The translations under genes and the position numbers were made by a program. From Cellulomonas persica (lineage in GTDB: Bacteria > Actinomycetota > Actinomycetes > Actinomycetales > Cellulomonadaceae): 64,000 bases of DNA. Positions 1 through 64,000 of the stretch are shown here, in pieces (the first letter of the stretch is position 1; each line of letters opens with the position of its first letter). Location of the stretch: contig NZ_BJUA01000004.1 in assembly GCF_007989825.1 (NCBI RefSeq), positions 62,001 through 126,000 of the forward strand. The letters are read 5' to 3'. Below the pieces are notes generated by a model. The model saw nothing but the letters and a program-made list of their open reading frames with translations. It did no database searches and was not told the origin of the DNA.

Positions 1-1
1 G

Positions 2-100
2 GTCATCGTCGACCGCGGCACGGGCGCGCGCGAGGCGATCGAGGCGCTCGGCGTCCCGTACCACTTCCTGTTCGACCTGACGGACCTCGGTCTGGCCTGA
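2..100 (+). CDS. pyrE: Orotate phosphoribosyltransferase, C-terminal end (partial)
   Basis: Only the last 32 codons are in the window, read from base 2 to a TGA at 98-100. The peptide runs VDRGTGAREAIEALGVPY and ends DLTDLGLA. This matches the tail of actinobacterial orotate phosphoribosyltransferases, which make OMP from orotate and PRPP in pyrimidine synthesis. The catalytic core and PRPP loop lie outside the window, so the call rests on tail similarity alone; another type I phosphoribosyltransferase is possible. Confidence 0.55.
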   Translation, partial: VIVDRGTGAREAIEALGVPYHFLFDLTDLGLA

Positions 101-124
101 CCGGGCGCGCAGGGGGAGACGACG

Positions 125-973
125 ATGCCCGCGTGGCTGACGCACCGACGCCTGGGTTGGGCCGCTGCGGGTGGCGCCGCGTTCGTGATCGTCGTCGGCC
201 GCATCGCGGGGGACGGGCCGCTCCTCGACGCGCTGAGTCCCCTGTTCTGGCTGTGCGCGGGCACGCTCATCTACCTCGCGTACACCTCGCAGTCCCGGCG
301 GCACCGTGTCCTCTCCCGGGCGGTGCAGCAGTGGGCGCAGGAGCGGGGCTGGGCGTACGCGCCTCGCGACGACTCGGTGCTGGCGGTGCTGACGGGTTCG
401 CCCTTCGAGACGCGGTACGCGAGCGGTGAGCACATGGCGGTCGATGTCGTGCGGGCGTGCCGCGTGACGGGGAGGCCGTCGTGGGGCGGCGCCATGCTGG
501 AGGGGGACGCCGGCGAGGGTCGCGACACGATCTCGTTCACGTTCGCCTACCTGGTGCGGGAGAAGTACGGCCTGAAGGTCTGGGCAGACGTGCACATGGT
601 GGCGATGCGCCTCCCGGTCGCGCTGCCGAGGATGCTCGTGCAGCCCGAGGGCGTCGGCACCGCGGTGGCCAAGGCTGCCGGCGCGATCGACCACCTGATC
701 GAGTCCGCGGACTTCAACGACGCGTACTTCGCCGGCGCCGAGGACCCGCGCACAGCGCACGCCATCCTGAACGCTCGCCTGGCGCAGCGGCTCCTGGAGC
801 CGGATCTCGCGGGCGGGTCGTGGGAGATCAACGGTCGCTGGATCCGCACGTGGGACGCGACGGGCACGCGGGTCGACGTGCTCGACGACCGCCTGCGCCT
901 GCTCGACACGGTCGTCGACCACATCCCGCGGCACGTGTGGCTCGACGCCCGATCGGACGCGCGGCGTGGGTGA
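125..973 (+). CDS. Membrane protein of unknown function, tandem paralogue 1
   Basis: The 282-residue protein has one or two N-terminal hydrophobic segments (about residues 12-28 and 37-54) followed by a soluble domain. It ends IPRHVWLDARSDARRG, and the next gene ends VPRHVWLDHGHDPLAR. Both proteins also share an ALPRMLVQPEGVG/FLPDLEVTPESVG stretch and an FNDAYF/FNKRFV stretch, so they are tandem paralogues. The layout (small hydrophobic anchor plus cytosolic domain, followed by LemA) recalls DUF3137-type proteins that often accompany LemA, but I cannot assign a family firmly. Its stop overlaps the next start by 8 bp, indicating co-translation. Confidence 0.75.
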   Translation: MPAWLTHRRLGWAAAGGAAFVIVVGRIAGDGPLLDALSPLFWLCAGTLIYLAYTSQSRRHRVLSRAVQQWAQERGWAYAPRDDSVLAVLTGSPFETRYASGEHMAVDVVRACRVTGRPSWGGAMLEGDAGEGRDTISFTFAYLVREKYGLKVWADVHMVAMRLPVALPRMLVQPEGVGTAVAKAAGAIDHLIESADFNDAYFAGAEDPRTAHAILNARLAQRLLEPDLAGGSWEINGRWIRTWDATGTRVDVLDDRLRLLDTVVDHIPRHVWLDARSDARRG

Positions 974-1709
974 GCCCGACGCGTTCCTCGACGCCGGCTT
1001 CCTCGAGAGCGGACCGAACCCGGTGGTGCTCGTCCTGGTCGTCGGGCTCGTGCTCATGGGCGGGCTGCTGACCTGGTCCGTGATCTCGCACCGCAAGCAC
1101 CAGAAGGCGCTGGACGCGTGGCTCGAGCCGCGTCGCTGGCGCCGGCTCCCGGCGGCCGACCGCTCGCTCGTGAGCCGCTGGCGTGGCACGCCGTTCGGGA
1201 CGGGCGACAACCGCAAGGTCACCGACGTGATCGCGGGGTCGTTCCAGGGCTACGACCTCCTGTCGTTCGTGTACTCGTACGAGACGTCGAGCACCGACAG
1301 CGACGGCAGCCGCTCGACGACGACGCACACGTTCCACGTCCTCACGCTGCAGCTCCCGGCGTTCCTGCCGGACCTGGAGGTCACGCCCGAGTCGGTGGGC
1401 TCGCGCCTGGCCACCGCGTTCGGGAAGGTCGACCTGGACGTCGAGTCGGACGAGTTCAACAAGCGCTTCGTGGTGCGCGCGACGGACCTGGCGGTGGGCC
1501 ACGCGATCCTGCACCCGCGCCTCGTCGAGCGGTTGCTGCGCGAGGGTCGCGTCGCGTGGCGCATCGAGGGGACGACGCTCCTGACCTGGGCGTCGGGGCG
1601 GACGAACCTGCAGCGGCTGGACGCGCGCATCGCGATGCTCGCCGCGATCGCCGGCTCGGTCCCCCGACATGTCTGGCTGGACCACGGGCACGACCCGCTG
1701 GCCCGCTAG
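966..1709 (+). CDS. Membrane protein of unknown function, tandem paralogue 2
   Basis: This 247-residue protein starts with GTG inside the end of the preceding paralogue. It has one clear membrane segment (about residues 18-38, VVLVLVVGLVLMGGLL) and then a soluble domain with a Ser/Thr-rich patch near residue 115. The conserved C-terminal PRHVWLD motif is shared with the upstream gene. The order paralogue-paralogue-LemA on one strand with short gaps suggests one operon and a shared envelope function. No enzymatic motif is visible. Confidence 0.75.
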   Translation: MGEPDAFLDAGFLESGPNPVVLVLVVGLVLMGGLLTWSVISHRKHQKALDAWLEPRRWRRLPAADRSLVSRWRGTPFGTGDNRKVTDVIAGSFQGYDLLSFVYSYETSSTDSDGSRSTTTHTFHVLTLQLPAFLPDLEVTPESVGSRLATAFGKVDLDVESDEFNKRFVVRATDLAVGHAILHPRLVERLLREGRVAWRIEGTTLLTWASGRTNLQRLDARIAMLAAIAGSVPRHVWLDHGHDPLAR

Positions 1710-1739
1710 GCTCACGACTACCCCGGAGAAGGAGCACCT

Positions 1740-2309
1740 GTGCCCGCTGGAGCCATCGTCGCGATCGTCGTGGTCGCGCTCGTCCTCATCGTCCTGCTGT
1801 GGGCCGTCGCGCAGTACAACGCGCTCGTACGGCTGCGGAACCTGGTCCAGGAGTCGTGGCGCCAGATCGACGTCGAGCTGCACCGCCGGCACGACCTGAT
1901 CCCGAACCTCGTCGAGACCGTCAAGGGCTACGCCGCGCACGAGCGCGCGGTGTTCGACGAGGTCACGCGCGCGCGGGCGGCCGCCGCCGGGGCGGGTGCG
2001 TCGGTCGCGGAGCAGGCCGCGCAGGAGAACGTGCTGACGCAGGCGCTGGGTCGCCTGTTCGCGGTCGCGGAGAACTACCCGGTGCTGCGCGCGAGCGAGA
2101 ACTTCCAGCAGCTGCAGAACGAGCTGTCGACGACCGAGGACCGCATCGCGGCCGCGCGGCGGTTCTACAACGCGAACGTCCGCAGCCTCAACACGAAGAT
2201 CGAGACCTTCCCGACGAACGTCATCGCGGGCATGTTCCACTTCGAGCGGGCCGAGTACTTCGAGGTCGAGGACCCGCAGGTCCGCCAGGCGCCGACCGTC
2301 CAGTTCTGA
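1740..2309 (+). CDS. LemA family protein
   Basis: The 189-residue product has an N-terminal membrane anchor (residues 5-22). The LemA core follows: YNALVRLRNLVQESWRQIDVELHRRHDLIPNLVETVKGY is the canonical region, with NFQQLQNELSTTEDRIAAARRFYN further on. The GTG start has a good Shine-Dalgarno (ggagaaggag) 6 nt upstream. LemA proteins are helical-bundle envelope proteins of uncertain role. It closes the three-gene run starting at 125. Confidence 0.92.
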   Translation: MPAGAIVAIVVVALVLIVLLWAVAQYNALVRLRNLVQESWRQIDVELHRRHDLIPNLVETVKGYAAHERAVFDEVTRARAAAAGAGASVAEQAAQENVLTQALGRLFAVAENYPVLRASENFQQLQNELSTTEDRIAAARRFYNANVRSLNTKIETFPTNVIAGMFHFERAEYFEVEDPQVRQAPTVQF

Positions 2310-2427
2310 GGCCCCGCGCTCGATCGACCCGCGGCCGGTCATCCCACGAGGGGTGGCCGGCCGTCGTCGTCCCTGGCTGCAGCCGGGGCGGGCGCCCGGT
2401 CCCCGGGCAGGTCGGCGACGGACGGGG

Positions 2428-3360
2428 TCAGGCGACCGTCGGGACGCCGACGAGGGCGGGAATCACGCACGCGAGCACGGCCACGACGGTCGACGCGGCG
2501 ATCTCGCCGACCCCGATCGCCTGCGCGGACGGCCACGGCCTGTGGCGCGGCACCAGGACGGCGCGCAGCAGCAGGCCCACCGCCACGGCGACGAGCGCGA
2601 CGGAGACGGCCACACCACCGGGCTCGGCGTCGCGGGCGACCGTCGCGACGAGCACCGCGAGCGCGATCACGACGAGAACGGCGTGGTACGCGATCGAGAA
2701 CGTCAGCACCGCGCGGTTGCCCCGCTCGCGCAGCAACGTCTTGACGTAGGGGACGGTGCCGAAGAAGTACGCGGCGAGCACGGCGGTCGCGGCCCACACC
2801 GCGGCGTCGCCCGCGCCGGGCGGGACCCACGTGCCGCCGAGCTGTGCGGCGGTCGGGTCGGCGTCGTGGCCGAGCCCGGCGGCCACCACCGTCATGAGCA
2901 TCGCGGCGCCGACGGTCACCCCGTCGTTGAGCCACGAGCGGTCGGCGCGGCGGACCGAGCACGCGAGGCTCGTCGCGAGCAGCACCGCGTACGCGGGTGC
3001 CCACCGCAGCAGCCCGGGCGCGCTCGCGACGAGCGCGGCGCCCAGCACGAGCAGCGCGACGCCGTACGCCCGCACGGGCGGCCAGTAGCGGGGCCGGCGC
3101 GACGCGCGCAGCCAGAGCCCCGTGGCGTGGAACGCGAGGTAGGCGACGAGCCATGTGACCAGCAGGAGCGCGTTGCGCCAGGTGGCGCCCGTGAGCACCG
3201 CCCCGACGACGGCCGGGACGACGAGCATCGCCCACGCGCCGTGCTCGCGCGGGACCCAGCCGGGCCCGAGCCGCTTGCGCCGCTTCGTCGAGCCCGAGCG
3301 GGCACCTCGGCCGGCGTCGCGGGAGCGCCCGGCAGCGGGGGTCGTCGCACGTGACGTCAT
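2428..3360 (-). CDS. YwiC-like integral membrane protein
   Basis: This 310-residue protein carries the signature PREHGAWAMLVVPAVVGA (about residues 37-54) that defines the YwiC-like family. About eight to ten hydrophobic segments follow. A basic N-terminal tail (residues 1-36) is cytosolic. Function of the family is unknown; it occurs next to respiratory genes in Bacillus, but here it stands alone, convergent with lemA. The start is the ATG at 3358-3360. Confidence 0.85.
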   Translation of the reverse strand: MTSRATTPAAGRSRDAGRGARSGSTKRRKRLGPGWVPREHGAWAMLVVPAVVGAVLTGATWRNALLLVTWLVAYLAFHATGLWLRASRRPRYWPPVRAYGVALLVLGAALVASAPGLLRWAPAYAVLLATSLACSVRRADRSWLNDGVTVGAAMLMTVVAAGLGHDADPTAAQLGGTWVPPGAGDAAVWAATAVLAAYFFGTVPYVKTLLRERGNRAVLTFSIAYHAVLVVIALAVLVATVARDAEPGGVAVSVALVAVAVGLLLRAVLVPRHRPWPSAQAIGVGEIAASTVVAVLACVIPALVGVPTVA

Positions 3361-3412
3361 CGGGCGAATCTCCCCAACCAGCCTCGTCCGGACGTGGGAC
3401 CTAGGTCCCGGC

Positions 3413-4189
3413 TCAGCGCACCCGGTCGACGAGGTCCGCGACCGAGTCGACGATCTCCGACGGACGGAACGGGAACCGCTCGACGTCGGCCGGGCGGGTC
3501 GAGCCGGTGAGCACGAGGAACGTCCGCAGGCCCGCCTCGATGCCCGCGACGACGTCGGTGTCCATGCGGTCGCCGACCATGGCGGTCGTCTCGGAGTGCG
3601 CGCCGATCCGGTTGAGCGCGGTGCGCATCATGATCGGGTTGGGCTTGCCGACGAAGTACGGCTGGCGCCGCGTCGCGGCCTGGATCATCGCGGCCACCGC
3701 ACCGGTCGCGGGCAGGTCGCCGTCGACGGACGGGCCGGTCACGTCGGGGTTGGTGCAGATGAAGCGCGCGCCGCCCTGGATCAGGCGGATGGCCTTGGTG
3801 ATCGCCTCGAACGAGTACGTGCGCGTCTCGCCGAGCACCACGAAGTCCGGCTCGGCGGCGGTGAGGGTGTACCCGGCCTCGTAGAGCGCGGTGGTCAGGC
3901 CCGCCTCGCCGATCACGTACGCGGACCCGGTGGGCATCTGGTCGACGAGGAACCTCGCGGTCGCGAGCGCGGAGGTCCAGATGGCCTCCTCGGGCAGGTC
4001 GATGCCCGAGGTCGCGAGCCGGGCGCGCAGGTCGCGCGGCGTGAAGATCGAGTTGTTCGTCAGGACGAGGAACGGGCGCTCGGCGTCGCGCAGCGCGCGC
4101 ACGAAGTCGGCGGCACCGGGCACGGCGATGCCCTCGTGCACGAGGACCCCGTCCATGTCGGACAGCCAGGCCTTGATCTCGCGGGTCAC
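3413..4189 (-). CDS. HAD-superfamily IIA sugar/nucleotide phosphatase (NagD-like)
   Basis: The 258-residue protein starts at a GTG (VTREIKAWL) whose GTGA overlaps the stop of the upstream DedA gene, which decides the start over longer options. HAD motif I is LSDMDGVLVHEG, with D as nucleophile and acid. Motif II is VLTNNS, and motif III/IV is KPNPIMMRTAL plus MVGDRMDTDVVAGIEAG. The NagD-type cap lies between motifs II and III. Such enzymes hydrolyse small phosphorylated sugars or nucleotides; the substrate cannot be read from sequence. Confidence 0.9.
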   Translation of the reverse strand: MTREIKAWLSDMDGVLVHEGIAVPGAADFVRALRDAERPFLVLTNNSIFTPRDLRARLATSGIDLPEEAIWTSALATARFLVDQMPTGSAYVIGEAGLTTALYEAGYTLTAAEPDFVVLGETRTYSFEAITKAIRLIQGGARFICTNPDVTGPSVDGDLPATGAVAAMIQAATRRQPYFVGKPNPIMMRTALNRIGAHSETTAMVGDRMDTDVVAGIEAGLRTFLVLTGSTRPADVERFPFRPSEIVDSVADLVDRVR

Positions 4190-4923
4190 TCGAACGACTT
4201 CCTCTCGACCTCGGCGCGCTCGTCGGGCTCGTCGTACCGCGGGTCGCGCGGGGCGGTGCGGCCGCGGCGCGAGCGCCACACCTCGACGGCCATCGGCACG
4301 ACGGAGACCAGGACGATCGCGACGAGCAGCGCCTCGATGTTCTCCTTGACGAACGTGATGTTGCCGAGCGCGTACCCCAGCAGCGTCACGCCGACGCCCC
4401 ACAGCAGCGCGCCGACGACGTTGTAGGAGACGAAGTGCCGGTAGCGCATGTTCCCGACGCCGGCCGCGACGGGCGCGTAGGTGCGCACGATCGGCACGAA
4501 CCTCGCGATGATGATCGTGCGCCCGCCGTACTTGTCGAAGTAGGCGTAGGTCTGGTCGATGTACGACTGCTTGAAGAAGCGCGAGTCGGGTTTGTTGAAC
4601 ACCTTGGGCCCGAGCTTGCGGCCGATGAGGAACGCGTTCTGGTCACCCAGGAACGCGGCCAGGAAGATCAGCAGGCACAGCAGCCACAGCGGGAAGTCGA
4701 GGATGTCCTGCGCGACGAGTGCTCCTGCGGTGAACAGCAGCGAGTCGCCCGGCAGGAACGGGAACAGCAGCCCGGTCTCGATGAAGACCACGACGACGAT
4801 GCCGAGCAGCGCGAACGTCCCGAACGACTCGATCAGGTGCTCGGCGTTCAGGAAGTCGGGTCCGAGGGCATGCAGCGGGCCGGAGGCAGGCGCGATGGCC
4901 GCGAGCGCGGTCGTCGTGAGCAT
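4186..4923 (-). CDS. DedA family membrane protein
   Basis: The 245-residue protein has the DedA/VTT domain: FIETGLLFPFLPGDSLLF near residue 47, GRKLGPKVF, and the second half FVPIVRTYAPVAAGVGNMRYRHF with the conserved R and G residues. DedA proteins are proton-dependent membrane flippases/transporters, some translocating undecaprenyl phosphate. A charged tail follows the last membrane segment. It is translationally coupled to the downstream HAD phosphatase by a 4-bp overlap. Confidence 0.92.
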   Translation of the reverse strand: MLTTTALAAIAPASGPLHALGPDFLNAEHLIESFGTFALLGIVVVVFIETGLLFPFLPGDSLLFTAGALVAQDILDFPLWLLCLLIFLAAFLGDQNAFLIGRKLGPKVFNKPDSRFFKQSYIDQTYAYFDKYGGRTIIIARFVPIVRTYAPVAAGVGNMRYRHFVSYNVVGALLWGVGVTLLGYALGNITFVKENIEALLVAIVLVSVVPMAVEVWRSRRGRTAPRDPRYDEPDERAEVERKSFE

Positions 4924-5093
4924 GTGACCACCCTACGGGGCGGGCTGTGACCTGGCTGCGGGTCCGGTGTGCGCATGGTGTGGACGTCGCGCCGACGACG
5001 CGCGTGCCCGGTCGGGCGGGGAGCGCGGCGCGGGCTCGCGACACGGGCCCGCCGCGACGCGAACGGCAGCCCCGTGCGGGCTACGTTGGCGTC

Positions 5094-5735
5094 GTGGAGG
5101 AGTCCGAGGTCGGGGTCCCTCCGTGGCCGGGAGGTCCGGAGGCGTGGCCCGACGACCCGCGCTACGACCCCGAGCTGCTGGCGCACGGCGACCGCCGCAA
5201 CGTCGCGGACCGGTACCGGTACTGGAGCCTCGAGGCGATCGTCGCGGACCTCGACGCGCGTCGGCACACGTTCCACGTGGCGATCGAGAACTGGCAGCAC
5301 GACCTCAACATCGGGTCGGTCGTGCGCACCGCGAACGCGTTCCTCGCGGCGCGCGTGCACATCGTCGGACGACGACGCTGGAACCGCCGCGGCGCGATGG
5401 TCACCGACCGGTACCAGCACGTGCAGCACCACGCGAGCGTGAGCGACCTCATCACGTGGGCGAACGCCGAGGACCTGCCGGTGCTGGGCGTCGACAACCT
5501 CCCGGGGTCCGTGCCGCTCGAGGGCTACCCGCTGCCGCGGGCGTGCGTCCTGCTGTTCGGTCAGGAGTCCGTGGGTCTGTCCGACGAGGCCCGCGCGGCG
5601 GCCGTCGACGTGCTGCACATCGCGCAGTTCGGGTCGACGAGGTCGATCAACGCGGGCGCCGCGGCGGCGATCGCGATGCACGCGTGGGTCACGCAGCACG
5701 CGGGTCTGCCCGCGAGCACGGGGCTCGACGGCTGA
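5094..5735 (+). CDS. TrmH (SpoU) family RNA methyltransferase
   Basis: The 213-residue product has the SpoU fold signatures NIGSVVRTANAF (motif 1), LLFGQESVGLSDEA (motif 2) and STRSINAGAAAAIAMHAW (motif 3, part of the trefoil knot that binds SAM). These enzymes 2'-O-methylate tRNA or rRNA; the site cannot be inferred. I chose the GTG at 5094 because TACGTT (5082-5087) lies exactly 6 nt upstream, a leaderless arrangement, and upstream codons look non-coding. A longer frame runs from 4947. Confidence 0.88.
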   Translation: MEESEVGVPPWPGGPEAWPDDPRYDPELLAHGDRRNVADRYRYWSLEAIVADLDARRHTFHVAIENWQHDLNIGSVVRTANAFLAARVHIVGRRRWNRRGAMVTDRYQHVQHHASVSDLITWANAEDLPVLGVDNLPGSVPLEGYPLPRACVLLFGQESVGLSDEARAAAVDVLHIAQFGSTRSINAGAAAAIAMHAWVTQHAGLPASTGLDG

Positions 5736-5903
5736 GCTCGTCGGACCCGACGGCACGCCTCAGGGTGTCGCAGGACGGTCCGTGAGGGGCCCGTGGACGG
5801 ACCGTGACGTCCATGGGAAGGACGTCCCGGACGCGTGATCGCCCGGTAGTGGCAAACTCGATGCCGACACCACCCCATACCCAGCCACAGGAGATGTGAG
5901 CAG

Positions 5904-6926
5904 ATGGCTATCGCCACCCCCGAGGTGTACGCGGAGATGATCGACCGGGCCAAGGCGGGCAAGTTCGCCTACCCGGCCGTGAACATCACGTCGTCGCAGA
6001 CCGTCACCGCCGCCATCCAGGGCTTCGCGGAGGCCGAGTCGGACGGCATCATCCAGGTCTCGGTCGGTGGCGCGGAGTACGCGTCGGGCTCGACGATCAA
6101 GGACCGCATCGCCGGTTCGCTCGCGCTCGCGGCGTACGCGACCGAGGTCGCCAAGAACTACGACGTGACGATCGCGCTGCACACCGACCACTGCGTCAAG
6201 AAGAACCTGGACTCGTGGGTCCGCCCGCTGCTCGCCATCGAGGCGGAGCAGGTCAAGCGCGGCGAGAACCCGACGTTCCAGTCGCACATGTTCGACGGCT
6301 CGGACATCCCGCTCGACGAGAACCTGGTCATCGCCGCGGAGCTCCTCGAGCTCTCGCAGGCCGCGCGCACGATCCTCGAGATCGAGGTCGGCGTCGTCGG
6401 TGGCGAGGAGGACGGCCACGAGGCCGCGATCAACGACAAGCTCTACACGACCGCCGAGGACGGCCTGGCCACGGTCAAGGCGCTCGGTGCGGGCGAGAAG
6501 GGCCGCTACCTGACGGCCCTCACGTTCGGCAACGTGCACGGCGTGTACAAGCCGGGTGCGGTCAAGCTGCGCCCGTCGATCCTCGCGGACATCCAGAAGG
6601 CCGTCGGCGCCGAGATCGGCAAGGAGTCGCCGTTCGACCTCGTCTTCCACGGTGGCTCGGGCTCGACGGCCGAGGAGATCGCCGAGGCGGTCGACAACGG
6701 TGTCATCAAGATGAACATCGACACGGACACGCAGTACGCGTTCAGCCGCCCGGTCGCGGACCACTTCTTCCGCAACTACGACGGCGTGCTGAAGATCGAC
6801 GGCGAGGTCGGCAACAAGAAGGCCTACGACCCGCGCGCGTGGGGCAAGCTGGCCGAGGCCGGCATGGCCGCCCGCATCGTCGAGGCCGCGCAGCAGCTGC
6901 GCTCGGCGGGCCAGAAGATCCGCTGA
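5904..6926 (+). CDS. fbaA: Class II fructose-bisphosphate aldolase
   Basis: This 340-residue enzyme cleaves fructose 1,6-bisphosphate to GAP and DHAP in glycolysis and the reverse in gluconeogenesis. Zinc-site and catalytic motifs are visible: HTDHC near residue 98, EIEVGVVGGEEDGHE, NVHGVYKPG and FHGGSGS. Length and order fit the long class IIA (E. coli/mycobacterial) type. The start is ATG at 5904 with an ACAGGAG Shine-Dalgarno. Codon use is extremely biased, as expected for a highly expressed gene. A strong terminator hairpin follows at 6964-7001. Confidence 0.96.
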   Translation: MAIATPEVYAEMIDRAKAGKFAYPAVNITSSQTVTAAIQGFAEAESDGIIQVSVGGAEYASGSTIKDRIAGSLALAAYATEVAKNYDVTIALHTDHCVKKNLDSWVRPLLAIEAEQVKRGENPTFQSHMFDGSDIPLDENLVIAAELLELSQAARTILEIEVGVVGGEEDGHEAAINDKLYTTAEDGLATVKALGAGEKGRYLTALTFGNVHGVYKPGAVKLRPSILADIQKAVGAEIGKESPFDLVFHGGSGSTAEEIAEAVDNGVIKMNIDTDTQYAFSRPVADHFFRNYDGVLKIDGEVGNKKAYDPRAWGKLAEAGMAARIVEAAQQLRSAGQKIR

Positions 6927-6963
6927 CGCACGCAGCCTGACGGACGCGCCGCGTCACGCACGG

Positions 6964-7001
6964 ACGAGCCGCGCGGTCCCTGTGGGGGCCGCGCGGCTCG
7001 T
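6964..7001 (+). terminator. Rho-independent-type hairpin after fbaA
   Basis: A perfect 13-bp stem (ACGAGCCGCGCGG at 6964-6976 with its complement at 6989-7001) encloses a 12-nt loop. There is no U-tract, as is usual in high-GC actinobacteria. It lies 38 bp after the aldolase stop. Confidence 0.75.
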
Positions 7002-7069
7002 GCGTTCGTGGTGCCGAGTCCCGGCGGGTGCCGGGCCCGGCAGGGCGCCGGTCGGCGGTGGTGCCGGGG

Positions 7070-7504
7070 TCAGCTGGTGCCGACCTCCGGGGCGACGGGC
7101 TGGAACTCGCGCTCGTCGCTCTCCTCGACCACGTCGAGGAGCTCTCCGATGCGCGTCACCTCGAGGAGGAAGCGCACGGTCGGCGGGACACGCAGCAACC
7201 GCACCCGGTGCTGCGAACGGATCGACAGGCGTGCGAGGAACGCGACGCCCGACGAGTCCATGAACGTGACGTGATGGGCGTCGACCTCGATCGGCAGACC
7301 GACGTTCTCGGCCTCCGTCGTCGCCTCGTGCAGCTCTGCCCCGAGATCTGCGTCGACCTCCCCCGACAGGACGATCCTCGTGGCGTCAGCCCCGACGATC
7401 ACGTGGACGCCCCCTTGCTCCCCGTCTCGTTGCGACAGGTCTCGTGCAGAGCCGGCCGTCGGCTGGACAGGCCCGCCCTCCATCGTGCTGTTACCGTCGC
7501 GCAC
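7070..7504 (-). CDS. STAS-domain anti-sigma factor antagonist
   Basis: The 144-residue protein is a single STAS domain (VHVIVGADATRIVLSGEVDADLG onward) with the phosphorylatable serine in the motif VTFMDSSGVAFL near residue 82. Known members relieve anti-sigma kinases by partner switching and are reset by PP2C phosphatases. I take the GTG at 7502-7504 because GGAAGGAG sits just upstream; a shorter ATG start at 7483 lacks one. It is divergent from a PP2C/kinase hybrid 67 bp away, the obvious partner. A short acidic tail follows the domain. Confidence 0.88.
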   Translation of the reverse strand: MRDGNSTMEGGPVQPTAGSARDLSQRDGEQGGVHVIVGADATRIVLSGEVDADLGAELHEATTEAENVGLPIEVDAHHVTFMDSSGVAFLARLSIRSQHRVRLLRVPPTVRFLLEVTRIGELLDVVEESDEREFQPVAPEVGTS

Positions 7505-7571
7505 GGTGCTCCTTCCGGCGAGGGCGACGCCGGATGGCGTAGCTCCCGTTCGGCACGCTAGACGATCGGAG

Positions 7572-9770
7572 GTGGTGGCGGTCAACACCCAGGGCACGAC
7601 GAGTACGTCCGGATCTGTCGCGAGTCCCGGCGCAGGTGGTCCCGGGGACACCCCGGAGTCGCCCTCGGTCGACGTCCTGGCACGCGCGCTCGAGGCGACC
7701 CAGGTCCCGTACGCGATGTGCGACGCGCACCTGGACGTCGTCTGGGCGAACGCCGCCTTCGAGCGCACGATGGGCTACGACGCCGCGGGGGCGCGCGAGC
7801 GGCAGCGCCGACCCGTGCCGCCCGAGGCGCGCCGGCACGGGGAGATGGCCCGCCTGCGCGAGCGGCTGGGGCGCGGCGAGCCGACCGTCGCCGAGCTGTC
7901 GATCCCGCGCGCGGACGGCTCGGTGTTCCGGTGCAAGGTGTACTTCTCGCCGGTCCCGCTGCCGGACGGCGCACCCGAGCGGTGGATCGTGGCGTTCGAG
8001 GACCGCACCGAGCGGCTCACGCACGACGCCGAGCAGGCGCGGATCGTCGAGGCCGAGCGGCAGGAGCGCCGCAGCGTCAACATCATCGTGCAGGTCTCGG
8101 ACCTGCTCATGGACGTCACCGACCGCGTGACGCCGCTGCACGAGATCGCCGCGCTGCTGCGGCGCACGGTCGTGCGCTGGGCGGCGTTCTACGTCAACGA
8201 CGGGGGTCTGCGCCCGCTCGACGCGTCGAGCGACCTGCGGCCGCCGTCGGGCCGTGGCAACCGGCACGGCGAGTCGCGCCGGGCCGACGGCGGAGACGAG
8301 GCGCACGCGCCGCAGGACGCCGTGCAGCAGCTCCTCGACGGCGACAAGGACCGTCCGGTCGAGCTCTGGCTGGACCACCGGCACCCGCGCGCGTCGGCGT
8401 CGCACTGGCTCGTGGAGCAGATCGCCCGCGAGACGAGCATCGAGGCGTCGAGCCAGGACGTGACGGGTCGCGGCGACACCGCCGGGGGTCGCGCGTTCGT
8501 GCTGCCGGTGCCCGGCCGGCGCCGGGTGATCGGCGTGCTCGTCGTGCAGCCGCGAGACGAGGGCGGGCTGGACGCCTCGACGACCACCGTGCTCGAGCTC
8601 ATCGCACGCCGCGTCGGCCTCGTGCTGGACAACGCGCGCCTGTACGACCGTGAGCACCGCCTCGCCGAGACGCTGCAGCGCGCGATGCTCCCGCAGCAGG
8701 CGGAGGTCGAGGGCCTGGACGTCTGGACGTACTACGCGCCGAACTCGGAGAACGCGCAGGTGGGTGGCGACTGGTACGACGTGCTGCAGATCGCCCCGGA
8801 CGTCGTGGGGGTCGTGATCGGCGACGTCGTGGGCCACGACGTCGAGGCCGCGGCGGCGATGGGGCAGCTGCGCTCGGTCGTGCGGTCCTACGCGTACGAC
8901 GTGACGCTGCCCGGTCCCGTGCTCGAGCGCGTCGACCAGCTCGTCGCCGGGATGCGCATCCCGCGCGCGGCCGGGCTGGTGCTCTCGACGCTGCATCGCG
9001 ACGGCGAGGCGTGGCGCCTGCGCTGGTCGCGCGCGGGGCACCTGCCGGTGCTGCACGCGCGCGGCGGGCAGGTCACGCCGCTGCTGGGAGCGGGCGGTCC
9101 GCTCGTCGGGTTCGGCGGCGGCCAGCGCGACACCGAGGAGCTCGTCCTCGAGCCCGGGGACGTGCTCGTCTACCACACGGACGGCCTCGTCGAACGGCGC
9201 GACCGCGACCTGCGCGAGGGTCTGCGCGCGCTCGAGCACGTCGTCGCGGGCGTGACCGCGCGGGACTCGGCGGGCATCGGCGAGGAGCTGCTGTCCCGCC
9301 TCGCGGACCACCCCGAGGACGACGTCGCGGTCGTCGTCGTGCGCGTGCCCGACCCGCGGGACGCCGCGGAGCGCGGTCGCAGCCCGCGCCGACGCCGGTG
9401 GTCGCTGCCGAGCGAGGCGGCCTCGGTGGCCCGCGCGCGGCACGCCGTGGTCCGCACGTGCCACGCGTGGGACATGCCCGACGCCGCGAACGCCGAGCTG
9501 GTCGTGTCCGAGCTCGTCGCGAACGCGGTGCTGCACGGGTTCGGCCACGTCTCGCTGCAGCTCTACGACACGGGCGACGGCCTGCGCATCGAGGTCGAGG
9601 ACGGCAACCCGGCGCCGCCCGTCACGACCGACGGGCACCCCGGCCGCGTCGGCGGGTTCGGCATGCAGATCGTCGAGCGGCTCGCGGACTGGGGCTGGCG
9701 GCAGTCGAACCGCGGCAAGGTCGTGTGGGCGAAGGTGCGCCCGGGTGCGCTGCCGCCCACGGGCCGCTGA
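7572..9770 (+). CDS. PAS-GAF-PP2C (SpoIIE) phosphatase with C-terminal HATPase (anti-sigma kinase) domain
   Basis: The roughly 732-residue multidomain regulator has, in order: a PAS domain (about residues 35-155), a GAF-like domain (about 175-360), a SpoIIE-type PP2C phosphatase (GGDWYDV, then VGVVIGDVVGHDVEAAA, and LVYHTDGLVERRD), and an RsbW-like HATPase_c domain (ELVVSELVANAVLHG, IEVEDGNPAPP, GGFGMQIVERLADWGW). It therefore combines phosphatase and kinase arms of a partner switch in one chain. The start is uncertain: GTG at 7572 or 7575, with GACGAT or GGAGG just upstream. STAS genes lie on both sides. Confidence 0.9.
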   Translation: MVAVNTQGTTSTSGSVASPGAGGPGDTPESPSVDVLARALEATQVPYAMCDAHLDVVWANAAFERTMGYDAAGARERQRRPVPPEARRHGEMARLRERLGRGEPTVAELSIPRADGSVFRCKVYFSPVPLPDGAPERWIVAFEDRTERLTHDAEQARIVEAERQERRSVNIIVQVSDLLMDVTDRVTPLHEIAALLRRTVVRWAAFYVNDGGLRPLDASSDLRPPSGRGNRHGESRRADGGDEAHAPQDAVQQLLDGDKDRPVELWLDHRHPRASASHWLVEQIARETSIEASSQDVTGRGDTAGGRAFVLPVPGRRRVIGVLVVQPRDEGGLDASTTTVLELIARRVGLVLDNARLYDREHRLAETLQRAMLPQQAEVEGLDVWTYYAPNSENAQVGGDWYDVLQIAPDVVGVVIGDVVGHDVEAAAAMGQLRSVVRSYAYDVTLPGPVLERVDQLVAGMRIPRAAGLVLSTLHRDGEAWRLRWSRAGHLPVLHARGGQVTPLLGAGGPLVGFGGGQRDTEELVLEPGDVLVYHTDGLVERRDRDLREGLRALEHVVAGVTARDSAGIGEELLSRLADHPEDDVAVVVVRVPDPRDAAERGRSPRRRRWSLPSEAASVARARHAVVRTCHAWDMPDAANAELVVSELVANAVLHGFGHVSLQLYDTGDGLRIEVEDGNPAPPVTTDGHPGRVGGFGMQIVERLADWGWRQSNRGKVVWAKVRPGALPPTGR

Positions 9771-9773
9771 CGT

Positions 9774-9793
9774 CGCCCGTCGCGCGACGGGCG
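9774..9793. terminator. Short palindromic hairpin after the PP2C gene
   Basis: A 20-bp perfect palindrome (CGCCCGTCGC and its complement) starts 4 bp after the stop of the phosphatase/kinase gene. It lies between that gene and the convergent STAS gene and may end transcription from either side. Three imperfect GGCTCAGGYGGCGA units follow at about 9855-9900. Confidence 0.5.
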
Positions 9794-9891
9794 TGACGCG
9801 CACGGGCACGACGAGGTCCGCGCAGATCGCGCGAGCGGCCTGAAGGATCGCGGTCGGCTCAGGCGGCGAGACGGGCTCAGGTGGCGACGGC

Positions 9892-10251
9892 TCAGGTGGT
9901 GGCGGGCGCCGAGAAGTCGGACGCGGGCCGGGCGTCCTCGCACCGGTGGTCCGGGTCGAGCCGGAACATCTCGAGCGCGCCGCAGACCTCGAGCACGAAC
10001 AGGTCACGCGGGTCGGCACCCCGCAGCGCCGCGGCGCCGCCGCGCTTGCGCGCGGAGTCGGCGAGCGCGATGAGGAACGCCGCGCCCGTGGAGTCCATGA
10101 ACGTCACGCGGCACATGTCGATCACCACGAGCTGACGGCGCAGGCCGACGACCCTCGCGGCGACTTCCGGGAACTGGTCCCGCTCGGCGAGGTCGAGGTC
10201 GCCGGTGATGACGAGCGTGGTGCTCGTCGGCGACGTGGAGATCTCGATCAT
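9892..10251 (-). CDS. STAS-domain anti-sigma factor antagonist
   Basis: The 119-residue protein is a STAS domain (LVITGDLDLAERDQFPEVAAR) with the conserved serine in VTFMDSTGAAFLIALADSA near residue 54. It is convergent with the PP2C/HATPase gene. Together with the STAS gene at 7070 it suggests that one phosphatase/kinase serves two antagonists, or that two sigma switches meet here. The partner sigma factor is not in the window. The start ATG at 10249-10251 is preceded by a purine-rich GGGGAC. Confidence 0.88.
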   Translation of the reverse strand: MIEISTSPTSTTLVITGDLDLAERDQFPEVAARVVGLRRQLVVIDMCRVTFMDSTGAAFLIALADSARKRGGAAALRGADPRDLFVLEVCGALEMFRLDPDHRCEDARPASDFSAPATT

Positions 10252-10448
10252 GTCCGTCCCCAGGGGGTGTGGTGGCTCGGCTGCTCGACCCTAGTTGCCC
10301 CCTGGGGACTGCGCACGCCGAACGCGCCGCGAAGTCGGACGCACGTCCGACAGGACGGGCGTGCCCGGCCGGCCTCCGGTGGGAGCGCGCACACGGCTCG
10401 GGCGCGCTGGCCTGCGCGATCGGCGAGCGGGCGCGGCAGACTGAGGCC

Positions 10449-12357
<1,909 letters not shown>

Positions 12358-12374
12358 GCCAGGCACGGGCGTCG

Positions 12375-12410
12375 ACAAGGCCCGGACCCGCTGAGGGGTC
12401 CGGGCCTTGT
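12375..12410. terminator. Bidirectional terminator between purA and the MFS gene
   Basis: A perfect 15-bp stem (ACAAGGCCCGGACCC at 12375-12389, complement at 12396-12410) with a 6-nt loop lies 17 bp after purA. The symmetric structure sits between convergent genes, so it can serve both. Confidence 0.82.
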
Positions 12411-12436
12411 CCGTCGTCGGGGCGGGTGGCGGTCGG

Positions 12437-13801
12437 TCAGGCGGTGGGCGTGAGGTCCGGGTTGGCCGCCTCGGCCGCGGCGACCGTGGCGCGACGCACC
12501 GTGAACACGGGGTAGAGGGCGGCCAGCGCGGTGACGACCGCCGCGCCGACCAGCACCGGCCGGATGCCCGCCTGCTCGCCGATCACGCCCGCGAGCAGCG
12601 CACCCACCGGCATGAGCCCGTACGCGATGGTCCGGCCGGCGCCGGACGTGCGGCCCAGCAGCTCGCGCGGGACGACGCGCTGGCGCAGCGACATCGAGAT
12701 CGTGTTGCCGATCGTGTTGGTCGCGCCGAGGAGCACCATGACCGCGCCGATCGCCGCGACCCGCGGCACGAGCACCGGCACGAGCAGCATGGGCGCGATC
12801 ACGCCCCAGCACACGTACATGACGCCGAGCTCGGGCAGGCGGCGCACGAGTCGCTCGGTCAGCAGCGAACCGCCGATGGCCCCGAGCGCGAACAGCGTCG
12901 CGAGCAGCGCGTAGTGCTCGGCGCGGACCCCGACCTGCGACCCCGGGCCGACCGCCCACAGCAGGAACACGGCCATGTACGCGGTGTTCGCCATGTTCAT
13001 GACGCCGCCGGCCAGCACGAACGGGCGCAGCACCGGGTGGTGCACGACGTACCGCACGCCCTCGCGCACGTCGGCGCTCGCGCGGGTGGGGGTGGACCGC
13101 TCGGCGCGGTAACGGCCGGGGATGCCGCGCAGCAGCACGACGACCGCGATCACGGCCATCGCCGCGGGGACGCCGAGCACCCAGCCGGTGCCGAGCGCGA
13201 GCAGCCCGCCCGCGAGCGGGCTCCCGACGAACGTGTTGGTCACCTGCTGCGTCGCCAGCACGCGTCCGTTGGCGGCCTGCAGCCGGCTGCGCGGGACGAG
13301 GTCGGGCACGAGCGCGGTCTGTGCGAGGTCGGCGAACACCTCGGTCACGCCGTAGCCCAGCACCAGCAGGACGAGGGTGAGGATCGTCAGGTGGCCCGTG
13401 AGCGCGAGCGCGGCGCCGGTGGCCAGGAGCGCGCCGCGGACGCCCAGCGCGACGACCTGCGCGGTGCGGCGGTCGGTCCGGTCGATCACGACGCCGCCGA
13501 GGAGGCCGAGCAGGAGCCACGGCAGCCACGTGGCCGCCGCGAGCAGCGCGAGCTGGCCGGGGGAGCGTGTGAGCGTCAGCGCGACGAGCGGGGCGCCCAT
13601 CTGCACGACGCCGTCGCCGAGGTTCGCCAGGCCGGTCGAGGTGAGCAGCGCCAGGAACCGGCCGCCGAGCGGCTCGAGCGGCGCGGTCTCGGTCGCGTCG
13701 GCGGGCGGCGGGCCGGGCGTGGTGCGGGTCGGCGGCGTGGTGGCCGTCGAGGTCGTCGCGGTGGTCGGCTCGGTGGTCGGCGCGTGCGTGCTCGTCGTCA
13801 T
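12437..13801 (-). CDS. MFS transporter (drug/siderophore exporter-like)
   Basis: The 454-residue protein starts with a Thr/Pro-rich cytosolic tail (residues 1-45). Twelve hydrophobic segments follow, with the MFS motif GGVVIDRTDRRTAQ between helices 2 and 3. LVPRSRLQAANGRVLATQQVTNTFVGSPLAG is typical of the EntS/MefA-like branch of the MFS. It is divergent from an ArsR-type regulator with shared operator repeats in between, a common arrangement for inducible exporters. The substrate is unknown. Confidence 0.88.
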   Translation of the reverse strand: MTTSTHAPTTEPTTATTSTATTPPTRTTPGPPPADATETAPLEPLGGRFLALLTSTGLANLGDGVVQMGAPLVALTLTRSPGQLALLAAATWLPWLLLGLLGGVVIDRTDRRTAQVVALGVRGALLATGAALALTGHLTILTLVLLVLGYGVTEVFADLAQTALVPDLVPRSRLQAANGRVLATQQVTNTFVGSPLAGGLLALGTGWVLGVPAAMAVIAVVVLLRGIPGRYRAERSTPTRASADVREGVRYVVHHPVLRPFVLAGGVMNMANTAYMAVFLLWAVGPGSQVGVRAEHYALLATLFALGAIGGSLLTERLVRRLPELGVMYVCWGVIAPMLLVPVLVPRVAAIGAVMVLLGATNTIGNTISMSLRQRVVPRELLGRTSGAGRTIAYGLMPVGALLAGVIGEQAGIRPVLVGAAVVTALAALYPVFTVRRATVAAAEAANPDLTPTA

Positions 13802-13828
13802 GGCTGCCCCGTTACGCTGGTGGAAGGA

Positions 13829-13888
13829 TGCAGAGAGTTCGATGCAAAGTTCTCTCTGCAAAGGAAGCGATGCAAAGGTATCTCTGCA
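13829..13888. promoter_or_regulatory. Duplicated operator between MFS and ArsR-type regulator
   Basis: Two 20-bp near-identical units GATGCAAAGNTNTCTCTGCA lie at 13841-13860 and 13869-13888 (18 of 20 identical, spaced 28 bp). An inverted TGCAGAGAG half-site sits at 13829-13837. The second unit ends 2 bp before the regulator ATG. The region is AT-rich for this genome. Binding by the adjacent winged-helix regulator is inferred, not shown. Confidence 0.65.
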
Positions 13889-13889
13889 T

Positions 13890-14582
13890 ATGACGGAGCG
13901 CAAGGGTCAGAACGACGCGGGCACGCCCGGTACCGCCGACGTGCCCCCGATCCCGGCTGTGTCCGTGCCTCCTGCGCCGGCCGAGCAGGCGCGTCCTGGC
14001 GGCCCGGCGGTCGAGCTGCCGAACCCCCTCGGGGCCGAGGCGCTCAAGGCGTTCGCCCACCCCCTGCGGATCGCGATGTACCGCTACCTGTCGGCCCACG
14101 GCTCCGGCACCGCGAGCCAGATCGCGCGCGCGCTCGGGGAGAGCACGGGCCAGACGAGCTACCACCTGCGCCAGCTCGAGCGGCACGGGATCATCGAGGA
14201 CGACCCGAACGCCGCTCCCGGCGGGCGCGAGCGCTGGTGGCGGCCGGTGGGCTTCAGCCTCGACCGGCGCAACATCCAGGAACCCGGGGCGCGGCTCGCG
14301 ATCGAGACGACGCTGCGCGCCGTCATCGCCGAGCGCGCCGAGACGCTGCAGGAGTGGTTCGACTCGATCGACACCGCCGCGCCCTGGGACGACGCCGCGC
14401 TGCACACCTCGTCCACGTCGAGCCTCTCGGTCGAGGAGGCACAGGCGCTCGGGGTCGAGCTGCAGGCGGTGCTCGACCGGCACACCGACGCCGCCAAGGC
14501 GCGCAAGGATGCGGGCGACGGCGTGGTCCGTCGTCGCGTGCGCGTCTACCTCGACGTGTTCCCGCTCCCCGCCGACGGGTGA
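13890..14582 (+). CDS. ArsR-like winged-helix transcriptional regulator
   Basis: The 230-residue protein has a disordered Pro-rich N-terminus (residues 1-45). A winged-helix domain follows: EALKAFAHPLRIAMYRYLSAHGSGTASQIARALGESTGQTSYHLRQLERHGIIED. The C-terminal half (about 115-230) is a helical extension seen in ArsR proteins that sense larger ligands. No metal-binding Cys cluster is present, so metal sensing is unlikely. It probably represses itself and the divergent exporter through the repeats at 13829-13888. Confidence 0.88.
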   Translation: MTERKGQNDAGTPGTADVPPIPAVSVPPAPAEQARPGGPAVELPNPLGAEALKAFAHPLRIAMYRYLSAHGSGTASQIARALGESTGQTSYHLRQLERHGIIEDDPNAAPGGRERWWRPVGFSLDRRNIQEPGARLAIETTLRAVIAERAETLQEWFDSIDTAAPWDDAALHTSSTSSLSVEEAQALGVELQAVLDRHTDAAKARKDAGDGVVRRRVRVYLDVFPLPADG

Positions 14583-14675
14583 CCGAAGCGGTCGGTGACA
14601 CGGCGTCCCCGCGTCACCCCGGACGGAGACGGACGCCGCCGCGGGCGCCCGGCGCACCCCGGTACGCTCGCGGCC

Positions 14676-15938
14676 GTGAAGATCCTCGTCGTCGGAACCG
14701 GTGCCCGTGAGCACGCGATCACCCGGGCCCTCTCGCTCGACCCGGCCGTCACCGAGCTGCACGCCGCACCCGGCAACCCGGGCATCGGCGCGCTCGCGAC
14801 GCTGCACGCGGTCGACCAGCTCGACGGCCGGGCGGTCGCGGACCTGGCCCGCGAGCTCACCGCCGACCTCGTCGTGGTGGGTCCCGAGGCCCCGCTCGTC
14901 GCGGGCGTCGCCGACGCGGTGCGCGCGGCCGGCATCCCGGTGTTCGGCCCGTCCGGCGAGGCCGCCCGGCTCGAGGGGTCGAAGGCGTTCGCCAAGGAGG
15001 TCATGGCCGCCGCGGGCGTGCCCACCGCCGAGCCGCGCGTCGCGACGACCGTCGAGCAGGCCGTCGCCGCGATCGACGAGCTCGGGGCACCGCACGTCGT
15101 CAAGGAGGACGGCCTCGCGGCCGGCAAGGGTGTCGTGGTGACCGACGACCGCCAGGCCGCGATCGAGCACGCGCGCGCATGCCTCGCGAAGGAGGGCGGC
15201 GCGGTCGTCGTCGAGGAGTACCTCGACGGCCCCGAGGTCTCGCTGTTCGTCCTCTCGGACGGCACGGACGTGGTCCCGCTCGTCCCCGCGCAGGACTTCA
15301 AGCGCGCGCTCGACGACGACCAGGGCCCCAACACGGGCGGCATGGGCGCGTACACGCCGCTGCCCTGGGCGCCCGCCGGGCTCGTCGAGGAGGTGCTCGA
15401 GACCGTCGCCCGCCCGACCGTGGCCGAGATGGCGCGGCGCGGCACCCCGTTCGTCGGCGTCCTGTACTGCGGGCTGGCGCTGACCAGCAAGGGCGTGCGC
15501 GTCGTGGAGTTCAACGCGCGGTTCGGCGACCCGGAGACGCAGGTGGTGCTCGCGCGGCTGCGCACGCCGCTCGCGGGGGTGCTGCTCGCCGCCGCGACCG
15601 GCGCGCTGGGCGCGCTGCCGCCGCTCGAGTGGTCCGACGAGGCCGCCGTGACGGTCGTCGTCGCGTCGCAGGGGTACCCGGCGCAGCCGCGGACCGGCGA
15701 CGTGATCGAGGGCCTGGGGGACGCGGACGCCGTCCCGCACGTGCACGTGCTGCACGCGGGAACCGCGGTGGACGACGAGGGTCGGGTCGTCAGCGCGGGC
15801 GGCCGCGTGCTGTCCGTGACGGCGACCGGCGCGGACCTCGCGCAGGCGCGCGAGGCGGCCTACGCGGGCGTCGCGCGGATCACGCTCGACGGCTCGCAGC
15901 ACCGCTCCGACATCGCGCTCAAGGCCGCCTCGGTCTGA
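14676..15938 (+). CDS. purD: Phosphoribosylamine-glycine ligase (GAR synthetase)
   Basis: The 420-residue ATP-grasp enzyme catalyses step 2 of purine synthesis. It starts [15 protein letters not shown] and shows [40 protein letters not shown] and the metal site [12 protein letters not shown] chose GTG at 14676 because TACGCT at 14663-14668 gives a 7-nt leaderless spacing. Upstream codons in the same frame are implausible. It precedes purC by 226 bp on the same strand. Confidence 0.96.
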
Positions 15939-15995
15939 CCCCGCCGCTCCGACGGCGCCGGCTCGGTGCGGCGGTGCGCCTGCGCCGAGCCGGGT

Positions 15996-16075
15996 ACAGA
16001 TGCGCGAGCTCGGCACAGATGCGCGAGCTCGGCAGTCCAGATGCACGAGCTCGCGCACGACTGCCGAGCTCGTCG
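15996..16075. repeat. Short intergenic tandem repeats between purD and purC
   Basis: The 19-bp unit ACAGATGCGCGAGCTCGGC occurs twice back to back (15996-16014, 16015-16033). A degenerate third copy and an inverted GCCGAGCTCG follow. No gene is present in this 226-bp gap. Similar short CGAGC-rich repeats occur between other genes in this window (62969-63223). Confidence 0.7.
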
Positions 16076-16164
16076 GACGCGCCCGCGGGCCTCGTCGCAC
16101 GCGCGGGCCGTCCGGCCGGCGGGCGCGACGTGACCTCGCGCAGCCGTGCCGTCACACTAGGGCC

Positions 16165-17097
16165 GTGACTCTCGACGCCACGGGCACCCCCACCGCGACC
16201 GTCCCCGGCTGGACCCACACCTACTCGGGCAAGGTCCGCGACCTGTACGTGCCCGACGAGACTGCCGCCGGCCAGGCGATCCGGGACGCGCACGGGGACG
16301 TGGTGCTCGTCGTCGCGAGCGACCGGATCTCCGCGTACGACCACGTGCTGAGCCCGGGCATCCCCGACAAGGGCGTGGTCCTGACCCAGCTGTCGCTGTG
16401 GTGGTTCGAGCAGCTTGCGGACCTCGTGCCGAGCCACGTCGTCTCGACGGACGTGCCCGCGCAGCTCTCGGGCCGCGCCATGATCTGCCGGCGCCTGGAG
16501 ATGTTCCCGGTCGAGTGCGTCGCGCGCGGGTACCTCACCGGGTCGGGGCTGGCCGAGTACCGCGCGTCCGGCGAGGTCACGGGCATCGCGCTGCCGCCCG
16601 GCCTCGTCGACGGCTCGCGCCTGCCCGAGCCGATCTTCACGCCCGCGACGAAGGCCGAGCTGGGTGAGCACGACGAGAACGTGCCGTACTCGGTCGTCGA
16701 GCAGGTCGTCGGCGAGGAGGACGCCGCCGCGCTGCGCAGCCTGACCCTGGCGGTCTACGCGCGCGCCGAGGCGATCGCGCGCGAGCGCGGCGTGATCCTC
16801 GCGGACACCAAGCTGGAGTTCGGCACCGACCCGGCCACGGGCGCCATCACGCTCGGCGACGAGGTGCTCACGCCGGACTCGTCGCGGTTCTGGCCCGCCG
16901 ACCAGTGGCAGCCCGGCCACCCGCAGCCGAGCTTCGACAAGCAGTTCGTGCGCGACTGGCTGACGTCGGCCGCCTCGGGCTGGGAGCGGGCGTCGGACAC
17001 GCCGCCCCCGCCGCTGCCCGCCGACGTGGTCGACCGGACGCGCGAGCGCTACCTCGAGGCGTACGAGCGCCTCACCGGCGTCCCGCTCGCGCTCTGA
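16165..17097 (+). CDS. purC: SAICAR synthetase
   Basis: The 310-residue enzyme joins aspartate to CAIR. Motifs are YSGKVRDLY (ATP loop), VASDRISAYDHVL, CVARGYLTGSGLAEY and LADTKLEFG. Size fits the longer actinobacterial/eukaryotic type. GTG at 16165 lies 6 nt after CACACT (16153-16158), pointing to leaderless initiation. It is followed after 28 bp by an amidohydrolase gene on the same strand. Confidence 0.96.
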   Translation: MTLDATGTPTATVPGWTHTYSGKVRDLYVPDETAAGQAIRDAHGDVVLVVASDRISAYDHVLSPGIPDKGVVLTQLSLWWFEQLADLVPSHVVSTDVPAQLSGRAMICRRLEMFPVECVARGYLTGSGLAEYRASGEVTGIALPPGLVDGSRLPEPIFTPATKAELGEHDENVPYSVVEQVVGEEDAAALRSLTLAVYARAEAIARERGVILADTKLEFGTDPATGAITLGDEVLTPDSSRFWPADQWQPGHPQPSFDKQFVRDWLTSAASGWERASDTPPPPLPADVVDRTRERYLEAYERLTGVPLAL

Positions 17098-17125
17098 CGC
17101 CGCTGGTCGCGGGGCGGGGCCGGTC

Positions 17126-18598
17126 GTGAGCGACGTGCTGATCCGCGAGGTCCGACGCGTCGGGCACGACGCTCCCGTCGACGTGCTCGTGCGGGGCGGT
17201 CGCGTCGCCGCGGTCGCGCCCGGGCTCGCGCGTGCGGCAGGTGTCCCCGAGGTCGCCGGCGAGGGCCGGTTCGTCGTCCCCGGCCTGTGGGACCAGCACA
17301 CCCACCTCACGCAGTGGGCGATGGTGCGTCGTCGTCTGGACCTGTCGTCGGCGACGTCGGCCGCGCAGGTGCTCGCGCTCGTCGCCGACCGGCTGGCCGC
17401 CGCACCGCCGGCCGCGGGCGAACCGCTCGTCGGGCACGGCTTCCGGGACGGGCTGTGGCCCGACGAGCCGACCGTGGCCGGCCTCGACGCCGTCGCCGGC
17501 GACGTGCCCGTGGTGCTCGTCTCCGGTGACCTGCACTGCGCGTGGGTGTCGAGCGCGGGCCTGCGGTTCCTCGGTGCGCGCCCGGTGCCCGGCCTGCTGC
17601 GCGAGACCGACTGGATGCCGCTGCAGGGCCGCGTCGAGCACCTGCCCGACGCGACGGTCGACGCGCTCGTCGACGAGGCGCTGACCGCGGCGGCCGCGCG
17701 GGGTGTCGTCGGCGTCGTCGACCTGGAGATCGCCGACAACCTCGCGGTGTGGCGGCGGCGGGTCGCGGCCGGGTCCGTGCCGATGCGGGTGCGGGCAGGG
17801 GTGTGGCAGCCGTACCTCGACCGCGTCGTGCGTGAGGAGCTGAGCACGACCGACCCCGTGGCGGCGGGCTCGCTCGTCGTGCAGGGCCCGCTCAAGGTGA
17901 TCGTCGACGGCTCGCTCAACACCCGCACAGCCTGGTGCGACGAGCCGTACCCGGGGACCGACCACCACGGCGTGCTGTCCGTCCCGGAAGCCGAGCTCGT
18001 CCCGCTGCTCGCGCACGCCACGCGGCACGGTCTGCGCGTCGCGGTGCACGCGATCGGTGACGCCGCGGTGCGACTCGCGCTCGACGCGATCGCCGCGACC
18101 GGCGCACGCGGCTCGGTCGAGCACGCGCAGCTGGTGGCGGCCGACGACGTGGCGCGGTTCGCGGCGCTCGGCGTCGTCGCGAGCGTGCAGCCCGCGCACC
18201 TGCTCGACGACCGCGACGTGGCGGCCCGGCACTGGGCGGGCCGGACGGCGCGCGCCTTCCCGTACGGCACGCTGCACCGCGCCGGGGTGGCGCTCGCGTT
18301 CGGCTCGGACGCGCCCGTGGCGGCGCTCGACCCGTGGCTCGCGATCGACGCCGCGGTGCACCGGGCCGCGCCGGGTGACCAGCCGTTCCACGGCGACGAG
18401 GCGCTGCCGGCGTCGGTGGCGCTGGCGTCGTCGGTGGACGGCGAGCCGCTGGGGCTGCGCGTCGGTGGTCCGGGCGACCTCGTCGTGCTGGACGACGACC
18501 CGGTGGCCCTCGCCGCCGAGCCCGGCGGGCTCAGGGGAGTGCGCGTGGCGGGGACGCTGGTCGCGGGGCGGTGGGCGTTCCGGGACGGCCTGGGCTGA
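17126..18598 (+). CDS. Amidohydrolase family 3 protein (YtcJ-like)
   Basis: The 490-residue protein has the family metal motif DQHTHLTQW near residue 56 and the typical HCAWVSSAGLRFLG segment. A central metal-ligand His-containing stretch AVHAIGDAAVRLALDAI follows, then VEHAQLV and FGSDAPVAALDPW near the C-terminus. Members hydrolyse N-acyl or cyclic amide bonds; the substrate is unknown. Proximity to purC (28 bp) suggests co-transcription but no purine role is implied by the sequence. Confidence 0.88.
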   Translation: MSDVLIREVRRVGHDAPVDVLVRGGRVAAVAPGLARAAGVPEVAGEGRFVVPGLWDQHTHLTQWAMVRRRLDLSSATSAAQVLALVADRLAAAPPAAGEPLVGHGFRDGLWPDEPTVAGLDAVAGDVPVVLVSGDLHCAWVSSAGLRFLGARPVPGLLRETDWMPLQGRVEHLPDATVDALVDEALTAAAARGVVGVVDLEIADNLAVWRRRVAAGSVPMRVRAGVWQPYLDRVVREELSTTDPVAAGSLVVQGPLKVIVDGSLNTRTAWCDEPYPGTDHHGVLSVPEAELVPLLAHATRHGLRVAVHAIGDAAVRLALDAIAATGARGSVEHAQLVAADDVARFAALGVVASVQPAHLLDDRDVAARHWAGRTARAFPYGTLHRAGVALAFGSDAPVAALDPWLAIDAAVHRAAPGDQPFHGDEALPASVALASSVDGEPLGLRVGGPGDLVVLDDDPVALAAEPGGLRGVRVAGTLVAGRWAFRDGLG

Positions 18599-18640
18599 CG
18601 TCCGGACCGTGCCGGTGCGGACCGCCCAGGGGCTTGTGCC

Positions 18641-18661
18641 ATATATCGATAGACGATATAT
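18641..18661. promoter_or_regulatory. PadR-type operator
   Basis: A perfect inverted repeat ATATATCG-ATAGA-CGATATAT (18641-18661) lies just upstream of the PadR gene in an island of AT-rich sequence, very rare in this genome. PadR regulators of this subgroup bind ATAT...ATAT dyads and repress their own operons. The direct overlap with the start region supports autorepression. Confidence 0.72.
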
Positions 18662-18668
18662 ATCGAGC

Positions 18669-19004
18669 ATGGCACGGGGGATGAGCGAGCAGACCTATCT
18701 CGTGATGCTCGCGCTCGCGGAGCAGCCGCGGCACGGGTACGCCGTCGCGCACGAGGTGAAGGTGCTGTCCGACGGACGCATCACCCTCGGCGCGGGCACG
18801 CTCTACGGCGTGCTCGACCGCCTCGTCGAGCGCGGGTGGGCGCTGATGTCCGACGAGGTCGTCGTCGACGGCCGCCTGCGGCGCTACTACCGCCTGACCG
18901 ACGACGGGATGACCCAGGTCGCCGCCGAGACCGAGCGGCTGCGGGCCCTCGCGACGCGCGCGCGGCGGATCCTGGCCGCGCGACCCGCGCTGGGCGGTGC
19001 GTGA
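18669..19004 (+). CDS. PadR family transcriptional regulator
   Basis: The 111-residue winged-helix protein matches the PadR pattern: YLVMLALAEQPRHGYAVAHEV, LGAGTLYGVLDRLVERGW and GRLRRYYRLTDDGMTQVAAE. The length is that of the short PadR-s1 group. It overlaps the next gene by one base (TGATG) and both sit behind the AT-rich operator. The pair is a classic PadR/membrane-target module. Confidence 0.93.
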   Translation: MARGMSEQTYLVMLALAEQPRHGYAVAHEVKVLSDGRITLGAGTLYGVLDRLVERGWALMSDEVVVDGRLRRYYRLTDDGMTQVAAETERLRALATRARRILAARPALGGA

Positions 19005-20161
19005 TGACCCGGGGGATCCCGCTCGCCTGGTGCCTCGCCGCCTACCCGCCGCGCTGGCGCGCGCTGCGAGCGCGTGAGGTCGCCGAGTTCCTCGCCGAGG
19101 CCCAGGCCGTCGCGTCGCAGCCCGGCGACCCCGCGCCGGGAGCGGGTCCGCGGGTGTCCGTGCGTGAGGCGGCCGGGCTGGTCCGGGGCGGGATCGCGAC
19201 GCGTCTGCGCACCGGGCCGCCGCTGCGCACGCGCGCCGCCTACCGGATGCTCGACTCGCGCGTCCCGGCCCGCTACCGCGGCTGGGTCCACGACGAGCGC
19301 AGCACGGTGCTGGGCGCGCTCGGTGAGTGGATGTGGTCGGCGGTCGCGTTCGGCGCGGCCGCAGCCGTGACCCGGGTGCCGACGCTCGCGATGATGGCCC
19401 TCGTGATGCTGCCGGTCGTGCTCGTCCGGCGTTCGCTGCACGGTGCGCGGCACCGCGCGAAGCACCTCGTCCGCCAGCCCGACGAGCCGCCCACGGCGTG
19501 GGACCTCGGCTGGGGCTGGGGACCCCGCCCGCGTCTGGCGGCGCGGGCGGCACTCACGTGGGTGCTCGTCGGTGGGGTGGTCGCGACCGCAGCGGCCGTG
19601 ACGGTCGTGCTCGTCGCCCCGGGGCACTACGACGTCCGCGGGTGCGGCCAGGCGTGCGTGGAGGCGACCGCCGTCCCTCCGGGTGGACTCGGCCCGGCCG
19701 GTGGCGCGGCCCTGGCCGTCGCCGCTCTCGTCGGTGCGGTCCTGGCTGGGGTCGGCACGAGGCACCTGCGCGCGGGCGCGCCTGCCCTGCCCGAGCAGCC
19801 CCACCGCGTGGTCGTCCGATCCGGGCTGACGGCCGCCCTCGTCGTGCTCCTGATCGTGCTCCCCGTGCTGGCCGTCCTCGGCCTCGAGCTGACGAGTGCG
19901 CCGGCGTTCGCGTACCTCGTCGCCGCCGGGGGCCTCGTCGTCCTGCCGGTCCTGGCCGTCGCCCGGGCGGCGCTGCGGACGCGTGGTCCGCGGCCGGACG
20001 CCGTCGCGCTCGTCGACGTCGTCGCCCTGCTGCGCGGCCGCGCGCCGGACGTGGACGCCCCGCGCGGCTGCGCGGTCGCCGGACCGTGGTCGGCGGCGCC
20101 GGACGGCGGACCGTGGTCGGCGGCACCGGACGGCGGGCCGGGGCAGCCGGACCCGCGCTGA
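19004..20161 (+). CDS. Multi-pass membrane protein paired with PadR
   Basis: The 385-residue protein has a conserved-looking N-terminus (LAWCLAAYPPRWRALRAREVAEFLAEA) typical of PadR-partner membrane proteins in Actinobacteria. It has six or so hydrophobic segments between residues 105 and 325. The last 40 residues are soluble and contain a tandem duplicate GPWSAAPDG-GPWSAAPDG, encoded by two 27-bp direct repeats at 20081-20107 and 20108-20134. Function is unknown. Its translation is coupled to the PadR gene. Confidence 0.8.
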   Translation: MTRGIPLAWCLAAYPPRWRALRAREVAEFLAEAQAVASQPGDPAPGAGPRVSVREAAGLVRGGIATRLRTGPPLRTRAAYRMLDSRVPARYRGWVHDERSTVLGALGEWMWSAVAFGAAAAVTRVPTLAMMALVMLPVVLVRRSLHGARHRAKHLVRQPDEPPTAWDLGWGWGPRPRLAARAALTWVLVGGVVATAAAVTVVLVAPGHYDVRGCGQACVEATAVPPGGLGPAGGAALAVAALVGAVLAGVGTRHLRAGAPALPEQPHRVVVRSGLTAALVVLLIVLPVLAVLGLELTSAPAFAYLVAAGGLVVLPVLAVARAALRTRGPRPDAVALVDVVALLRGRAPDVDAPRGCAVAGPWSAAPDGGPWSAAPDGGPGQPDPR

Positions 20162-20288
20162 GCCGCAGGGTGGCCGCCGCGAGGTCCACCGCCCCGCGCT
20201 GTCCGAGCCGCGGGCGCGTGGGAGGGGAGGTCTGCCGGGATCGGTAGACTCGCCGCGACACCCCCGCCGCGCAACCAGGAGCTGACCC

Positions 20289-20552
20289 GTGGGACGAGTT
20301 GTCGTCGACGTCATGCCGAAGCCCGAGATCCTCGACCCGCAGGGCAAGGCCGTCGCCGCCGCCCTGAGCCGGCTGGGGTTCGACCAGTTCGCGAGCGTGC
20401 GGCAGGGCAAGCGGTTCGAGCTCGAGGTCGAGGGCGAGGTCACGCAGGAGGCGCTCGACGCCGCGCGTGCCGCGGGTGAGCAGGTGCTCTCCAACCCCGT
20501 CATCGAGGACGTCGTCGCGGTCTACGCCGACGAGACGGCGGTCACGGCGTGA
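20289..20552 (+). CDS. purS: Phosphoribosylformylglycinamidine synthase subunit PurS
   Basis: The 87-residue protein starts [22 protein letters not shown], the PurS signature, and bridges PurQ and PurL in the three-part FGAM synthase. The GTG start has an AGGAG Shine-Dalgarno 8 nt upstream. A TAGACT -10 box lies at 20245-20250. The stop overlaps purQ by 4 bp (GTGA). The synthetase subunit purL is 19 kb away at 40643. Confidence 0.95.
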
Positions 20553-21244
20553 GCCGCATCGGCGTCGTCACGTTCCCCGGGACGCTCGACGACCGGGACG
20601 CGTCCCGTGCGGTCCGTCTCGCGGGCGGTGAGCCCGTCGCGCTGTGGCACGGCGACGCGGACCTGCGCGGTGTCGACGCCGTGGTGCTGCCGGGCGGCTT
20701 CTCGTACGGCGACTACCTGCGCGCGGGTGCGATCAGCCGGTTCGCGCCGGTCATGAGCGAGATCGTCGACGCCGCGAACCGCGGCCTGCCGGTGCTCGGC
20801 ATCTGCAACGGCTTCCAGGTCCTCACCGAGGCGCATCTGCTGCCGGGCTCGATGATCAAGAACGACCACCTGCACTTCGTGTGCCGTGAGCAGGTCCTGT
20901 CCGTCGAGAACGCCGACACGGCCTGGACGCGCGACTACACGCAGGGCGAGCGCATCACGATCCCGCTCAAGAACCAGGACGGCCAGTACGTCGCCGACGA
21001 GCACACGCTCGACGAGCTCGAGGGCGAGGGTCGGGTCGTGTTCCGCTACCAGGACGTGAACCCGAACGGCTCGCGCCGCGGCATCGCCGGCATCAGCAAC
21101 GCGCGCGGCAACGTCGTCGGCCTCATGCCGCACCCCGAGCACGCGGTCGAGCCGGGCTTCGGACCCGACGGCGCCAAGGGTCCCCGGTCCGGCACGGACG
21201 GTCTGCGCTTCTTCACCTCCGTCCTGAGCGCGCTCGTCGGCTGA
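20549..21244 (+). CDS. purQ: Phosphoribosylformylglycinamidine synthase subunit PurQ (glutaminase)
   Basis: The 231-residue class I glutamine amidotransferase supplies ammonia for FGAM synthesis. The nucleophile Cys is in [11 protein letters not shown] near residue 88; the His/Glu pair is in MPHPEHAVE near residue 195. [17 protein letters not shown] is diagnostic for PurQ. It is translationally coupled to purS. The GNAT gene starts 2 bp after its stop. Confidence 0.96.
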
Positions 21245-21246
21245 GG

Positions 21247-22242
21247 ATGGCGGTCGCGCTCGCCCACGTCGGCTGGGACGACGAGCACGCGACACGGCTG
21301 CGCGCCGCGCAGCAGGCCGAGCTGCGCGAGCGGTACGGCGACGACGACATCGGCCACGAGATGACCGGCGAGTCGATCGTCGCGATGGTCGTCCTGCACG
21401 AGGACGACGAACCCGTCGCGTGCGTCGCGCTGCGCGACGCGTCGTCCGACTTCGGCCCCGGCGTGGGCGAGGTCAAGCGTCTCTACACCGTCCCCCGGGC
21501 GCGCGGACGCGGGCACTCCCGGCGCGTGATGCTCGAGCTCGAACGCCTCGCGCGCGAGCAGGGCCGGCAGCGGCTCGTTCTCGAGACCGGTGTCCTGCAG
21601 CCCGAGGCGATCGGCCTGTACCTCTCGCTGGGCTACCGCTCGATCCCGAACTACGCGGAGTACGTCGCCGAGCCGTCGTCGCGCTGCTTCGCCAAGGACC
21701 TCACGCCCGCGGCCCTCGACGGCTCGGCCCCGGCGACCGCCCGCACGACGGCAGGCACGCTCACGATCGAGCGTCGGCCGTGGGGCGACGAGGACGCGGT
21801 GGCGCTGCGCCGGGCGATGTGGGCCTGGAACATGCGGACCTACCCCGAGCTCGTGCGGGACGAGCCGGACCTCGGCTTCGCGTCGGACGACGCACGTCAG
21901 GTCGTCGGTGAGCTGGCCACCTGGGTCGCGCGGCTCGACGGCACACCCGTCGGCTGCGTGACGCTGCGCGCGCCGCGCGACGGCTACCCGGCCGGGAGCG
22001 CCGAGCTCAAGAAGCTCTACGTCGCCGACGACGCGCGTGGCCAGGGGGTCGGACGCGCCCTGCTCACCACTGCGCACGACGAGGCGCGGACGCGTGGCTG
22101 CACGTCCACGCTCCTCGTCGTCGGCATCCGCCAGCCCGAGGCCGTCGCGCTCTACCTCTCGAGCGGCTACCGCCCGACCCGTCCGTTCACGGACGCCACG
22201 GACGACGCCATCTCCCTCTGGCTCACCCGCCCCCTCCTCTGA
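21247..22242 (+). CDS. Tandem GNAT N-acetyltransferase
   Basis: The 331-residue protein consists of two GNAT domains. The first (about residues 20-155) has VGEVKRLYTVPRARGRGHSRRVM and LVLETGVLQPEAIGLYLSLGY. The second (about 170-331) has AELKKLYVADDARGQGVGRALL and LVVGIRQPEAVALYLSSGY. The acetyl-CoA loop is better preserved in domain 2 (RGQGVG) than in domain 1 (RGRGHS). It is in the purSQ operon but a link to purines is not evident. Confidence 0.9.
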   Translation: MAVALAHVGWDDEHATRLRAAQQAELRERYGDDDIGHEMTGESIVAMVVLHEDDEPVACVALRDASSDFGPGVGEVKRLYTVPRARGRGHSRRVMLELERLAREQGRQRLVLETGVLQPEAIGLYLSLGYRSIPNYAEYVAEPSSRCFAKDLTPAALDGSAPATARTTAGTLTIERRPWGDEDAVALRRAMWAWNMRTYPELVRDEPDLGFASDDARQVVGELATWVARLDGTPVGCVTLRAPRDGYPAGSAELKKLYVADDARGQGVGRALLTTAHDEARTRGCTSTLLVVGIRQPEAVALYLSSGYRPTRPFTDATDDAISLWLTRPLL

Positions 22243-22398
22243 CCACCCGACCCGCCCCCCCGGGTGCGGTAGCCGGATCAGCCGCTGGGCCGGTGCTGGG
22301 CGTTCGCGTGAGGCAGCGGTTGCTCAGGCTGCGGAGCGGTGAAGCCGGTGCAGGACCGGGTCCCGGGGGTGAAGTGCGGGGTGGTTCTGGACAGGGGG

Positions 22399-22428
22399 TG
22401 GTCAGCGGGTCGGGGTGGCGGTTAGCCT
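22399..22428 (+). promoter_or_regulatory. Promoter for the Cys-Cys leader peptide
   Basis: TGGTCA (22399-22404), an 18-bp spacer and TAGCCT (22423-22428) resemble a housekeeping -35/-10 pair. The -10 ends 7 nt before the leader ATG, so transcription likely starts at or next to that codon. The 150 bp before it (22243-22398) hold no gene I can support. Confidence 0.5.
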
Positions 22429-22435
22429 GTCCGGC

Positions 22436-22465
22436 ATGTTCTCGGTCCGGGTGTGTTGTCGCTGA
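22436..22465 (+). CDS. Putative cysteine-responsive leader peptide (MFSVRVCCR)
   Basis: A nine-codon frame encodes MFSVRVCCR and then TGA. Known actinobacterial and mycobacterial sulfur genes are preceded by very short leaderless uORFs rich in cysteine codons that attenuate downstream expression when cysteine is plentiful. Here TGT-TGT sits two codons from the stop. The ATG is 7 nt behind a -10 box, consistent with leaderless translation. The next gene on the strand starts 71 bp later at 22537. The role is inferred from this resemblance. Confidence 0.65.
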   Translation: MFSVRVCCR

Positions 22466-22536
22466 GCTGACGACCCCGCGCGCCCGCGGCCCGACGGCCC
22501 TCGCTGCGCACCCCGCACGACCCGAGGACTCCTCCC

Positions 22537-23076
22537 GTGGCTCAGCCCCTCACGCACGTCCGCGCTCCCCGCACGCTCCACGTCGACCGTCCCGTCGTCC
22601 GCGCCCCGCACGACGAGCCGGCGCCGCGACGCGGACCCGAGTTCGTCATCGACGACTCGACGCTCGACCCCACCACGATCGCCCTCGCCGCGGCGCGCGC
22701 CGACGTGATCCGTCTGCGCCACGGCGCCGGCCTGCCGACGTACGCCGCCGTCCGCGCCCTGGTCCGGATGCTCGACGACGAGGTCGCCGCCGTGGGCCGG
22801 GACCGCGACGACGTGCTCGTCGTGCTCGAGGTCGAGACCGTCGTCGCCGCCGACGAGGCGGACGCCGAGCGCCGGCGTGGGCACCTGGCCTATGCCGCGG
22901 CGTTCAGCCACCTGTCCTGGCAGCCGGGCGAGACGATGATCGTCGCGCCGCTGGACGCGCTCGCGGTCGAGGTCGACGAGGTGGTGCGCCGGACGGGCGT
23001 CGACGCCGTCGAGCTCGCCCTGGTCGGCGCCTCCCGTCGCCTCGCTCCCCAGGTCACCGCAGCCCTCACCGGCTGA
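22537..23076 (+). CDS. Small protein resembling the C-terminal part of LLM flavin oxidoreductases
   Basis: The 179-residue protein has no signal peptide or membrane segment. The middle contains DVLVVLEVETVVAADEADAERRRGHLAY, and the end contains PLDALAVEVDEVVRRTGVDAVELALVG. This layout resembles the last third of luciferase-like (LLM) flavin-dependent monooxygenases, but the N-terminal barrel is absent. Its position behind a cysteine-type leader peptide and next to metZ suggests sulfur metabolism. The family call is weak; treat as hypothetical. The GTG start at 22537 has only a weak Shine-Dalgarno (GAGGA). Confidence 0.6.
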   Translation: MAQPLTHVRAPRTLHVDRPVVRAPHDEPAPRRGPEFVIDDSTLDPTTIALAAARADVIRLRHGAGLPTYAAVRALVRMLDDEVAAVGRDRDDVLVVLEVETVVAADEADAERRRGHLAYAAAFSHLSWQPGETMIVAPLDALAVEVDEVVRRTGVDAVELALVGASRRLAPQVTAALTG

Positions 23077-23106
23077 ACCCGCAGCGGCCGTGCCGCGGTG
23101 AGCGGG

Positions 23107-24360
23107 TCAGGCCAGGGTGGAGAGGGCCTGGGCCAGGTCGTCCTTGAGATCGGCGACGTCTTCCAGACCGACGGAGAAGCGGACGGTCGCCTCGCCGATG
23201 CCGACCTTGGCGCGGCCCTCGGGGCCGAGCTTGCGGTGCGTGGTCGTCGCGGGGTGCGTGACGATCGACTTGGCGTCGCCCAGGTTGTTGGAGATGTCCA
23301 CGACGCGCAGCGCGTCGAGCACGCCGAAGGTGGCCTTCTTCGCGATCTCCGGCGTGGTGCCCTCCGGCGTGCGCAGCGTGAACGTCACGACCGTCCCGCC
23401 GCCGGTCTGCTGCCGGCGCGCCAGGTCGTGCTGCGGGTGCGAGGGCAGGAACGGGTAGCGCACGGACTCGACGGCCGGGTGGTCCTCGAGCCACTGCGCG
23501 AGCGTCAGCGCGGACGCGGCCTGGTGCCGCACCCGGACGGACAGCGTCTCGAGGCCCTTGAGCAGCACCCACGCGTTGAACGGGGAGAGCGACGGGCCGG
23601 TGTTGCGGATCAGCGTCTGCACGGGGCCACGCACGAAGTCCTCGGAGCCCAGGATCGCGCCGCCGAGCACGCGGCCCTGCCCGTCGATGTGCTTGGTCGC
23701 GGAGTACACGACGACGTCCGCGCCCAGGTCGAGCGGGCGGGAGAACACGGGCGTCGCGAACACGTTGTCGACGACGACGGTCGCCCCCGCCGCGTGTCCG
23801 AGGCGCGCGACGGCCTCGATGTCGACCAGGTCCTGCATGGGGTTGGACGGCGTCTCGAAGAACACGACGTCGGCGGGGGTGGCCAGAGCGGCCTCCCACT
23901 GCGCGAGCTCGTGGCCGTCGACGTAGTCGGTGCGCACGCCCCACTTCGCGAGGATCTCGTCGAAGATCACGACGCTCGAGCCGAACAGCGCACGCGCGGC
24001 GACGATCCGCGAGCCCTGGCCGACGAGCGCGGCGAGCGCGGTGAACACCGCCGACATCCCGGACGCGGTCGAGTAGCAGGCCTCGGCGCCGTCGAGCAGG
24101 CGCAGGCGCTCCTCGAACGTGGAGACGGTGGGGTTGTTGTAGCGCGAGTACAGGAACCGGTCGACGTCGCCGGCGAACGCGGCCTCGGCCTGACCGGCGG
24201 AGTCGTAGGTGAAGCCCTGCGTGAGGAACAGGGCCTCGCCGAACTCGCCGAACTGCGAGCGCACCTGCCCGCCACGCACCGCGAGGGTGTCGGGGCGCAG
24301 CGCGGAGCGGTCGACGCGGCGGGCGTCCCAGTCGCCGGGGCCGGGGACGCGCGCGCTCAC
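23107..24360 (-). CDS. metZ: O-succinylhomoserine (or O-acetylhomoserine) sulfhydrylase
   Basis: The 417-residue Cys/Met-metabolism PLP enzyme makes homocysteine directly from an activated homoserine and sulfide. Motifs are FLTQGFTYDSAGQAEAAF, YSRYNNPTVSTFEERL, ETPSNPMQDLVDI and the PLP lysine in YSATKHIDGQGRVLGG near residue 210. The text matches the MetZ branch more than MetB. The GTG start overlaps the rhodanese stop (GTGA), so both are under the SAM-I riboswitch upstream. Donor preference (succinyl or acetyl) is not certain from sequence. Confidence 0.92.
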   Translation of the reverse strand: MSARVPGPGDWDARRVDRSALRPDTLAVRGGQVRSQFGEFGEALFLTQGFTYDSAGQAEAAFAGDVDRFLYSRYNNPTVSTFEERLRLLDGAEACYSTASGMSAVFTALAALVGQGSRIVAARALFGSSVVIFDEILAKWGVRTDYVDGHELAQWEAALATPADVVFFETPSNPMQDLVDIEAVARLGHAAGATVVVDNVFATPVFSRPLDLGADVVVYSATKHIDGQGRVLGGAILGSEDFVRGPVQTLIRNTGPSLSPFNAWVLLKGLETLSVRVRHQAASALTLAQWLEDHPAVESVRYPFLPSHPQHDLARRQQTGGGTVVTFTLRTPEGTTPEIAKKATFGVLDALRVVDISNNLGDAKSIVTHPATTTHRKLGPEGRAKVGIGEATVRFSVGLEDVADLKDDLAQALSTLA

Positions 24361-24770
24361 GCCTGCCGCCAGGGCAGACCCTCGGCGCGCCAGCCCCAGT
24401 GGCCTCGCTGGCCGTCGGGGCCGATGTCGCCCTCGAAACCGCGCAGCACGTTGTACGCGGGGCCGAAGCCGGCGGCGGTCGCGGCCTGCGCGGCCGCGAC
24501 GGAGCGCACGCCCGACCGGCACAGGAACACCACCGGGCGTCCGTCGCCGGGCTCGAGGCCGGCGAGGGCCAGCTGGTCGAGGAACGCGGGGTTCGGGCCG
24601 GCGGGCGTGAGCCACTCGACGAACGCCGCGCGGTCGCCCGCCTCCGACGCGTCGGGCACGCCGATCTGCAGCCACTCGCCCTCGGTGCGGACGTCGACGA
24701 GCAGCGCGCGCTCGTCGGACGTCAGCAGGTCCCAGGCCTCCTGCGGGGTGAGGTCGCCTGCGTAGGCCAT
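24357..24770 (-). CDS. Rhodanese-like sulfurtransferase
   Basis: The 137-residue single rhodanese domain has the active-site loop FLCRSGVRS, with Cys near residue 95, and starts LTPQEAWDLLTSDERALLVDVRTEGEW. It likely handles sulfane sulfur for the coupled metZ step. The ATG at 24770 is decided by GGAGG 5 nt upstream; that Shine-Dalgarno overlaps the 3' strand of the SAM-I riboswitch P1 helix. Longer upstream frames read through the riboswitch and are not coding. Confidence 0.92.
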   Translation of the reverse strand: MAYAGDLTPQEAWDLLTSDERALLVDVRTEGEWLQIGVPDASEAGDRAAFVEWLTPAGPNPAFLDQLALAGLEPGDGRPVVFLCRSGVRSVAAAQAATAAGFGPAYNVLRGFEGDIGPDGQRGHWGWRAEGLPWRQA

Positions 24771-24778
24771 GTTCTCCT

Positions 24779-24889
24779 CCATCGGTCCTGGCGGTAGCAC
24801 CCTCGGCCGGTCGCCCGCCTCGTTCGAGGCGCGGGACCGCGGGTTGCTGCGGCGTCGTCGAGCCAGATCTCTCGGCCGCTCTGGATGGT
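24779..24889 (-). promoter_or_regulatory. SAM-I (S-box) riboswitch upstream of rhodanese-metZ
   Basis: Read on the minus strand, the region has the S-box landmarks: ATCCAGAGCGGCCGAGAGAT, CTGGCTCGACGACGCCGCAG, CAACCC and GGGTGCTACCGCCAGGACC. The P1 helix can form from CCATC (24885-24889) and GATGG (24779-24783). The 3' P1 strand runs into the GGAGG Shine-Dalgarno, so SAM binding can block translation of the rhodanese-metZ operon. A TACGCT -10 box lies just upstream on the minus strand (24896-24901), placing transcription start at the aptamer's 5' end. Confidence 0.9.
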
Positions 24890-24972
24890 GGCAGGAGCGT
24901 AACGCCATGAACGGACAGGCATCCACCTGTTGAACATCACGTCCCGCGCTGTGAGACGTGCACGGTTCGGCG

Positions 24973-25002
24973 TTGACAGTCGCGCGGCGCGATCGCCAGT
25001 CT
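24973..25002 (+). promoter_or_regulatory. Promoter of the SAM-IV-controlled transcript
   Basis: TTGACA (24973-24978), an 18-bp spacer and CAGTCT (24997-25002) form a near-consensus pair. The inferred start, 7-9 nt downstream, coincides with the first base of the SAM-IV aptamer. Confidence 0.65.
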
Positions 25003-25010
25003 TTCCGTCA

Positions 25011-25124
25011 GGTCATGAGCGCCAGCGCGAAGCCCCGGCTCGCTGGCCGGCAACCCTCCTCCGCGGTGGGGTGCCCCGGGTGACGACCAGGCCGTGCACC
25101 GACCGGTGACGGCAAGCGCGGGAC
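25011..25124 (+). promoter_or_regulatory. SAM-IV riboswitch upstream of the class V aminotransferase
   Basis: The sequence follows the actinobacterial SAM-IV consensus closely: GGTCATGAGCGCCAGCG, AAGCCCCGGCTCGCTGGC, CGGCAACCCTCC, GTGGGGTGCCCCGGGTGACG, ACC, and the distinctive 3' segment GACGGCAAGCGCGGG. P1 is formed by GGTC (25011-25014) and GACC near 25085. The gene start is 38 nt beyond, and its Shine-Dalgarno lies in a GGAGGTACCTCC palindrome (25150-25161). Confidence 0.92.
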
Positions 25125-25161
25125 ACCCCCACGGGGTCCCCGGATCCTCGGAGGTACCTCC

Positions 25162-26589
25162 ATGACCGTTCTCGCCGAGCAGTCGTGTCTCGAGGTCGTC
25201 CCGTCGGGCAGCCCGACGAGCGCGACGGCCGACCCTGCGCCCGTCGAGGCGCTGCTCCCCGTCGTCGGGGGCACGACCACGGTGCCGCTCGTGGACGGCA
25301 CGCAGCGCGTCTACGCGAACCTGGACTACGCCGCGAGCGCGCCCGCGCTGCAGGCGGTCGCGGACCGGGTGACCGAGGTGCTGCCGCTGTACGCCTCGGT
25401 CCACCGCGGCGCGGGCTACCTCTCGCAGGTCTCGACCGCGCTGTACGAGTCCGCGCGCCAGACCATCGCGCGGTTCGTCGACGCACGGGACGACGACGTC
25501 GCGGTCATCACCCGCAACACGACCGACTCCCTGAACCTGCTGGCGGGCGTCGTCCCCGCGGGCGGACGCGTGCTCGTGCTCGACCTCGAGCACCACGCCA
25601 ACCTGCTCCCGTGGGTGCGCACGTCCGACCGGCACGCGCACCGCACGACGATCCTGCCCATCGCCGCGACGGTCGCGCTGACGCTCGAGTCCCTCGCGGC
25701 CGAGCTCGCCGCGAACCCGTACGCGCTGGTCACGGTGTCCGGGGCATCGAACGTCACCGGTGAGGCGCTGCCGGTCGAGCGCGTCGTCGAGATCGCGCAC
25801 GCCGCCGGTGCGCGCGTGGCCGTGGACGGCGCGCAGCTCGTCCCGCACCGCGGCTTCTCGCTCGCCCGCACGGGCGCCGACTACGTGGCGTTCTCCGGGC
25901 ACAAGACCTACGCACCCTTCGGTGCGGGAGCGCTCGTGGGCCGCCGCGACTGGCTCGACACGGGCACGCCGTACCTCGCAGGGGGAGGTGCGGTGCGCGA
26001 CGTGCGGACCGATCGGACGGTGTGGCAGCCGGCGCCCGCGCGGCACGAGGCCGGTTCGCCCAACGTCGTCGGCGCGATCGCGCTGGCCGAGGCGTGCGAC
26101 GCGCTCGCCGCGCTGCCGACGGGTGCGCTGACCGAGCACGAGTCGGCGCTGCGCTCGCGGCTCGTGGCCGGGCTCGAGCAGGTGCCCGGCGTGCAGGTCG
26201 TGCGGATCTGGCCGGACTCCGACGAGCCCGTGGGTGTCGTGACGTTCACGGTCGCCGACCACAACCCCGGCCTCGTCGCCGCCTACCTCGCGGCCGAGCA
26301 CGGCATCGGGGTCCGCGACGGCCGGTTCTGCGCGCACCCGCTGCTGTCCCGCCTGGGTGCGTCCGAGGGTGCGATCCGCGCGTCGGTGGGCGTCGGCACG
26401 CCGAGCGAGGCGGTCGACCGCCTGGTCGCGGCGCTGCACGCCTACGTGACCGACGGGCCGCGTTCGCGGTACGAGGTGGTCGACGGGTGCTGGGCGGTCG
26501 TCGACGACACGCGTCCGCTGATCGAGGTGCACGGCCTGGACCACCTGGCCGCGACCGCCGCGGCGGCGTGCGGTCCCGCGCTGGACTGA
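25162..26589 (+). CDS. Class V aminotransferase-fold PLP enzyme (cysteine desulfurase-like)
   Basis: The 475-residue protein has the SufS/Csd-type fold. Visible are YANLDYAASAPAL, ASVHRGAGYLS, HHANLLPW, VAVDGAQLVPH and the PLP lysine in FSGHKTYAPFGAG near residue 255. It resembles cysteine desulfurases but lacks an obvious conserved mobile-loop cysteine, so the reaction could be another C-S lyase or aminotransfer. The first 45 residues are an unusual extension. Control by a SAM-IV riboswitch places it in methionine/SAM-linked sulfur metabolism. It is divergent from rhodanese-metZ. Confidence 0.85.
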   Translation: MTVLAEQSCLEVVPSGSPTSATADPAPVEALLPVVGGTTTVPLVDGTQRVYANLDYAASAPALQAVADRVTEVLPLYASVHRGAGYLSQVSTALYESARQTIARFVDARDDDVAVITRNTTDSLNLLAGVVPAGGRVLVLDLEHHANLLPWVRTSDRHAHRTTILPIAATVALTLESLAAELAANPYALVTVSGASNVTGEALPVERVVEIAHAAGARVAVDGAQLVPHRGFSLARTGADYVAFSGHKTYAPFGAGALVGRRDWLDTGTPYLAGGGAVRDVRTDRTVWQPAPARHEAGSPNVVGAIALAEACDALAALPTGALTEHESALRSRLVAGLEQVPGVQVVRIWPDSDEPVGVVTFTVADHNPGLVAAYLAAEHGIGVRDGRFCAHPLLSRLGASEGAIRASVGVGTPSEAVDRLVAALHAYVTDGPRSRYEVVDGCWAVVDDTRPLIEVHGLDHLAATAAAACGPALD

Positions 26590-26591
26590 CG

Positions 26592-27053
26592 TCAGGCGGC
26601 CAGCACGCGTGCGGCCCGCTTGAGCATGCTGCGCACGACGACCGGGTGCAGCGCGCGCACGGGCAGGAAGTACAGCCGCCCGCGGCGGTTGTGCAGCCGC
26701 ACGTTCGTCGTGACGGCGACGAGGCCCGCGGTGGCGTCGACCGCGACACCGCACCGGAAGTCGAGGTGCCGGTCGTCGGCGACGATCAGGGCCTCGCCGC
26801 CGGCCGGCTCCGCGACGACCTCGTCGACCGCGAACGTCTCCCGCGGTGCGCGCGGAACGCCGATCAGCGGGACCAGGAGCTGGCGCAGCCCGAGCGCGAC
26901 GCGGACCCAGGCGGGCGCCGTGCGGGGCGAGAAGGTCGTCGTCGCCCAGGTGCCGGGATCCGTCGGCGCGCCCGTCGGGAGCCGGATGATCGTGACGTCG
27001 GCGTAGTCCGGCGGGAAGTCCCGCATCGCGAGCGACCAGCGTGCCTGCGTCAT
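26592..27053 (-). CDS. DUF2867 family protein
   Basis: The 153-residue protein contains ADDRHLDFRCGVAVD, VAVTTNVRLHNRRGRLYFLPVRALHPVVVRSMLKRA, the characteristic C-terminal half of DUF2867 (SRPBCC-like fold). In longer family members this follows an SDR domain; here it stands alone. It is divergent from a TetR gene across an 87-bp gap holding two palindromic operators, so it is the likely target. Its function is unknown. Confidence 0.78.
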   Translation of the reverse strand: MTQARWSLAMRDFPPDYADVTIIRLPTGAPTDPGTWATTTFSPRTAPAWVRVALGLRQLLVPLIGVPRAPRETFAVDEVVAEPAGGEALIVADDRHLDFRCGVAVDATAGLVAVTTNVRLHNRRGRLYFLPVRALHPVVVRSMLKRAARVLAA

Positions 27054-27093
27054 CGTCGTCCCCCTCGAACGTGTCGTGAGTCGCGGCGGCCCC

Positions 27094-27139
27094 GACCGTA
27101 CGGCGCCGTATGGAATCGACCGTACGGTAGCGTACGGAT
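27094..27139. promoter_or_regulatory. Double TetR operator
   Basis: GACCGTACGG occurs at 27094-27103 and again at 27118-27127, each followed by a second CCGTATGG or CGTACGG half-site. The two palindromes are 24 bp apart and lie between the divergent DUF2867 and TetR genes. The TetR ATG is 2 bp beyond. Binding is inferred from position and symmetry. Confidence 0.7.
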
Positions 27140-27140
27140 C

Positions 27141-27677
27141 ATGGTCAAGGCGTCGACGACCCGGCAGGCGTGGCTCGACGCCGCCTACGCGACGTTCCAG
27201 CGTGACGGGCTCGCGGCCGTGCGCGTCGAACCGCTCGCCCGCGCGCTCGGCGCGACGAAGGGCTCGTTCTACTGGCACTTCACCGACCGTGCCGAGCTCG
27301 TCGCCGCGGTGGTCGCGCGGTGGGAGGAGGAGCGCACGGACGCGACCATCGCGCTCGCGCAGGCCGGGGGCGACGCGCGTCGTCGGCTCGAGGCGCTGTT
27401 CACCGCCGTGGCCCACCAGCGGCACGACCCGGCCACGCTCTACGTCCAGGCCCCGGCCGAGGGCGTCGACGGGGCCGTGGCCCGGGTGTCCCGGCGACGC
27501 GTGGACTACCTCGCCGACCTGCTCGTCGAGCTCGGGCACGCACCTGACGAGGCGCAGCGCCGTTCGCTCGTCGCCCTGTCGACGGTCGTCGGCCTTGCCC
27601 AGCTCGCGGCGGTCGACGTGACCCCGCCCGACCCCGAGGCCCTGATCGCGACCGCGATGCGGATGGTGCTCGCCTGA
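27141..27677 (+). CDS. TetR/AcrR family regulator
   Basis: The 178-residue protein has an N-terminal HTH: RQAWLDAAYATFQRDGLAAVRVEPLARALGATKGSFYWHFTDRAELVAAVV. The helical ligand domain follows, with no specific family motif. The ATG immediately follows the second operator palindrome, giving a very short or absent leader. It probably represses itself and the divergent DUF2867 gene. Confidence 0.9.
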   Translation: MVKASTTRQAWLDAAYATFQRDGLAAVRVEPLARALGATKGSFYWHFTDRAELVAAVVARWEEERTDATIALAQAGGDARRRLEALFTAVAHQRHDPATLYVQAPAEGVDGAVARVSRRRVDYLADLLVELGHAPDEAQRRSLVALSTVVGLAQLAAVDVTPPDPEALIATAMRMVLA

Positions 27678-27702
27678 CGCAGGCCGGCCCAATGGTGACG
27701 GC

Positions 27703-28290
27703 TCAGCGCACGCGCAGACCCAGGTGCTCGGCCAGCGCCGGTGCGAGCTCGACGAGCTGCTCGGTGCTGACGGTCGCGCCCGCGAGGCCCGCGACCCCGT
27801 CGAGGTGCTGCAGGTCGCGGATGCCGCGCACGTCGGCCTCCGTGAGCGTCGCGCCCGTGACGTCCAGCCGCCGCACGCGGCAGTCCTCGAACGTCAGGTG
27901 CGTCGCACGGACCCGCGCCAGGTCGAGCTCGTCGATCACGACGCCCGTGAACCGCACGTGCTCGAGCGTCGCGTCGCGCAGGTTGAGGTAGTCGACCTTC
28001 CCGCCGACGACGTGCACGCGCGTCCAGCGCCCGCCGTACGCCTGCACCGCGCCGAGCCGGCAGTCGGTCAGCGTGCCGTCCTGCCAGGTCGCGCTCGACA
28101 GGCCGAGCGTCGAGGCGCGCACGGAGGTCCACGACGAGTCGACGAGCCGTGCGTGGGACAGGTCCGTGTCGTCGAACGTGCACTGCTCGAACGTGCAGTC
28201 GAGGAACCGCGCCTCGCTGCCGTCCTGCGCGTCGAACCGCTCGCCGCTCAGCGTCAGGCCGTCGTAGTCCCCACCGGGTTCCAGCAGCAT
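27703..28290 (-). CDS. Pentapeptide-repeat protein
   Basis: The 195-residue protein carries a right-handed quadrilateral beta-helix pattern: ARFLDCTFEQCTFDDTDLSHARLVDSSW, then WQDGTLTDCRLGAVQAYG, LNLRDATLEHVRFTGVVIDELDLARVRATHLTFEDCRVRRLDVTGATLTEADVRG-like units from about residue 25 to 160. A short C-terminal helix follows. Some such proteins protect DNA gyrase (Qnr-like), but nothing here identifies the target. It is convergent with TetR at 27141. Confidence 0.88.
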   Translation of the reverse strand: MLLEPGGDYDGLTLSGERFDAQDGSEARFLDCTFEQCTFDDTDLSHARLVDSSWTSVRASTLGLSSATWQDGTLTDCRLGAVQAYGGRWTRVHVVGGKVDYLNLRDATLEHVRFTGVVIDELDLARVRATHLTFEDCRVRRLDVTGATLTEADVRGIRDLQHLDGVAGLAGATVSTEQLVELAPALAEHLGLRVR

Positions 28291-28366
28291 GCGCCCACCC
28301 TGCCACGACGGACCGACGGCGATATCCGTTCCGGGCCGGCCCGCGCGCCGTGGCACGATCGCGCCC

Positions 28367-29587
28367 GTGCAGCATGACCTCACGCTCGTCGGCCCCGGTG
28401 TCCGCCTCGTCCCGCTGGGACCGCAGCACGCGCGCGACCTCGTGTCGTTCGTCGACGACCGCGTGTGGCGCGGCATGACGACGCCGACCCCGCGCGACGA
28501 GGCCGAGATGCGGGCCGACGTCGAGACGGCCCTGGCGACGCCCGGGCGCTACGCGTTCGCGGTGCTCGACGACGCGACGGGCGCGGTGCTCGGGACGACC
28601 TCCTTCTACGACGTGGACCTGCGCCTGGGCCGCCTCGAGATCGGGCACACGTTCTACGACCCCGCGGTGTGGGGCACGCACGTGAACCCGGCGTGCAAGC
28701 TCACGCTCATGACGCACGCGTTCGAGGTGTGGGGCGTGCACCGTGTCGCGCTGCGGGTCGACGCGCGCAACGCGCGGTCGCTCGCGGCGGTGGCGCGGCT
28801 CGGCGCGGTCGAGGAGGGGCGGCTGCGCGGACACCGCCTCGCACCCGACGGGTCACGCGGCGACTCGGTCTACTTCTCGGTCGTCGCCGACGAGTGGCCG
28901 GCGGCCCGCGCGCGGCTCCGCGAGCGCCTGGGTCTGCCCGTGCCCGACGACGCTGCCGTGTCCGACGAGGCTGCGGCTCCCGACGAGATCGCGCGGGCCG
29001 GCGCGAGCGCCGCGGACGACGAGCGGTCGCACGTAGTCCTCGTCGGTGGTCGCTCGGGCGTCGGCAAGACGAGCGTCGCGCACGCGCTGCACGCGCTGCT
29101 GACCGGCGCGGACGTCCGGCACGCGGTCATCGAGGGCGACTACCTCGACCTCGCGCACCCGGCACCGCACGCGGAACGCCTGGCGGAGCGCAACCTGCGC
29201 GCGGTGTGGTCCGCGTACCGCGACCTCGGCTACCGGCGCCTGGTCTACACGAACACGGTCAGCCCGCAGTACGCCGACGACCTGGCCGCCGCGATGGGTG
29301 ACACCCCGCGCGTCACCGCCGTGCTGCTCACGGCCGACGACGCCACGGCCCACGAGCGCCTCGCGCAGCGCGAGAGCGGCGCCGAGCTGGACGCGCACGT
29401 CGCGCGCAGCGACGCCGCGGCGCGCGCGCTCGAACGAGGTTGCCCGCCGTCGGTGCACCGCGTCGGCACCGCGGGCCGCACGCCCGACGAGATCGCCCGC
29501 GGCATCGCCGCGCTCGCAGGCTGGCTCCCCGCACAGCCGGACCGACCCGCTGCTGGCTCCGGCACCGGGCTCGGACTCCCGCAGTAG
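28367..29587 (+). CDS. GNAT acetyltransferase fused to a P-loop kinase-like domain
   Basis: The 406-residue protein joins two enzymes. Residues 1-175 form a RimJ/RimL-type GNAT domain (GTTSFYDVDLRLGRLEIGHTFY, LRVDARNARSLAAVARLGA, EEGRLRGHR). Residues 215-390 form a small P-loop NTPase with Walker A GGRSGVGKTSVAHAL and a pattern like shikimate/gluconate-type kinases (VIEGDYLDLAHP, VLLTADDATAHERLAQRE). A linker with PDDAAVSDEAAAPDE separates them. GTG at 28367 is 7 nt from CACGAT, so leaderless. The pairing suggests coupled modification of one substrate, perhaps an antibiotic or tRNA/protein end; this is inference. Confidence 0.85.
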   Translation: MQHDLTLVGPGVRLVPLGPQHARDLVSFVDDRVWRGMTTPTPRDEAEMRADVETALATPGRYAFAVLDDATGAVLGTTSFYDVDLRLGRLEIGHTFYDPAVWGTHVNPACKLTLMTHAFEVWGVHRVALRVDARNARSLAAVARLGAVEEGRLRGHRLAPDGSRGDSVYFSVVADEWPAARARLRERLGLPVPDDAAVSDEAAAPDEIARAGASAADDERSHVVLVGGRSGVGKTSVAHALHALLTGADVRHAVIEGDYLDLAHPAPHAERLAERNLRAVWSAYRDLGYRRLVYTNTVSPQYADDLAAAMGDTPRVTAVLLTADDATAHERLAQRESGAELDAHVARSDAAARALERGCPPSVHRVGTAGRTPDEIARGIAALAGWLPAQPDRPAAGSGTGLGLPQ

Positions 29588-29595
29588 CCGCGAGG

Positions 29596-30483
29596 TCAGG
29601 GGATGGGGACGAGCGAGGCGAGGGCGTGGGGCTTGCCCGTGCCGGGGTGCCAGGCCGCCATGGTGAACGACGAGCCGTCCGACGAGCGCCGGGTCGCGGT
29701 CGCGACCGTGGCGGGCAGCAGGATCGGCTTGGCGAAGTCCACCGTCCACACGAACGCCTCCCCGCGGGCCGCGCCGACGTCCGCGAGCAGGCGCGACGCG
29801 GTGTACATGCCGTGCGCGATCGCCCGGGGGTAGCCGAGCGCCTTGGCGGTCAGCGGCCACAGGTGGATCGGGTTGCGGTCGCCGGACACCGCGGCGTAGC
29901 GGCGGCCGGTGTCGGCGCCGAGCCGCCACTGGCCGGTCGGCAGCGGCGGCGTGAACGGGTCGCGCTCGTCGTCGTCCGGGACGAGACCGCCCAGCCGCAC
30001 GCCCTTGGCGAGGTACGTGGACGTCCCGCGCCACACGACCTCGTCGTCCACGGTGACCTCGACGACGAGGTCGACCTGTGTACCGGTGCGGTGGGGTCGC
30101 AGGCCGTGCGCGGTCGCGACCACGTCGAGCGTCTCGTCGTACCGGACGGGCCGGTGCTGATCGACGACGTTCGCCAGGTGCACCATCCCGGCGAGCGGCA
30201 GCGGGAAGTCGGTGCGCGCCATGAGCGCGATCGCCACGGGGAACGCGAGCACGTGCACGAACCCTGCCGGCAGGGTGTCGGTCGCGGTCTCGCCGACGAG
30301 CCGCTGGAACGCGGTCAGGTGCTCGATCGTGGGTCGCACGCCCCGCACGCGGTAGCCGACGTCCGGCAGGGACGTGGGCGCGTGGCCCGTCCGACGAGCG
30401 AGCGCGAGCCGGCCGGACGCACCTGCGCCGCGGACGTACAGGCCGCCGAGCCCGGGGACGGCGGGCAGGTCGACGAGCGTCAC
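29596..30483 (-). CDS. MaoC-like (3R)-hydroxyacyl thioester dehydratase, HtdX-type
   Basis: The 295-residue protein has the double-hotdog layout, with the hydratase-2 motif in the second half: YAAVSGDRNPIHLWPLTAKALGYPRAIAHGM near residue 210. The catalytic D and H are in place. Homologous order to mycobacterial htdX-fabG4-fadA2 is visible, all on one strand with 4-bp and 2-bp junctions. It dehydrates or hydrates 3-hydroxyacyl thioesters in fatty-acid metabolism. The GTG start overlaps the fabG4-like stop. Confidence 0.9.
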   Translation of the reverse strand: MTLVDLPAVPGLGGLYVRGAGASGRLALARRTGHAPTSLPDVGYRVRGVRPTIEHLTAFQRLVGETATDTLPAGFVHVLAFPVAIALMARTDFPLPLAGMVHLANVVDQHRPVRYDETLDVVATAHGLRPHRTGTQVDLVVEVTVDDEVVWRGTSTYLAKGVRLGGLVPDDDERDPFTPPLPTGQWRLGADTGRRYAAVSGDRNPIHLWPLTAKALGYPRAIAHGMYTASRLLADVGAARGEAFVWTVDFAKPILLPATVATATRRSSDGSSFTMAAWHPGTGKPHALASLVPIP

Positions 30484-31874
30484 GCGCCCACCACGTGCTG
30501 GCCGCACACCCGCAGCGTCCGCCCGACGATCCCGCCCGCCTGCGGTGAGGACAGGAACGCGACGGCCTCGGCGACGTCGACCGGCTGCCCGCCCTGCTGC
30601 AGCGAGTTCATCTGCCGTGCGACCTGCCGCGGCAGCGCGGGCATCTTCGCGGTCATCTCCGTCTCGATGAACCCGGGCGCCACCGCGTTGGCGGTGCCGC
30701 CGAACGGCTCGAGCAGCGGAGCGGTCGCGCGGACCATGCCGATCACACCGCCCTTGGTGGCCGCGTAGTTGGTCTGCCCGCGGTTGCCCGCGAGGCCCGT
30801 GGTCGACGAGATCGAGACGATGCGCGGTGCGTCGGTGAAGTCGCCCGACGTGAGCAGCGCCTCGTTGATCGCGAGCTGCGCGGCGATGTTCACGGCGATC
30901 ACCGCGTCCCACTGCGCGTCGGTCATGTTCGCGAACAGCTTGTCGCGCGTGATGCCGGCGTTGTGCACGACGACGTCGAGCCGCCCGTGCCGCGTGAGCG
31001 CGTGCTCGAGGATCGCGGCGCCCGCGTCGGGGGACGTGATGTCGAGCTGCAGCGCGGTGCCGCGGATGCCGTTGGCGACGGCCGTGAGCTGCTCACCCGC
31101 GGCGGGGACGTCGACCGCGACGACGGTCGCCCCGTCCCGCGCGAGCGTGCGGGCGATCGCCGCGCCGATCCCGCGCGCCGCCCCGGTGACCACCGCGACG
31201 CGGCCGTCGAGCGGCGCGTCCCAGTCGGTCGGCAGGGCGCCGGCCGTCGTGTCGACGGGCAGGAGCTGGCCGTGCACGAACGCCGAGCGCGTGGACAGCA
31301 GGAACCGCAACGCGCCCACGGCCGACGCGGCGGTGACGGGCACTCCGTCGGCCAGGACGATGCCGTTGGCGGTGGTCCCGCCGCGCGACTCCTTGGCGAT
31401 GCTGCGCACGACCGCGTCGATGCCCTGCCGCGCGGCCGCGACCGCGGGCGAGGCGTCCGCGGCGGAGCGCGAGATCGTCACGACGCGGCCCCCGCGCGCG
31501 AGCTTCTTCACGGTGCTCGCGGCGGCCAGCAGCGGCGCGTGCAGGTCGCCGGGGTGGTCGACCTCGGTGAGCACGACGACGACCGCGGCGTACCGCTCGT
31601 CGGGCACGGGGTGCCGGTAGACGTCGAGCCCCCAGCCGTCGAGGACCTCGTCGCCCGAGGCGTCCGGCGTGGCCGACGGCTCGGCAGGCGAGCCGGACAG
31701 CAGCGCGGCGATCGCGTCCGCGTCGGCGTCCGGGCCGGCCCCGGAGCCCAGCACCAGGACCTTGCCGTCGACGAGCGGCTGCCCGGGCGCCCACCGGCGC
31801 AGCGGCGCGGCGGGGGAGAAGCCCAGCAGCTCGGAGAGCTTCGCGGACAGGGTCGTCGTGATCGGGTTCGGCAT
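30480..31874 (-). CDS. High-molecular-weight 3-oxoacyl-ACP reductase, FabG4-type
   Basis: At 464 residues this is the two-domain FabG4 class. The N-terminal half (1-210) is a degenerate flavodoxin-like/Rossmann domain. The C-terminal SDR has TGAARGIGAAIARTLA, VVHNAGITRDKLFANMT, catalytic Ser in VSISSTTGLAGNRGQ, and the YAATK Tyr-Lys pair, ending with a QHVVGA tail. FabG4 reduces 3-oxoacyl thioesters with NADH. It is sandwiched between MaoC and thiolase genes. Confidence 0.92.
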   Translation of the reverse strand: MPNPITTTLSAKLSELLGFSPAAPLRRWAPGQPLVDGKVLVLGSGAGPDADADAIAALLSGSPAEPSATPDASGDEVLDGWGLDVYRHPVPDERYAAVVVVLTEVDHPGDLHAPLLAAASTVKKLARGGRVVTISRSAADASPAVAAARQGIDAVVRSIAKESRGGTTANGIVLADGVPVTAASAVGALRFLLSTRSAFVHGQLLPVDTTAGALPTDWDAPLDGRVAVVTGAARGIGAAIARTLARDGATVVAVDVPAAGEQLTAVANGIRGTALQLDITSPDAGAAILEHALTRHGRLDVVVHNAGITRDKLFANMTDAQWDAVIAVNIAAQLAINEALLTSGDFTDAPRIVSISSTTGLAGNRGQTNYAATKGGVIGMVRATAPLLEPFGGTANAVAPGFIETEMTAKMPALPRQVARQMNSLQQGGQPVDVAEAVAFLSSPQAGGIVGRTLRVCGQHVVGA

Positions 31875-31876
31875 GG

Positions 31877-33202
31877 TCAGGCCGCCTCGAGGATCGCGGT
31901 GAGGCCGAGCCCGCCGGCCGCACAGATGGACACCAGGGCGCGCGGCGTGCCGCCGTCGCGCTGCTTGCGCAGGTGGAGCTCCTTGGCGATGGTCGCGACG
32001 ATCCGGCCGCCGGTCGCGGCGAACGGGTGGCCCGCGGCGAGCGACGAGCCGTGCACGTTGAGCAGCGCCCGGTCGACCGTCCCGAACGCGCCGTCCAGGC
32101 CCAGGCGCTCGCGGCCGAACTCGGGCGACTCCCACGCGGCGAGCGTGGACAGCACGGTCGCCGCGAACGCCTCGTGGATCTCGACGTACGCGAAGTCGTC
32201 GAGCGTCAGGCCGTGGCGCGCGAGCAGGCGCGGCACCGCGAACGCGGGTGCCATCAGCAGGCCGTCCTCGCCGTGCACGAAGTCGACCGCACCGGCCTCG
32301 GCGTCGACGACCGCGGCCAGCGGGGTGAGCCCGTGGCTCGCGGCCCACTCGTCGGAGCCGAGCAGGACGGTGGACGCGCCGTCGGTGAGCGGCGTCGAGT
32401 TGCCGGCGGTCATGGTCGGCTCGGCGTCGAGCCGCGTGCCGAACGTGGGCCGCAGCGTCGCGAGCTTCTCGAGCGAGGTGTCCTTGCGCAGGTTCCCGTC
32501 GATCGTCTGACCGCGGTACGGCGTGACGAGGTCGTCGAAGAACCCGGCGTCCCACGCGGCGGCGAGGCGCTGGTGCGAGACGAGCGCGAGCTCGTCCTGC
32601 GCCTCGCGCGTGATGCCCCACTGCGCGGTGGTGATCGCCTGGTGCTCGCCCATCGACAGGTGCGTGCGCGGCTCGCTCGTCGACGGGGCGACGGGCGCGA
32701 GGTCCTTCGGGCGGATGCGCCCGAGCGCGGCGAGCTTCTGCGCGGCGGTCTTGGCGCGCGACAGGTCGAGCAGCGCGCGGCGCAGGCGGTCGGTCACGAC
32801 GATCGGGGCGTCCGAGGTGGAGTCGACACCGCCCGAGATCGCGGACTCGAGCTGGCCCAGGCGGATCTTGTTCGCCAGGCCGACGAGGGTCTCGAGGCCG
32901 GTCGCGCACGCCTGCTGCACGTCGTACGCAGGGGTCGTGGGGGACAGGGACGAGCCGAGCACGGCCTCGCGCGTGAGGTTGAAGTCGCGGCTGTGCTTGA
33001 GCACCGCACCCGCGGCGACCTCGCCGATCCGCTCGTCCTGCAGGCCGTACCGCGCGACGAGGCCCTCGAGCGCGGCCGTCAGCATGTCCTGGTTCGAGGC
33101 GTGCGCGTACGCACCGCCCGAGCGTGCGAAGGGGATGCGGTTGCCTCCGAGCACCAGCGCGCGTCGGGGCACGTTCGTCGGGGCCGTCTTCTCGAGTGCC
33201 AT
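31877..33202 (-). CDS. Acetyl-CoA acyltransferase (FadA2/FadI-type thiolase)
   Basis: The 441-residue thiolase has catalytic Cys in VQQACATGLETL near residue 97, His in NVHGSSLAAGHPFAATGGR near residue 397, and the second Cys in VSICAAGGLGLTA near the C-terminus. IHEAFAATVL is the fourth motif. It performs the thiolytic step of beta-oxidation or its reverse. It leads the thiolase-FabG4-MaoC operon; a TetR gene is divergent 109 bp away and likely controls both directions. Confidence 0.93.
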   Translation of the reverse strand: MALEKTAPTNVPRRALVLGGNRIPFARSGGAYAHASNQDMLTAALEGLVARYGLQDERIGEVAAGAVLKHSRDFNLTREAVLGSSLSPTTPAYDVQQACATGLETLVGLANKIRLGQLESAISGGVDSTSDAPIVVTDRLRRALLDLSRAKTAAQKLAALGRIRPKDLAPVAPSTSEPRTHLSMGEHQAITTAQWGITREAQDELALVSHQRLAAAWDAGFFDDLVTPYRGQTIDGNLRKDTSLEKLATLRPTFGTRLDAEPTMTAGNSTPLTDGASTVLLGSDEWAASHGLTPLAAVVDAEAGAVDFVHGEDGLLMAPAFAVPRLLARHGLTLDDFAYVEIHEAFAATVLSTLAAWESPEFGRERLGLDGAFGTVDRALLNVHGSSLAAGHPFAATGGRIVATIAKELHLRKQRDGGTPRALVSICAAGGLGLTAILEAA

Positions 33203-33311
33203 CGGATGGCGCTCCTCTCGCGTCGTCGCGATCAGCGTCGGACCCGCAGGTCCAGGGACGTTCGTCCCGAAGTGGTGTCCAGAACCCACAGTACCTGATA
33301 CCTTCGGTTTC

Positions 33312-34211
33312 GTGAGCCCGATCACACGTGGCCCGTCGACGACGACGGCCACCACCGGCACCGCCGCCGCCTTCAGCGCCGGCGCAGGCCCCGCTGCGCG
33401 CGACCCGCGGGACCCGCGACGCGACGACGTGCGGCGCGACGACCCCTTCGTCGTCGACGGCCGCTCGGCCCGCTGGGCCGACCACCGCGAGGCCCGCCGG
33501 GCCGAGCTCGTCCGCATCGCACGCCGCACGGTCCACCACCGCGGGCCGGACGTCTCGATGGAGGAGATCGCGACCGCCGCGGGCACCTCGAAGTCGATCG
33601 TCTACCGCTACTTCTCGGACAAGACGGGGCTGCAGATCGCGGTCGCCGAGGCCGTCGTCCTGCAGATCCAGGGCGCGCTCGAGGGCGTGCTGCGCGTCGC
33701 GCCGACGCCGCGCGAGGGCCTGCGTGCGATGGTCGCGGTCTACCTCGAGATGATCGAGTCCTCCCCGAACGTCTACGCGTTCGTGACGCGCGACGGCTCG
33801 GTCGAGTCGGGCGGCCCGCTCGGTCACTTCCTCGACTCCGTGACGCACCTCGTCGCCCTGCCGTTCGCGCGTGAGCTGGGCGAGCAGGACGAGCCCGCGC
33901 AGCAGGACGAGCCCGCGCAGCGGGACGAGCCCGCGCAGCACGTCGACCCCGGGCAGCGCGACGAGGCCGAGCCGCACGACGACGCCGCCGACGCCGCCCG
34001 CGCCTCGCGCGAGGCGCTCGCCGAGGCCTGGGCTGCGGGAGCCGTCGGCTTCGTGCGCGGCGCGGGCGAGTGGTGGATGGCGCACCGCGGCGAGCCCGGC
34101 ACCCCTGACCGCACCACCCTGACCGCGCAGGTCGCCGCCTGGCTCTGGGCCGGGCCGGTCGGCCTGCTGGCACGCGAACGCACCACTCGTACCGCATGGG
34201 AGATCCGATGA
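33312..34211 (+). CDS. TetR family regulator with an acidic repeat insert
   Basis: The 299-residue protein has a 50-residue disordered start, an HTH (RRAELVRIARRTVHHRGPDVSMEEIATAAGTSKSIVYRYFSDKTGLQIAVAEAV) and a ligand domain interrupted near residues 190-230 by (Q/R)DEPAQ repeats encoded by 18-bp tandem units (33885-33956). The insert is most likely a loop. GTG at 33312 is 7 nt from TACCTT (leaderless). It is divergent from the thiolase operon and overlaps no gene; an acyl-CoA oxidase follows 13 bp later. It likely senses acyl-CoA, as in FadR-type TetR regulators; inferred. Confidence 0.88.
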   Translation: MSPITRGPSTTTATTGTAAAFSAGAGPAARDPRDPRRDDVRRDDPFVVDGRSARWADHREARRAELVRIARRTVHHRGPDVSMEEIATAAGTSKSIVYRYFSDKTGLQIAVAEAVVLQIQGALEGVLRVAPTPREGLRAMVAVYLEMIESSPNVYAFVTRDGSVESGGPLGHFLDSVTHLVALPFARELGEQDEPAQQDEPAQRDEPAQHVDPGQRDEAEPHDDAADAARASREALAEAWAAGAVGFVRGAGEWWMAHRGEPGTPDRTTLTAQVAAWLWAGPVGLLARERTTRTAWEIR

Positions 34212-34224
34212 CCCGGGAGACCCG

Positions 34225-36279
34225 ATGACCGCCACCACGGCCGACCGCCGTTCACCCGCACTGTCCGTCCACGAGGACCCGCGCGTCGACGTCGCCGCGC
34301 TGACCGACCAGCTGCTCGGCACCTACGCGCCGCTGCGCCGTGAGGCCCGCGCCGTCGCCGGCAGCCCCGACTTCCACAAGATCGAGGGCCTGTCGATGGC
34401 GGAGCACCGCGAGCGCGTGCTGCACCAGCTCAAGGACCTCGTCGCCCACCACGACGTGCTGCGCGCGTTCCCCACGCGGCTCGGCGGCGCCGACGACCAC
34501 GGCGGCAGCCTGTCGCGGTTCGAGGAGCTCGTCGCGGGTGACCCGTCGCTGCAGATCAAGGCCGGCGTGCAGTGGGGCCTGTTCGCGAGCGCGATCCTGC
34601 ACCTGGGCACCGAGCACCACCACGACACGTTCCTGCCCGACGCGATGTCGGTCGACGTGCCCGGCGCGTTCGCGATGACGGAGACGGGCCACGGCTCGGA
34701 CGTCGCGTCGATCGGCACCACCGCGCAGTACGACCCGGCCACGCAGGAGTTCGTCATCCACACGCCGTTCCGTGCGGCGTGGAAGGACTACCTCGGCAAC
34801 GCGGCGCTGCACGGCACGGCCGCGGTCGTGTTCGCGCAGCTCATCACCGCCCCCGAGGGTGGCCCGCGCGTCAACCACGGCGTGCACGCGTTCTACGTCC
34901 CGCTCCGCGACCCCGCCACCGGCGAGTTCCTGCCGGGCATCGGCGGCGAGGACGACGGGCTCAAGGGCGGGCTCAACGGCATCGACAACGGCCGCCTGCA
35001 CTTCGACCACGTCCGCGTCCCGCGCACGAACCTGCTCAACCGGTACGGCGACGTGGCCCCCGACGGCACGTACTCCTCGCCGATCGCGAGCCCCGGCCGC
35101 CGGTTCTTCACGATGCTCGGCACGCTCGTGCAGGGTCGCGTCTCGCTCGACGGCGCCGCGGTGAACGCGAGCAAGATCGCGCTCGCGATCGCGGTCCGGT
35201 ACGCCGCCGAGCGTCGGCAGTTCGCGGGTGCGGGCGAGGACGAGGTCGTCCTGCTCGACTACCAGCGCCACCAGCGCCGCCTGCTGCCGCTGCTCGCGCA
35301 GACGTACGCGTCCACGTTCGCGCACGAGGAGCTGCTCGCCGCGTTCGACGAGGTCTTCTCCGGCCGCGGGGACACGCCCGAGAACCGCGAGGACCTCGAG
35401 ACGCTCGCCGCCGCGCTCAAGCCCACGTCCACGTGGCACGCGATGACGACGATCCAGGAGTGCCGGGAGGCGTGCGGCGGCGCGGGCTTCCTCGCCGAGA
35501 ACCGGCTCGTCGGGCTGCACCAGGACCTCGACGTCTACGTGACGTTCGAGGGCGACAACACCGTGCTCTACCAGCTCGTCGGCAAGCGGCTCCTCGGTGA
35601 CTACGCCAAGGCGCTCAAGGCCGGCGGCGCGGGTGACGTCGCGCGCTTCGTCGCCGACCGAGCCGTGCACCGCACCCCGCTGGTGCGCGCGGTCCAGACG
35701 ATCGCCGACGTCGGCGACGCGCGTCGTTCCGCGGGTCAGCTGCGCGACGAGGAGACGCAGCGGGAGCTGCTCACCGACCGGGTCGAGGTCATGGTCGCCG
35801 AGCTCGCGGCCGCGCTGCGCCCCGCGACCAAGCTGCCGCCCGCCGAGGCCGCCGCGCTGGTCAACGCCCACCAGCACGAGCTCATCGAGGCCGCCCGCGC
35901 ACACGCCGAGCGCGTGCTGTGGGAGGCGTTCACGCGTGGTGTGCACGCCACCGCCGACCCGGGCACGCGGCAGGTGCTGACCTGGCTGCGCGACCTCTTC
36001 GGGCTCGCCCTCGTCGAGCGCCACCTCGCGTGGTACCTCGTCAACGGCCGTCTGTCCGCGGGCCGTGCACGCACCGTCTCGTCGTACATCGACCGCCTGC
36101 TCGTGCGGCTGCGCCCGCACGCGAAGGACCTCGTCGACGCGTTCGGCTACGGGCCTGAGCACCTGCGTGCACCCATCGCGTCGGGCGCCGAGGCCGTCCG
36201 CCAGGAGGAGGCGCGCGCGCACTACCGCACCGAGCGGGCGGCGGGCCGTCTGCCGATCCCGGAGAAGCACGTGCGCTGA
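34225..36279 (+). CDS. Acyl-CoA dehydrogenase/oxidase family protein (ACOX-like)
   Basis: The 684-residue protein is longer than FadE enzymes and has the four-domain acyl-CoA oxidase layout. Flavin/substrate motifs include FAMTETGHGSDVASIGTTAQYD, GGLNGIDNGRLHFDHVRVPRTNLLNRYG, ECREACGGAGFLAENRL near the catalytic region, and YVTFEGDNTVLYQLVGKRLL. The last 200 residues have the ACOX C-terminal helical domain. It introduces the 2,3 double bond in acyl-CoA. Direct transfer to oxygen versus ETF cannot be decided from sequence. It is downstream of the TetR gene in one operon. Confidence 0.9.
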   Translation: MTATTADRRSPALSVHEDPRVDVAALTDQLLGTYAPLRREARAVAGSPDFHKIEGLSMAEHRERVLHQLKDLVAHHDVLRAFPTRLGGADDHGGSLSRFEELVAGDPSLQIKAGVQWGLFASAILHLGTEHHHDTFLPDAMSVDVPGAFAMTETGHGSDVASIGTTAQYDPATQEFVIHTPFRAAWKDYLGNAALHGTAAVVFAQLITAPEGGPRVNHGVHAFYVPLRDPATGEFLPGIGGEDDGLKGGLNGIDNGRLHFDHVRVPRTNLLNRYGDVAPDGTYSSPIASPGRRFFTMLGTLVQGRVSLDGAAVNASKIALAIAVRYAAERRQFAGAGEDEVVLLDYQRHQRRLLPLLAQTYASTFAHEELLAAFDEVFSGRGDTPENREDLETLAAALKPTSTWHAMTTIQECREACGGAGFLAENRLVGLHQDLDVYVTFEGDNTVLYQLVGKRLLGDYAKALKAGGAGDVARFVADRAVHRTPLVRAVQTIADVGDARRSAGQLRDEETQRELLTDRVEVMVAELAAALRPATKLPPAEAAALVNAHQHELIEAARAHAERVLWEAFTRGVHATADPGTRQVLTWLRDLFGLALVERHLAWYLVNGRLSAGRARTVSSYIDRLLVRLRPHAKDLVDAFGYGPEHLRAPIASGAEAVRQEEARAHYRTERAAGRLPIPEKHVR

Positions 36280-36437
36280 CGGCCGCACGGATCCGCCGAC
36301 GGCCAGGGTGCAGGCACTCTCCTCCGCCCTAACCGTCGGTGCGCCCGCACCCTGCCCTGACGTGCCGCATCTGCCTGCGCGCGGCAGGATGACGCGCAAG
36401 GGGGCGGCGCGGGACCGCCCGGACCACTGGAGGTCCG

Positions 36438-36674
36438 ATGTCCACGGGAGCGCAACCGGCCGAGCGCAGGCCCGTCCCCTGGCGGCTGGTCCTCGGGGTC
36501 GTCGTGCTCGCGGCGGCGCTCGTGCTGATCTTCCAGAACGCCGACGAGTACACCGTCCACCTGTTCTGGGCGACGGTCACCATGCCGCTGTGGGTCCTGC
36601 TCGCGATCACGTTCGTGCTCGGACTCGTCGTCGGCTGGATGCTCAAGACCCGCCGCGCCCGGCGCAAGGGCTGA
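36438..36674 (+). CDS. LapA/DUF1049 small membrane protein
   Basis: The 78-residue protein has two membrane segments (about residues 16-34 and 48-66) joined by FQNADEYTVHLFWATVTMPLW, the LapA/DUF1049 signature. A basic tail RRARRKG is cytosolic. GGAGG lies 5 nt before the ATG. Family members relate to lipopolysaccharide assembly in Gram-negatives; the role in Actinobacteria is unknown. DUF1361 follows 34 bp later. Confidence 0.88.
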   Translation: MSTGAQPAERRPVPWRLVLGVVVLAAALVLIFQNADEYTVHLFWATVTMPLWVLLAITFVLGLVVGWMLKTRRARRKG

Positions 36675-36708
36675 CCGCCGCGACCGTGGGTGACGGGACG
36701 GACCTCGC

Positions 36709-37419
36709 GTGCTGACCAGCCTGGTGGTCGGCGCGGTGCTGATGAACGCCCTCGCGCTCGCGCTGGTGCTCGCGCGCGGGCCCGCGTTCGGCACGCGCGT
36801 CTACCGCCCGATGCTGCTCAACCTGGCGCTGTCGGTCGCGCCGCTCGTGCTGCTGGGCGTGGTCGCGCTCGTCTGGGTGCTGCTGCTGCACGAGGGCTGG
36901 ACCGCCGTCGGGTACGTGGTGCTCGCCGTGGGTGCGGTCGTCTGGCTGCTCCTGCTCCCGAACGCGGCCTACCTCATCACCGAGCTCAACCTCAGCCACC
37001 GCCAGCCGCACGAGCGCGTGCCGCTCTGGTACGACGTCCTGCTCGTGCTGGTCCTGGCCATGTCCGGCGTGCTCAACACCGTGCTCAACGTGTTCGTCGT
37101 GCAGCTCGAGTGGGTGCTCGTGACCTCGGGCGACGACGCCCGGGCGCTCGCGGACCGCGGCTCGGTCGCGCTCTGCGTCGGGATCCTGCTGCTCGTCGGG
37201 TTCGGCATCTACCTCGGCCGCGACGTGCGCCTCAACTCGTGGGACGTGCGGCACCCGTCGTCACTGGTCCGCAAGGTCGTCCGGCACGTGCGCCAGCCGG
37301 GCGGGCTCGCGGGCATGGTGTGGTTCACGCTGCTGACCGCGCTGTTCCTGGGGCTGATGTACCTCGTGGTCATCGGCCCGGTGATCCGCGGGCTCGTGCT
37401 GATCGAGCAGGCCCGCTGA
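36709..37419 (+). CDS. DUF1361 integral membrane protein
   Basis: The 236-residue protein has about six to seven membrane segments. The DUF1361 signature WLLLLPNAAYLITELNLSH lies near residue 78, with LWYDVLLVLVLAMSG after it and GIYLGRDVRLNSWD near residue 165. Function is unknown. A GTG start (36709) in a purine-rich context is chosen; no other start fits. It shares orientation with LapA and probably an operon. Confidence 0.88.
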   Translation: MLTSLVVGAVLMNALALALVLARGPAFGTRVYRPMLLNLALSVAPLVLLGVVALVWVLLLHEGWTAVGYVVLAVGAVVWLLLLPNAAYLITELNLSHRQPHERVPLWYDVLLVLVLAMSGVLNTVLNVFVVQLEWVLVTSGDDARALADRGSVALCVGILLLVGFGIYLGRDVRLNSWDVRHPSSLVRKVVRHVRQPGGLAGMVWFTLLTALFLGLMYLVVIGPVIRGLVLIEQAR

Positions 37420-37443
37420 CCCTCCGGTCCGCGCAGTGCCTGG

Positions 37444-38289
37444 TCAGGTGGGGTTGCAGCGCGCAGCGATCATCTCGAAAGGGTCCACGTCCGGGCGCCA
37501 CGGCTCGAGGTTCCACGTGGCCTTCGAGCGTGCGCCGAGCTGGTGGCACGCGAGCTGCTGGAGCATGGTCGGCGACCCCGCCTCCGCGTCCGCCGCCGCG
37601 AGCTGCGCGGCCGCGAGCTCCTCGGCGGCGCGCCCGCCGGCGCGCGTCCAGTCGGCCGGCGTCACCGCGAGGGAGCGGCCGCCCTCGCGCTCGCCCCACA
37701 CGAGGTCCAGGATCGAGCGTCCCGTGAACCACAGGCTCGTCGGCTCGTCCTGCGGGACCAGCACGGCGGCCTCGCCGCGGGCCTCGAGCCTGCCCGACGG
37801 GTCGGCGCGCAGACCCGCGACCGGGACGTCGCCGTCGAGCACGAGCGCGGTCCCGTCGCCCAGCACGGCGAGCCGCAGCGGAGCGGGCGCCGCGACGACG
37901 AGCGTGCGCGCGGGGGTGGGAGGGGCCGCCTCGGTGGAGCCCGTGTCGCGGCGTTCGCCGCTCGCCGCAGTGCTCGGCGTCGGCGCGATGTCGACGCGGA
38001 CGCTGCTGTCGTCCAGCACACGCGGCGTGCTCGCGGCCAGCACGCGCAGCGCCACACCGTGCGACGTGATGACGACGCCCTCGCGCAGCGCCATGGCGGC
38101 CAGATCTGCCGAGGCGTCCGGCTCGCTCGGCGACGCGGCGGCGCTCGCGGTGGCGCCTGCGCTCGCGTCCGCGCTCGAGCTCTGCGTCCCCGGCGTCGCC
38201 GGACCGGTGCTGCAGCCACCCGCCGCGAGGGCGAGCAGCGCGACGGCGCTCGCCGCACGCAGGCGGAGGTCGCAGCAGGGCGCGGGCAT
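37444..38289 (-). CDS. Lipoprotein with DUF2599-like C-terminus
   Basis: The 281-residue protein has a lipoprotein signal (about residues 8-26) with lipobox LAAGGC. A low-complexity Ala/Ser/Thr region follows, then two beta-rich segments. The C-terminus reads QLACHQLGARSKATWNLEPWRPDVDPFEMIAARCNPT, which matches the DUF2599 pattern with paired cysteines. Surface-anchored via lipidation; function unknown. A longer upstream start (38352) would bury the signal peptide and is rejected. Confidence 0.78.
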   Translation of the reverse strand: MPAPCCDLRLRAASAVALLALAAGGCSTGPATPGTQSSSADASAGATASAAASPSEPDASADLAAMALREGVVITSHGVALRVLAASTPRVLDDSSVRVDIAPTPSTAASGERRDTGSTEAAPPTPARTLVVAAPAPLRLAVLGDGTALVLDGDVPVAGLRADPSGRLEARGEAAVLVPQDEPTSLWFTGRSILDLVWGEREGGRSLAVTPADWTRAGGRAAEELAAAQLAAADAEAGSPTMLQQLACHQLGARSKATWNLEPWRPDVDPFEMIAARCNPT

Positions 38290-38446
38290 GCGCCGACGGT
38301 AGCCGAGCCACGGGAGGCGACTCGCTGGCGATGTCGACCTGGCGCTCGTCACGATGCGTTGCGCGGGAACGGCCAGGAGAAGGATCCTGCAATGTGGCCA
38401 GTATCTGGGCTAGTCGTAGGCCATTTTTCGGATTACCATCGCACGC

Positions 38447-38722
38447 ATGCGGACCGTTGCACTGAGTGAGGCGAAGGACAAGTTGTCGGCGCTCGTCGAC
38501 GAGGCCGACCGCACCCACGAGATCATCCAGATCACGAAGCACGGTCGCGGCGCGGCAGTGCTGATGTCTGCCGACGACCTGGACTCCTTGCACGAGACGC
38601 TCTTCTGGCTCTCGCAGCCAGGCGTGCGTGAGGACGTCGCCGCTGCGCGCCAGGCGACGGCCGACGGCGCGACGACGGCCGGTGAGGATCTGCGCGCCCG
38701 GTTCGGCCTGCCGTCCCTGTGA
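38447..38722 (+). CDS. Type II antitoxin (Phd/YefM family)
   Basis: The 91-residue protein starts MRTVALSEAKDKLSALVDEADRTHEIIQITKHGRGAAVLMSADDLDSLHETL, the Phd/YefM DNA-binding fold, followed by a toxin-wrapping tail. It overlaps the RelE-like gene by 4 bp (GTGA). TACCAT lies 7 nt before the ATG (leaderless). Such antitoxins repress their own promoter with the toxin as co-repressor. The region upstream (38390-38446) is AT-rich for this genome. Confidence 0.92.
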   Translation: MRTVALSEAKDKLSALVDEADRTHEIIQITKHGRGAAVLMSADDLDSLHETLFWLSQPGVREDVAAARQATADGATTAGEDLRARFGLPSL

Positions 38723-38994
38723 GCGAGGCCGCCGAACCGTGGCGGGTGCAGGTCGCGCCGAGCGCGGTGCGTTCGCTCGAACGCCTGCCCCCGCGGGTCG
38801 CACAGGCCGTCGTGGAGTTCGTGACGCTGACGCTCCCCGCCAACCCCGAACGCATGTCCAAGCCGCTGCGCTACGAGCTGGATGGGCTGCGCTCGGCGCG
38901 GCGCGGCGACTACCGCGTCCTGTTCACCCTGGACCCCGACGTCCGCACGCTCCTGGTGGTGCGGATCTCGCACCGGGCGGACGCGTACCGCTGA
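38719..38994 (+). CDS. RelE/ParE-superfamily toxin
   Basis: The 91-residue protein has the RelE fold pattern: WRVQVAPSAVRSLERLPPRVAQAVVEFV, NPERMSKPLRYELDGLRSARRGDYRVLFTLD and VVRISHRADAYR. The basic residues of the mRNA-interferase site (R in LRSARRGDYR; terminal HRADAYR) are present, so the toxin looks intact. It cleaves mRNA on the ribosome in known homologues. Translational coupling to the antitoxin supports a functional pair. Confidence 0.92.
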   Translation: MSEAAEPWRVQVAPSAVRSLERLPPRVAQAVVEFVTLTLPANPERMSKPLRYELDGLRSARRGDYRVLFTLDPDVRTLLVVRISHRADAYR

Positions 38995-39035
38995 CGAGCG
39001 AGCGCGCAGGCGGCGCGGACGTCGCTCGTGACGCG

Positions 39036-39084
39036 CACGAGCCCGACGAGCGGAGCCGTGAGACTCGAGCTCGTCGGGCTCGTG
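39036..39084 (+). terminator. Hairpin after the toxin-antitoxin pair
   Basis: A perfect 15-bp stem (CACGAGCCCGACGAG at 39036-39050, complement at 39070-39084) with a 19-nt loop lies 42 bp after the toxin stop. Confidence 0.7.
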
Positions 39085-39147
39085 ACCGGGCGCGAACGAG
39101 GAGGGGACGCCCGGGCTCGGAGCTCGAACGGGGAAGCTCCGAGCACA

Positions 39148-39200
39148 CGGCCGGACGTGGTGCTGATCGGGTGCGGGCCTGATCAGCACCCGTCCGGCCG
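39148..39200. terminator. Long hairpin between toxin-antitoxin pair and LAxTG gene
   Basis: CGGCCGGACG-T-GGTGCTGATC (39148-39168) pairs with GATCAGCACC-CGTCCGGCCG (39181-39200), giving 20 bp with one bulged T and a 12-nt loop. It sits between convergent genes and can act as terminator for the minus-strand surface protein as well as the plus-strand pair. The 255 bp between the convergent genes hold no coding sequence. Confidence 0.7.
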
Positions 39201-39249
39201 AGCGCAGGCCGACCGGTGACCGGTCGACCTGCCGCTCAGTGGTCGCGGG

Positions 39250-40191
39250 TCAGACGCGGTGCGCGGGGACGTGGCGGCGACGCACGTGGATCACCCGCAG
39301 CACCACCCCGGCGACGAGCGCCGTCAGCGCGAGCACGAGCCCGGGCAGGACGCCGTCGCTGCCGGTCACGGCGAGCGGCGGTTCGTCGTCGTCACCGTCG
39401 ACGAGCACCTCCGACGGGATGCTCGGCGTCGGGCTCGGTGTGGGTCCGGCGACCTCCTCGTCGTCGTCACCGGGCTGCGACGGCTCGGGGGACGGGACCG
39501 GCGTCTCCTCGTCCGACGGCTGGCCGGGCGCGGAGGGCTCGGGGGCGGGCGTCGTGGGCTCGGGCGTGGTCGGCTCCGGCGCGGGTGTCGTCGGCTCGGG
39601 TGTGGTCGGCTCCGGCGCGGGCGTGGTCGGCTCGGGCGACGGCGTCTCGACGGGCCCGGGCGGAGTCGGCGTGGGCGTCGGGCTCGGCGGCTGCGTCGGC
39701 GCGGGGTGCGACGGCGTCGGCTTCGGCGTCGGCGGGTACGGGTTGGGCTTCGTCGTCGGCGAGGGCGACGGGCTGGGCGAGGGCGACGGCGGGTACGGGT
39801 TCGGCTTGCACGTCGTGTGGCAGACCGGCTTCTGCCCGCCCTCGCCGAAGTGCTCGTCGTACCCGCTGACCTGGACCCATTCGATGCACGAGCCCTGCGG
39901 GACGCCGATCGTCTGCCAGCGCACGCTGTGCTGCCCGACGAGCGCGACGCTCGAGCGGCCGGGCTCCACGTGGATGTTCGCGTACCCGGTGCGGCCCTGG
40001 TGCGTGTAGCGCACGTTGACGTGGTCGTGGACCTGGAACGAGTCACCGGCGGGCAGGGTGAGGGCGTCCGCGGAGACGTCGTAGGGGACAGGGGCGTCCG
40101 ACCCGCCCGCGGAGGCGCCCGCGGCGCTCGCGAGCAGCAACAGGCCGGACAGGGCGGGAACGGCAGCGACAGCGACGGCGCGGCGGAGCAT
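39250..40191 (-). CDS. Sortase-anchored surface protein with LAVTG signal and Pro/Thr repeats
   Basis: The 313-residue protein has a signal peptide (about residues 1-28), a 100-residue N-terminal domain with Cys pairs ([14 protein letters not shown]), then a Pro/Ser/Thr-rich stalk (about 125-245) with [12 protein letters not shown] repeats. It ends with LAVTG, a hydrophobic segment ([15 protein letters not shown]) and a basic tail. LAxTG is the class E sortase signal of Actinobacteria. The N-terminal domain family is not recognised. The ATG at 40191 follows a GAGG Shine-Dalgarno. Confidence 0.88.
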
Positions 40192-40642
40192 CGGACCTCG
40201 AATCCTCGACAAAGCAGACCAAACGGACATCCAGCCGCGCCAGACTGTAGGGCTGAGCAGGCAAAACGCACAATTGCCCCATCGGCGTGTCGGGTGCGAA
40301 ACGCCGTACGGGCCGGGGTGGTCACCCGATGGGTGCAAGACACGTGTCACCCGGTCGCGTGAGCGGCCCAGGGCGCGAGGTCGCCGCCGCACTGGACGCG
40401 CGTCCGGATCGCTCGGGGCCGGGCTCCTGCGACGAGGGTCGCGGAGGCCTCGACCGCAGGCTGCGGCGTGGTGCGACGCGAGGTGCGCGCACGGGCGTCG
40501 GCGGCCCGGCCGACGTGCCTGCGCCGGTCTGGACACCGGCCCGGGGGCTCGTCGGGCGTCGCTATCCTGGGGGCGTCCTCCGACGACGGCCGTGCCCTGC
40601 CGACCAGCGCAGGCCGCGAGCGATCTCGCCCCAAGGGAACCG
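40192..40642. other. Divergent intergenic region between surface protein and purL
   Basis: This 451-bp gap holds no convincing gene. It carries the minus-strand promoter of the LAxTG gene near 40244-40273 and a TATCCT -10 box for purL at 40563-40568. Short AT-richer stretches (40200-40280) are consistent with promoter DNA. I see no known purine riboswitch. Confidence 0.6.
40244..40273 (-). promoter_or_regulatory. Promoter of the LAxTG surface protein
   Basis: On the minus strand TTGTGC (40268-40273), an 18-bp spacer and TACAGT (40244-40249) form a good -35/-10 pair. The predicted 5' UTR is about 45 nt. Confidence 0.5.
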
Positions 40643-42988
40643 ATGACCTCCGCACCCGCGCGCCCCAGCAGCGACCAGCACTACGACACGGTCGAGGACG
40701 CCGCCGCGACCCCCGACCTCGCGCAGCCCTACGCCGAGCTCGGGCTCAAGCCCGACGAGTACCAGCGCATCCGCGACATCCTCGGCCGCCGGCCCACCGC
40801 CGCCGAGCTCGCGATGTACTCGGTGATGTGGTCGGAGCACTGCTCCTACAAGTCCTCCAAGACGCACCTGCGCCAGTTCGGCGACAAGACGACGCCGGCC
40901 ATGAAGGAGCACCTGCTCGTCGGCATCGGCGAGAACGCGGGGGTCGTCGACATCGGCGACGGCTGGGCGGTGACGTTCAAGGTCGAGTCGCACAACCACC
41001 CGTCGTACGTCGAGCCGTACCAGGGTGCGGCCACGGGCGTCGGCGGCATCGTGCGCGACATCATCTCGATGGGTGCCCGTCCCGTCGCGGTCATGGACCA
41101 GCTGCGGTTCGGCGCGGTCGACCACCCCGACACCGCGCGCGTCGTGCACGGCGTGGTCGCGGGCGTCGGCGGCTACGGCAACTCGCTCGGCCTGCCGAAC
41201 ATCGGCGGCGAGCTCGTGTTCGACGCGAGCTACCAGGGCAACCCCCTGGTCAACGCCCTGTGCCTGGGCGTGCTGCGGCACGAGGACATCCACCTCGCGA
41301 ACGCGTCCGGCGCGGGTAACAAGGTCGTCCTGTTCGGCGCGCGCACGGGTGGCGACGGCATCGGCGGGGCCTCGATCCTCGCGAGCGAGACGTTCGACGA
41401 CACCAAGCCGTCCAAGCGCCCGTCGGTGCAGGTCGGCGACCCGTTCATGGAGAAGGTGCTCATCGAGTGCTGCCTCGAGCTGTACGCCGCGCGCGTCGTC
41501 GAGGGCATCCAGGACCTGGGTGCGGCCGGCATCTCCTGCGCGACGAGCGAGCTCGCCTCGAACGGTGACGGCGGCATGCACGTCGACCTCGAGAACGTGC
41601 TGCTGCGCGACCCCACGCTCACGGCGGGCGAGATCCTCATGTCCGAGTCGCAGGAGCGCATGATGGCGGTCGTCACGCCCGCCAAGCTGGAGGAGTTCCT
41701 CGCGATCACCTCGAAGTGGGACGTCGAGACCGCGATCATCGGCGAGGTCACGGGCACGGGGCGCCTGACGATCGACCACCACGGCCACCGGATCGTCGAC
41801 GTCGACCCCAAGACCGTCGCGCACGAGGGTCCGGTGTACGACCGTCCGTACGCGCGCCCCGCGTGGCAGGACGGCCTGAACGCGGACACGTCCGCGTCGC
41901 TCGCGCGTCCGACGAGCCCCGACGAGCTGCGCGCGACCGCGCTGCGGCTTCTCGGCTCGCCGAACCTCGCGTCCAAGGAGTGGGTGACCCAGCAGTACGA
42001 CCGCTTCGTGCAGGGCAACACCGCGCTCGCCCAGCCCGACGACTCGGGCGTCGTCCGGGTCGACGAGGCCACCGGCTTGGGCGTCGCGCTCGCGACCGAC
42101 GCGAACGGCCGCTACGGCAAGCTCGACCCGTACACGGGTGCGCAGCTCGCGCTCGCGGAGGCGTACCGCAACGTCGCGACGACCGGCGCGCGCCCGCTCG
42201 CCGTCACCGACTGCCTCAACTTCGGCAGCCCCGAGCACCCCGACTCGATGTGGCAGCTCGTCGAGGCGATCCGCGGCCTGGCCGACGCGTGCCAGGTGCT
42301 CGAGGTCCCGGTGACCGGCGGCAACGTCTCGCTCTACAACGGCACGGGCGAGCCCGGCAAGATCGACTCGGCCATCCACCCGACGCCCGTCGTCGGTGTG
42401 CTGGGCGTGCTCGACGACGTCGCGGACGCGGTGGCGTCGGGCTGGACGGCCCCGGGCGTGGCCGTGTACCTGCTGGGCACGACGCGCGCCGAGCTCGACG
42501 GCTCCGCGTGGGCGGACGTCGAGCACGGGCACCTCGGTGGCCTGCCGCCGGCGGTCGACCTCGCGGCCGAGCGTGCGCTCGCGGCGGTGCTGCAGAACGC
42601 GTCGCGCGACGGCCTGGTCGACGCGGCGCACGACCTGTCGGAGGGCGGCCTCGTGCAGGCGCTCCTGGAGTCGTCGCTGCGGTTCGGCGTGGGGGCGCGC
42701 GTGTCGCTCGACGCGCTGTGCGAGCGCGACGGCGTGACGCCGTTCGAGGCGCTGTTCTCGGAGTCCACGGCGCGCGCGCTCGTCGCGGTGCCGCGCTCGG
42801 AGGAGGTGCGCTTCGCGGACCTGTGCGTCGCGCGCGGCGTGCCGGCGCTCAAGCTGGGCCAGACGGCCGAGGTCGCGTCCGACGACGAGGAGGCGGGCCC
42901 CGCGCTCGAGGTCGAGGGTCTGTTCACGATCCCGCTGGCCGAGGCCCGCGAGGTGTTCGAGGCGACGCTCCCGCGCCACTTCGGCTGA
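40643..42988 (+). CDS. purL: Phosphoribosylformylglycinamidine synthase subunit PurL (small type)
   Basis: The 781-residue synthetase works with PurQ and PurS. Motifs include [59 protein letters not shown] and [15 protein letters not shown]. The ATG at 40643 has AAGGGA upstream. It is separated from purSQ by 19 kb. Downstream, nhaA starts 132 bp later behind its own leader. Confidence 0.96.
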
Positions 42989-43037
42989 CACCTCGGGCGC
43001 CCGGGGCGCCTGCGGCACCGAGCCAGCTCGGCGGCGT

Positions 43038-43085
43038 CGACCAGACGCCCTACGATGGGCGCTGGAGTGCCGGGAAGTCTGGTCG
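43038..43085 (+). promoter_or_regulatory. Structured leader upstream of nhaA (candidate riboswitch-like element)
   Basis: CGACCAGAC (43038-43046) is complementary to GTCTGGTCG (43077-43085). The second strand lies inside a GCCGGGAAGTCTGGTCGGC hairpin, so the two pairings may alternate or form a pseudoknot. A TACGAT -10-like box (43051-43056) lies inside the loop, which complicates the RNA model. Known nhaA genes can carry Na+/Li+-sensing leaders (nhaA-I motif); whether this is one needs a covariance search. Confidence 0.35.
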
Positions 43086-43120
43086 GCGTCATCGTCGTCG
43101 ACCCGTGAGGACCCTCGCGC

Positions 43121-44422
43121 ATGCCCAGCTCCGCCCCGTCGCTCCTGTCGCGCCGTTCGTGGCCCGAGACCCGCCGCATCTCCGAGATCCTGCGCAAGGA
43201 GACCGTCGGCGGCGCGCTGCTGCTGCTGGCCACGGTCGCCGCGCTGGTCTGGGCCAACTCCCCGGCGGCCGACTCGTACACCGCGCTGCGCGACCTGGAG
43301 GTCGGCCCGCACGCGCTGCACCTGCACCTGTCGCTGGGGACGTGGGCGGCGGACGGCCTGCTGGCGGTCTTCTTCTTCGTCGTCGGGCTCGAGCTCAAGC
43401 GCGAGTTCGTCGCCGGCGACCTGCGCGACCCGCGCCGCGCCGCGCTGCCGATCCTGGCGGCCGTGGGTGGCATGGCCGTCCCCGCGGTGATCTACGTAGC
43501 GGTGGCTTCACGCGCCGGCGGCGACGCGCTGCACGGCTGGGCGATCCCGACGGCGACCGACATCGCGTTCGCGCTCGCGGTCCTGGCCGTGGTCGGCACG
43601 CACCTGCCCGCGGCGCTGCGGACCTTCCTGCTGACGTTGGCCGTCGTCGACGACCTGCTCGCGGTCACGGTGATCGCGGTCTTCTACACCGACACCGTGC
43701 AGGTCGTGCCGCTTCTGGGGTCGCTCGCGGCGATCGCCCTGTTCGCGCTGGCGGTGCAGCGCAGGATCCGGTCGTGGTGGCTGCTGCTCCCGCTCGCGTT
43801 CGGTGCCTGGACGCTCATGCACGCCTCCGGGGTGCACGCGACCGTCGCGGGCGTGCTGCTGGGCTTCACTGTCCCGGTGCTGCGCAGCCGGCGCGCGGGC
43901 GGTCCGGACGCGGGCCCCGGGCTGGCCGAGCACTTTGAGCACCGGCTGCGCCCGCTGTCCGCGGGGGTGGCGGTGCCCGTGTTCGCGTTCTTCGCGGCGG
44001 GGGTGACGTTCGGCCGCCTGAGCGGCCTGGGATCGGCGCTGACCGATGCGGTGGCGCTGGGGATCGTGGCGGGTCTCGTCGTGGGCAAGCTCGTCGGCAT
44101 CCTGGGCACCACCTGGGTGGTCGCCCGGCTCACGCGTGCGCGGCTCGACCCGTCGCTGAGCTGGTGGGACGTCGTGGCGATCGGCGTGCTCGGCGGGATC
44201 GGGTTCACCGTCTCGCTGCTGATCGGTGAGCTCGCGTTCGACTCCGAGCTCCGTGCCGAGCACGTCAAGGTCGGCGTGCTCGTGGGCTCGGTCGTGGCGT
44301 CGCTGCTGGCGTCCGCGCTGCTGCGGGCGCGCAACCGTGCCTACCGGGCGATCGAGGAGGCGGAGGCGGTGGACGCCGACGCGGACGGTGTCCCGGACGT
44401 CTTCCAGGGGCGCGGGGTCTAG
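43121..44422 (+). CDS. nhaA: Na+/H+ antiporter NhaA
   Basis: The 433-residue protein has about 12 membrane segments with the NhaA signatures [52 protein letters not shown] and [19 protein letters not shown], whose DD pair is the ion site. It exports Na+ or Li+ in exchange for protons and controls cytoplasmic pH. The tail after residue 405 is acidic. It is preceded by a structured leader and followed directly by a damaged region. Confidence 0.95.
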
Positions 44423-44459
44423 GCACCCGGCGGCAGATCTGCCCACTGAGTTGGTCGTC

Positions 44460-44905
44460 GTGAGCACCTGGATCGGTGGGACGCTGCAGGCGACGGCCGC
44501 ACCGCCGACAGACGACGGGCCCTCAGCGGCGACCGCCGCTCACCTGCGCAGCCTTCCAGTGACCGAGCGGAACCCCGCGCTGAGCCTGGAACTAATCGCC
44601 TCTCTGCCGCCCGTGGCCCAGCAGAGCACCACGGTGACAGTCGATCCGGAGATGGCGCTCGGCACACCGCTGATCTATACCGATGGGACGGTCGTACCGG
44701 GCCGCTCTGAGGATGCGATCGAAGCTGCGGCCGCCCACGGGGGCACCGCGTGGGGCCCCATCGGAGGAGCGTGGAGCGCGGCCTCGACGAGCGGGTGCGG
44801 CGGGTGGGGCGATGACTCGACCGCCCGCGTCAGCTACCGGTGGTGGCTGAGCCAGACAGCATTCACGACGGCACACGTGCAGGGCTGTGGCTACAACTCG
44901 GCGAA
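44460..44905 (+). pseudogene. Fragment of a secreted/surface protein of foreign codon use
   Basis: The frame encodes STWIGGTLQAT and, later, GTPLIYTDGTVVPGRSED, then TSGCGGWGDDSTARVSYRWW and VQGCGYNSAKAG. Paired Cys/Trp/Gly residues look like the end of an exported protein, but no start with signal peptide exists and the frame runs on into the antisense of the FMN reductase. Codons such as CTA, TAT and TCT are rarer in the neighbours, suggesting acquired DNA. I read it as a fragment left by rearrangement; the 5' end is uncertain. Confidence 0.55.
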
Positions 44906-45359
44906 GGCCGGGGTCCGCCTCGGTGACGCTGAGCGCGCGGGTCGGCACGACCGCGCCGAGCTCGACGAGCACGGGCCGCAGGTGCACCTCCCCGACGAGC
45001 GCGTGCGCCGGGTTGCCCGACACGACGAGCGGGACGACGACCACACCGGCCAGGCCGTCGGGCCCGTACAGGTCGAGGAAGGCCTTGAGCAGGCCGGTGG
45101 AGGACGCCTTGTAGACCGGCGTCGCGACCACCGCGACGTCGGCGTCCGCGAGCGTGGTGCGCGCGGCGTCGGCGCGCGGGTGGTCGCTCGTGAGGATCTC
45201 GGCGGCGATGCCCGCCAGGTCGATCGTCGCGGTGACCTCGCCGGCGACGTGCGCGGCGACCGCGGCCGCGACCTGCTGGGCGGCGCCCAGCGTGCGCGAT
45301 CCCTCGCGCGGGTTCCCGGACACCACCACCACGGTGGGTCGGACTGTCTGCGTGCTCAT
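44592..45359 (-). CDS. NAD(P)H-dependent FMN reductase (SsuE/MsuE-like) with replaced C-terminus
   Basis: The frame encodes 255 residues. Residues 1-150 match NADPH-dependent FMN reductases: VVVSGNPREGSRTLGAAQQVA, VAVVATPVYKASSTGLLKAFLDLYG, VPLVVSGNPAHALVGEVHLRPVLVELGAVVPTRAL. From about residue 151 (base 44905) the text becomes Arg/Cys-rich and unlike the family, reading antisense to the fragment at 44460. The normal end is therefore lost. A SAM riboswitch precedes the ATG at 45359. Such reductases feed FMNH2 to sulfonate monooxygenases. Activity is doubtful. Confidence 0.75.
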   Translation of the reverse strand: MSTQTVRPTVVVVSGNPREGSRTLGAAQQVAAAVAAHVAGEVTATIDLAGIAAEILTSDHPRADAARTTLADADVAVVATPVYKASSTGLLKAFLDLYGPDGLAGVVVVPLVVSGNPAHALVGEVHLRPVLVELGAVVPTRALSVTEADPGLRRVVATALHVCRRECCLAQPPPVADAGGRVIAPPAAPARRGRAPRSSDGAPRGAPVGGRSFDRILRAARYDRPIGIDQRCAERHLRIDCHRGALLGHGRQRGD

Positions 45360-45365
45360 CTGCGT

Positions 45366-45492
45366 GCCCTCGCACTTCCCTCGTCCGTCACGGTTGCCGG
45401 CCCGCGGGCCGGCCCGGTCTTCCCCGGGAGCACCCCGTCGTGACCGGGGTTGCCGACCAGCGAGCCGGGGCTTGGCGCTGGTTCTCGTGACC
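45366..45492 (-). promoter_or_regulatory. SAM riboswitch (SAM-IV/SAM-I-IV variant) upstream of the FMN reductase
   Basis: On the minus strand GGTCACGAG, CCAGCGCCAAGCCCCGGCTC, GCTGGTCGGCAACCCC, GGGGTGCTCCCGGGGAAGACC and a 3' GAAGTGCGAGGG reproduce the SAM-IV layout seen at 25011. GGTC and GACC form P1. The GAGGG near the 3' end is also the Shine-Dalgarno of the reductase, 7 nt before its ATG. A TATACC -10 box lies just upstream on this strand (45502-45507). Confidence 0.78.
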
Positions 45493-45534
45493 TGGCAGAG
45501 GGGTATAGCAGCGGCGCTGAAAATGTGTACTGGA

Positions 45535-46497
45535 TCAGTCGGAAATCTCGTCAGATGGACCGGGACCGGACGGTCCACGGGCGTCGCCCGGCGGCAGGTT
45601 GACGAACTGGAACTGCCACTGGGCGGGCCGGTCGCGCGGCACCATGACGGTCGTCGCACCCGCGTCCCACGACGACGGGACGAGGAACATCGCGTCCGGT
45701 CCCTGCACGAGCAGCCGCAGGCCCCGGTGCCGCCAGCGCGGTGCCTGCGCAGCCACGCAGGCCTCGTCCGGGGCGGGCGCCACCTCGTCGTCGGGGTCGT
45801 CGACGACGCACAGGTCCTCGACGGTGATCGTCGTGTCCGTCAGGCGCAGCGGCGTCGTCGTGTCGAGCACGACGAGCGGCAGGTCGTCCAGGTGGCGAGC
45901 GGTCTGCTGCGCGAACCCGACGCCCGCCCAGCCCGCCGTGATCGACACGACCCACAGCACCCCGGCGACGACGAGCACCCACAGGCCCGGCACGACGCCC
46001 GTCGGCCGGTCCGGCACGTACCGCAGCGCACCCGCGGTCGCGAGGGCGCCCGCGGCGATCACGGCCGCCGCGACGAGCGGCAGCCACACCCACGACCCCC
46101 ACCACGCGTACGCGAGCAGGAGCAGCACCCCGATCCCGAGGACGCTCGCACCCGCGGCCGTGGCCGCCCGGGCACGCTCGGCGAGCCGCTCGACGCCGTC
46201 CGGGGCCGCCCGCAGCGCGCGTGCCCGCGCCTCGAGCCGTGCATGGACCGCCGCCGTCGCGACGAACAGCGTGGTCAGCACGACGAGCGGCACGGCCAGC
46301 GACTTCGGAGAGCGCATGACGAACTCGCGTGGCGAGAGCCCTACCGTGTCCACGTCCAGCCCGAAGTACCAGAGCTCGGACCGCGTGAACGCGTACCCGT
46401 AGTAGAAGAGGAACGCCGAGACGAACGTCGCGGGCGCGACGAACTGCGTCACCACCGGGAGCCACGCGGGCAGCGCACGCCGCGGCTCGTCGCTCAT
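45535..46497 (-). CDS. Membrane protein of unknown function
   Basis: The 320-residue protein has four to five hydrophobic segments: about residues 15-34 (FVAPATFVSAFLFYYGYAF), 65-83, 115-133, 137-157 and 170-188. A soluble, presumably extracytoplasmic domain (190-320) has a Cys pair and VEDLCVVDD. I do not recognise the family. Its ATG overlaps the stop of the upstream lipoprotein gene (ATGA), so the two are translated together. Confidence 0.75.
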   Translation of the reverse strand: MSDEPRRALPAWLPVVTQFVAPATFVSAFLFYYGYAFTRSELWYFGLDVDTVGLSPREFVMRSPKSLAVPLVVLTTLFVATAAVHARLEARARALRAAPDGVERLAERARAATAAGASVLGIGVLLLLAYAWWGSWVWLPLVAAAVIAAGALATAGALRYVPDRPTGVVPGLWVLVVAGVLWVVSITAGWAGVGFAQQTARHLDDLPLVVLDTTTPLRLTDTTITVEDLCVVDDPDDEVAPAPDEACVAAQAPRWRHRGLRLLVQGPDAMFLVPSSWDAGATTVMVPRDRPAQWQFQFVNLPPGDARGPSGPGPSDEISD

Positions 46498-47303
46498 CCC
46501 TGGTCCCCGTCGTCGCCCGGGTCCTCAACCGGTTCGTCGGAAGGGTCGTCGGAGGGTTCGTCGGACGGCTCGTCGGACCCGTCGTCGAAGAAGGGACGTT
46601 GGCTCTCGTCGACGAGGGGGAGCGGCCCGCCCGGTGCGGCGAGCATGAGCTCGACGGCGTGCGCGCAGTCGGCGTCGCTGACCGTCTCGGCGCACCGCAG
46701 CCACCCGCGTGCGCGGACCGTCGCCTCGAGGTCCAGGTGCTCGGGGTCGACCGGGACCGCCGAGAGCCGGCACCCGTCGGGTGGCAGGTCCACGTCGACG
46801 CACACCCCGCCGGACGCGAGGTCGCCGCACGCGGCGTCGTCGAAACGCCAGTCGTCGCCGCTGAGCTCCAGCCGCTCGACGTGGAACGTGATCCCGTCGG
46901 TCAGCTCGACGCCCGCGACGCCGCCGTTCCAGAACAGCGTGCCGCACGACGCCACGCCGTCGAAGCTCGCGATCCCGTCGACGGGCGGTGCCGTCGTGAC
47001 CACCGGCTGCCGGCCAGGCGGCTTCTGCGGCTCCTCGCCGCCGCGGGGCGTCGCGGGCTCGCGCTCGTCGGACGGCTCGTCGGGCGTCCCGCCCGGTCCG
47101 CTCGCCTGCGTGACCGCGTCCACCGTCGCGCTCGTCGGCTCCCCGGGCGGCCCGGCGCACGCCGCGACGACGGCAAGGGTCGCCAGGACGACGAGGAGCC
47201 GGGCGGCCGGGCGGGTGGGCCTGACGGTGCTGCGGGGCGCGGCCGGACCGTGCCGGGCCACGATCGGCGGGCTGCCGCTGGGTGGGACGGTCGTCGGTCG
47301 CAT
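46494..47303 (-). CDS. Lipoprotein of unknown function
   Basis: The 269-residue protein has a basic, Pro-rich N-terminus, a hydrophobic segment (about 35-47) and lipobox VVAAC. A low-complexity linker (residues 50-105) follows. A cysteine-bearing domain (SCGTLFWNGG, DDAACGD, GGVCVDVDL, GCRLSAV, LRCAETVSDADCAHAVELM) comes next, and the end is an acidic SDEPSDEP repeat. It is co-translated with the membrane protein, suggesting a two-part envelope complex. The long N-terminus before the signal is odd; a shorter start may be used. Confidence 0.75.
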   Translation of the reverse strand: MRPTTVPPSGSPPIVARHGPAAPRSTVRPTRPAARLLVVLATLAVVAACAGPPGEPTSATVDAVTQASGPGGTPDEPSDEREPATPRGGEEPQKPPGRQPVVTTAPPVDGIASFDGVASCGTLFWNGGVAGVELTDGITFHVERLELSGDDWRFDDAACGDLASGGVCVDVDLPPDGCRLSAVPVDPEHLDLEATVRARGWLRCAETVSDADCAHAVELMLAAPGGPLPLVDESQRPFFDDGSDEPSDEPSDDPSDEPVEDPGDDGDQG

Positions 47304-47453
47304 GGCTCCTCCCCGTCCGGAGTGCTCGCTGCGTACCCGAGAGGTGCCCCGAGACGGTGCGCGTGATACTGAGGAACGTCAGCCGAGGCCCGACGCCTCG
47401 GTGTCCACAGGGCGGGAGTCCCGGACGGGCTCGGCCGGTCATCACTAGCCTGA

Positions 47454-48833
<1,380 letters not shown>

Positions 48834-48890
48834 TCCGGTCCGCGAGGCTCCGGACTCGGCGCAGCACGCGCCGAGCAGGGCGGAGCAGGC

Positions 48891-48927
48891 ACGAAGGCGG
48901 CGAGGAGCACGTCCTCGCCGCCTTCGT
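48891..48927 (+). terminator. Terminator after gdhA
   Basis: A perfect 16-bp stem (ACGAAGGCGGCGAGGA at 48891-48906, complement at 48912-48927) with a 5-nt loop lies 57 bp after gdhA and 46 bp before the GH6 lipoprotein gene. Confidence 0.85.
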
Positions 48928-48973
48928 CGTGTCTGCGCCCGGACACCCCCGCCGGAACGGCAGGATCTGCCCC

Positions 48974-50005
48974 GTGAGATCCGTGCGCCGCGCAGCGGCC
49001 CTCGTCGCGCTCGCGGTGCTGCTCGCCGCATGCAGCGCCACCGACGGCCCGACGACCCCGCCCACCTCGTCGTCGGACGACCCGGCCCCGCCCGCGACCG
49101 GCGCCGCGACGCCCGACGCGACCCCGACCTCGTCGGCCGCGGGCCCGACCCCCGACGCGGCCAGCCCGGGCGCGCTCTACCTCGCGCCGGGCTCGCAGGC
49201 CGCCGCGGCGTGGCAGGCGGCGGCCGGGCAGGACAAGGAGCTGCTCGCGCGGATCGCGCAGCAGCCGCAGGCGACGTGGATCGGGGACTGGGTCGACGCG
49301 GCGACCGCACGCGACCAGGTCGCGGCGCTCACCGCGGGTGCCGTCGAGGCCGACGCGACCGCGGTCCTCGTCGTGTACGCGATCCCCGGGCGGGACTGCG
49401 GCCTGCACTCGGCGGGCGGCGTCGAGACGAGCGAGTACGCGGCGTGGGTCGAGACGGTGGCGAGCGGGATCCAGGGCTCCCCGATCGTCGTGCTCGAGCC
49501 GGACGCGCTCGCGCAGCTCGGCGACTGCGACGGCCAGGGCGACCGCGTGGGCTTCCTGGCGCACGCGGCGCGCGTGCTCGACGAGGCCGGTGCGCGCGTC
49601 TACCTCGACGCGGGCCACTCGGGCTGGCACCCGGCCGCCGAGACCGCGCGGCGGATCGCGCTCGTCGGCACCGAGCACCTCGCAGGGTTCGCGCTCAACA
49701 CGTCGAACTACCAGACCACGGCCGACTCGCGCGCCTACGGCGAGCAGGTGTCGGCGGCGCTCGGCGGGCTGCGGTTCGTCGTGGACACCTCGCGCAACGG
49801 CAACGGCAGCAACGGCGAGTGGTGCAACCCACGAGGCCGCGCGCTGGGCGACGCGCCGCGCCTCGTCGACGACGGCACGGCGCTCGACGCGCTGCTGTGG
49901 GTCAAGGCGCCGGGCGAGTCCGACGGCGCGTGCAACGGCGGCCCCGAGGCGGGCCGCTGGTGGCAGGAGATCGCCCTCGAGCTGGCCCGCAACGCGGCCG
50001 GGTGA
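48974..50005 (+). CDS. GH6 family glycoside hydrolase, lipoprotein, without a CBM
   Basis: The 343-residue protein has a lipoprotein signal (RRAAALVALAVLLAAC, Cys near residue 20) and a 45-residue Thr/Pro/Ser linker. A GH6 catalytic domain follows with YAIPGRDCGLHSAGG, VLEPDALAQLGDCDGQGDR and WVKAPGESDGACNGG; all candidate catalytic Asp residues are present. It is about 60% alike, by eye, to the catalytic domain of the CenA gene at 54778. The GTG lies 7 nt after CAGGAT (leaderless). It likely cuts beta-1,4-glucan at the cell surface. Confidence 0.93.
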   Translation: MRSVRRAAALVALAVLLAACSATDGPTTPPTSSSDDPAPPATGAATPDATPTSSAAGPTPDAASPGALYLAPGSQAAAAWQAAAGQDKELLARIAQQPQATWIGDWVDAATARDQVAALTAGAVEADATAVLVVYAIPGRDCGLHSAGGVETSEYAAWVETVASGIQGSPIVVLEPDALAQLGDCDGQGDRVGFLAHAARVLDEAGARVYLDAGHSGWHPAAETARRIALVGTEHLAGFALNTSNYQTTADSRAYGEQVSAALGGLRFVVDTSRNGNGSNGEWCNPRGRALGDAPRLVDDGTALDALLWVKAPGESDGACNGGPEAGRWWQEIALELARNAAG

Positions 50006-50170
50006 CGCGGGGCCGACGGTGCTCGACATCGGCACGCCGGCGTGAGGTCGTCAGGTGCGCGTGAGGTCGTCAGGTGCCGCCGACGACGTCGCGTGCTTCT
50101 GACGTCGCGTCGGCGGCGACGGCCCGGAAATCGTTGGAGAGGGTCGGTGGGGGCGGCCTAGCGTCGGGGC

Positions 50171-51271
50171 GTGACTTCTGGCCAGTGGCGCGTGGTGCGC
50201 GCCGAGCGGACCGCGGTGCTCGTCGTACCCGCCGGTCCCTCCGGCGACCCCGGTGACACCGCCGAGGCGGCGGCCGAGCCGGTGCAGGCGCCCCGCGCCG
50301 ACGACGGGCTCGCGGACTCCGGTGACGGCCGGCCCGAGCCGCTGCGCGCCGGTCTGGCACGGGACGGGCTCGCCGACTCCGACGAGGGCCGGACGACCGT
50401 GGCCGTGGGGGACCTCGTCGCGCTGGACCCCGAGTCCGGGCTCGTCGCGACGGTGCTGCCGCGCCGCTCCGCGCTCGTGCGCGACACCGCCGGCCGCACG
50501 TCGCACGTGCAGGTGCTCGCCGCGAACGTCGACGTCGTGCTCGTCGTCGAGCACCTCGACCCCGACCCCGACCTCGGGCGCGTCGAACGGCTCCTGACGC
50601 TCGCGTGGCGGTCGGGCGCGCAGCCGGTCGTCGTCCTCACCAAGGCGGACCTGGTGCCCGACCCTCACGGCATGGCCCAGGACGTCGCGGCCGCGGCGCT
50701 CGCGGTCGACGTGCACGTCGTCTCCGCCGCGACGGGCGAGGGCCTCGAGCCGGTGCGCGCGCTGCTCGGCCCCGGGGTGACGCTCGTCGTCGTCGGGCCC
50801 TCGGGTGCGGGCAAGTCGACGCTCGTCAACGCGCTCGCGGGCCGCGAGATCATGGCCACGGGCGAGCGTCGGCAGGACGGGCGCGGTCGGCACACGACCA
50901 CGCACCGCGAGCTGGTCCCGCTGCCGGGCGGCGCGATGCTCATCGACACCCCGGGCCTGCGAGCCGTGGGCCTGGTCGCCGACGCCGACGCGCTCGACCA
51001 CACGTTCGCGGACGTCGCCGAGCTCGCGGCCCGCTGCCGGTTCGCGGACTGCTCGCACACGAGGGAGCCGGGCTGCGCGGTGCTCGCCGCGCTCGACGGC
51101 GGCGAGCTCGACCAGCGCCGCTTCGCGAGCTGGCGCAAGCTCGAGCGTGAGGCCGCCTACCAGGAGCGCCGGGTCGACGCGCGTCTGGCCGCCGCCGAGA
51201 AGGCGCGCTGGAAGCGGATCACCCAGGCCTACCACCGCGGCCAACGAGGAGCCGGCGCTCCACGCCCCTGA
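50171..51271 (+). CDS. rsgA: Ribosome small subunit-dependent GTPase RsgA
   Basis: The 366-residue circularly permuted GTPase has G4 LTKADLVP, G5 [12 protein letters not shown]1 [19 protein letters not shown]2 [11 protein letters not shown] and G3 [12 protein letters not shown] in that order. A zinc site follows in [16 protein letters not shown]. An OB-fold comes first, with a 45-residue insertion ([13 protein letters not shown]...[11 protein letters not shown]) inside it that contains two GLADS copies. It helps mature the 30S subunit. GTG is 6 nt from TAGCGT, so leaderless. Confidence 0.95.
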
Positions 51272-51299
51272 CCCGCCCCGGTCCTGCCGCCCATGAACA

Positions 51300-51348
51300 G
51301 CTGACGCGTCCTGGTGCGGCCGCGCACACATGGCTGACGCGTCCTGGT
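51300..51348. repeat. Short intergenic direct repeat
   Basis: GCTGACGCGTCCTGGT occurs at 51300-51315 and 51333-51348 (33-bp spacing), after rsgA. A second small direct repeat, GTGAGGTCGTCAGGTGC at 50042-50058 and 50061-50077, precedes rsgA. Neither encodes anything I recognise. Confidence 0.6.
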
Positions 51349-51423
51349 CCGGTGCGCACGCACCGCTCGCGCGGTCCGCCCAGTGGTGCGGTGCTGTGTT
51401 CGTCTGCGGGGGACAATCGGGCC

Positions 51424-51795
51424 GTGCCACCTCGTCGTCGTACCGATCCTGCCGCCGGCCGCGCGGCGCTCGCGGCGTGGCGCGCGGACCTGTCGTCCGT
51501 CGTCGCCCGCCGGACCGCCGTGCGGTTCACGCTCGAGGAGCTCGCCGAGGTGGCGCCCGGCAACTCCGTCGAGGTGCGGGTCCCGCCCGACGGTGCGGTT
51601 CAAGCCGTCGCCGGTCCGCGGCACACGCGCGGCACGCCGCCGAACGTCGTCGAGACCGACCCGCAGACCTGGCTCGAGCTCGCCACGGGCGCGCTGGCCT
51701 GGCCGGACGCGCTCGCGGACGGTCGCGTCCACGCCTCGGGCGAGCGCGCAGACCTCTCCGACTGGCTCCCCCTCCAGGCCACCCGCATCCGCTGA
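51424..51795 (+). CDS. Sterol carrier family-like small protein
   Basis: The 123-residue protein has the pattern of the actinobacterial sterol-carrier (SCP2-like) family: [32 protein letters not shown] and [36 protein letters not shown]. It would bind a lipid or other hydrophobic ligand. GTG at 51424 lies 6 nt after GACAAT (leaderless). Function is not known. Confidence 0.82.
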
Positions 51796-51980
51796 CCACC
51801 CCGACCGCGCGCCGCCCGGCCCGCCCGTGCGCCACCCCGGCCCACGCGGCGGGCGGAGGGGCAGGCCCGGTGGGTGGGGCCGGGACTCTTGTCCCGGCAA
51901 ATCCCGACCGGGCGGTAAGAAACTCGAGGAGGCGCCGTGGCCGCATCCGGCGCCGCACGCCAGCCCGGAAAGGCCCCACC

Positions 51981-53903
51981 ATGACCGACTTCTCACCCCT
52001 CCTGCAGCCCGGACGCATCGGCTCCCTCACCCTTCCGAACCGCGTGATCATGGCCCCGATGGGGACCGAGATGGGTACGCACGAGGGCCTGTTCACCGAG
52101 CGTGAGATCGCGTACTACACCGAGCGTGCCAAGGGCGGCACGGGCCTCGTCGTGACCGGGATCAGCGCGGTCTCGCAGGACTACGAGCAGATCAACCCCG
52201 GCCTGTGCCGCGTCGACACGGACGACTGCATCCCCGGCCTGACCGCGCTCGCGCGCTCGGTGCACGAGGTCGGCGGCCTCATCTCGCTGCAGCTCACCGC
52301 GGGCCTCGGCCGCAACATCAACGTCGTCGACCCGCAGCGGCTGCCGATCTCCGCGTCGGACAACCCGCACTACGCGACGCCGGACGTGCTGTGCCGCCCG
52401 CTCGAGACCGACGAGATCCGGGTGCTGGTGCAGCGGTTCGGTGAGGCCGCCGCGCGCGCCGCGACCGCGGGGATCGACGCGATCGACATCCACGGCCACA
52501 CGGGCTACCTGATCGACCAGTTCATGAGCCCGCAGTGGAACCGCCGGACCGACGAGTACGGCGGCTCGACCGAGAACCGGTGCCGGTTCGCCGTCGAGAT
52601 CATCCAGGCGGTCAAGGAGGCGGCGCCCGGCCTGCCGGTGAGCTTCCGGCTCTCGGTGGACCACCGCTACCCGGGCGGTCGCGGGGTCGCCGAGTCGCAG
52701 GAGATCGCGCGGATCCTCCAGGACGCCGGCATCGACCTGATGATGGCCGACGAGGGCTCGTACGAGGCCATGGACTACGTCTTCCCGCCGTACTACCTGG
52801 GCGACGCACCCATGGTGCCCGCGGCGCGCGCGATGAAGGACGTCCTGACGATCCCCGTGATGGCGGTCGGCAACCTCACGCCCGAGAACGCGGTCGCGGC
52901 GCTCGAGAACGGTGACGCGGACTTCGTCGGGATCGGGCGCGGCCTGATCGCCGACCCGCAGTGGGCGGGCAAGATCGCGGCGGGCCGCCGCGCGGACATC
53001 CGCCCGTGCATCCGGTGCAACCAGCTGTGCGTCGGCAACGCGTTCTTCGCGCTCCCGCTGGGCTGTGCGGTCAACCCGCAGGTCGGGCTCGAGCGCGAGC
53101 GCGTGCTCACGCCCGTCGACCAGCCGCGCCGCGTCGCGGTCGTCGGTGGCGGACCCGCGGGCCTCGAGGCCGCGCGCGTGGCGGCCGTCCGCGGCCACGA
53201 CGTCGACCTGTACGAGGCCGAGGACCACCTCGGCGGTGTGCTGTGGCCCGCCGCGACGCCGGACTTCAAGTCCGAGCTGCGCTCGATGATCGGCTGGTGG
53301 GAGCGGCAGCTCGCGGCCCTGCCCGTGCGCATCCACCTGGGCACGACGATCACCGCGGACTCGCCGGAGCTGGACGGCGTCGACGACGTCATCGTCGCGA
53401 CGGGCGCGAGCCCCGTGGTGCCGCAGTCGATCCCCGGGATCGACCTCGCGGTCGACGTCGTCGACGCGCACCTGGACCGTACGCGGCTCGGCCGCCGGGT
53501 CGTGGTCGCGGGCGGCGGGCTGTCGGGTGTGGACCTCGCGCTCGAGCTCGCGGAGGACGGGCACGAGGTGACCGTCGTCGAGATGGCCGACGAGATCGCC
53601 GCCGACCTGCTGATCATCAACAAGATCACGTTGCTGCGCCGGCTCGACGCCGCGGGTGTCCGCGTGCTGACCGGGCACTCGGTGGTGCGTGTGAGCGACT
53701 CGGGTGCGACGGCGCAGGGCCCGGACGGTCCGGTCGAGCTCGCGGCGGACACGGTCGTCGCCGCGTTCGGCGTGCGCGCGGCGCGCAGCCTGGCGGACGC
53801 GCTCGAGGGCCGGGCCAAGGTGCACGCGGTCGGTGACTGCGTCCACCCGGCGAAGGTCGCCGAGGCGGTCAACGCCGGCTTCGAGGCGGCCTTCGCGCTG
53901 TGA
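51981..53903 (+). CDS. NADH:flavin oxidoreductase / 2,4-dienoyl-CoA reductase-like (OYE family)
   Basis: The 640-residue protein has an N-terminal old-yellow-enzyme barrel (PNRVIMAPMGTEMGTHEGLFTE, HGHTGYLIDQFMSPQWNRRTDEYGGS). The four-Cys Fe-S motif CIRCNQLCVGNAFFALPLGC lies near residues 338-357. C-terminal FAD (VAVVGGGPAGLEAARVAA) and NADH (VVVAGGGLSGVDLALELAE) domains follow. FMN, 4Fe-4S and FAD are expected cofactors. The substrate could be a dienoyl-CoA or another enone. A terminator follows at 53907. Confidence 0.92.
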   Translation: MTDFSPLLQPGRIGSLTLPNRVIMAPMGTEMGTHEGLFTEREIAYYTERAKGGTGLVVTGISAVSQDYEQINPGLCRVDTDDCIPGLTALARSVHEVGGLISLQLTAGLGRNINVVDPQRLPISASDNPHYATPDVLCRPLETDEIRVLVQRFGEAAARAATAGIDAIDIHGHTGYLIDQFMSPQWNRRTDEYGGSTENRCRFAVEIIQAVKEAAPGLPVSFRLSVDHRYPGGRGVAESQEIARILQDAGIDLMMADEGSYEAMDYVFPPYYLGDAPMVPAARAMKDVLTIPVMAVGNLTPENAVAALENGDADFVGIGRGLIADPQWAGKIAAGRRADIRPCIRCNQLCVGNAFFALPLGCAVNPQVGLERERVLTPVDQPRRVAVVGGGPAGLEAARVAAVRGHDVDLYEAEDHLGGVLWPAATPDFKSELRSMIGWWERQLAALPVRIHLGTTITADSPELDGVDDVIVATGASPVVPQSIPGIDLAVDVVDAHLDRTRLGRRVVVAGGGLSGVDLALELAEDGHEVTVVEMADEIAADLLIINKITLLRRLDAAGVRVLTGHSVVRVSDSGATAQGPDGPVELAADTVVAAFGVRAARSLADALEGRAKVHAVGDCVHPAKVAEAVNAGFEAAFAL

Positions 53904-53906
53904 GCC

Positions 53907-53947
53907 CCGGGACGTGCCGGCCCCGCCCCCGGGTCGGCACGTCCCGG
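53907..53947 (+). terminator. Terminator after the OYE-family gene
   Basis: A perfect 13-bp stem (CCGGGACGTGCCG at 53907-53919, complement at 53935-53947) with a 15-nt loop starts 4 bp past the stop codon. Confidence 0.8.
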
Positions 53948-53967
53948 CTCTGGCCTAGGATCGCGGG

Positions 53968-54534
53968 GTGCCGGACGACCCCCAGACCCCCGAGCAGGAC
54001 CCGCGGCCCACGCGCGAGGACGCCCTGACGCCCGACGCCCGGCCGCAGGCTCCGGGGGCGCAGCACGAGCCGGCGTCCGTCGAGGCCTCGCAGTCGTCCG
54101 ACGAGACCGCGCGCGGTTCCGACGAGACCGCGCGCGGTTCCGACGAGACCGCGCGCGGTTCCGACGAGGCCGCAGAGCTTCCCGACGAGGCTGCAGAGCT
54201 TCCCGACGAGGCCGCAGAGCTGCCCGCCGAGGACGAGCTCGAGCGCGTCGCGGTGCCCGCGCGTGTCCGCCGCGCGCCGAAGTTCGGTGCGTTCATCGTC
54301 GCCGGCGCGGTCGTCGGTGCCGTCGTCGCGCTGCTCGCCACGGCCCTCGTCGGCTGGCTGAGCGACGACGCGGGCGCCTCGGACGTCGCCTCGGGGCAGG
54401 GGTTCATCTCGTTCCTCGACGGCCAGGGCGCCATCCGCGCGGTGATGGGGCTGACCGGCGCGGTCGTCGGCGGGTTCGTCGGGGGCGCGCTCGCATCCCG
54501 GGCCGACCGGCGCAGCCGCGACCCGCTCGCCTGA
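53968..54534 (+). CDS. Membrane protein with six 7-residue acidic repeats
   Basis: The 188-residue protein has a long acidic, Pro-rich cytosolic start. Six 21-bp tandem repeats (54097-54222) encode three SDETARG and three PDEAAEL-type heptads. Two membrane segments follow (about residues 106-131 and 154-176), with a glycine-rich second helix. No family is recognised. GTG is 6 nt after TAGGAT, so leaderless. The repeats suggest recent expansion and strain variation. Confidence 0.78.
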   Translation: MPDDPQTPEQDPRPTREDALTPDARPQAPGAQHEPASVEASQSSDETARGSDETARGSDETARGSDEAAELPDEAAELPDEAAELPAEDELERVAVPARVRRAPKFGAFIVAGAVVGAVVALLATALVGWLSDDAGASDVASGQGFISFLDGQGAIRAVMGLTGAVVGGFVGGALASRADRRSRDPLA

Positions 54535-54777
54535 GCCGACGGCGACCTGCTCCACCATGCGGCGGCGCGCGCCGTCGAAGCGCGTGCGTCGGGCACCTAA
54601 TCGATGAGGTCGGCCCGGTGGTGTGGCCGACGACGGGACTGGTCGGGTTCCCTCGTCGGTACCGGTCCCGGGCGGGCTCACGCGTCGACGTCGATGCGCT
54701 GGACGGGTACGGCACCGCCGACCCGTGGCCGCTCCCGAGGGCCGGACAGACCGTGTCCACCAGACCGAGGAGCGTTC

Positions 54778-56148
54778 ATGTCCGCCCGTAGCAGGTCCAC
54801 CCGGGCAGCCGCCGCGCTGCTGTCCGCCACCACGCTCGTGATCGGCGGCCTCACCGTCGCGGCGAGCTCGGCGACCGCAGCCGAGGGCTGCCGCGTCGAC
54901 TACACCGTCCAGAACCAGTGGCCCGGCGGGTTCCAGGGCGACGTGAAGGTCACCAACCTCGGCTCGTCCATCTCGTCGTGGAAGGTCGCCTGGACGTGGC
55001 CGTCCTCCGAGCAGAAGATCCAGCAGGCCTGGAACGCCGACGTCGTCACGTCGGGCTCGCAGGTCTCCGCGACGAGCGTCGGCTGGAACGGCTCGCTCGG
55101 CACCGGCGCGAGCGCGTCGTTCGGCTTCATCGGCACGTCCGGCTCGGCGAACCCCGCGCCGACCTCCTTCACCGTGAACGGCGTCGCGTGCACCGGCACG
55201 GTCCCGACGACGAACCCCACGACCCCCACGCAGACCCCGACCCCCACCCGGACCCCCACGCAGACACCGACGCCCACGCCCACCCCGACGACGCCGCCCC
55301 CGCAGCCGTCGGGCGACCTGTACGTCGACACGGAGAACCAGTCGTACGCCGCCTGGCAGGCCGCGTCCGGCAGCACCAAGGACCTCCTGGCGAAGATCGC
55401 GCTGACCCCGCAGTCGGTGTGGATCGGCAACTGGAACAGCCCGTCGGTGTCCCAGCAGCAGATGCGGGACGCGACGAGCCGCGCGTCGGCGGCCGGCAAG
55501 ACCGTCTCGGTCGTCATCTACGCCATCCCGGGCCGTGACTGCGGCTCGCACTCGGGTGGTGGCGTGCCGGAGAGCGAGTACGCGCAGTGGGTCGACACGG
55601 TCGCGCGCGGCATCGTCGGCCGTCCGATCATCGTGCTCGAGCCCGACGCCCTCGCCCAGCTGGGCGACTGCAGCGGCCAGGGCGACCGGGTCGGCTTCCT
55701 GAAGTACGCCGCGAAGTCGCTCACGCAGGCCGGTGGCCGGGTCTACATCGACGCGGGCCACTCGGGCTGGCTGTCGGTCGACACCGCGGTGAGCCGCCTG
55801 AACCAGATCGGCTTCGAGTACGCGGTGGGCTTCGCGCTCAACACGTCGAACTACCAGACGACCTCCGACACACAGCGCTACGGCGAGCAGATCTCGCAGC
55901 GCCTCGGCGGCAGGGGCTACGTCATCGACACGTCGCGCAACGGCAACGGCAGCAACGGCGAGTGGTGCAACCCGCGCGGCCGTGCGCTCGGCGACAAGCC
56001 GCGTCTCGTGAACGACTCCACCGGTCTCGACGCGCTGCTGTGGGTCAAGCTGCCCGGCGAGTCCGACGGCTCGTGCAACGGCGGCCCGGCCGCCGGCCAG
56101 TGGTGGCAGGAGATCGCCCTGGAGCTCGCACGCAACGCCAAGTGGTGA
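54778..56148 (+). CDS. cenA: Endoglucanase with N-terminal CBM2, CenA-type (GH6)
   Basis: The 456-residue secreted cellulase has a signal peptide (about 1-35), a CBM2 (about 36-138: GCRVDYTVQNQWPGGFQGDVKVTN, WNADVVTSG, GWNGSL, closing Cys in GVACTG), a Thr/Pro linker (TPTPTPTTPPPQP), and a GH6 domain. Catalytic motifs are IPGRDCGSHSGGG, LEPDALAQLGDCSGQGDR and KLPGESDG. This matches Cellulomonas fimi CenA in order and length (449-residue preprotein). It cleaves internal beta-1,4 bonds of cellulose. GAGGAG precedes the ATG. I saw no CelR/CebR-like 14-bp palindrome upstream. Confidence 0.95.
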   Translation: MSARSRSTRAAAALLSATTLVIGGLTVAASSATAAEGCRVDYTVQNQWPGGFQGDVKVTNLGSSISSWKVAWTWPSSEQKIQQAWNADVVTSGSQVSATSVGWNGSLGTGASASFGFIGTSGSANPAPTSFTVNGVACTGTVPTTNPTTPTQTPTPTRTPTQTPTPTPTPTTPPPQPSGDLYVDTENQSYAAWQAASGSTKDLLAKIALTPQSVWIGNWNSPSVSQQQMRDATSRASAAGKTVSVVIYAIPGRDCGSHSGGGVPESEYAQWVDTVARGIVGRPIIVLEPDALAQLGDCSGQGDRVGFLKYAAKSLTQAGGRVYIDAGHSGWLSVDTAVSRLNQIGFEYAVGFALNTSNYQTTSDTQRYGEQISQRLGGRGYVIDTSRNGNGSNGEWCNPRGRALGDKPRLVNDSTGLDALLWVKLPGESDGSCNGGPAAGQWWQEIALELARNAKW

Positions 56149-56166
56149 CCTGAGTCAGTGCCTGAA

Positions 56167-56219
56167 CGGGGGGCCATGCGTCCACGGTCGATGTGCGACC
56201 ATGGACGCGTGGCCCCCCG
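56167..56219. terminator. 53-nt near-perfect inverted repeat spanning cenA end and purF start
   Basis: An 18-bp outer stem (56167-56184 with 56202-56219, one G-T pair) and a 5-bp inner stem (GGTCG 56186-56190 with CGACC 56196-56200) close a 5-nt loop. It begins 18 bp after the cenA stop, so it is a plausible cenA terminator. The proposed purF GTG (56209) and a GACCAT -10-like box (56197-56202) lie inside the structure, so it may also be an operator. Confidence 0.7.
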
Positions 56220-57756
56220 CGCTGACGGACGACTGAACCACGACCTCCTCCCGGACGAGAAAGGCCCCCAGGACGCCTGCGGCGTCTTCGGTGTCTGGGC
56301 TCCGGGCGAGGAGGTCGCCAAGCTCACCTACTTCGGGCTGTACGCGTTGCAGCACCGCGGACAGGAGTCCGCAGGCATCGCGACGAGCAACGGCTCGCAG
56401 CTCCTGGTCTACAAGGACATGGGGCTCGTCTCGCAGGTGTTCGACGAGACCGCGCTGAACGCGCTGCAGGGGCACATCGCGATCGGGCACGCCCGGTACT
56501 CGACGACCGGCGCGAGCAACTGGGAGAACGCCCAGCCGACGCTCGGCCCCACGGCCGCCGGCACCGTGGCCCTCGGCCACAACGGCAACCTGACGAACAC
56601 CGCCGAGCTCGTCGAGCTCGTCGCGGAGCGGTACGGCAGCCAGCGGCGCGGCGAGCTCGCGCGCGGCAACACCACCGACACGGCGCTCATCACGGCGCTC
56701 CTCGCGGGGGACCCGGACCACACGCTCGAGTCCACGGCGCTCGAGGTCCTGCCGCGCCTGCGCGGCGCGTTCTCGCTGGTCTTCATGGACGAGCGCACGC
56801 TGTACGCGGCGCGTGACCCGCAGGGTGTGCGCCCGCTGGTGCTCGGGCGCCTCGAGCGCGGGTGGGTCGTCGCGTCGGAGACCCCGGCGCTCGACATCGT
56901 CGGCGCGAGCTACGTGCGCGAGGTCGAGCCCGGCGAGTTCATCGCGATCGACGCCGACGGGCTGCGCTCGACGCGGTTCGCGCAGGCCGAGCGCGCGGGC
57001 TGCGTCTTCGAGTACGTCTACCTCGCGCGTCCGGACACGACGATCGCGGGCCGCTCGGTCCACGCGGCGCGCGTCGAGATGGGTCGCCGTCTGGCGATCG
57101 AGCACCCCGTCGAGGCGGATCTCGTCATCCCCGTCCCGGAGTCGGGTACGCCCGCTGCGGTCGGGTACGCGCAGCAGTCAGGCATCCCGTTCGGGCAGGG
57201 CCTGACGAAGAACGCGTACGTGGGCCGTACGTTCATCCAGCCGTCGCAGACGCTGCGCCAGCTCGGCATCCGGCTCAAGCTCAACCCGCTGCGCGAGGTC
57301 ATCCGCGGCAAGCGCCTCGTCGTCGTCGACGACTCGATCGTGCGCGGCAACACCCAGCGCGCGCTCGTGCGGATGCTGCGCGAGGCCGGGGCCGCCGAGG
57401 TGCACGTGCGCATCTCGTCGCCGCCCGTGAAGTGGCCGTGCTTCTACGGCATCGACTTCGCGAGCCGCGCCGAGCTCATCGCCAACGGCCTGACGCCCGA
57501 CGAGATCGGCGCCTCGCTCGGCGCGGACTCGCTCGGCTACATCTCCGAGGACGCCCTCATCGAGGCGACCGAGCAGCCTGCGAGCCAGCTGTGCACCGCG
57601 TGCTTCTCGGGCCGCTACCCGATCGAGCTGCCTCCGGCCGACCGGCTCGGCAAGAACCTGCTCGAGCAGAACGAGCTGCCGCTGGGAGCACCCGAGGACG
57701 GGCTCGTCGCGATCCTGCCCGGCGGCGGTGCGGCGTCCGCGCTCGACCACCCCTGA
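56209..57756 (+). CDS. purF: Amidophosphoribosyltransferase
   Basis: The 515-residue enzyme starts purine synthesis by making phosphoribosylamine from PRPP and glutamine. The Ntn nucleophile Cys follows a short propeptide in PQDACGVFGVW near residue 24. GHNGNLTN, and the PRPP loop RLVVVDDSIVRGNTQRAL near residue 370, are present. C-terminal cysteines lie in LCTACFSGRYPIELP. GTG at 56209 is chosen because GACCAT lies 6 nt upstream; GTG at 56158 is a longer alternative. purM follows 110 bp later. Confidence 0.95.
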   Translation: MAPRADGRLNHDLLPDEKGPQDACGVFGVWAPGEEVAKLTYFGLYALQHRGQESAGIATSNGSQLLVYKDMGLVSQVFDETALNALQGHIAIGHARYSTTGASNWENAQPTLGPTAAGTVALGHNGNLTNTAELVELVAERYGSQRRGELARGNTTDTALITALLAGDPDHTLESTALEVLPRLRGAFSLVFMDERTLYAARDPQGVRPLVLGRLERGWVVASETPALDIVGASYVREVEPGEFIAIDADGLRSTRFAQAERAGCVFEYVYLARPDTTIAGRSVHAARVEMGRRLAIEHPVEADLVIPVPESGTPAAVGYAQQSGIPFGQGLTKNAYVGRTFIQPSQTLRQLGIRLKLNPLREVIRGKRLVVVDDSIVRGNTQRALVRMLREAGAAEVHVRISSPPVKWPCFYGIDFASRAELIANGLTPDEIGASLGADSLGYISEDALIEATEQPASQLCTACFSGRYPIELPPADRLGKNLLEQNELPLGAPEDGLVAILPGGGAASALDHP

Positions 57757-57866
57757 GCGCCGAGCCGACGAGCGACCGAGCCACCACCGCACGAGCCACC
57801 ACCGACCGAGCCGACGACCGACCCCGCGCCGTGGCGCCCGTGCCCGGCCGAACCCCTGGAGCGACC

Positions 57867-59018
57867 GTGACCTCCCAGCCCGACGACGCGACCGCCACCC
57901 CCGCGCCGATCACGTACGCCGCCGCGGGCGTCGACACCGAGGCGGGGGACAAGGCCGTCGAGCTCATGAAGGACGCGGTGCGCGCGACGCACGGCGCGCG
58001 CGTGCTCGGCGGGGTCGGCGGCTTCGCCGGCCTGTACGACGCGAGCTTCCTCACCCGGTACCGGCACCCGCTGCTCGCGACGTCGACCGACGGCGTCGGC
58101 ACCAAGGTCGCGATCGCGCAGGCGCTCGACATCCACCACACCATCGGCTTCGACCTCGTCGGCATGGTCGTCGACGACATCGTCGTGGTCGGCGCCGAGC
58201 CGCTGTTCATGACCGACTACATCGCGACCGGCCGCGTCGTGCCCGAGCGCATCGCGGACGTGGTGCGCGGCATCGCGCAGGCGTGCCAGGTGGCCGGGAC
58301 CGCGCTGGTCGGCGGCGAGACCGCGGAGCACCCGGGGCTGCTGGCGCCCGACGAGTACGACGTCGCGGGCGCCGCGACAGGCGTCGTCGAGGCCGACGAG
58401 CTGCTCGGCCCGGAGCGGGTGCGCGCGGGCGACGTGCTCGTCGCGTTCGCCTCCAGCGGGCTGCACTCCAACGGGTACTCGCTCGTGCGGGCCGTCGTCC
58501 GGCAGGCGGGCTGGGGCCTCGAGCGGCACGTCGACGAGCTGGGCCGCACGCTCGGCGAGGAGCTCCTCGAGCCGACGCGCGTCTACGCGTCCGACTGCCT
58601 CGCGATCGCCCGCCGCGCCGGCGTCGCCGGGGTGCACGCCTTCAGCCACGTGACGGGCGGCGGGCTCGCCGCGAACGTCGCGCGCATCCTGCCGGGCGGG
58701 CTCGTCGCCGACGTGGATCGCGGCGCGTGGACCCTGCCGCCCGTGTTCTCCCTGGTGCAGGGGCTCGGCCAGGTCCCGTGGACGGACCTCGAGGGGACGC
58801 TCAACCTCGGCGTGGGCATGGTCGCCGTCGTCGCGGCCGACGCCGTGGGCGGCGTGCTCGCGCACGCGGCCGAGCTCGGCCTGCCGGCGTGGGAGCTCGG
58901 CGCGGTGCGTGACCTGGACCCGTCGCGCGACGTCGTCGGCGCGCCGGGGTTCGTGTCCGGCACCAAGGGTGTCGACGGCGGCGCAGTGCGCCTCACGGGC
59001 GAGTACCGCACGGCCTGA
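57867..59018 (+). CDS. purM: Phosphoribosylformylglycinamidine cyclo-ligase (AIR synthetase)
   Basis: The 383-residue enzyme closes the imidazole ring. Motifs are YAAAGVDTEAGDKAVELM, LLATSTDGVGTKVAIAQ, GFDLVGMVVDDIVVVGAEPLFMTDY, GETAEHPGLL, ASSGLHSNGYSLVR and HVTGGGLAANVARIL. GTG at 57867 follows GGAG by 6 nt. It continues the purF transcript. The terminator at 59047 ends this purine pair. Confidence 0.96.
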   Translation: MTSQPDDATATPAPITYAAAGVDTEAGDKAVELMKDAVRATHGARVLGGVGGFAGLYDASFLTRYRHPLLATSTDGVGTKVAIAQALDIHHTIGFDLVGMVVDDIVVVGAEPLFMTDYIATGRVVPERIADVVRGIAQACQVAGTALVGGETAEHPGLLAPDEYDVAGAATGVVEADELLGPERVRAGDVLVAFASSGLHSNGYSLVRAVVRQAGWGLERHVDELGRTLGEELLEPTRVYASDCLAIARRAGVAGVHAFSHVTGGGLAANVARILPGGLVADVDRGAWTLPPVFSLVQGLGQVPWTDLEGTLNLGVGMVAVVAADAVGGVLAHAAELGLPAWELGAVRDLDPSRDVVGAPGFVSGTKGVDGGAVRLTGEYRTA

Positions 59019-59046
59019 CAACCGGGGGCGTCCGGCCCTGAGACGA

Positions 59047-59081
59047 CTGTCGCCTGCCGGGCGGGGCTCGGCAGGCGACAG
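59047..59081 (+). terminator. Terminator after purM
   Basis: CTGTCGCCTGCC (59047-59058) pairs perfectly with its complement (59070-59081) around an 11-nt loop, 28 bp after purM. Confidence 0.78.
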
Positions 59082-59209
59082 GTCGCGGACGGCACGTCGT
59101 GGGACCGCTGCGTGGTCGGACGACGGGCGGTCGTCAGACCACGTCCCGAGCGTCACCCCCGGGGTGCCGTTGACGGCTCGGGTCGGGCCCGACGGATCGT
59201 CGGACGACA

Positions 59210-59236
59210 GCGCCGGACGACGAGGTCGTCCGGCGC
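59210..59236 (-). terminator. Hairpin downstream of DUF3073
   Basis: A 12-bp stem (GCGCCGGACGAC at 59210-59221, complement 59225-59236) with a 3-nt GAG loop lies 98 bp beyond the DUF3073 stop on its strand. The rest of 59082-59333 has no gene. Confidence 0.55.
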
Positions 59237-59333
59237 GCTCGCTCGGACAAGGCCGGTCAGACGAGGCCGGTCCGGGCGCCTCGTCGGTCAGGCGACCGCG
59301 CGGGTCGGACCACCGTCGACGGCGGGACGAGGG

Positions 59334-59534
59334 TCAGCGGTCGTCGTCGAGCCACCGGCGGTAGTCGTCGTCAGGCTCGTCGTCCGTGTCGACCGCAGCA
59401 ACGCTCCGGCGCTCGATGGGGTCGACGTGCCGCGACAGCTCCTGCTCCAGCGCGCGGTAGTTGGTGTCCGGGCTGAAGTACTTCAGCTCCCGCGCCACCT
59501 TCGTCTGCTTAGCCTTCTGACGGCCGCGCCCCAT
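59334..59534 (-). CDS. DUF3073 family small protein
   Basis: The 66-residue protein starts MGRGRQKAKQTKVARELKYFSPDTNYRALEQEL, the whole DUF3073 signature, and ends with an acidic tail YRRWLDDDR. It is a conserved small basic/acidic protein found across Actinobacteria; its function is not known. No gene overlaps it. It stands alone between purM and bldC. Confidence 0.92.
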   Translation of the reverse strand: MGRGRQKAKQTKVARELKYFSPDTNYRALEQELSRHVDPIERRSVAAVDTDDEPDDDYRRWLDDDR

Positions 59535-60126
59535 GGCATCGACCCCCTCTAACGTGGAAGCGGGGCGGCACCGTGCTCACACGTGCGGCCCCGGGATGCT
59601 GAATCGTCTGTTCGTTCGGCAACGCTACATGGAATTCCGTTATTCCGGCCACTCGCGAGGGGGCGACTCGCGTCACGTTCACCCAGGGCGCACGAGTCCC
59701 CCACGACCGCGTGCGCGACCGGGGCGGTCGCCGTGTCCGGCTCGTCCGGTTCGCGACCCGCGCGAGGGGGCCTGGTGGTCGACGGCGGGCCCCGCGACTG
59801 CCCCTCGCACCTGGGCCCCCGGTCGGGCCTGAGTGCTCCTCCGCCGGGGCCCGTGCGCACCGGCGCGGTCTCGGCGAGCGAGGGTGAAAAGTCCGGTTTA
59901 GGCTGACCTTGCGTGCCGCTCACCAGCGGACTCGTCGGTTCTGAGGACCGGGTTGTACGCTTTCGTAACGAAATCGTGTCCCGGAATGCGCCGCATGCCG
60001 GGTTCACACATGCTAGTGACGCGAGTGCGACGTCCCTCGTGACGCCGCCCTCGCCACCAGCTGCACCGAACAGGTGATCGTCGGGAAGGGGAGTCCCGGC
60101 CCACCCGATAGCCAGGAGGCACCCCC
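59535..60126. other. Long intergenic region between DUF3073 and bldC
   Basis: This 592-bp gap has no convincing coding frame on either strand. It is less GC-rich than its neighbours near 59610-59650 and 59890-60015. It contains a 13-bp palindrome TTTCGTAACGAAA at 59961-59973. A long bldC 5' region with its own control is likely; a small RNA is possible but I cannot support one. Confidence 0.5.
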
Positions 60127-60333
60127 ATGACCGTCAAGCCCGCAGTCACCGACAACCTGCTCACCCCGTCCGAGGTCGCGACCCTGTTCCGCGTCGACCC
60201 GAAGACCGTGACGCGCTGGGCCAAGGCCGGCAAGCTCTCGTCGATCCGCACTCTCGGCGGGCACCGGCGCTACCTCGAGTCCGAGGTCCAGGCGCTGCTC
60301 CAGGGCATCCCCCAGCAGCGCGGCACCGCCTGA
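60127..60333 (+). CDS. bldC: BldC-family MerR-like DNA-binding protein
   Basis: The 68-residue protein is a minimal MerR winged-helix domain: NLLTPSEVATLFRVDPKTVTRWAKAGKLSSIRTLGGHRRYLESEVQALL. This is nearly the BldC consensus. BldC binds head-to-tail on direct repeats and controls developmental and other genes in Streptomyces; the role in Cellulomonas is unknown. AGGAGG precedes the ATG. A strong terminator follows at 60479. Confidence 0.95.
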   Translation: MTVKPAVTDNLLTPSEVATLFRVDPKTVTRWAKAGKLSSIRTLGGHRRYLESEVQALLQGIPQQRGTA

Positions 60334-60478
60334 CCCGCGGCGCGGACGGGTCGACGGCTCGGCCCCTGAGGCCGACGCTCGAACCCCAGGCCGCCGGTGT
60401 CGGGCGAGCTCGTACGACGCCACGCGCGTGACGCCTCCGCCAGGTGCGTCGGTTCGGCTCCCCACACATCAGGACCCA

Positions 60479-60510
60479 CGAAGGCCCCGGGATGGCTCCC
60501 GGGGCCTTCG
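60479..60510. terminator. Terminator between bldC and DUF3618
   Basis: CGAAGGCCCCGGG (60479-60491) pairs with CCCGGGGCCTTCG (60498-60510) around a 6-nt loop. It is symmetric and lies between convergent genes. Confidence 0.85.
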
Positions 60511-60552
60511 CGTGTGCGCGAGCCGGCAGGCTCGCGTGTCGGCTCGCGGCCG

Positions 60553-60855
60553 TCAGCGGGAGCGGCGCGCGATGCGCACGACGACGATCGTCGTGACGAA
60601 CGCGGCCGCGAGCGCGGCGCCGGCGAGCACCTTGCGCGCGTGCGCACGGTCCTGCGGGCTCGCGTCGGCGCTCGTCGCGTCGGACGCGAGCCGTCGCGCC
60701 GTCGCCACGGCAGCCTCGGCCTGTGCGCGCGGCGCCAGTCGCGCGGTGAGCTCGTCGACCGTGGACACGAGCTGCTGACGCGTCACCGCGATCTCGGCCT
60801 CGATCGCCTGCATCGCCGGGGTGGTGAAGGGCTCGGGGCGCTTCTCGTCGGTCAT
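60553..60855 (-). CDS. DUF3618 family membrane-associated protein
   Basis: The 100-residue protein has the DUF3618 pattern AIEAEIAVTRQQLVSTVDELTARLAPRAQ followed by a short spacer and a C-terminal membrane segment (about 78-95). It usually accompanies holin-like proteins in Actinobacteria, as here. Three genes (61430, 60944, 60553) run in one direction and probably form an envelope-stress or homeostasis operon. Confidence 0.88.
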   Translation of the reverse strand: MTDEKRPEPFTTPAMQAIEAEIAVTRQQLVSTVDELTARLAPRAQAEAAVATARRLASDATSADASPQDRAHARKVLAGAALAAAFVTTIVVVRIARRSR

Positions 60856-60943
60856 CGGGCTCCTCCCAGCGGGTGTGCGGTCCGGGCCGTCGCCCCGGTG
60901 CGGATGCGCGCGCTGCTCCTCGTCGGAGGCGTCGCCGCCGCAC

Positions 60944-61342
60944 TCATGCCGACGGACCCTTCAGAGCGGCCACATCGTCCTGCACGCTCGCGATCGCGGC
61001 CTGCGGTGCGGGCGGGGAGGCCTTCTTGAGCGCCTTCACGCCGAGCAGCGCGAGGACCACGACGACGATCAGGAGCAGCAAGGTGACGATCAGCGCCGCC
61101 GCCCACAGCGGCAGCCACAGGTCGAGCACGATGACCAGCGTCGTCAGCACCGCGGCGAGCAGGTACAGCGCGAGCACGCCCGCCGCGACGAGCATGCCCG
61201 AGCCGGCGCCCAGGATCTTGGCGCGTTCGGCGATCTCGGTCTTGGCGAGCTCGATCTCGGCCCGCACGAGCCGTGAGGTCTGCTCGCTCAGGTCGCTCAC
61301 GAGCTGACCGAGCGAACGCTGGGGTTGCGCGTTCGTCGTCAT
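60944..61342 (-). CDS. Holin-X/DUF1469-like (phage holin superfamily) envelope protein
   Basis: The 132-residue protein has a helical start (SLGQLVSDLSEQTSRLVRAEIELAKTEIAERAK) and two membrane segments (about 48-70 and 78-102). This is the actinobacterial putative holin-X type, not evidence of a prophage. A Lys/Ala-rich tail follows. The ATG at 61342 has AAAGG upstream. It lies between a similar two-segment protein and DUF3618. Confidence 0.85.
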   Translation of the reverse strand: MTTNAQPQRSLGQLVSDLSEQTSRLVRAEIELAKTEIAERAKILGAGSGMLVAAGVLALYLLAAVLTTLVIVLDLWLPLWAAALIVTLLLLIVVVVLALLGVKALKKASPPAPQAAIASVQDDVAALKGPSA

Positions 61343-61429
61343 CGGTGCTGCCTTTCGTCGTCCTGCCGTGTCCTGCGGCGCAGACACCCAGTGTGCTGTC
61401 GGCGTCCGCGCACCGCTCGGCGAGGCCGC

Positions 61430-61867
61430 TCAGTTGTCCCAGGGGTGGACGAGCTCCTCGGCCGGGTGCGTCGGCTCGGGCAGGGCCGTCAGACGAGGCG
61501 CAGGCGTGCGGGGGAGGTGGCTACGCCCCCACGCGGCGAAGCCGGCGGCGACGAGCAGGAGCGCGGTGCCGACGAGCAGCGCCGCGAGCCACGGCTCGAC
61601 GACGTGCGCCATGCCCATGACCGCCGCGGTGACGAACAGCGCCAGCCCGAAGAACGTGAGCAGTGCGGCCGCGCCGAACGCGATCGCCGACGGCCGGACC
61701 TGCACCGCGCGCGCCCGCACGCTCGCGCTGACCGCGTCGATCTCGGCCTGGATCGACGAGCGGACCTTGTCCTCCGCCTGCCCCAGCTTCTCGCGAGCGC
61801 GCTCGGCGATCGGCTCGGTGAGGCGGTCGAGGAATCGGCGGCGTTCGGGACCGCGGTCGGTCGTCAC
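61430..61867 (-). CDS. Holin-like small membrane protein
   Basis: The 145-residue protein has an amphipathic N-terminal half (REKLGQAEDKVRSSIQAEIDAVSASVRARAVQ) and two membrane segments (about 60-83 and 88-112), ending PAEELVHPWDN. It resembles the next gene in layout. GTG at 61867 has GGAGGAG immediately upstream. It likely heads the DUF3618 operon. Function is unknown. Confidence 0.8.
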   Translation of the reverse strand: MTTDRGPERRRFLDRLTEPIAERAREKLGQAEDKVRSSIQAEIDAVSASVRARAVQVRPSAIAFGAAALLTFFGLALFVTAAVMGMAHVVEPWLAALLVGTALLLVAAGFAAWGRSHLPRTPAPRLTALPEPTHPAEELVHPWDN

Positions 61868-61981
61868 GGGCTCCTCCAGGGGCTGCGGTGTGGCGCCAGC
61901 CTAGCCAGGCGGGGCTCTCGCGGGACGGGACGCGCGGGCGTCGTCACCTGCGCACTTGTCCCGCGCGCATGCCCGGAGACG

Positions 61982-62017
61982 ACGAAGCCCGCCAGGCTGC
62001 TCCCTGGCGGGCTTCGT
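61982..62017 (-). terminator. Terminator of the tRNA cluster
   Basis: A 15-bp perfect stem (ACGAAGCCCGCCAGG at 61982-61996, complement at 62003-62017) with a 6-nt loop ends 5 bp before the 3' end of tRNA-Phe on the minus strand. Confidence 0.82.
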
Positions 62018-62021
62018 ACGG

Positions 62022-62094
62022 TGGCTCCGACCGGCGTCGATCCGGTGACCTTTCGATTTTCAGTCGAACGCTCTACCAACTGAGCTACAGAGCC
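62022..62094 (-). tRNA. tRNA-Phe (GAA)
   Basis: The 73-nt gene folds as a cloverleaf on the minus strand: acceptor GGCTCTG/CGGAGCC, T-loop GGATCGACGCC, D-arm with AGCTCAGTTGGTAGAGC, and anticodon GAA in ACTGAAAAT. Discriminator is A. CCA is not encoded. Confidence 0.95.
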
Positions 62095-62145
62095 GTGGAG
62101 TCGCCTCCAACGACGATGCCGGCCACAAGGACCGGCATTGTCGAG

Positions 62146-62219
62146 CGACCCCGACGGGACTTGAACCCGCGACCTCCGCCGTGACAGGGCGGCGCGCTAA
62201 CCAACTGCGCTACGGGGCC
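62146..62219 (-). tRNA. tRNA-Asp (GTC)
   Basis: The 74-nt gene has acceptor GGCCCCG/CGGGGTC, D-arm GCGCAGTTGGTTAGCGC, T-arm GCGGGTTCAAGTCCCG and anticodon GTC in CCTGTCACG. Discriminator is G, typical for Asp. It lies 51 bp from tRNA-Phe. Confidence 0.95.
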
Positions 62220-62261
62220 TCGTGGTGAGACCTTTCTTGCATCTTTCACTACACGTTCTCG

Positions 62262-62334
62262 TACCCCCAACGGGATTCGAACCCGTGCTACCGCCGTGAA
62301 AGGGCGGGGTCCTAGGCCGCTAGACGATGAGGGC
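62262..62334 (-). tRNA. tRNA-Glu (TTC)
   Basis: The 73-nt gene has acceptor GCCCTCA/TGGGGGT with a G-T first pair as in other actinobacterial tRNA-Glu, D-arm TCGTCTAGCGGCCTAGGAC, T-arm ACGGGTTCGAATCCCGT and anticodon TTC in CCTTTCACG. It heads the Glu-Asp-Phe cluster. Confidence 0.95.
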
Positions 62335-62486
62335 GTCGCCCCAGACGTCGAGGCGTCGGTTGACCGTGGAAGAGCATACGGGGACTTGGCCGGAACTCCA
62401 AAGCGGCCCCTCGCGACGCTGCTCACACGCCCGTCGGTGAGGCCCGTGGGGCGACGAGTCCCTCGGTGGCCGGGCAGGATGGGCGT

Positions 62487-62840
62487 GTGTTCGAGATGTC
62501 GCGCGACGAGTTCGACGACGCCGTCCGTGACGCGCTCGACGAGATCCCGGCCGAGCTCGCCGCGATGATGGACAACGTCGTCGTGCTCGTCGAGGACGAG
62601 CCGCCGCCGGGCGACGAGGACCTCCTGGGCCTGTACGAGGGCGTCCCGCTCACCGAGCGCACGGACTCGTGGGCGGCCGGGTCGCTGCCCGACCGCATCA
62701 CGATCTTCCGCAACCCCACCCTCGAGATCTGCGACACCCGCGACGACGTCGTCGAGGAGGTCGCGATCACGGTCGTGCACGAGATCGCCCACCACTTCGG
62801 CATCGACGACGACCGCCTCCACGCCCTCGGCTGGGCCTGA
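62487..62840 (+). CDS. Small metallopeptidase family protein (zincin-like)
   Basis: The 117-residue protein ends with ITVVHEIAHHFGIDDDRLHALGW. HExxH plus downstream Asp is the metzincin-like motif of the small metallopeptidase family common in Actinobacteria. MSRDEFDDAVRDALDEIPAEL starts the domain. Substrate is unknown. GTG at 62487 is 6 nt after CAGGAT (leaderless); ATG at 62496 is an alternative. Confidence 0.9.
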   Translation: MFEMSRDEFDDAVRDALDEIPAELAAMMDNVVVLVEDEPPPGDEDLLGLYEGVPLTERTDSWAAGSLPDRITIFRNPTLEICDTRDDVVEEVAITVVHEIAHHFGIDDDRLHALGWA

Positions 62841-62968
62841 CCCCACCCGCGTCGCCGGCACGCACCTCCCCGAGCGCGGTAGCCCAGTCGCCAGCGCGCC
62901 CGTCCGCACCCCGCGCCCGGCGCCGACCCACCGCCCCCGGCCCAGACCGGCTGGCGCCCCGGGACTCC

Positions 62969-63223
62969 TCTCCGCGACCCGCCCCTCGTGCCCCAGCGCG
63001 GTCGATCGGGCGCGAGCGCGGTGGTAGCGAATCCGCGCTCGGTGCTGATCTACCGCGCTCGGTGCAGAGCGACCGCGCTCGTCGCGGATCGACCGGCGCC
63101 GCGGGGCCCGTCTCCGCGACGCGCCCCTCGTCTCCGAGCGCGGTCGATCGGGCGCGAGCGCGGTGGTACCGAAGCCGCGCTGGGTGCTGATCTACCGCGC
63201 TCGGTGCGGAATCACCGCGCTCG
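62969..63223. repeat. 142-bp intergenic tandem repeat
   Basis: Copy 1 (62969-63110) and copy 2 (63111-63223, shortened) are spaced by exactly 142 bp and share long identical runs such as GGTCGATCGGGCGCGAGCGC. Within each unit, motifs like CCGCGCTCGGTGC recur. The block lies in a 436-bp gap (62841-63276) without a gene I can support. Confidence 0.85.
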
Positions 63224-63276
63224 GGCGTCGGCCTGGTGCGGGCGGCCGTGGGGGTGGCGCGGCTAGGGTCGGCGGC

Positions 63277-64000
63277 ATGGCGACGGGTGTGCGGGTCGGG
63301 ATCGTGCTGCTGCCGCAGGAGCGGTGGGCGACACAGCGGGCCAAGTGGCGGCAGGCCGAGGAGTGGGGCTTCGCGCACGCGTGGACCTATGACCACCTGG
63401 CGTGGCGCACGCTCGCCGACGAGCCCTGGTTCGCCACGGTCCCCCTTCTCGCGGCCGCCGCCGAGGCGACGACGAGCATCGAGCTCGGCACGTTCGTCGC
63501 GTCGCCGAACTTCCGTCACCCCGTTCCGTTCGCCAAGGACGTCATGGGTCTCGACGACATCTCGGGCGGTCGCTTCCTGCTCGGCATCGGTGCCGGCGGC
63601 GAGGGGTTCGACGCGTCCGTGACCGGCCCCGCCCCCTCCCGCGGCGAGCGGACCCGGAGGTTCGAGGAGTTCGTCGGACTGCTCGACACGCTGCTCACCC
63701 AGCCGGTGACCGAGCACGCGGGCGAGTTCTACACCGCGCATGACGCGCGCATGGTGCCCGGCACCATCGCACGCCCGCGCACGCCGTTCGTCGTCGCCGC
63801 CGCAGGCCCGCGGACCATGCGGCTCGCGGCGCGGTACGGGCAGGGCTGGGTGACGTACGGCGCGTCCTATGCGACGGAGGACCTCGACGACGAGCCGACG
63901 AAGGCGCAGGAGCGCTGGTGGGCGGCGCTCGCGGAGCAGGTCGCGGCGTTCGACGAGATCGAGCGTGAGCACCGGCCCGGCGGCCAGCCGCTGCGGCGCT
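63277..64000 (+). CDS. LLM class flavin-dependent oxidoreductase (5' part)
   Basis: The frame runs off the window after 241 codons. The N-terminus has VGIVLLPQERWATQRAKWRQAEEWGFAHAWTYDHL, ATTSIELGTFVASPNFRHPVPFAKDVMGLDDISGGRFLLGIGAGG and PFVVAAAGPRTMRLAARYGQGW, typical of F420- or FMN-dependent luciferase-like monooxygenases. ATG at 63277 is 7 nt after TAGGGT (leaderless). Cofactor and substrate are not clear without the C-terminus. Confidence 0.9.
   Translation, partial: MATGVRVGIVLLPQERWATQRAKWRQAEEWGFAHAWTYDHLAWRTLADEPWFATVPLLAAAAEATTSIELGTFVASPNFRHPVPFAKDVMGLDDISGGRFLLGIGAGGEGFDASVTGPAPSRGERTRRFEEFVGLLDTLLTQPVTEHAGEFYTAHDARMVPGTIARPRTPFVVAAAGPRTMRLAARYGQGWVTYGASYATEDLDDEPTKAQERWWAALAEQVAAFDEIEREHRPGGQPLRR

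Follow-up and report, generated by a model that had tools for sequence, protein, structure and literature searches.

The riboswitch classes SAM-I and SAM-IV share a SAM-binding core and differ in their outer parts, as described in the cryo-EM structure paper on SAM-IV (PMC6890682). The class marks of SAM-I include a P4 hairpin between J3/4 and P1 (PMC7270179, PMC6890682), and SAM-I/IV is described as being without PK-1 and with P4 (PMC6890682). A Shine-Dalgarno placed within the P1 3' strand has already been published for SAM-I (PMC2258182). Streptomyces lividans is reported to carry both SAM-I and SAM-IV, with SAM-IV ahead of a cysteine desulfurase (PMC8079986), and tandem SAM-II/SAM-V and SAM-II/SAM-I-IV arrangements are known (PMC9481103). 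All of these statements follow the available portions of the papers cited.

The presence of both classes in one genome is common: among 296 genomes drawn evenly from the phylum, SAM-I was found in 145, SAM-IV in 26 and both in 14, i.e. in 14 of the 26 SAM-IV genomes. A close divergent pair was seen, by eye and among the listed places, in two of these 14, namely Cellulomonas persica and G130, a member of another family of the class. G364, distantly placed within the phylum, has three elements in series on a single strand inside 2 kb, in the order SAM-IV, SAM-I, SAM-IV (L361:352-458, 1501-1591 and 2246-2351, minus strand). The initial annotation of the C. persica locus had described its two aptamers as architectures of unrelated origin. 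Rfam, however, puts SAM-I and SAM-IV in one clan, CL00012, and the core common to both classes (PMC6890682) likewise argues against that description.

The divergent locus and its recurrence

The window, i.e. the whole stretch of 64,000 nucleotides of C. persica DNA that was analysed, was searched with cmscan at the Rfam gathering thresholds. The SAM-I match spans the full model (1-108) with 48.4 bits against a cut-off of 44.4 (E 5e-08), and the SAM-IV match also spans its full model (1-116), with 106.8 bits against 38 (E 1.1e-18). The aptamers are divergent with 119 bp between them (Table 1). This agrees with the initial annotation, which had proposed two SAM riboswitch classes scoring above the Rfam thresholds, with divergent starts about 120 bp apart and heading neighbouring rhodanese-metZ and class V PLP operons; the profile matches identify the genes as claimed. 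The distance it gave for SAM-IV is also borne out, the aptamer ending 37 nt upstream of the ATG. The start that it claimed, 24779, lies 3 nt inside the SAM-I aptamer, whose true edge is 24776. The P1 3' strand does more than abut the Shine-Dalgarno, since GAUGGAGG contains it. The class V PLP enzyme is closest to SufS-type cysteine desulfurases (TIGR01979, 290 bits, under the cut-off of 475).

Table 1. Features of the divergent locus, in positions of the window
Feature	Position	Strand	Basis
metZ, O-succinylhomoserine sulfhydrylase, 417 aa	23107..24360	-	PF01053; NF005870 712.6 bits, cut-off 618
Rhodanese-like protein, 137 aa, gene nearest the SAM-I aptamer	24357..24770	-	PF00581, E 4.7e-10
GGAGG Shine-Dalgarno of the rhodanese gene, within the P1 3' strand; ATG 5 nt on	24776..24780	-	sequence and P1 pair conservation
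P1 3' strand of the SAM-I aptamer, GAUGGAGG	24783-24776	-	
SAM-I-type aptamer, helix P4 absent	24776..24891	-	Rfam RF00162
Inferred promoter of the SAM-I transcript: -35 TGGATG 24925-24920, 18 nt, -10 TACGCT 24901-24896	24896..24925	-	sequence and conservation
Palindrome CGTCCC-N7-GAGACG, candidate operator common to both promoters	24940..24958	.	conserved place in the genus
Longer form of the palindrome, CACGTCCC-N7-GAGACGTG	24938-24960		
Inferred promoter of the SAM-IV transcript: -35 TTGACA 24973-24978, 18 nt, -10-like CAGTCT 24997-25002	24973..25002	+	sequence; GTTGACA kept in the genus alignment
SAM-IV aptamer	25011..25124	+	Rfam RF00634
GGAGG Shine-Dalgarno of the class V gene	25150..25154	+	sequence
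Class V PLP enzyme, SufS-like cysteine desulfurase family, 475 aa	25162..26589	+	PF00266, E 8.9e-85

The inferred SAM-I start site falls on the 5' end of the aptamer or 2 nt inside it; a consensus promoter scan returned no sigma-70 site for either inferred promoter. On the plus strand, the PK-1 and PK-2 strings of SAM-IV were found in 65 of 65 genus copies and the P1 strings in 64 of 65, and P5 was aligned by cmscan. PK-2 reads CCGCG/CGCGG in this aptamer and L3 GUCACG/tail CGUGAC in a second SAM-IV of the window (45385-45492, minus strand, 73.6 bits, ahead of an FMN reductase-like gene), differing by eye on both sides between the two.

Among 81 genomes of the genus, SAM-I matches were found in 79 and SAM-IV matches in 76. 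The divergent pair occurs at 83-245 bp in at least 52 of the 81, 48 of these having it at 97-120 bp, and further divergent pairs lie at 725-1457 bp in at least 13 genomes and at 4737 bp in one. These pair counts were made from the 150 best listed matches per class and are lower bounds, because weaker matches fall outside the list; the recurrence of the pair in the genus exceeds chance. In some genus branches (L119-L131) the 725-1457 bp between the riboswitches hold inserted ORFs and the divergence is kept. The idea that a regulator gene had been inserted there was abandoned: of the two inserts that were searched, that in L121 is a GNAT acetyltransferase and that in L127 has a PIN domain, neither being a transcription factor, and the remaining inserts were judged by reading.

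A second set of 80 named loci, the top-ranking 80 among 153 retrieved with the class V protein, came from Cellulomonas, Cellulosimicrobium, Oerskovia, Sanguibacter, Isoptericola, Timonella and others. Here SAM-IV was located by sequence pattern and SAM-I by a search with R1, a model of the minus-strand aptamer. R1 was found in 78 of the 80, always on the strand opposite to the class V gene (the misses are L185, where the contig is cut, and L188), and no SAM-IV was found by pattern in five. Both elements are present in 73, within 250 bp of each other in 55, at 251-2000 bp in 16 and at 2.7 and 3.7 kb in two; these figures supersede a regular-expression pair count (39 and 45 of 80) that proved too strict where sister genera were concerned. 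The named-locus and genus counts are not independent, because the sets overlap and some loci were in the R1 training. When Rfam models were run on 26 of the 80, mostly not Cellulomonas, all 26 had a SAM-IV ahead of the class V gene and 14 had a SAM-I above its cut-off. G130 has a divergent SAM-I/SAM-IV pair with a gap of 164 bp, and its class V gene shows 61% identity across 386 residues. Both aptamers, their structures, their genes and the conserved arrangement are established, the pairing being old in Cellulomonas and its relatives.

The explanation that we regard as probable is a conserved divergent sulfur locus in which each transcript is headed by its own SAM switch lowering expression at high SAM, the two classes adjoining as gene neighbours. 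Each transcript would start at, or a few bases from, its own aptamer. On the minus strand, the P4-less SAM-I would form P1 when SAM is bound, and because the P1 3' strand contains the rhodanese Shine-Dalgarno, translation of rhodanese-metZ is proposed to fall at high SAM. On the plus strand, high SAM would act through SAM-IV to lower expression of the class V PLP gene, most likely by hiding the Shine-Dalgarno, because no terminator-like site was found in 24700-25200. The adjacency itself is proposed to reflect gene neighbourhood, two sulfur genes lying side by side and each having its own ancestral switch class. Against this explanation stand the SAM-I score, which exceeds the cut-off by only 4 bits, and the missing P4, and so do the partial pairing of the rhodanese Shine-Dalgarno, the weak pairing tests for SAM-IV and the empty promoter scan.

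Control by SAM-IV at the level of translation is our best guess, and the pairing tests on 38 of 40 leaders (G038 and G040 were excluded for an unusual start region) were weak. A hairpin of the SAM-IV tail with the downstream C-run was rejected, as in the 38 sequences it did not improve on shuffles (mean z +0.39), and pairing of the C-run with the Shine-Dalgarno improved on them only slightly (mean z -0.81, with 16 of 38 below -1).

A palindrome between the two promoters

An alternative, which we consider possible but somewhat doubtful, is that a DNA-binding regulator shared by the two operons acts at the palindrome as their main control and that the riboswitches merely trim the output. The regular placing of the motif is in line with such a regulator: of 65 genus loci, 31 have YGTCYC-N7-GAGAY ahead of the SAM-IV aptamer, the position being -70 to -72 in 30 of these, and by eye the right half GAGAC is retained in most of 15 sister-genus intergenics. 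However, hominis-like and some other genus branches are without the palindrome. In the window it is not significant (1 match with 0.35 expected; 23 of 100 shuffles hold one).

From 43 of the 65 genus loci a motif was derived and then run on held-out promoters. Seventeen of 40 other SAM-I promoters (38 of the 40 at metF) scored above the 99% shuffle level of 8.3, and 16 of the sites lie at -56 to -58, which again favours a shared regulator, but 23 stayed under the threshold. Of the 13 among 40 other SAM-IV promoters that exceeded 7.7, four have the site at -71 or -72 and nine have it at scattered positions. The strength of these scores is further reduced because the metF sites, being orthologues of one another, count as few events, because the controls were single-base shuffles keeping base composition alone, and because the maximum in 392 coding windows, 7.9 (99% point 4.7), is higher than the SAM-IV threshold of 7.7. 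In the C. persica genome the strict pattern hits just 4 places compared with none for the reversed pattern, and several matches per genome are predicted by the window shuffles. The palindrome was discarded as a genome-wide operator with these 4 places, of which two others that were inspected were uninformative, lying about 60 nt past a glutamate 5-kinase-like ORF and inside a desaturase-like ORF. Its occurrence in some metF promoters is a hint of a shared regulator. Sites of LysR-type regulators have the form T-N11-A, and our guess is that the spacing of the palindrome would suit a regulator of this type.

Gene sets of the two classes

For each class, 40 of the 85 listed sites outside pairs were sampled and the downstream sequence (900 nt per site, except two with 376 and 398 nt) was compared with seven reference proteins. 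The best match downstream of the other SAM-I sites was metF in 38, metZ in 1 and rhodanese in 1. At the other SAM-IV sites it was SsuE-like in 8, cystine-symporter-like (SDF family) in 2 and class V in 2, with 28 unmatched, about 7 of which read as ABC-transporter permeases; metF or metZ was the best match at none of the 40. The genome of C. persica has 2 SAM-I and 4 SAM-IV among the matches listed. Outside the divergent pair, its SAM-I stands at metF (PF02219), and its SAM-IVs stand at an SDF symporter (PF00375), a nitroreductase (PF00881) and the FMN reductase-like gene (TIGR03567, where 85 bits fall short of the cut-off). These samples suggest a division of labour between SAM-I and SAM-IV by gene set. 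Such a split may be an alternative to the two response curves that had been suggested for this locus, each class perhaps simply tracking its own genes.

It could be argued that the pairing of two classes is itself functional, a difference in affinity or kinetics giving the two operons different SAM set points. We find this unlikely. The mixed pair persists across the genus and into several sister genera, 48 of 52 close genus pairs having a gap of 97-120 bp, and the classes hold separate gene sets in the samples, both of which such a function would accommodate. Vertical inheritance, however, accounts for the conservation, and the sampled sites show each class with a gene set of its own. The elements are 270 bp to 3.7 kb apart in 18 of the 73 named loci, and in G130 the SAM-IV of the class V gene faces a SAM-I whose partner gene is a 2OG-Fe(II) oxygenase-like ORF and not rhodanese-metZ. 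Divergent pairs of the same class also exist: five SAM-IV/SAM-IV pairs at 203-229 bp in the genus list (G005, G012, G030, G049 and G055) and one SAM-I/SAM-I pair in the order (L271:1186-1278, minus strand, and 1501-1602, plus strand). The explanation by neighbouring genes with ancestral switches is preferred. The locus is a natural pair, with one cell, one ligand and two sister aptamer designs on adjoining operons, that bears on why more than one class of SAM switch is kept, and the split between the methionine backbone and scavenging yields a concrete prediction.

At 8 of the 40 sampled SAM-IV sites an ORF of 24-34 codons with at least 4 cysteines (e.g. ...SSCCPGAGSGALSTCCR) starts 20-30 nt past the aptamer; the sites are in G020, G024, G031, G040, G041, G042, G074 and G080 (L316, L353, L333, L335, L331, L329, L348 and L352). 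Cysteine leader peptides are described upstream of mycobacterial cys operons in the available text of PMC1262725, and by analogy these short ORFs are possible candidates for a cysteine attenuator.

The aptamer without P4 and its place among known systems

The SAM-I aptamer retains P1, P2a/P2b with a kink-turn-like internal loop, P3 and the L2-J3/4 pseudoknot. P4 is absent, the pseudoknot strand being followed by P1 after only 2-4 nt in 65 of 65 genus copies; by comparison, 24-52 nt follow GGUGC in 27 of 28 readable top phylum SAM-I matches, a set that favours P4-bearing forms (2 of 30 were unreadable and L245 is ambiguous). Since the class marks in the available text of PMC7270179 lead one to expect P4, we name the element a P4-less variant and not canonical SAM-I.

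The inner five P1 pairs are present in 65, 65, 65, 65 and 61 of the 65 genus copies, and they reach the first GG of GGAGG. Pair 6 is formed in none of the 65 and the outer two pairs in 31 and 35, so that the Shine-Dalgarno would be base-paired only in part and its overlap with conserved P1 pairs may be just its first two bases. At the P1 3' strand, 47 of the 65 copies read GAUGGAGG, 4 read GAUGAGAC and 13 read GAUGGGAG; in the copies with the latter two strings the Shine-Dalgarno lies elsewhere, in part or entirely.

In an alignment of 53 SAM-I sequences 49 columns are invariant, although many of the sequences were chosen by a pattern demanding some core letters, including CUGG and CCAG; this pattern lost none of the 65 genus copies. 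Paired cells amount to 92.7% against 90.7% in shuffles and cells altered on both sides to 28 against 13.9, whereas further pair types, at 11 against 11.0, did not exceed the shuffles. Covariation was observed in P2b (A-U to U-A in 14 of 53) and in the outer pair of the pseudoknot (C-G in 40, G-C in 5, G-U in 1, unpaired in 5, gap in 2), while the pseudoknot UGG:CCA is invariant in 53 of 53. The P2 internal loop has invariant GA in columns 19-20 and again in columns 36-37, as judged from the sequence. No second pseudoknot (PK-2) was found by eye in the aptamer, and the stretch past P1 is the start of the gene.

Within the order, R1 matched 128 of 297 genomes, belonging to 54 of 94 genera, with a maximum of 13 matches in one genome. 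As a count of the P4-less type the figure of 128 is an upper limit, because R1 weakly matches P4-bearing SAM-I too (e.g. L382). The 24 best loci of the order by R1 all look P4-less on reading, and 20 of 20 tested pass RF00162. P4-less forms were recognised in at least 12 of 29 further loci, of which 28 lie outside the order, 8 were unreadable and 9 were left uncounted for a doubtful match end or odd type; all 12 are from outside the order. Restriction of the type to the genus was ruled out by these matches across the order and beyond. In two genomes of the order (G445 and G541) there are 13 and 12 R1 matches, some a few kilobases apart.

That the minus-strand element is a decayed, non-functional SAM-I relic would account for its 48.4 bits against 44.4 and for the lost P4, but is very improbable given the 49 invariant columns, the covariation in P2b and the pseudoknot and the R1 matches in 128 of 297 order genomes with P4-less forms beyond. 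P4-less SAM-I is thus a maintained subtype and a broad one, already filed by Rfam under SAM-I. A fold maintained without the helix used to define SAM-I bears on how the SAM clan diversified.

One may go further and picture a three-input sulfur node, a bold reading to which we give little credence. One palindrome regulator would set the transcription of both operons and two sister SAM switches would set translation separately, the P4-less SAM-I governing the methionine backbone (metZ, metF) and SAM-IV sulfur scavenging, so that two SAM thresholds would rank the tasks across Cellulomonas and its relatives. P4-less SAM-I would then be the missing fourth build of the clan, with PK-1 and without P4 or PK-2 (the absence of PK-2 being judged by eye).

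SAM-I/IV (RF01725) belongs to the same clan as SAM-I and SAM-IV and has PK-2. This identity was rejected for the minus-strand element, as a search of the genome with RF01725 came back empty even at E <= 10. With regard to the traits given for SAM-I/IV in the available text of PMC6890682 the element is in fact the opposite, having PK-1 and no P4. Compared with SAM-I (S box, RF00162), it passes the cut-off and has P1, the kink-turn-like P2 loop, P3 and the L2-J3/4 pseudoknot, and the published Shine-Dalgarno-in-P1 layout (PMC2258182, available portions) is also seen at the rhodanese gene; it differs in being without the P4 hairpin.

The plus-strand element is an ordinary, high-scoring SAM-IV (RF00634) with PK-1, PK-2 and P5 and without P4. 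It stands ahead of a cysteine-desulfurase-like gene, as does the SAM-IV of Streptomyces lividans in the available text of PMC8079986. The aptamer itself shows no difference from its class, and its divergent SAM-I neighbour is the sole difference seen. In the portions available, the literature searched describes neither a divergent SAM-I/SAM-IV pair nor a P4-less SAM-I, which is not proof of absence. As far as that literature shows, the conserved divergent two-class pairing and the P4-less SAM-I subtype are new, and the parts are of known kinds. The tandem SAM-II/SAM-V and SAM-II/SAM-I-IV arrangements (PMC9481103, available portions) likewise bring two classes for one ligand together at one locus, but they do so in series on one transcript, whereas the two classes here head two divergent transcripts.
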